A DNA stretch of 11,124 bases, from positions 1-11,124 of the forward strand of contig CATPAS010000217.1 in NCBI GenBank assembly GCA_955652075.1, in the 5' to 3' direction. Shown piece after piece: positions 1 to 11,124 of this stretch (its first letter is position 1; each line of letters begins with the position of its first letter). Both the position numbers and the translations under genes were made by a program. This DNA is from an uncultured Gaiellaceae bacterium. GTDB lineage: Bacteria; Actinomycetota; Thermoleophilia; Gaiellales; Gaiellaceae. The notes beneath the pieces are model-generated. The model searched no databases. It was not told where the DNA came from and saw only the letters and a program-made list of their open reading frames with translations.

Positions 1-167
<167 letters not shown>

Positions 168-207
168 CTAAGCCGCATCGTATCAAGTTTAGTCGCCGTC
201 CACGCCC

Positions 208-213
208 TAGACT
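208..213 (+). promoter_or_regulatory. -10 box (TAGACT) for leaderless GTG start at 220
   Basis: TAGACT lies exactly 6 nt upstream of the GTG start of the 93-aa membrane protein. The usual distance from a -10 hexamer to +1 is 6-7 nt, so transcription would begin on the start codon itself. No Shine-Dalgarno is present in the intervening GCTGCT, and no convincing -35 box is seen. The same arrangement recurs before moaA and the gene at 3881. Confidence 0.55.
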
Positions 214-219
214 GCTGCT

Positions 220-501
220 GTGGTGGAGCGGGACGACATTCGGGCCGCGATCGAGGCCCGCCACGAGCTCGGGGCTGAGCTCGAGCCCCACGTGATCGAT
301 TCCTTCCTCCAGCGCATCGAGCAGCGGCTGCCCAAGCCCGCGCCGAGAGCCAGCAACGACAAGGTTCTCGCACTCACGATCATTTCGCTCGTCGCCGCCA
401 TTCCGCTCACCGCGATCGCGATCAGTCAGTCGGGCCTGATCGCGCTCATCGTCGTCTGGGCCGGAATCGTCCTCGTGAACCTCTCCTACTCACGACGCTG
501 A
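220..501 (+). CDS. Small two-helix membrane protein of unknown function (93 aa)
   Basis: Function not recognised. The protein starts with a charged, probably amphipathic region (residues 1-45, MVERDDIRAAIEARHELGAE then LEPHVIDSFLQRIEQRLP). Two hydrophobic segments follow, at about 49-68 and 71-89, and the end is short and basic (SYSRR). Small proteins with a helical head and two membrane spans are frequent in actinobacteria. The GTG start is chosen because a TAGACT box sits exactly 6 nt upstream. The gene diverges from dnaK, and its last 56 bp overlap the 3' end of the convergent transporter. The acidic/basic helical head could mediate self-association, but that is inference. Confidence 0.8.
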   Translation: MVERDDIRAAIEARHELGAELEPHVIDSFLQRIEQRLPKPAPRASNDKVLALTIISLVAAIPLTAIAISQSGLIALIVVWAGIVLVNLSYSRR

Positions 502-1345
502 CGAGCGCGGCCCCGGCCGCAGGCTCCGCCAGCACGATGCCCGCCATGATCGCCGCGCAGCCTCCCCAACCGAGTGCGCCGAGCCGGTCGCCGGCGAGGG
601 TGTAACCGAAGAACGCGGTCCACACCGGCTCCATCGTGAACGCCAGCGCGGTGCGCGTGGCCGAGGTGCGCCGCTGCGCCCAGGTCTGGACGAGATAACC
701 GAGCGCACTCGCGAACACGCCCGTCACGAGCAGGGCGCCCCACACCGTCCAGCCACGCGGCACGCCGAGGTCGCCCAGTGCGAGCGCGACCACGAGCAGT
801 CCAAGAAACGCCGACGCCAGCTCGACGAATGTGAAAGCCAGCGCGTCGAACCGCGGTGCGTACCGCTCCATCAGGACAATCTGGAGCGAGTACACCGCCG
901 CCGCCGCGAGCACGAGGAGATCTCCCGTGACGGAGCCCGCGTGAATCCCCGAGAGCATCGCCAGACCCGCCGTGGCCAGCACCACGCCTCCCCACGCTCC
1001 GAGCCCGATGCGCGAGCGATAGAGCACGAGGGCGATGAGTGGAGTGAGCACGACGTACATCCCGGTGATGAAGCCCGTGCTCGAGACCGTCGTGCGTTCG
1101 AGCCCTGCGGTCTGCAGCGCGTACCCGGCGCCGAGCAGCAGGCCGAGGAACGCGCCGCCGGCGACGCCGCTGCGGCCGAGCCCGCGCACCCGCTTCGCCG
1201 CCGGGAGCACGAGCGTCGCGCTGGCGATCGCGAACCGGACCGCGAGGAAGGCGAAAAGCGGGTAGATCGCGACGGCGTCCTTGACCTGAACGAAGGTCAC
1301 GCCCCACACCGCGGTGACGACGATCAGCGCAAGCAGGGCCCTCAC
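446..1345 (-). CDS. EamA/DMT-superfamily transporter, about 299 aa
   Basis: A drug/metabolite transporter of the EamA (RhaT-like) type with two tandem halves and about ten membrane helices. The N-terminus reads VRALLALIVVTAVWGVTFVQ; the TAVWG-F-V pattern in helix 1 is typical of the family. The second half begins near LLVLAAAAVYSLQIVLMERY and holds the family-like TMEPVWTAFFGYTLAGDRLG near the end. The GTG at 1345 is chosen because the hydrophobic family signature begins directly after it and a GGAGAG lies 9 nt upstream; the open frame continues upstream only as an antisense shadow over moaA. The substrate cannot be predicted. The C-terminus is an unusually Arg-rich tail (SRRGSRGRFRPRRR) encoded in the overlap with the convergent membrane gene. 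The gene diverges from moaA across 39 bp. Confidence 0.9.
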   Translation of the reverse strand: MRALLALIVVTAVWGVTFVQVKDAVAIYPLFAFLAVRFAIASATLVLPAAKRVRGLGRSGVAGGAFLGLLLGAGYALQTAGLERTTVSSTGFITGMYVVLTPLIALVLYRSRIGLGAWGGVVLATAGLAMLSGIHAGSVTGDLLVLAAAAVYSLQIVLMERYAPRFDALAFTFVELASAFLGLLVVALALGDLGVPRGWTVWGALLVTGVFASALGYLVQTWAQRRTSATRTALAFTMEPVWTAFFGYTLAGDRLGALGWGGCAAIMAGIVLAEPAAGAALVSVVSRRGSRGRFRPRRR

Positions 1346-1372
1346 CTCGCGATTCTCTCCAAATCCTTGGGC

Positions 1373-1378
1373 TAAGCT
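1373..1378 (+). promoter_or_regulatory. -10 box (TAAGCT) for leaderless moaA
   Basis: TAAGCT is exactly 6 nt upstream of the moaA GTG at 1385, the spacing expected if transcription starts on the start codon. No Shine-Dalgarno is present between them (CACTCC). No clear -35 element is seen. The box lies in the 39-bp divergent gap shared with the transporter. Confidence 0.55.
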
Positions 1379-1384
1379 CACTCC

Positions 1385-2377
1385 GTGGAACCGCTGCGCG
1401 ATTCGTGGGGCCGAGAGATCAAGTCGGTGCGGGTCTCGGTCACCGACAAATGCAACTTCCGCTGCACCTACTGCATGCCCGCAGCGGGGCTCGAGTGGCT
1501 CGGCCGTAGCGAGATCCTGAGCTTCGAGGAGATCGCACGACTGGTGAATGTGCTCGCACGGCTTGGCGTCGACGAGGTTCGCCTGACCGGCGGCGAGCCG
1601 CTCGTCCGCCGCGATCTGCCGGTGCTCGTCGGGATGCTCTCGGCGATCGACGGCGTCCGCGATCTGTCCCTGACTACCAATGGTGTCCTGCTCGACCGGC
1701 TCGCCGGCCCGTTGGTCGAAGCGGGCCTGCAGCGCCTCAACGTCTCGCTCGACTCGCTCAACCACGTGCGCTTCGCCGAGATCACGCGACGCGATGCGCT
1801 CGACGCGGTCCTGCGCGGGCTGGAAGAAGCAGAGCGCTATCCCGAGCTGCGGCCGATCAAAGTCAACTGCGTCGCCGTCAAAGGGTTCACCGAAACGGAA
1901 GTTCCGGCGCTCGCCGAACTGGCGCGGCGTAAGCCGTACGTCGTCCGCTTCATCGAGTTCATGCCGCTCGACGCCGACGAGGCCTGGCGCGAGGACGACG
2001 TCCTGACCGGCGCGGAGATCCGTGCGATCGTCGAGAGAGAGCACGGCCCGCTGGTCGAGCTGCCCGCGAAATCCTCCTCCACGGCCCGGCGCTTCCGCTT
2101 CGCGGACGGGATCGGCGAGCTCGGGTTCGTCAACCCGGTCTCCGAGCCGTTCTGCTCGAGCTGCGACCGCATCCGCGTCACCGCCGACGGGCAGCTGCGC
2201 ACGTGCCTCTTCTCACGACGGGAATGGGACCTGAAGACGCCGTTGCGCGAAGGCGCCGGCGACGACGAGCTGATCGAAGTGCTCCGTTTCGCCGTGCGCC
2301 ACAAGGAGTTGAAACACAGAATCAACGACCCCGGCTTCGTTCGAGCGAGCCGATCGATGTCGCAAATAGGTGGATAA
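1385..2377 (+). CDS. moaA: GTP 3',8-cyclase MoaA (molybdenum cofactor biosynthesis)
   Basis: A cytosolic radical-SAM enzyme that cyclises GTP to 3',8-cyclo-7,8-dihydro-GTP, the first step of molybdenum cofactor synthesis. At 330 aa it is full length. The radical-SAM cluster motif is Cys23-x3-Cys27-x2-Cys30 (CNFRCTYC), followed by the SAM-binding RLTGGEP (66-72) and LTTNG (96-100). The second C-terminal cluster has Cys257, Cys260 and Cys274 (CSSCDRIRVTADGQLRTC). The protein ends in SQIGG, the conserved double-glycine tail of MoaA that is needed for activity. The GTG start gives the standard N-terminus (LRDSWGREIKSVRVSVTDKC). No other moa genes are adjacent, so MoaC must be supplied elsewhere. 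The last codons are part of a tandem 21-bp duplication that runs into the 3' spacer. Confidence 0.97.
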   Translation: MEPLRDSWGREIKSVRVSVTDKCNFRCTYCMPAAGLEWLGRSEILSFEEIARLVNVLARLGVDEVRLTGGEPLVRRDLPVLVGMLSAIDGVRDLSLTTNGVLLDRLAGPLVEAGLQRLNVSLDSLNHVRFAEITRRDALDAVLRGLEEAERYPELRPIKVNCVAVKGFTETEVPALAELARRKPYVVRFIEFMPLDADEAWREDDVLTGAEIRAIVEREHGPLVELPAKSSSTARRFRFADGIGELGFVNPVSEPFCSSCDRIRVTADGQLRTCLFSRREWDLKTPLREGAGDDELIEVLRFAVRHKELKHRINDPGFVRASRSMSQIGG

Positions 2378-2403
2378 ACGCCTCAAATAGGTGGAGAACG
2401 CCG
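2363..2403 (+). repeat. Tandem direct repeat (about 20-21 bp, two copies) across the moaA stop codon
   Basis: CAAATAGGTGGATAAACGCC (2363-2382) is followed by CAAATAGGTGGAGAACGCC (from 2384). The first 12 bases of the two copies are identical, the rest differ by small changes, and the period is 21 bp. Copy 1 encodes the essential QIGG tail of MoaA plus the TAA stop. Copy 2 repeats QIGG in the same frame after the stop. It looks like a slippage-type duplication of the gene end. Confidence 0.85.
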
Positions 2404-2429
2404 CAAGCCGGGGATTTCTGCCAGCGTGG

Positions 2430-2450
2430 CCTACGTTTAGACTTCGTAGG
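2430..2450. promoter_or_regulatory. Inverted repeat enclosing the PAP2 gene -10 box
   Basis: CCTACG (2430-2435) and CGTAGG (2445-2450) form perfect 6-bp arms around TTTAGACTT. The loop contains TAGACT (2438-2443), the same -10 sequence used upstream of the gene at 220, and the PAP2 ATG follows at 2453. A repressor binding the arms would cover the promoter. In RNA the hairpin would lie at or upstream of the transcription start, so a DNA operator is likelier. No -35 is evident. Confidence 0.4.
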
Positions 2451-2452
2451 TC

Positions 2453-3199
2453 ATGACCGCCGCCATTGCAGCCGGAAGGCGCCTGTTCCCACGCGGTTAC
2501 GCGGATTTCGGCCGCCAGCTGCTGATCTGGTTCGGCTTCCTGGCGGCCTATCAGGCGGCACGGGGCGTCGCCGATCGCGATCCCACCCGCGCCTTCGCAA
2601 ACGGCTGGCGCGTGATCGACGTCGAGCAGCGTCTCGCCGGCCTCGGCGAGCTGACGCTGCAGGGCTGGACGCAGTCCTCACACGTCCTCGAGACGCTCGT
2701 TTCGTGGACGTACTGGAATTCCGAGTTCACGGTGGTCGGGATTGCCTTGCTCTGGGTCTATTTCCGGCGCCACGCGGCTTTCACCCGATTCCGCAACACG
2801 ATCCTGCTCGCGAACCTGCTCGGCCTGATCGGCTATGTCTTCCTGCCGACCGCGCCGCCACGCCTCTTCACGTCGATGGGCTTCACAGACACCTTGAGCC
2901 AGTTCGGCGGACTGAATCACGGCAGCGGCCTCATCGAGTTCGCGTCGAACCCGTACGCCGCCATGCCGAGCCTGCACGCAGCCGACGCGCTGATTGCCGG
3001 AATCATCCTTGCGTCGGTCGTCCGTCGTCCGGTTTGGAAGGTGGTCTGGCTGCTCTGGCCGGCGTGGGTCTGGTTCGCCGTGATGGCGACCGGTAACCAC
3101 TTCTGGCTCGACGTCCTCGCCGGCATCGCTGTCGCCTTGATCTCGCTCGCGATCGTGTACCGGGCGCGGTTCAAGAGTGTCATCGCAAGCCTGCTATAG
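2453..3199 (+). CDS. PAP2-superfamily (AUR1-like) membrane phosphatase/phosphotransferase, 248 aa
   Basis: A multi-pass membrane enzyme of the PAP2/AUR1 type; members hydrolyse or transfer lipid-linked phosphate groups through a phospho-histidine. The three PAP2 signature blocks are visible: PTAPPRL at 132-138, PSLH at 172-175 (the PSxH block), and GNHFWLDVLAG at 214-224 with His216 and Asp220. About six hydrophobic segments surround them (roughly 22-36, 90-104, 116-132, 178-191, 196-211, 219-235), which places the active site at the membrane face. The length is normal for the bacterial family. It is followed immediately by the PIP synthase, whose regulatory palindrome starts inside its last codons. 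This context makes dephosphorylation of phosphatidylinositol phosphate, or an inositol-phosphate transfer as in AUR1, an attractive but unproven role. The superfamily is certain; the substrate is inferred. Confidence 0.88.
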   Translation: MTAAIAAGRRLFPRGYADFGRQLLIWFGFLAAYQAARGVADRDPTRAFANGWRVIDVEQRLAGLGELTLQGWTQSSHVLETLVSWTYWNSEFTVVGIALLWVYFRRHAAFTRFRNTILLANLLGLIGYVFLPTAPPRLFTSMGFTDTLSQFGGLNHGSGLIEFASNPYAAMPSLHAADALIAGIILASVVRRPVWKVVWLLWPAWVWFAVMATGNHFWLDVLAGIAVALISLAIVYRARFKSVIASLL

Positions 3200-3226
3200 T
3201 TTTCAACCCATAGCAGGAATGCGATG
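3181..3226 (+). promoter_or_regulatory. Inositol-regulon palindrome, copy 1, with extended -10 box
   Basis: The left arm CATCGCAAGCCTGCTAT (3181-3197) and right arm ATAGCAGGAATGCGATG (3210-3226) are inverted repeats pairing at 15 of 17 positions, separated by 12 nt. The left arm runs into TGCTATAGT (3192-3200), a near-ideal extended -10 promoter, with predicted +1 near 3207. The right arm contains a weak ribosome site (AGGA, 3215-3218) and ends on the ATG at 3224. The left arm also encodes the last residues of the PAP2 protein. A near-identical copy precedes ino1 and no other copy is in the window. It is either an operator covering the promoter or a leader RNA hairpin. No T-run follows, which argues against a terminator. 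Confidence 0.75.
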
Positions 3227-3871
3227 GGCGAGACAATGAGGGACACTGCCGTTCTGCAACGCCTCAAGCAGGGCTACACGACGGGGGCGCGCACGCTGGC
3301 GGCCCGTTCGATCGTGGGTCTCGCACGTACGCGCATCACTCCGAACGCACTCACGACCGCCGGTGTCTCTCTCTGCCTCGCCGCCGCGGTGCTCGTGTAC
3401 TTCGAGGATCACGACAAGCTCCTCTTCTACTGGCTCGGCGCGTTCGTCTTCGTCGTCGGCTCGATCCTCGACATCCTCGACGGCGCACTCGCCCGAGCCG
3501 GAGGCAAGACCACCCCGTTCGGCTCCTTCTTCGACTCGACGACCGACCGGGTCGGCGAAGGCGCGATGCTCGGTGCCATCGCACTGATCTTCTCGCGGCA
3601 CGGCAACGAGGTCGCACTCGGCGCGGCGATCGCCGCCATTGCCGGATCGTTCCTGGTCAGCTACACGCGCGCAAAAGCGGAGGCACTCGGCCTGCGCGGC
3701 GACGTCGGCCTCGGCTCGCGCGCCGAACGGGTCGTCGTCATCACGGCGGGCCTGGTGCTCGCGCCGTGGGGCGCCCTGCCGTGGACGATCTACCTGCTGA
3801 CTGCGACCGCCTGGCTCACGGTCGTGCAGCGGATCCTGTACGTACGCAAACAGCTGATCGAGCGGGAATAA
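3224..3871 (+). CDS. CDP-alcohol phosphatidyltransferase, probable phosphatidylinositol phosphate synthase
   Basis: An integral membrane enzyme that joins CDP-diacylglycerol with an alcohol phosphate, here most likely inositol-1-phosphate, giving phosphatidylinositol phosphate (PIP). The full CDP-alcohol motif D-x2-D-G-x2-A-R-x8-G-x3-D-x3-D is present with Asp83, Asp86, Arg91, Asp104 and Asp108. The later segment SYTRAKAEALGLRGDVGLGSRAER (positions 146-169) closely resembles the mycobacterial PIP synthase (Rv2612c, formerly PgsA1) as remembered (SYIKARAEASGLRGDGG), which favours inositol phosphate over glycerol phosphate. About six membrane helices are seen in 215 aa, normal for the family. 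The ATG at 3224 lies on the edge of the palindrome with AGGA 5 nt upstream; ATG 3236 is an alternative start. The neighbouring ino1 would supply the substrate. Confidence 0.88.
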   Translation: MGETMRDTAVLQRLKQGYTTGARTLAARSIVGLARTRITPNALTTAGVSLCLAAAVLVYFEDHDKLLFYWLGAFVFVVGSILDILDGALARAGGKTTPFGSFFDSTTDRVGEGAMLGAIALIFSRHGNEVALGAAIAAIAGSFLVSYTRAKAEALGLRGDVGLGSRAERVVVITAGLVLAPWGALPWTIYLLTATAWLTVVQRILYVRKQLIERE

Positions 3872-3874
3872 GAT
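3869..3874 (+). promoter_or_regulatory. -10 box (TAAGAT) for leaderless GTG start at 3881
   Basis: TAAGAT overlaps the TAA stop of the PIP synthase and lies exactly 6 nt before the GTG at 3881. A transcript from it would start on the start codon. No Shine-Dalgarno is present in CCTCCT, and no -35 is evident. Co-transcription from the upstream gene remains possible. Confidence 0.45.
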
Positions 3875-3880
3875 CCTCCT

Positions 3881-4156
3881 GTGCTGATCTTCATCCTCGG
3901 CATCATCGTCTGGGGCTTCATCGTGGGCGCCCTGGCCCGGCTCGCGCTTCCCGGCCCGGATCCGATGCCCTGGTACGCGACGATCGGACTCGGCCTTGGC
4001 GGCTCGCTCGTCGGCGGAATCATCGCGAGGGTCCTCCTCGGGACGGCCGGCGGCCTGATCTTTGCCTTCCTGGGCGCGGTGCTCTTGCTCTACCTCTACC
4101 GCCGCTTCGTCCAGGGCCGGGGCATGACGGGCCCCTCGGCCCGCCGGCTCCCCTAG
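3881..4156 (+). CDS. GlsB/YeaQ/YmgE-like small membrane protein, 91 aa
   Basis: A very hydrophobic protein with three predicted membrane spans (about 2-22, 33-51 and 55-72), rich in Gly (GLGLGGSLVGGIIAR) and ending in a basic tail (YRRFVQGRGM onward). The start LGIIVWGFIVGALARLALPG matches the general pattern of the transglycosylase-associated (GlsB/YeaQ/YmgE) family, a stress-linked family whose molecular function is poorly known. It sits 9 bp after the PIP synthase and 65 bp before ino1, embedded in the inositol lipid block, so it may influence the same membrane process, but nothing in the sequence proves that. The GTG start is supported by the TAAGAT box 6 nt upstream. Confidence 0.75.
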   Translation: MLIFILGIIVWGFIVGALARLALPGPDPMPWYATIGLGLGGSLVGGIIARVLLGTAGGLIFAFLGAVLLLYLYRRFVQGRGMTGPSARRLP

Positions 4157-4164
4157 CGGTCTCG

Positions 4165-4208
4165 TATCGCAAACCTGCTATCTTGCCGCGCATAGCAGGA
4201 ATGCGATA
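4165..4208 (+). promoter_or_regulatory. Inositol-regulon palindrome, copy 2, with extended -10 box
   Basis: Left arm TATCGCAAACCTGCTAT (4165-4181), right arm ATAGCAGGAATGCGATA (4192-4208), 10-nt spacer, again 15 of 17 pairs with the same two internal mismatches as copy 1. The right arm shares 16 identical bases with copy 1 (4192-4207 against 3210-3225). The outermost pair changes from C-G in copy 1 to T-A here, so pairing is kept while the base changes. TGCTATCTT (4176-4184) is an extended -10 box, predicting +1 near 4191, at the start of the right arm. The spacer is 2 nt shorter than in copy 1. Confidence 0.75.
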
Positions 4209-4213
4209 GGAGG
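4208..4213 (+). promoter_or_regulatory. Strong Shine-Dalgarno (AGGAGG) of ino1
   Basis: AGGAGG stands 8 nt before the ATG at 4222 and begins on the last base of the palindrome's right arm. It fixes the ino1 start and contrasts with the leaderless-type starts elsewhere in the window. Its position lets any structure or protein on the palindrome affect translation as well. Confidence 0.85.
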
Positions 4214-4221
4214 TCTCCCAC

Positions 4222-5376
4222 ATGTCTCAGAAGAACGGCAACCGGAACGGCAAAACGCGCCTCGATGACCGCGTGCGCGTCGCCCTGATAGGCGTGGGCA
4301 ACTGCGCCAACTCGCTGCTGCAGGGAGTGGAGTACTACAAGGACGCGCCGGACGACCAGTTCGTCCCCGGACTGATGCACGTCAATCTCGGCGGCTACCA
4401 CGTCCGCGATATCGAGTTCACGGCTGCTTTCGACGTCACGACCGGCAAGGTCGGCGAGGATCTGTCCGAAGCGATCTGGGCGCACCCGAACGACACGATC
4501 AAATTTGCGGACGTGCCGAAGACCGGGATCAAGGTCTCCCGCGGCATGACGCACGACGGGCTCGGCAAGTACATCTCGGAGGTGGTAACCAAGGCGCCCG
4601 GCGAGACCGACGACGTCGTCGGGATCCTGCGCGACACCCAGACGGACGTCGTCGTCAACTACCTGCCCGTCGGCTCCGACGCCGCGACCAAGTGGTACGC
4701 GGAGCAGGTGCTGGAAGCGGGCTGCGCGATGGTGAACTGCATGCCGGTCTTCATCGCCCGTGAGGCCTACTGGCAGCGGCGCTTTGAGGAGAAAGGCCTG
4801 CCGATCATCGGCGACGACATCAAGTCTCAGGTCGGCGCGACGATCACGCACCGCGTACTCACCTCGCTCTTCCGCGAGCGCGGCGTCCGGCTCGACAAGA
4901 CGATGCAGCTGAACGTTGGCGGGAACTCCGACTTCCTCAACATGCTCGAGCGTGAGCGGCTCGAGTCGAAGAAGATCTCGAAGACGAACGCCGTCACGTC
5001 GATGCTCGACTACGACCTGGGCGCGAAGAACGTTCACGTCGGCCCGTCCGACTACGTGCCGTGGCTGACCGACCGCAAGTGGGCGTACATCCGCATGGAG
5101 GGCTCGTCCTTCGGCGACGTGCCCCTCAACCTGGAGCTCAAGCTCGAGGTCTGGGACTCGCCGAACTCGGCCGGCATCGTGATCGACGCGGTGCGGCTCG
5201 CGAAGCTGGCGCTGAACAACGGCGTCGCGGGCGCCCTCGAGGGCCCGAGCTCCTACCTGATGAAGTCGCCGCCGAAGCAGGTGCCCGACGACGAGGCCTA
5301 CGACGCGGCGGAGAAGTTCATCCGGGACAACGCGCGCACCGTCTCACAGATCGCGGCAGACGCGACCGCAGGCTGA
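4222..5376 (+). CDS. ino1: Inositol-3-phosphate synthase (myo-inositol-1-phosphate synthase)
   Basis: A cytosolic NAD-dependent enzyme that converts D-glucose-6-phosphate to 1D-myo-inositol-3-phosphate, the committed step of inositol synthesis. At 384 aa it has the size of the short prokaryotic form. The visible family blocks are the Rossmann motif [13 protein letters not shown] (20-32), [15 protein letters not shown] (197-211), [11 protein letters not shown] (231-241), [19 protein letters not shown] (276-294), and [15 protein letters not shown] (304-318). The start is set by a strong AGGAGG 8 nt upstream. Transcription probably starts inside the palindrome shared with the PIP synthase gene, so the supplier of inositol phosphate and its user appear to be controlled together. 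The PIP synthase, a PAP2 enzyme and a PimA-like protein are close by. Confidence 0.97.
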
Positions 5377-5439
5377 GTCACCGTCCCTGGGCCCCAACTG
5401 GTCGTGCGGTCCTGCGGTTCCCTGTCCAGGAGGCGCGAC

Positions 5440-5499
5440 GTGATCCCATTGCCCACCGGTCGGCGTCGCAGGCGCGTAGTTGGCGTTACGCCCGGCTAG
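5440..5499 (+). CDS. Possible 19-aa Arg-run leader peptide upstream of the GT-PHP gene
   Basis: In the 138-bp gap after ino1 there is a perfect AGGAGG (5428-5433), then 6 nt, then GTG at 5440. The frame encodes MIPLPTGRRRRRVVGVTPG and stops at TAG 5497-5499, 15 bp before the next start. Five consecutive Arg codons are of four kinds (CGG, CGT, CGC, AGG, CGC). This could be a regulatory leader peptide or chance in GC-rich DNA. The stop overlaps the TAGGCT box proposed for the next gene. The rest of the gap (5377-5427) shows nothing recognisable. Confidence 0.25.
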   Translation: MIPLPTGRRRRRVVGVTPG

Positions 5500-5502
5500 G
5501 CT
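5482..5502 (+). promoter_or_regulatory. Putative promoter region of the GT-PHP gene with short palindrome
   Basis: TAGGCT (5497-5502) is a TANNNT -10 candidate 12 nt before the ATG at 5515, giving a leader of only about six bases; TTAGCT (5502-5507) is an alternative. Just upstream, GGCGTTACGCC (5482-5492) is a 5-bp-arm palindrome around one T and could be an operator. No Shine-Dalgarno precedes the ATG (CTCCGAGCC). Confidence 0.35.
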
Positions 5503-5514
5503 TAGCTCCGAGCC

Positions 5515-7248
5515 ATGGGCCTTCGAATCTGCCTCGTTACCCCGTTTGCGTGGTCTCAGCCGCACGACGTCAACGAGCACGTGGCGGGCGTTGCGAAGGA
5601 GCTGCGCAAGCTCGGCCATTCAGTTATCGTCCTCGCCTCGTCGAACCGGGCCCGTGACCTCGCGGCCGGGCGGCGGGCGCTGCTCGACGGCCTCGACGAG
5701 GAAGTGATCGCGCTCGGCCCGGCCGTTCCGATCTCGCGCCGCAGCCGGATCGGGGTGCCGGTCGGCGCGCGCGCGAACCTGTCGCTCGCACTCGTGCTCG
5801 GGCGGTTCGACATCGTCCATGGCTTCGAGCCCGGGCTTCCCTCACTTTCCTATCTGGCCTTGCGCGACGCACAAGCAATGACAGTTGCGACATTCCTGAA
5901 TGCCGAGCGGCTCGGCTATCCGCCCGGGCGCGCACAGCGCGACCGCCTGCTCGGGCGCATCGACGCGCTCGTCGCTACCAGTGAGGAGACGGCCGAGGCG
6001 GCCGCCAGCCGCTTCCCGGGTCACTACCGCGTCGTCAGCGAGGGCATCGACCCCGAGCTCTTCCGGCCCGCCAACAAGCGCAGCCTGACCGTGCTCGAGT
6101 GGCGCCCGAACGAGCGTGCGCTTCTCCGCGGCGTGTTTCGCGCGCTCGAGGAGCTGCCGGAGTGGGAGCTCGTCCTGCTGCGCACGAAGCCCCTGGCCGG
6201 CCGACCGACGATCCCGCGCCTCCTACGTGATCGAGTGCATGTGCGAACCGCGCGAGACGGTTCTGCGAGAGCACCGCTGCTCGCGGAGGCGAGCATCTTC
6301 GTCCCGGCGCTCGCCGGGCTCGAGCGCGTGCGGCTCGAAGCATCGGCGTCGGGGTGCGCGGTCGCGTCGCCGCCGGGGACGCGCGAGCAGCCCGAGCTCG
6401 CCGGTGCCGAGGTTGCACGGCTCGCCGAGGACACGGAGTTCCGCGCGCGCAAGGCCGAGCGGGCGCGTGCCGATGTAGAGGGACAGAGCTTCGCCGACGT
6501 GGCGCGCCAGCTCGACGAGCTCTATCGCTCCCTCTCGGAGCGTCGTCAGGCGCCACACCAGCAAGGTGATCCGTTCGCGGACCGCCCCTGGGTTCTCTGC
6601 GACCTGCACATGCACACGAGCTGGTCGCACGACTGTGCCGTCGATCCGGCCGATCTGATCATGCACGGCGAGGCGATCGGGCTCGGCGCGATCGCCGTCA
6701 CGGACCACAACGTGTTCGGCGGGGCCCTCGAGACGAGTGAGCTCGCACGCGACCATGACCTGGTCGTCATCCCCGGCGAGGAGGTGAAGACCGACGGACA
6801 GGGAGAGGTGATCGGTCTGTTCCTCCGCGAGGAGATCCCGGGCGGCAGGTCCTTCGCCGACACGGTGGCGGCCATCAAGGAGCAGGGCGGCCTCGTCTAT
6901 CTTCCGCATCCCTTCGACCGGATGCATTCGATCGCCGACCCAACGACGCTCCAGCGTCATCTGGCGGACATCGACATCTTCGAGGTCTATAACGCGCGTC
7001 TCCTCTTCGACGCCTACAACGACGAGGCACTGCGGTTCGCGCGCAAGTACAACCTGACGATGGGAGCGGGCTCGGACGCGCACGTGCTCCAGGGAGTCGG
7101 GACGGGCGCGGTCCGAATGCGGGCCTTCGAGGGCCCGGAGGAGTTCCTGCTCAGCCTCCGCTCGGCCCAGGTCCTGCGGCGGCCCAAGTCGCTCGTGTAC
7201 CTCCAGTCCCTCAAATGGATGGCCCAGGCCAAGGAACGGGTTCGATAG
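5515..7248 (+). CDS. Glycosyltransferase family 4 (PimA-like) domain fused to a PHP phosphoesterase domain, 577 aa
   Basis: Two-domain cytosolic protein. Residues 1 to about 345 look like a GT-B glycosyltransferase related to phosphatidylinositol mannosyltransferase PimA: an N-terminal LRICLVTPFAW, then EHVAGVAKELRKLGHSVIVLA (21-41), FDIVHGFEPGLPSLSYLAL (98-116), VATF (124-127), VSEGIDPELFRP (174-185) and LEASASGCAVASPPG (274-288). Residues 358-577 form a PHP metal-dependent phosphoesterase domain with DLHMHTSWSHD (His365, His367), VTDHN (Asp397, His398), PGEEV (Glu422, Glu423), His465, Glu490 and SDAH (Asp521, His523), a complete metal-ligand set. In contrast, the GT half lacks the His after ATF (Leu128 here) and the usual Arg/Lys sugar-phosphate residues, so it may be inactive as a transferase. 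Its place just after ino1 suggests a role with inositol lipids. Domain identity is firm; the reaction is unknown. Confidence 0.85.
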   Translation: MGLRICLVTPFAWSQPHDVNEHVAGVAKELRKLGHSVIVLASSNRARDLAAGRRALLDGLDEEVIALGPAVPISRRSRIGVPVGARANLSLALVLGRFDIVHGFEPGLPSLSYLALRDAQAMTVATFLNAERLGYPPGRAQRDRLLGRIDALVATSEETAEAAASRFPGHYRVVSEGIDPELFRPANKRSLTVLEWRPNERALLRGVFRALEELPEWELVLLRTKPLAGRPTIPRLLRDRVHVRTARDGSARAPLLAEASIFVPALAGLERVRLEASASGCAVASPPGTREQPELAGAEVARLAEDTEFRARKAERARADVEGQSFADVARQLDELYRSLSERRQAPHQQGDPFADRPWVLCDLHMHTSWSHDCAVDPADLIMHGEAIGLGAIAVTDHNVFGGALETSELARDHDLVVIPGEEVKTDGQGEVIGLFLREEIPGGRSFADTVAAIKEQGGLVYLPHPFDRMHSIADPTTLQRHLADIDIFEVYNARLLFDAYNDEALRFARKYNLTMGAGSDAHVLQGVGTGAVRMRAFEGPEEFLLSLRSAQVLRRPKSLVYLQSLKWMAQAKERVR

Positions 7249-7267
7249 TCCCGAAATTGGTCTAACC

Positions 7268-7849
7268 GTGCCGGCGACCGACGAGATCTACGAGAAGTAC
7301 CTCCAGAAGGCGATCGTGGAGATCAACGACCTGGCCCACGAGGTGGCCCAGGCCGGCGGCGGCACCCGCGTGCCCATCGTGGGATCCGGCCATCCACTCG
7401 CCGACGTGATGCTGCTCAAATTCAGGCCGCAGCCGGCGGAGGTGCAGGAGGGCGTCGCCTTCTACGGCCGCGCCGGCCAGGCGATCCTGAAGTCGCTTCA
7501 GCGGCTCCACGTCGATCCGATGTCCGTGTACGGGACGAACTGCATCAAGTTCACGGACGGCGACGAGGACGAGTCGCGGCCGTTCCTCACGCGCGAGCTG
7601 CACATCGTGCAGCCAAAGCTCATCGTGGCGATGGGAGAGAACGTTGTCGAGTTCCTCAACTCGATCGCCTTCCCGCTGGCCGATACCGTGGAGTACAAGC
7701 CGGGCGAGCTCCAGCGATACACCGCAACGGTCCAGGTATTGGTTGTCCCCGACATCGACGCGTCGCTCGACGAGGCACCGGCGAAGACTCAGTTTTGGAA
7801 CGCTTTCAAGCCACTCGGCCAATGGTGGGCCGAGCTGCCGCCTTACTAG
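7268..7849 (+). CDS. Divergent uracil-DNA glycosylase superfamily protein, 193 aa
   Basis: It resembles UDG families 4/5. PIVGSGHPLADVMLLKF (36-52) aligns with the VGEAPG block, FYGRAGQAILKSL (65-77) with the FVGRAGQLL block, VYGTNCIKFTDGDE (87-100) with the YITNVVKC block, and RPFLTRELHIVQPKLIVAMG (104-123) with the PKVIVALG block. True family members excise uracil from DNA. Here the signature GEAPG is changed to GSGHP, the HPS catalytic motif near the C-terminus is replaced by PDIDASL (161-167), and only one Cys (92) is present, so the usual four-Cys iron-sulphur cluster cannot form. The fold is likely kept but classic activity is doubtful. The GTG start is 19 bp after the GT-PHP gene. The 3' end overlaps the next gene by 28 bp, suggesting translational coupling. 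Confidence 0.75.
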   Translation: MPATDEIYEKYLQKAIVEINDLAHEVAQAGGGTRVPIVGSGHPLADVMLLKFRPQPAEVQEGVAFYGRAGQAILKSLQRLHVDPMSVYGTNCIKFTDGDEDESRPFLTRELHIVQPKLIVAMGENVVEFLNSIAFPLADTVEYKPGELQRYTATVQVLVVPDIDASLDEAPAKTQFWNAFKPLGQWWAELPPY

Positions 7850-8571
7850 CTCTCGGGACGGCGCTCGGCCTCTACTACCCGTTCCACGACAGGCTGTGGA
7901 AGGCATCGACGTGGTGGGACATCGCGTTCATCGCGCTGGTCCTGATTCCCGCCTGCTTCGCGCTCGTGTGGCTCGTGCTGCCCTTGCACACCGCGCCCGG
8001 GCTGCTGGTGGCGGGCTTCGCGTTCGGCGCGCTCGCGTTCCTGTGCCACTTCGCGGGCTGGAACACGCCGGAGAACTTCTGCAAGCTCTTCGGCGTCACG
8101 GCCGTCGGCTTCTGGTTCCTGCGGTACTTCGAGACGTTGAATTGGGTGGTGCTCGTCGCCCTGATCATTCCCTGGGTCGACGCTTACTCCGTGTGGCGCG
8201 GACCGACGAAGGTGATCGTCAACCAGCACCGGGAGGTCTTCACGAACTTCTCGTTCTCCTTCGCGATTCCGGGCAAGACGTCGGCCGCGAACCTCGGCCT
8301 GCCCGATCTCCTGTTCTTCGCCCTCTTCCTCGCGGCCTCGGTCCGGTGGGAGTTGCGTCCAAGGTTGACGTGGTTGCTGCTGACGCTCTCGTTCGGCGCC
8401 ACGCTCGCGCTCGCGGTCTGGGGTCGGCTCGGCGGGCTACCCGCCCTGCCGCTCCTCGCGCTCGGGTTCCTGCTCGCGAACGGCGACCTGATCTGGACGC
8501 GCTTCAGGCGGGAGCGGGCAGAACGCTCCGAGGAAATCGGAACACATTCTTCTGGTCGTAGCGAGCCTTAG
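7822..8571 (+). CDS. Presenilin/SPP-like putative intramembrane aspartyl protease, 249 aa
   Basis: A multi-pass membrane protein with about eight hydrophobic segments. Its last four carry the hallmarks of presenilin/signal peptide peptidase enzymes in the correct order: Asp120 in a helix (IIPWVDAYSVWRGPTK), then after a 40-residue polar loop the LGLPD motif (Asp162) at the start of the next helix, one plain helix (about 183-200), and a final helix containing LPALP (PALP 207-210). In presenilins the equivalents are YD, GxGD and PALP in helices 6, 7 and 9. The enzymes cleave membrane helices of their substrates. Differences are Val instead of Tyr before the first Asp and GLPD instead of GLGD. 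The ATG at 7822 was chosen because the preceding nine codons of the open frame (from TTG 7795) add no visible family sequence; it overlaps the UDG-like gene by 28 bp. The 3' end overlaps the convergent oxidase gene by 68 bp. The family assignment is by motif only. Confidence 0.6.
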   Translation: MVGRAAALLALGTALGLYYPFHDRLWKASTWWDIAFIALVLIPACFALVWLVLPLHTAPGLLVAGFAFGALAFLCHFAGWNTPENFCKLFGVTAVGFWFLRYFETLNWVVLVALIIPWVDAYSVWRGPTKVIVNQHREVFTNFSFSFAIPGKTSAANLGLPDLLFFALFLAASVRWELRPRLTWLLLTLSFGATLALAVWGRLGGLPALPLLALGFLLANGDLIWTRFRRERAERSEEIGTHSSGRSEP

Positions 8572-10015
8572 TTCTGCGCAACCGCGGCAAGTTCGTCCCG
8601 TAGTACGCGACGTTCGGATGCTCGAGCTCGGGATCGATGTAGTTCTGGTACGCCTGACCTGACACGTAGGGGGCCATCGCCGCACGGAAACCGCGCAGCC
8701 AGTCGGCATCGGCCGCGCCAAAGCTGGCAGCGACGTACTGGATCGAGTAGAGCTGGTCACGATGCACGAATGCGGTTGCGTCTTTTGGGACGCGGTTGAT
8801 CGCGCCGCCGTACGCGTCCATGAGGATGCTGCCGCCGGCGAGCGCCGGATCGTTCTGGCGCTGCTCGATCCGCTGGGTCATGACCTGGATTCCCGCGGCC
8901 GGAACGGGCGTCGCCACGTAGTCCGACTTGGCGAGGAAGTCCGAGCGGCCGATCTCGGCACCCGGCACCCCGATGTGACAACGGGAGACGTCGGAACAGT
9001 TCGACCAGTCGAGAGCCGCGTTGATGAAGGAGCGCGTGCGGATCGTCAGCGTCTGCGGAGCAGCCGCGTTCAACAACGGCTGCAGCAGCGACTGCAGGCC
9101 CGCTTCGCTCCCGAAGTACTGGCCGTTGGACGCCACGATCGGGCCTCCGGGGCCGTCGGTCGCGATCAGGTCACACATCGAGAACAGCTCGTCGGGCGCG
9201 CTCGGTGCCCATGCCTGCCAGGCGGCGACGACCGCGGCGGCATCGCTCCAGCTCCAGGTAGCGCGGTACGTGACGACGTTGCTCGCCGGGTGCGTGTCGA
9301 AGACGAAGCTCGTCACGATGCCCATCTGCCCCGCGCCGCCGCCGCGGCACGCCCAGTAGAGGTCCGGATGTTGTGTCCGGCTCGCGAGGAGCGCCTGCCC
9401 GCTCGCCGTCACGATGGTGAGCCTGCGGACGTTGTCGCAGGTCAGCCCGTACTTGCGGCCGGAGAACCCGTGACCGCCGCCAAGCGTCAGGCCGGCGATG
9501 CCGACGCTCGGGCAAGAGCCGGCGGGGATCATCACTCCCTGATCGAAGAGCGCCTGGTCCACATCGATCAGCCTCGCGCCCGCGCCGATCGTGGCCGTGC
9601 CCGCCGCATGGTTGACGGTGACAGCCCGCATTCGCGTCACGTCGACGACCACTCCCTTGCAGGTCGAGTAACCCGCATAGCTGTGTCCCCCCGAACGCGC
9701 GACGACGCGAATCGAGTGCCGCCGTGACCAGCGCACCGTTCGCCACACGTCCTGAGCCGTCTCGCAGAAGACGATCGCGCCGGGGCGGACGTTGTCGTAG
9801 CGAGGGCTGTAGAGCCGCCGCGCGGTGTCGTAGGCAGTGTGCGCCGGCGTGACGACCGTTCCCTGGACGAGCTGCGCAAGCTCGACGAGCCGCGGGTCGA
9901 CGGTCGACCGCCGGCCGACCGTGATCGACCCTGGGAATGCGACCAGGGCGCCGGCGCCGACCGCGAGCCGGCCGCCGCGGACGAGCAGCTCGCGCCGGTC
10001 GTACGCGCCGGTCAT
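8504..10015 (-). CDS. Tat-exported FAD-linked oxidase of the berberine bridge enzyme (BBE) type, 503 aa
   Basis: A flavoprotein oxidase of the FAD_binding_4 plus BBE class; members oxidise sugars, alcohols or alkaloid-like compounds with O2. The N-terminus DRRELLVRGGRLAVGAGALVAF (positions 6-27) is a twin-arginine signal, so the folded, flavinylated enzyme is probably exported. SGGHSYAGYS gives His111, the 8-alpha-histidyl FAD site, and GSCPSVGIAG gives Cys168, the 6-S-cysteinyl site, so bicovalent FAD is expected. LTLGGGHGFSGRKYG (177-190) follows. The C-terminus has the BBE end pattern QNYIDPELEHPNVAYYGTNL, then RLRRTKARYDQKNVFRFP. The ATG at 10015 forms an ATGA overlap with the stop of the rRNA methyltransferase gene, so it is translated from the same mRNA. 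No Shine-Dalgarno is obvious. Substrate unknown. Confidence 0.92.
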   Translation of the reverse strand: MTGAYDRRELLVRGGRLAVGAGALVAFPGSITVGRRSTVDPRLVELAQLVQGTVVTPAHTAYDTARRLYSPRYDNVRPGAIVFCETAQDVWRTVRWSRRHSIRVVARSGGHSYAGYSTCKGVVVDVTRMRAVTVNHAAGTATIGAGARLIDVDQALFDQGVMIPAGSCPSVGIAGLTLGGGHGFSGRKYGLTCDNVRRLTIVTASGQALLASRTQHPDLYWACRGGGAGQMGIVTSFVFDTHPASNVVTYRATWSWSDAAAVVAAWQAWAPSAPDELFSMCDLIATDGPGGPIVASNGQYFGSEAGLQSLLQPLLNAAAPQTLTIRTRSFINAALDWSNCSDVSRCHIGVPGAEIGRSDFLAKSDYVATPVPAAGIQVMTQRIEQRQNDPALAGGSILMDAYGGAINRVPKDATAFVHRDQLYSIQYVAASFGAADADWLRGFRAAMAPYVSGQAYQNYIDPELEHPNVAYYGTNLPRLRRTKARYDQKNVFRFPRSVLPAPA

Positions 10016-11124
10016 TCCCGCTCGAGCAGGGCCACAGCTTCGACGTGCGGCGTGTGCGGGAACATGTCGACCGGCTTCACGCGCCGGAGCCCGTAGCCGT
10101 ACTCCGCGTGCAGGCGCTTGACGTCGCCCGCGAGTGTCGTGGGATTGCAGCTCACGTAAACGATACGCGGCGCGCCGATCTCGCCCAGGCGCTTCAGCGC
10201 CTTGCCTGCGAGCCCTGCACGTGGCGGGTCGACGACCACCACGTCCGGATCGCCGGCGCGCTCGTGCAGCTCCTCCAGTGCCTGTCCGACATTGCCGGCG
10301 AAGTACGCCGCGTTGCCGATGCCGTTCAGCTCCGCGTTCTCGAGCGCGCACGCGATCGACTCCTCGGAGACGTCGATCCCCCACACCGTGAGGGCGTCCC
10401 GTGCGAGAAGGAGACCGATCGTGCCGATTCCGCAGTAGAGGTCGTACACCGTCTCGTTGCCGGTGAGGCTGGCGAACTCACGCGCGGTCTCGTAGAGCTT
10501 CTCTGCCATCAGCGTGTTCGTCTGCAGGAACGCGTTGGGCCGAACACGGAAGCGCATGCCGCACAGCTGCTCCTCGATCGCCTCCTCTCCCCACAGCAGC
10601 TCCGTGGGGAGATTCGTCGTCACTTCGGCCCGCCCCTCGTTCACCGACCAGTGGATCGAGCGCACTTCCGGGAATTGCCGCAGCGTGTCGACGAACCCAC
10701 CGGCGTCGAACTTCTCGCCGGGGCTCGTGACCAGCTGGACGAGCACCTGACCCGTGTTGCGAGCCTCGCGCACGACGAGGTGCCGAAGGTAGCCCGTGTG
10801 CTCCGCCTGGTCGTATGCGACGAGCTTGTCGCCGTGCGCCCACTCCCGTACGGCGTTGCGGATCGCGTTGCCGAGGTCGGTCGTCAGCCAGCAGTAGTCG
10901 ATCTGGAGCACCTCGTCCCAGCGACCGGCCCAGTGGAGCCCGAGCGTCGGTCCGTCTTCGAGCTGTGTGAACGAGTACTCGAGCTTGTTGCGGTAATGGA
11001 AGATCTCCTCGGCCGGCAAGATCTCCTCGAGCGGCGGCTCGGCGAAGCCGCCGATGCGGCGGAGGGCGTCTCCGACCTGAGCGTGCTTCGCCTCGACCTG
11101 CGCCTCGTAGGAGAGATCCTGGAA
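10012..11124 (-). CDS. rlmD: 23S rRNA (uracil-C5)-methyltransferase RlmD/TrmA family, 5' end missing
   Basis: A SAM-dependent tRNA/rRNA m5U methyltransferase (RumA/RlmD type). 370 codons are visible and the frame stays open to the window edge; the first visible residues, FQDLSYEAQVEAKHAQVGDA, follow the Cys-rich cluster region in this family, so the iron-sulphur part lies just outside. The SAM site is VYDLYCGIGTIGLLLA. VVVDPPRAGL and the catalytic SCNPTTLAGD follow (Cys codon at 10147-10149), and MFPHTPHVE lies near the end. The residue encoded at 11019 is an internal Leu (TTG), not the start. Which uracil is modified cannot be told from the fragment; actinobacterial members are often annotated simply as class I SAM-dependent RNA methyltransferases. 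The stop TGA overlaps the oxidase start. Confidence 0.9.
   Translation of the reverse strand, partial: FQDLSYEAQVEAKHAQVGDALRRIGGFAEPPLEEILPAEEIFHYRNKLEYSFTQLEDGPTLGLHWAGRWDEVLQIDYCWLTTDLGNAIRNAVREWAHGDKLVAYDQAEHTGYLRHLVVREARNTGQVLVQLVTSPGEKFDAGGFVDTLRQFPEVRSIHWSVNEGRAEVTTNLPTELLWGEEAIEEQLCGMRFRVRPNAFLQTNTLMAEKLYETAREFASLTGNETVYDLYCGIGTIGLLLARDALTVWGIDVSEESIACALENAELNGIGNAAYFAGNVGQALEELHERAGDPDVVVVDPPRAGLAGKALKRLGEIGAPRIVYVSCNPTTLAGDVKRLHAEYGYGLRRVKPVDMFPHTPHVEAVALLERE

Follow-up and report, generated by a model that had tools for sequence, protein, structure and literature searches.

A gene of an uncultured Gaiellaceae bacterium encodes a membrane protein that is probably a variant, non-GxGD bacterial intramembrane aspartyl protease of presenilin fold, for which we infer proteolysis. 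Presenilin itself is a protein-cutting enzyme linked to Alzheimer's disease, and to our knowledge bacteria are usually credited with prepilin peptidases alone among the membrane diaspartyl proteases. Computation shows homology to presenilin in sequence and in predicted fold, and a compact chain in which a tight hairpin replaces the long presenilin loop. In the mechanism that we propose, Asp120 and Asp162, on neighbouring membrane helices, would form the catalytic pair, and an unwound substrate would be held as an added strand by the PALP motif at the foot of the last helix and by the hairpin before Asp162. N- and C-terminus would be cytoplasmic and the Asp-Asp loop would lie outside, as in SPP, and there may be some functional tie to the uracil-DNA glycosylase (UDG)-fold protein encoded just upstream. 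The window, i.e. the whole stretch of 11,124 nucleotides that was analysed, is an entire contig of an incomplete genome (completeness 72%); its features are given in Table 1. The ATG at 7822 is an unproven start.

Table 1. Positions of the presenilin-fold gene, its motifs and its upstream neighbour in the window
Feature	Position	Strand	Remarks
Presenilin-fold diaspartyl membrane protein	7822..8571	+	249 aa; ATG start, TAG stop at 8569-8571
TM helix, residues 106-126, with Asp120 in VDxxSVxxGPT; counterpart of presenilin TM6	8137..8199	+	Weak profile alignment stretch, predicted helix, invariance
Beta-hairpin, strands 144-148 and 155-159, just before the second Asp; place of presenilin beta1/beta2	8251..8298	+	Model; PMC10290658 (excerpt)
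G159-L-P-D162, GxGD equivalent with Pro for the second Gly	8296..8307	+	Alignment
P207-A-L-P210, PAL(P) motif where the last helix begins	8440..8451	+	Alignment, PDB profile match
N220-x-D222, conserved polar pair within the last helix	8479..8487	+	N in 71/74, D in 69/74
UDG-fold gene, 193 aa	7268..7849	+	28-nt overlap with the protease ORF; same-strand upstream neighbour in 96/97 testable relatives

Conserved residues and relation to presenilins

The first-pass annotation, made from the letters of the DNA, had recognized the presenilin catalytic core in the succession of Asp120, LGLPD with Asp162, a single helix and LPALP, and all of these lie at the positions claimed (helix at 180-200, LPALP at 206-210). 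It had also held bacterial members to be few; instead, relatives are found in 153 of the 399 genomes of the class Thermoleophilia by single-sequence search and in 166 by a profile of the alignment A1. Phylum-wide, 30 of 396 genomes match; 19 of them belong to the class and the other 11 to a single family outside it (f23). A1 contains 74 sequences, the window protein (full ORF substituted for the window's own copy) and 73 relatives whose identity goes down to 25%. They were drawn from 79 distinct members, 75 of which have at least 180 aa; the four shorter ones were excluded, as was L068, on account of an insert that it carries. Invariant in A1 are D120, S123, V124, G127, G159, D162, F165 and P210, and A113, P128, T129, G151, F169, L178, R179, T183 and T194 as well as, in the C-terminal part, P207, A208, L209, F216, N220 and D222 are conserved to at least 90%. 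The PAL motif at the last helix is present (P 72, A 73, L 72 and the following P 74 of 74). Both Asp residues, located in the adjacent predicted helices 106-126 and 160-175, and PALP are conserved among the relatives, and the loss of these elements in orthologues, named beforehand as evidence against the presenilin assignment, is not what we find; in substance the first-pass annotation is supported. In L062 and L074/L174 the family match stops or shifts frame ahead of the PALP region or close to it, which could reflect sequencing errors or pseudogenes. A mobile origin was considered and rejected, as the window protein has no plasmid match and 101 candidate stretches in viral contigs contained no relatives.

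No A22 model, whether from Pfam or from NCBIfam, is matched at E≤1 by the window protein taken alone. NCBIfam gave nothing, the Pfam matches were DUF4267 (E 2.8e-4, below the cut-off, residues 90-129) and YwiC (E 0.12), and in the PDB the window sequence by itself yielded one unrelated match (E 0.37). At E≤10 the A1 profile gave four matches among 177,635 distinct PDB sequences, all of them human presenilins (PS2 1.5e-5; PS1 6.4e-5, 6.6e-5 and 1.9e-4), and the absence of other polytopic membrane proteins from these matches is a natural control. In the significant stretch LGLpDllFfALF is aligned with LGLGDFIFYSVL and PALP with PALP. For three of the four presenilins there is a further stretch, which aligns 'vDaySVf..rGPTkaivee' with 'YDLVAVLcpKGPLRMLVE', so that the likeness to PS1 after the first Asp, which the first-pass annotation had pointed to, recurs in real chains. 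By itself this further stretch does not reach significance (i-Evalue 44-130). Of the Pfam models suggested for a check, only PF01080 (presenilin) responded in a Pfam scan of the members, and weakly: 13 of 74 match at E≤1 (best 1.4e-6), the individually listed members reaching at most 21.1 bits against a cut-off of 34.3. PF04258 and PF06550 match none of the 74 at E≤1. PF06550 also had no match in seven family-carrying genomes (E≤10) or in a phylum-wide set of 198 genomes (E≤0.001), two archaeal controls passing the cut-off in both cases, and no A24 model is among the Pfam matches at E≤1 of the window protein or the 74 members. A literature search, with most subscription journals outside its coverage, gave no paper on a bacterial presenilin of this kind among the matches listed, several of the lists being capped, and no paper at all for presenilin with Thermoleophilia or for presenilin with uracil-DNA glycosylase and Actinobacteria.

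Departures from the GxGD and YD motifs

The changes from GxGD to GLPD and from YD to VD, pointed out in the first-pass annotation for the window protein, extend to the family, as Gly and Tyr are absent from these places in all 74 aligned sequences. Excerpts of PMC7768045 give YD at the first and GxGD at the second Asp, and PAL at the last helix. Before D120 the family has Val (62), Ile (7), Ala (4) or Thr (1), and at the third position of the second motif Pro (55), Ser (13), Ala (3), Thr (2) or Val (1), the first Gly being kept in 74/74. Among 102 distinct sequences, one decayed copy included, the 100 with a residue at the third position have P61 S26 A7 T5 V1. As the defining motif GxGD was looked for and is absent, we file the family as a presenilin-fold sister family and not as GxGD proteases, i.e. 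membership is strongly supported by fold and catalytic residues and fails by the named motif.

The strongest competitor of a variant protease is a presenilin-fold pseudoprotease, in which the Asp residues would be retained because of a structural role or a part in ion or proton chemistry, the loss of Gly would stop water access and TM segments would be bound uncut. The iRhoms among the rhomboids are the comparison case for such binding. The replacement of Gly by Pro, Ser, Ala, Thr or Val in every member agrees with this idea, and, according to the excerpt of PMC10290658, the glycine is critical: larger residues at G382/G384 virtually abolish γ-secretase activity, that of PS1 being lost at G384, and these residues are thought to block a water path. 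The archaeal MCMJR1 is slowed by an Ala mutation at that glycine (PMC2947513, excerpt). The archaeal PibD, a related prepilin peptidase, was however redefined as GxHyD after in vivo activity assays (PMC4343526, excerpt), and thus, across the wider group, the third motif position is open to change. Moreover, both Asp residues are invariant in 74/74, which is unusual in a dead enzyme, and the one member read without both of them is a shortened copy, a 159-aa relative after a UDG-like gene in one genome of genus g78 (L126/L157). In another g78 genome (L145) two weak stretches are all that remains, and L164 is a profile match only; within this small sample from one genus, loss of the catalytic residues suggests itself as a companion of gene loss. 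We therefore regard the pseudoprotease as unlikely, and between the variant protease and the catalytically altered relative that the first-pass annotation had left side by side, the conservation pattern would favour the variant protease.

Predicted fold and membrane orientation

The structure prediction that had been proposed as a check returned a presenilin fold for the window protein, with eight helices of TM length; human members have nine according to the excerpt of PMC7768045. Foldseek ranks 1-17 have TM-scores of 0.26-0.51 and rmsd values of 14-20 Å, and VIA-align gave 5.7-7.8 Å for presenilins, 3.9 Å for PSH and 3.1-3.4 Å for SPPL2a, i.e. the agreement of the model with known structures is of middling precision. 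FlaK/prepilin peptidase is absent among the fold matches listed, which excludes nothing. Eight members (L068, L168, L167, L169-L173) carry an insert of about 100 residues, predicted to be β-rich, exactly between the hairpin strands; six belong to genus g12 and the remaining two go with g14. A Cys pair lies inside the insert in six of these members. The model of an insert-bearing member, whose confidence within the insert is low to moderate, has no match at E≤0.001; Munc13-1 takes the top two ranks (E 0.025-0.029), followed by γ-secretase (E 0.057) and by fibronectin-III and C2-domain entries (E 0.06-0.6). The insert is perhaps fibronectin-III-like, as such structures recur among the weak matches and one member touches PF00041 at E 0.11, although the first rank goes to Munc13-1 and C2 domains are also seen repeatedly.

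Orientation was estimated by taking alternating sides from the model and counting Lys and Arg in the loops. For 73 of the 74 members this balance (means 7.4 vs 3.2) favours an inner N- and C-terminus, and for one it argues otherwise; with short loops alone, 73 are in favour, one is a tie and none is against. Termini inside by charge would place the Asp-Asp loop outside, which is the SPP orientation. Presenilins are oriented opposite to SPP, and SPPs cleave type II proteins (PMC7768045, excerpt). Hence, in the SPP-like orientation substrates would be N-in/C-out, for example type II membrane proteins or signal peptides after their cleavage. The alternative, an active protease oriented as presenilin is, would have the Asp-Asp loop inside and act in regulated intramembrane proteolysis, freeing cytoplasmic fragments from type I proteins. 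The sequences do lie closer to presenilins than they do to SPP or PSH, presenilins being the sole PDB matches and PF01080 responding where PF04258 and PF06550 do not, but the positive-inside balance is contrary and the β-rich insert lies in the Asp-Asp loop, which makes this orientation quite improbable. That a transporter or other polytopic membrane protein acquired GLPD and PALP by chance is highly improbable, for DUF4267, although the strongest direct Pfam match and seen in 28 of 74 members at E≤1, covers only the one short segment of the window protein, and conservation, presenilin-specific profile matches and predicted fold jointly oppose it.

Neighbouring genes and comparison with known systems

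Among 101 distinct members, a UDG-like gene lies upstream in 96 of the 97 with at least 400 nt of upstream sequence, L117 being the lone exception, and every such match is on the strand of the protease gene. Between the UDG-like stop and the point where the protease match begins lie -19 to 352 nt, except at L079 (749 nt). In f23 (L114-L121, L123-L125) the partner is strongly diverged and gives a partial, weak match of 49-64 bits, none being found at L117. With partial matches dropped, the identities of both proteins correlate (Spearman 0.82; 3,655 non-independent pairs from 86 loci), as vertical co-inheritance predicts. Glycosyltransferase-PHP, INO1 and TrmA-like genes are frequent yet variable neighbours (65 loci). 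In the window, a glycosyltransferase-4-like domain is fused to a PHP phosphoesterase domain (5515-7248), an arrangement that is a frequent upstream neighbour class-wide. Genes for PAP2, CDP-alcohol phosphatidyltransferase and inositol-phosphate synthase are clustered at 2453-5376 (Pfam above, NCBIfam below cut-off), which suggests inositol phospholipid synthesis.

The UDG-like proteins are similar to family 4 enzymes (PDB E 2e-15). In 28 of 28 aligned proteins, however, the GExPG stretch of the PDB enzymes, presumably the active-site motif of family 4, is replaced and an invariant K51 is found there. Four Cys residues occupy the cluster places in 15 of the 28; the window copy has none there and a single Cys elsewhere. 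The UDG-fold protein of the class is thus probably no longer an ordinary uracil glycosylase. An obligate pair was considered and rejected: the UDG-like gene occurs in 364 of 399 class genomes (E≤1e-25) vs 166 with a presenilin-like gene, and therefore can do without the protease. Of 20 UDG loci in genomes without a protease match (L137-L156), 19 have no presenilin-like match at E<0.5 and L145 has the weak relict; at the UDG loci L165 and L166 no presenilin-like match was found. As the gene is so widespread without the protease, the partnership is hypothetical.

Signal-peptide clearance in place of SppA was rejected as well. Peptidase_S49 is above cut-off in 8 of 94 class genomes (12 at E≤0.001), and there is no complementarity because seven of these eight carry both genes, while 48 genomes have the presenilin-like gene alone and 38 neither. 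The site-2 protease M50 is found in 93 of the 94. A more far-reaching picture, which we offer tentatively and consider rather doubtful as a whole, is that of bacterial presenilins that cut without the GxGD glycine, are SPP-oriented, hold a preformed substrate-binding β-sheet in a minimal single chain and have a cytoplasmic UDG-fold partner without glycosylase chemistry. This would be a two-gene system, common to two classes of actinobacteria, in which membrane proteolysis is connected with a protein that binds nucleic acids.

If the variant-protease reading holds, such a compact bacterial presenilin relative would be an easily handled enzyme and would test the need for the GxGD glycine in water access. 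The family would uncouple presenilin-like sequence from presenilin orientation and be informative about the age of the presenilin/SPP fold and of its β-sheet exosite, and the nearly fixed UDG-fold neighbour would be a concrete partner candidate.

With prepilin and preflagellin peptidases (A24; FlaK, PibD) the family would share the nature of a diaspartyl membrane protease, as proposed here, and the third motif position varies in PibD too (PMC4343526, excerpt); it differs by its PALP motif and its lack of A24 Pfam matches. From archaeal PSH/MCMJR1 it differs in that PF06550, under which we take PSH to belong, finds none of it in family-carrying genomes. From SPP/SPPL (A22B, PF04258) it is set apart by the missing Pfam matches, the lack of GxGD and YD and the eight predicted TM helices. 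In 73 of 74 members the charge bias would fit the SPP arrangement of an outer Asp-Asp loop and a cytosolic C-terminus. Compared to presenilin (MEROPS A22A, PF01080; PS1/PS2 of γ-secretase), the family has GxPD, GxSD and the like for GxGD, VD for YD and eight predicted helices, most members lack the long inter-strand loop and the orientation is probably opposite. The predicted fold, the two Asp residues, PALP, the GP(L/T) stretch after the first Asp and the β-strands before the second are the same.
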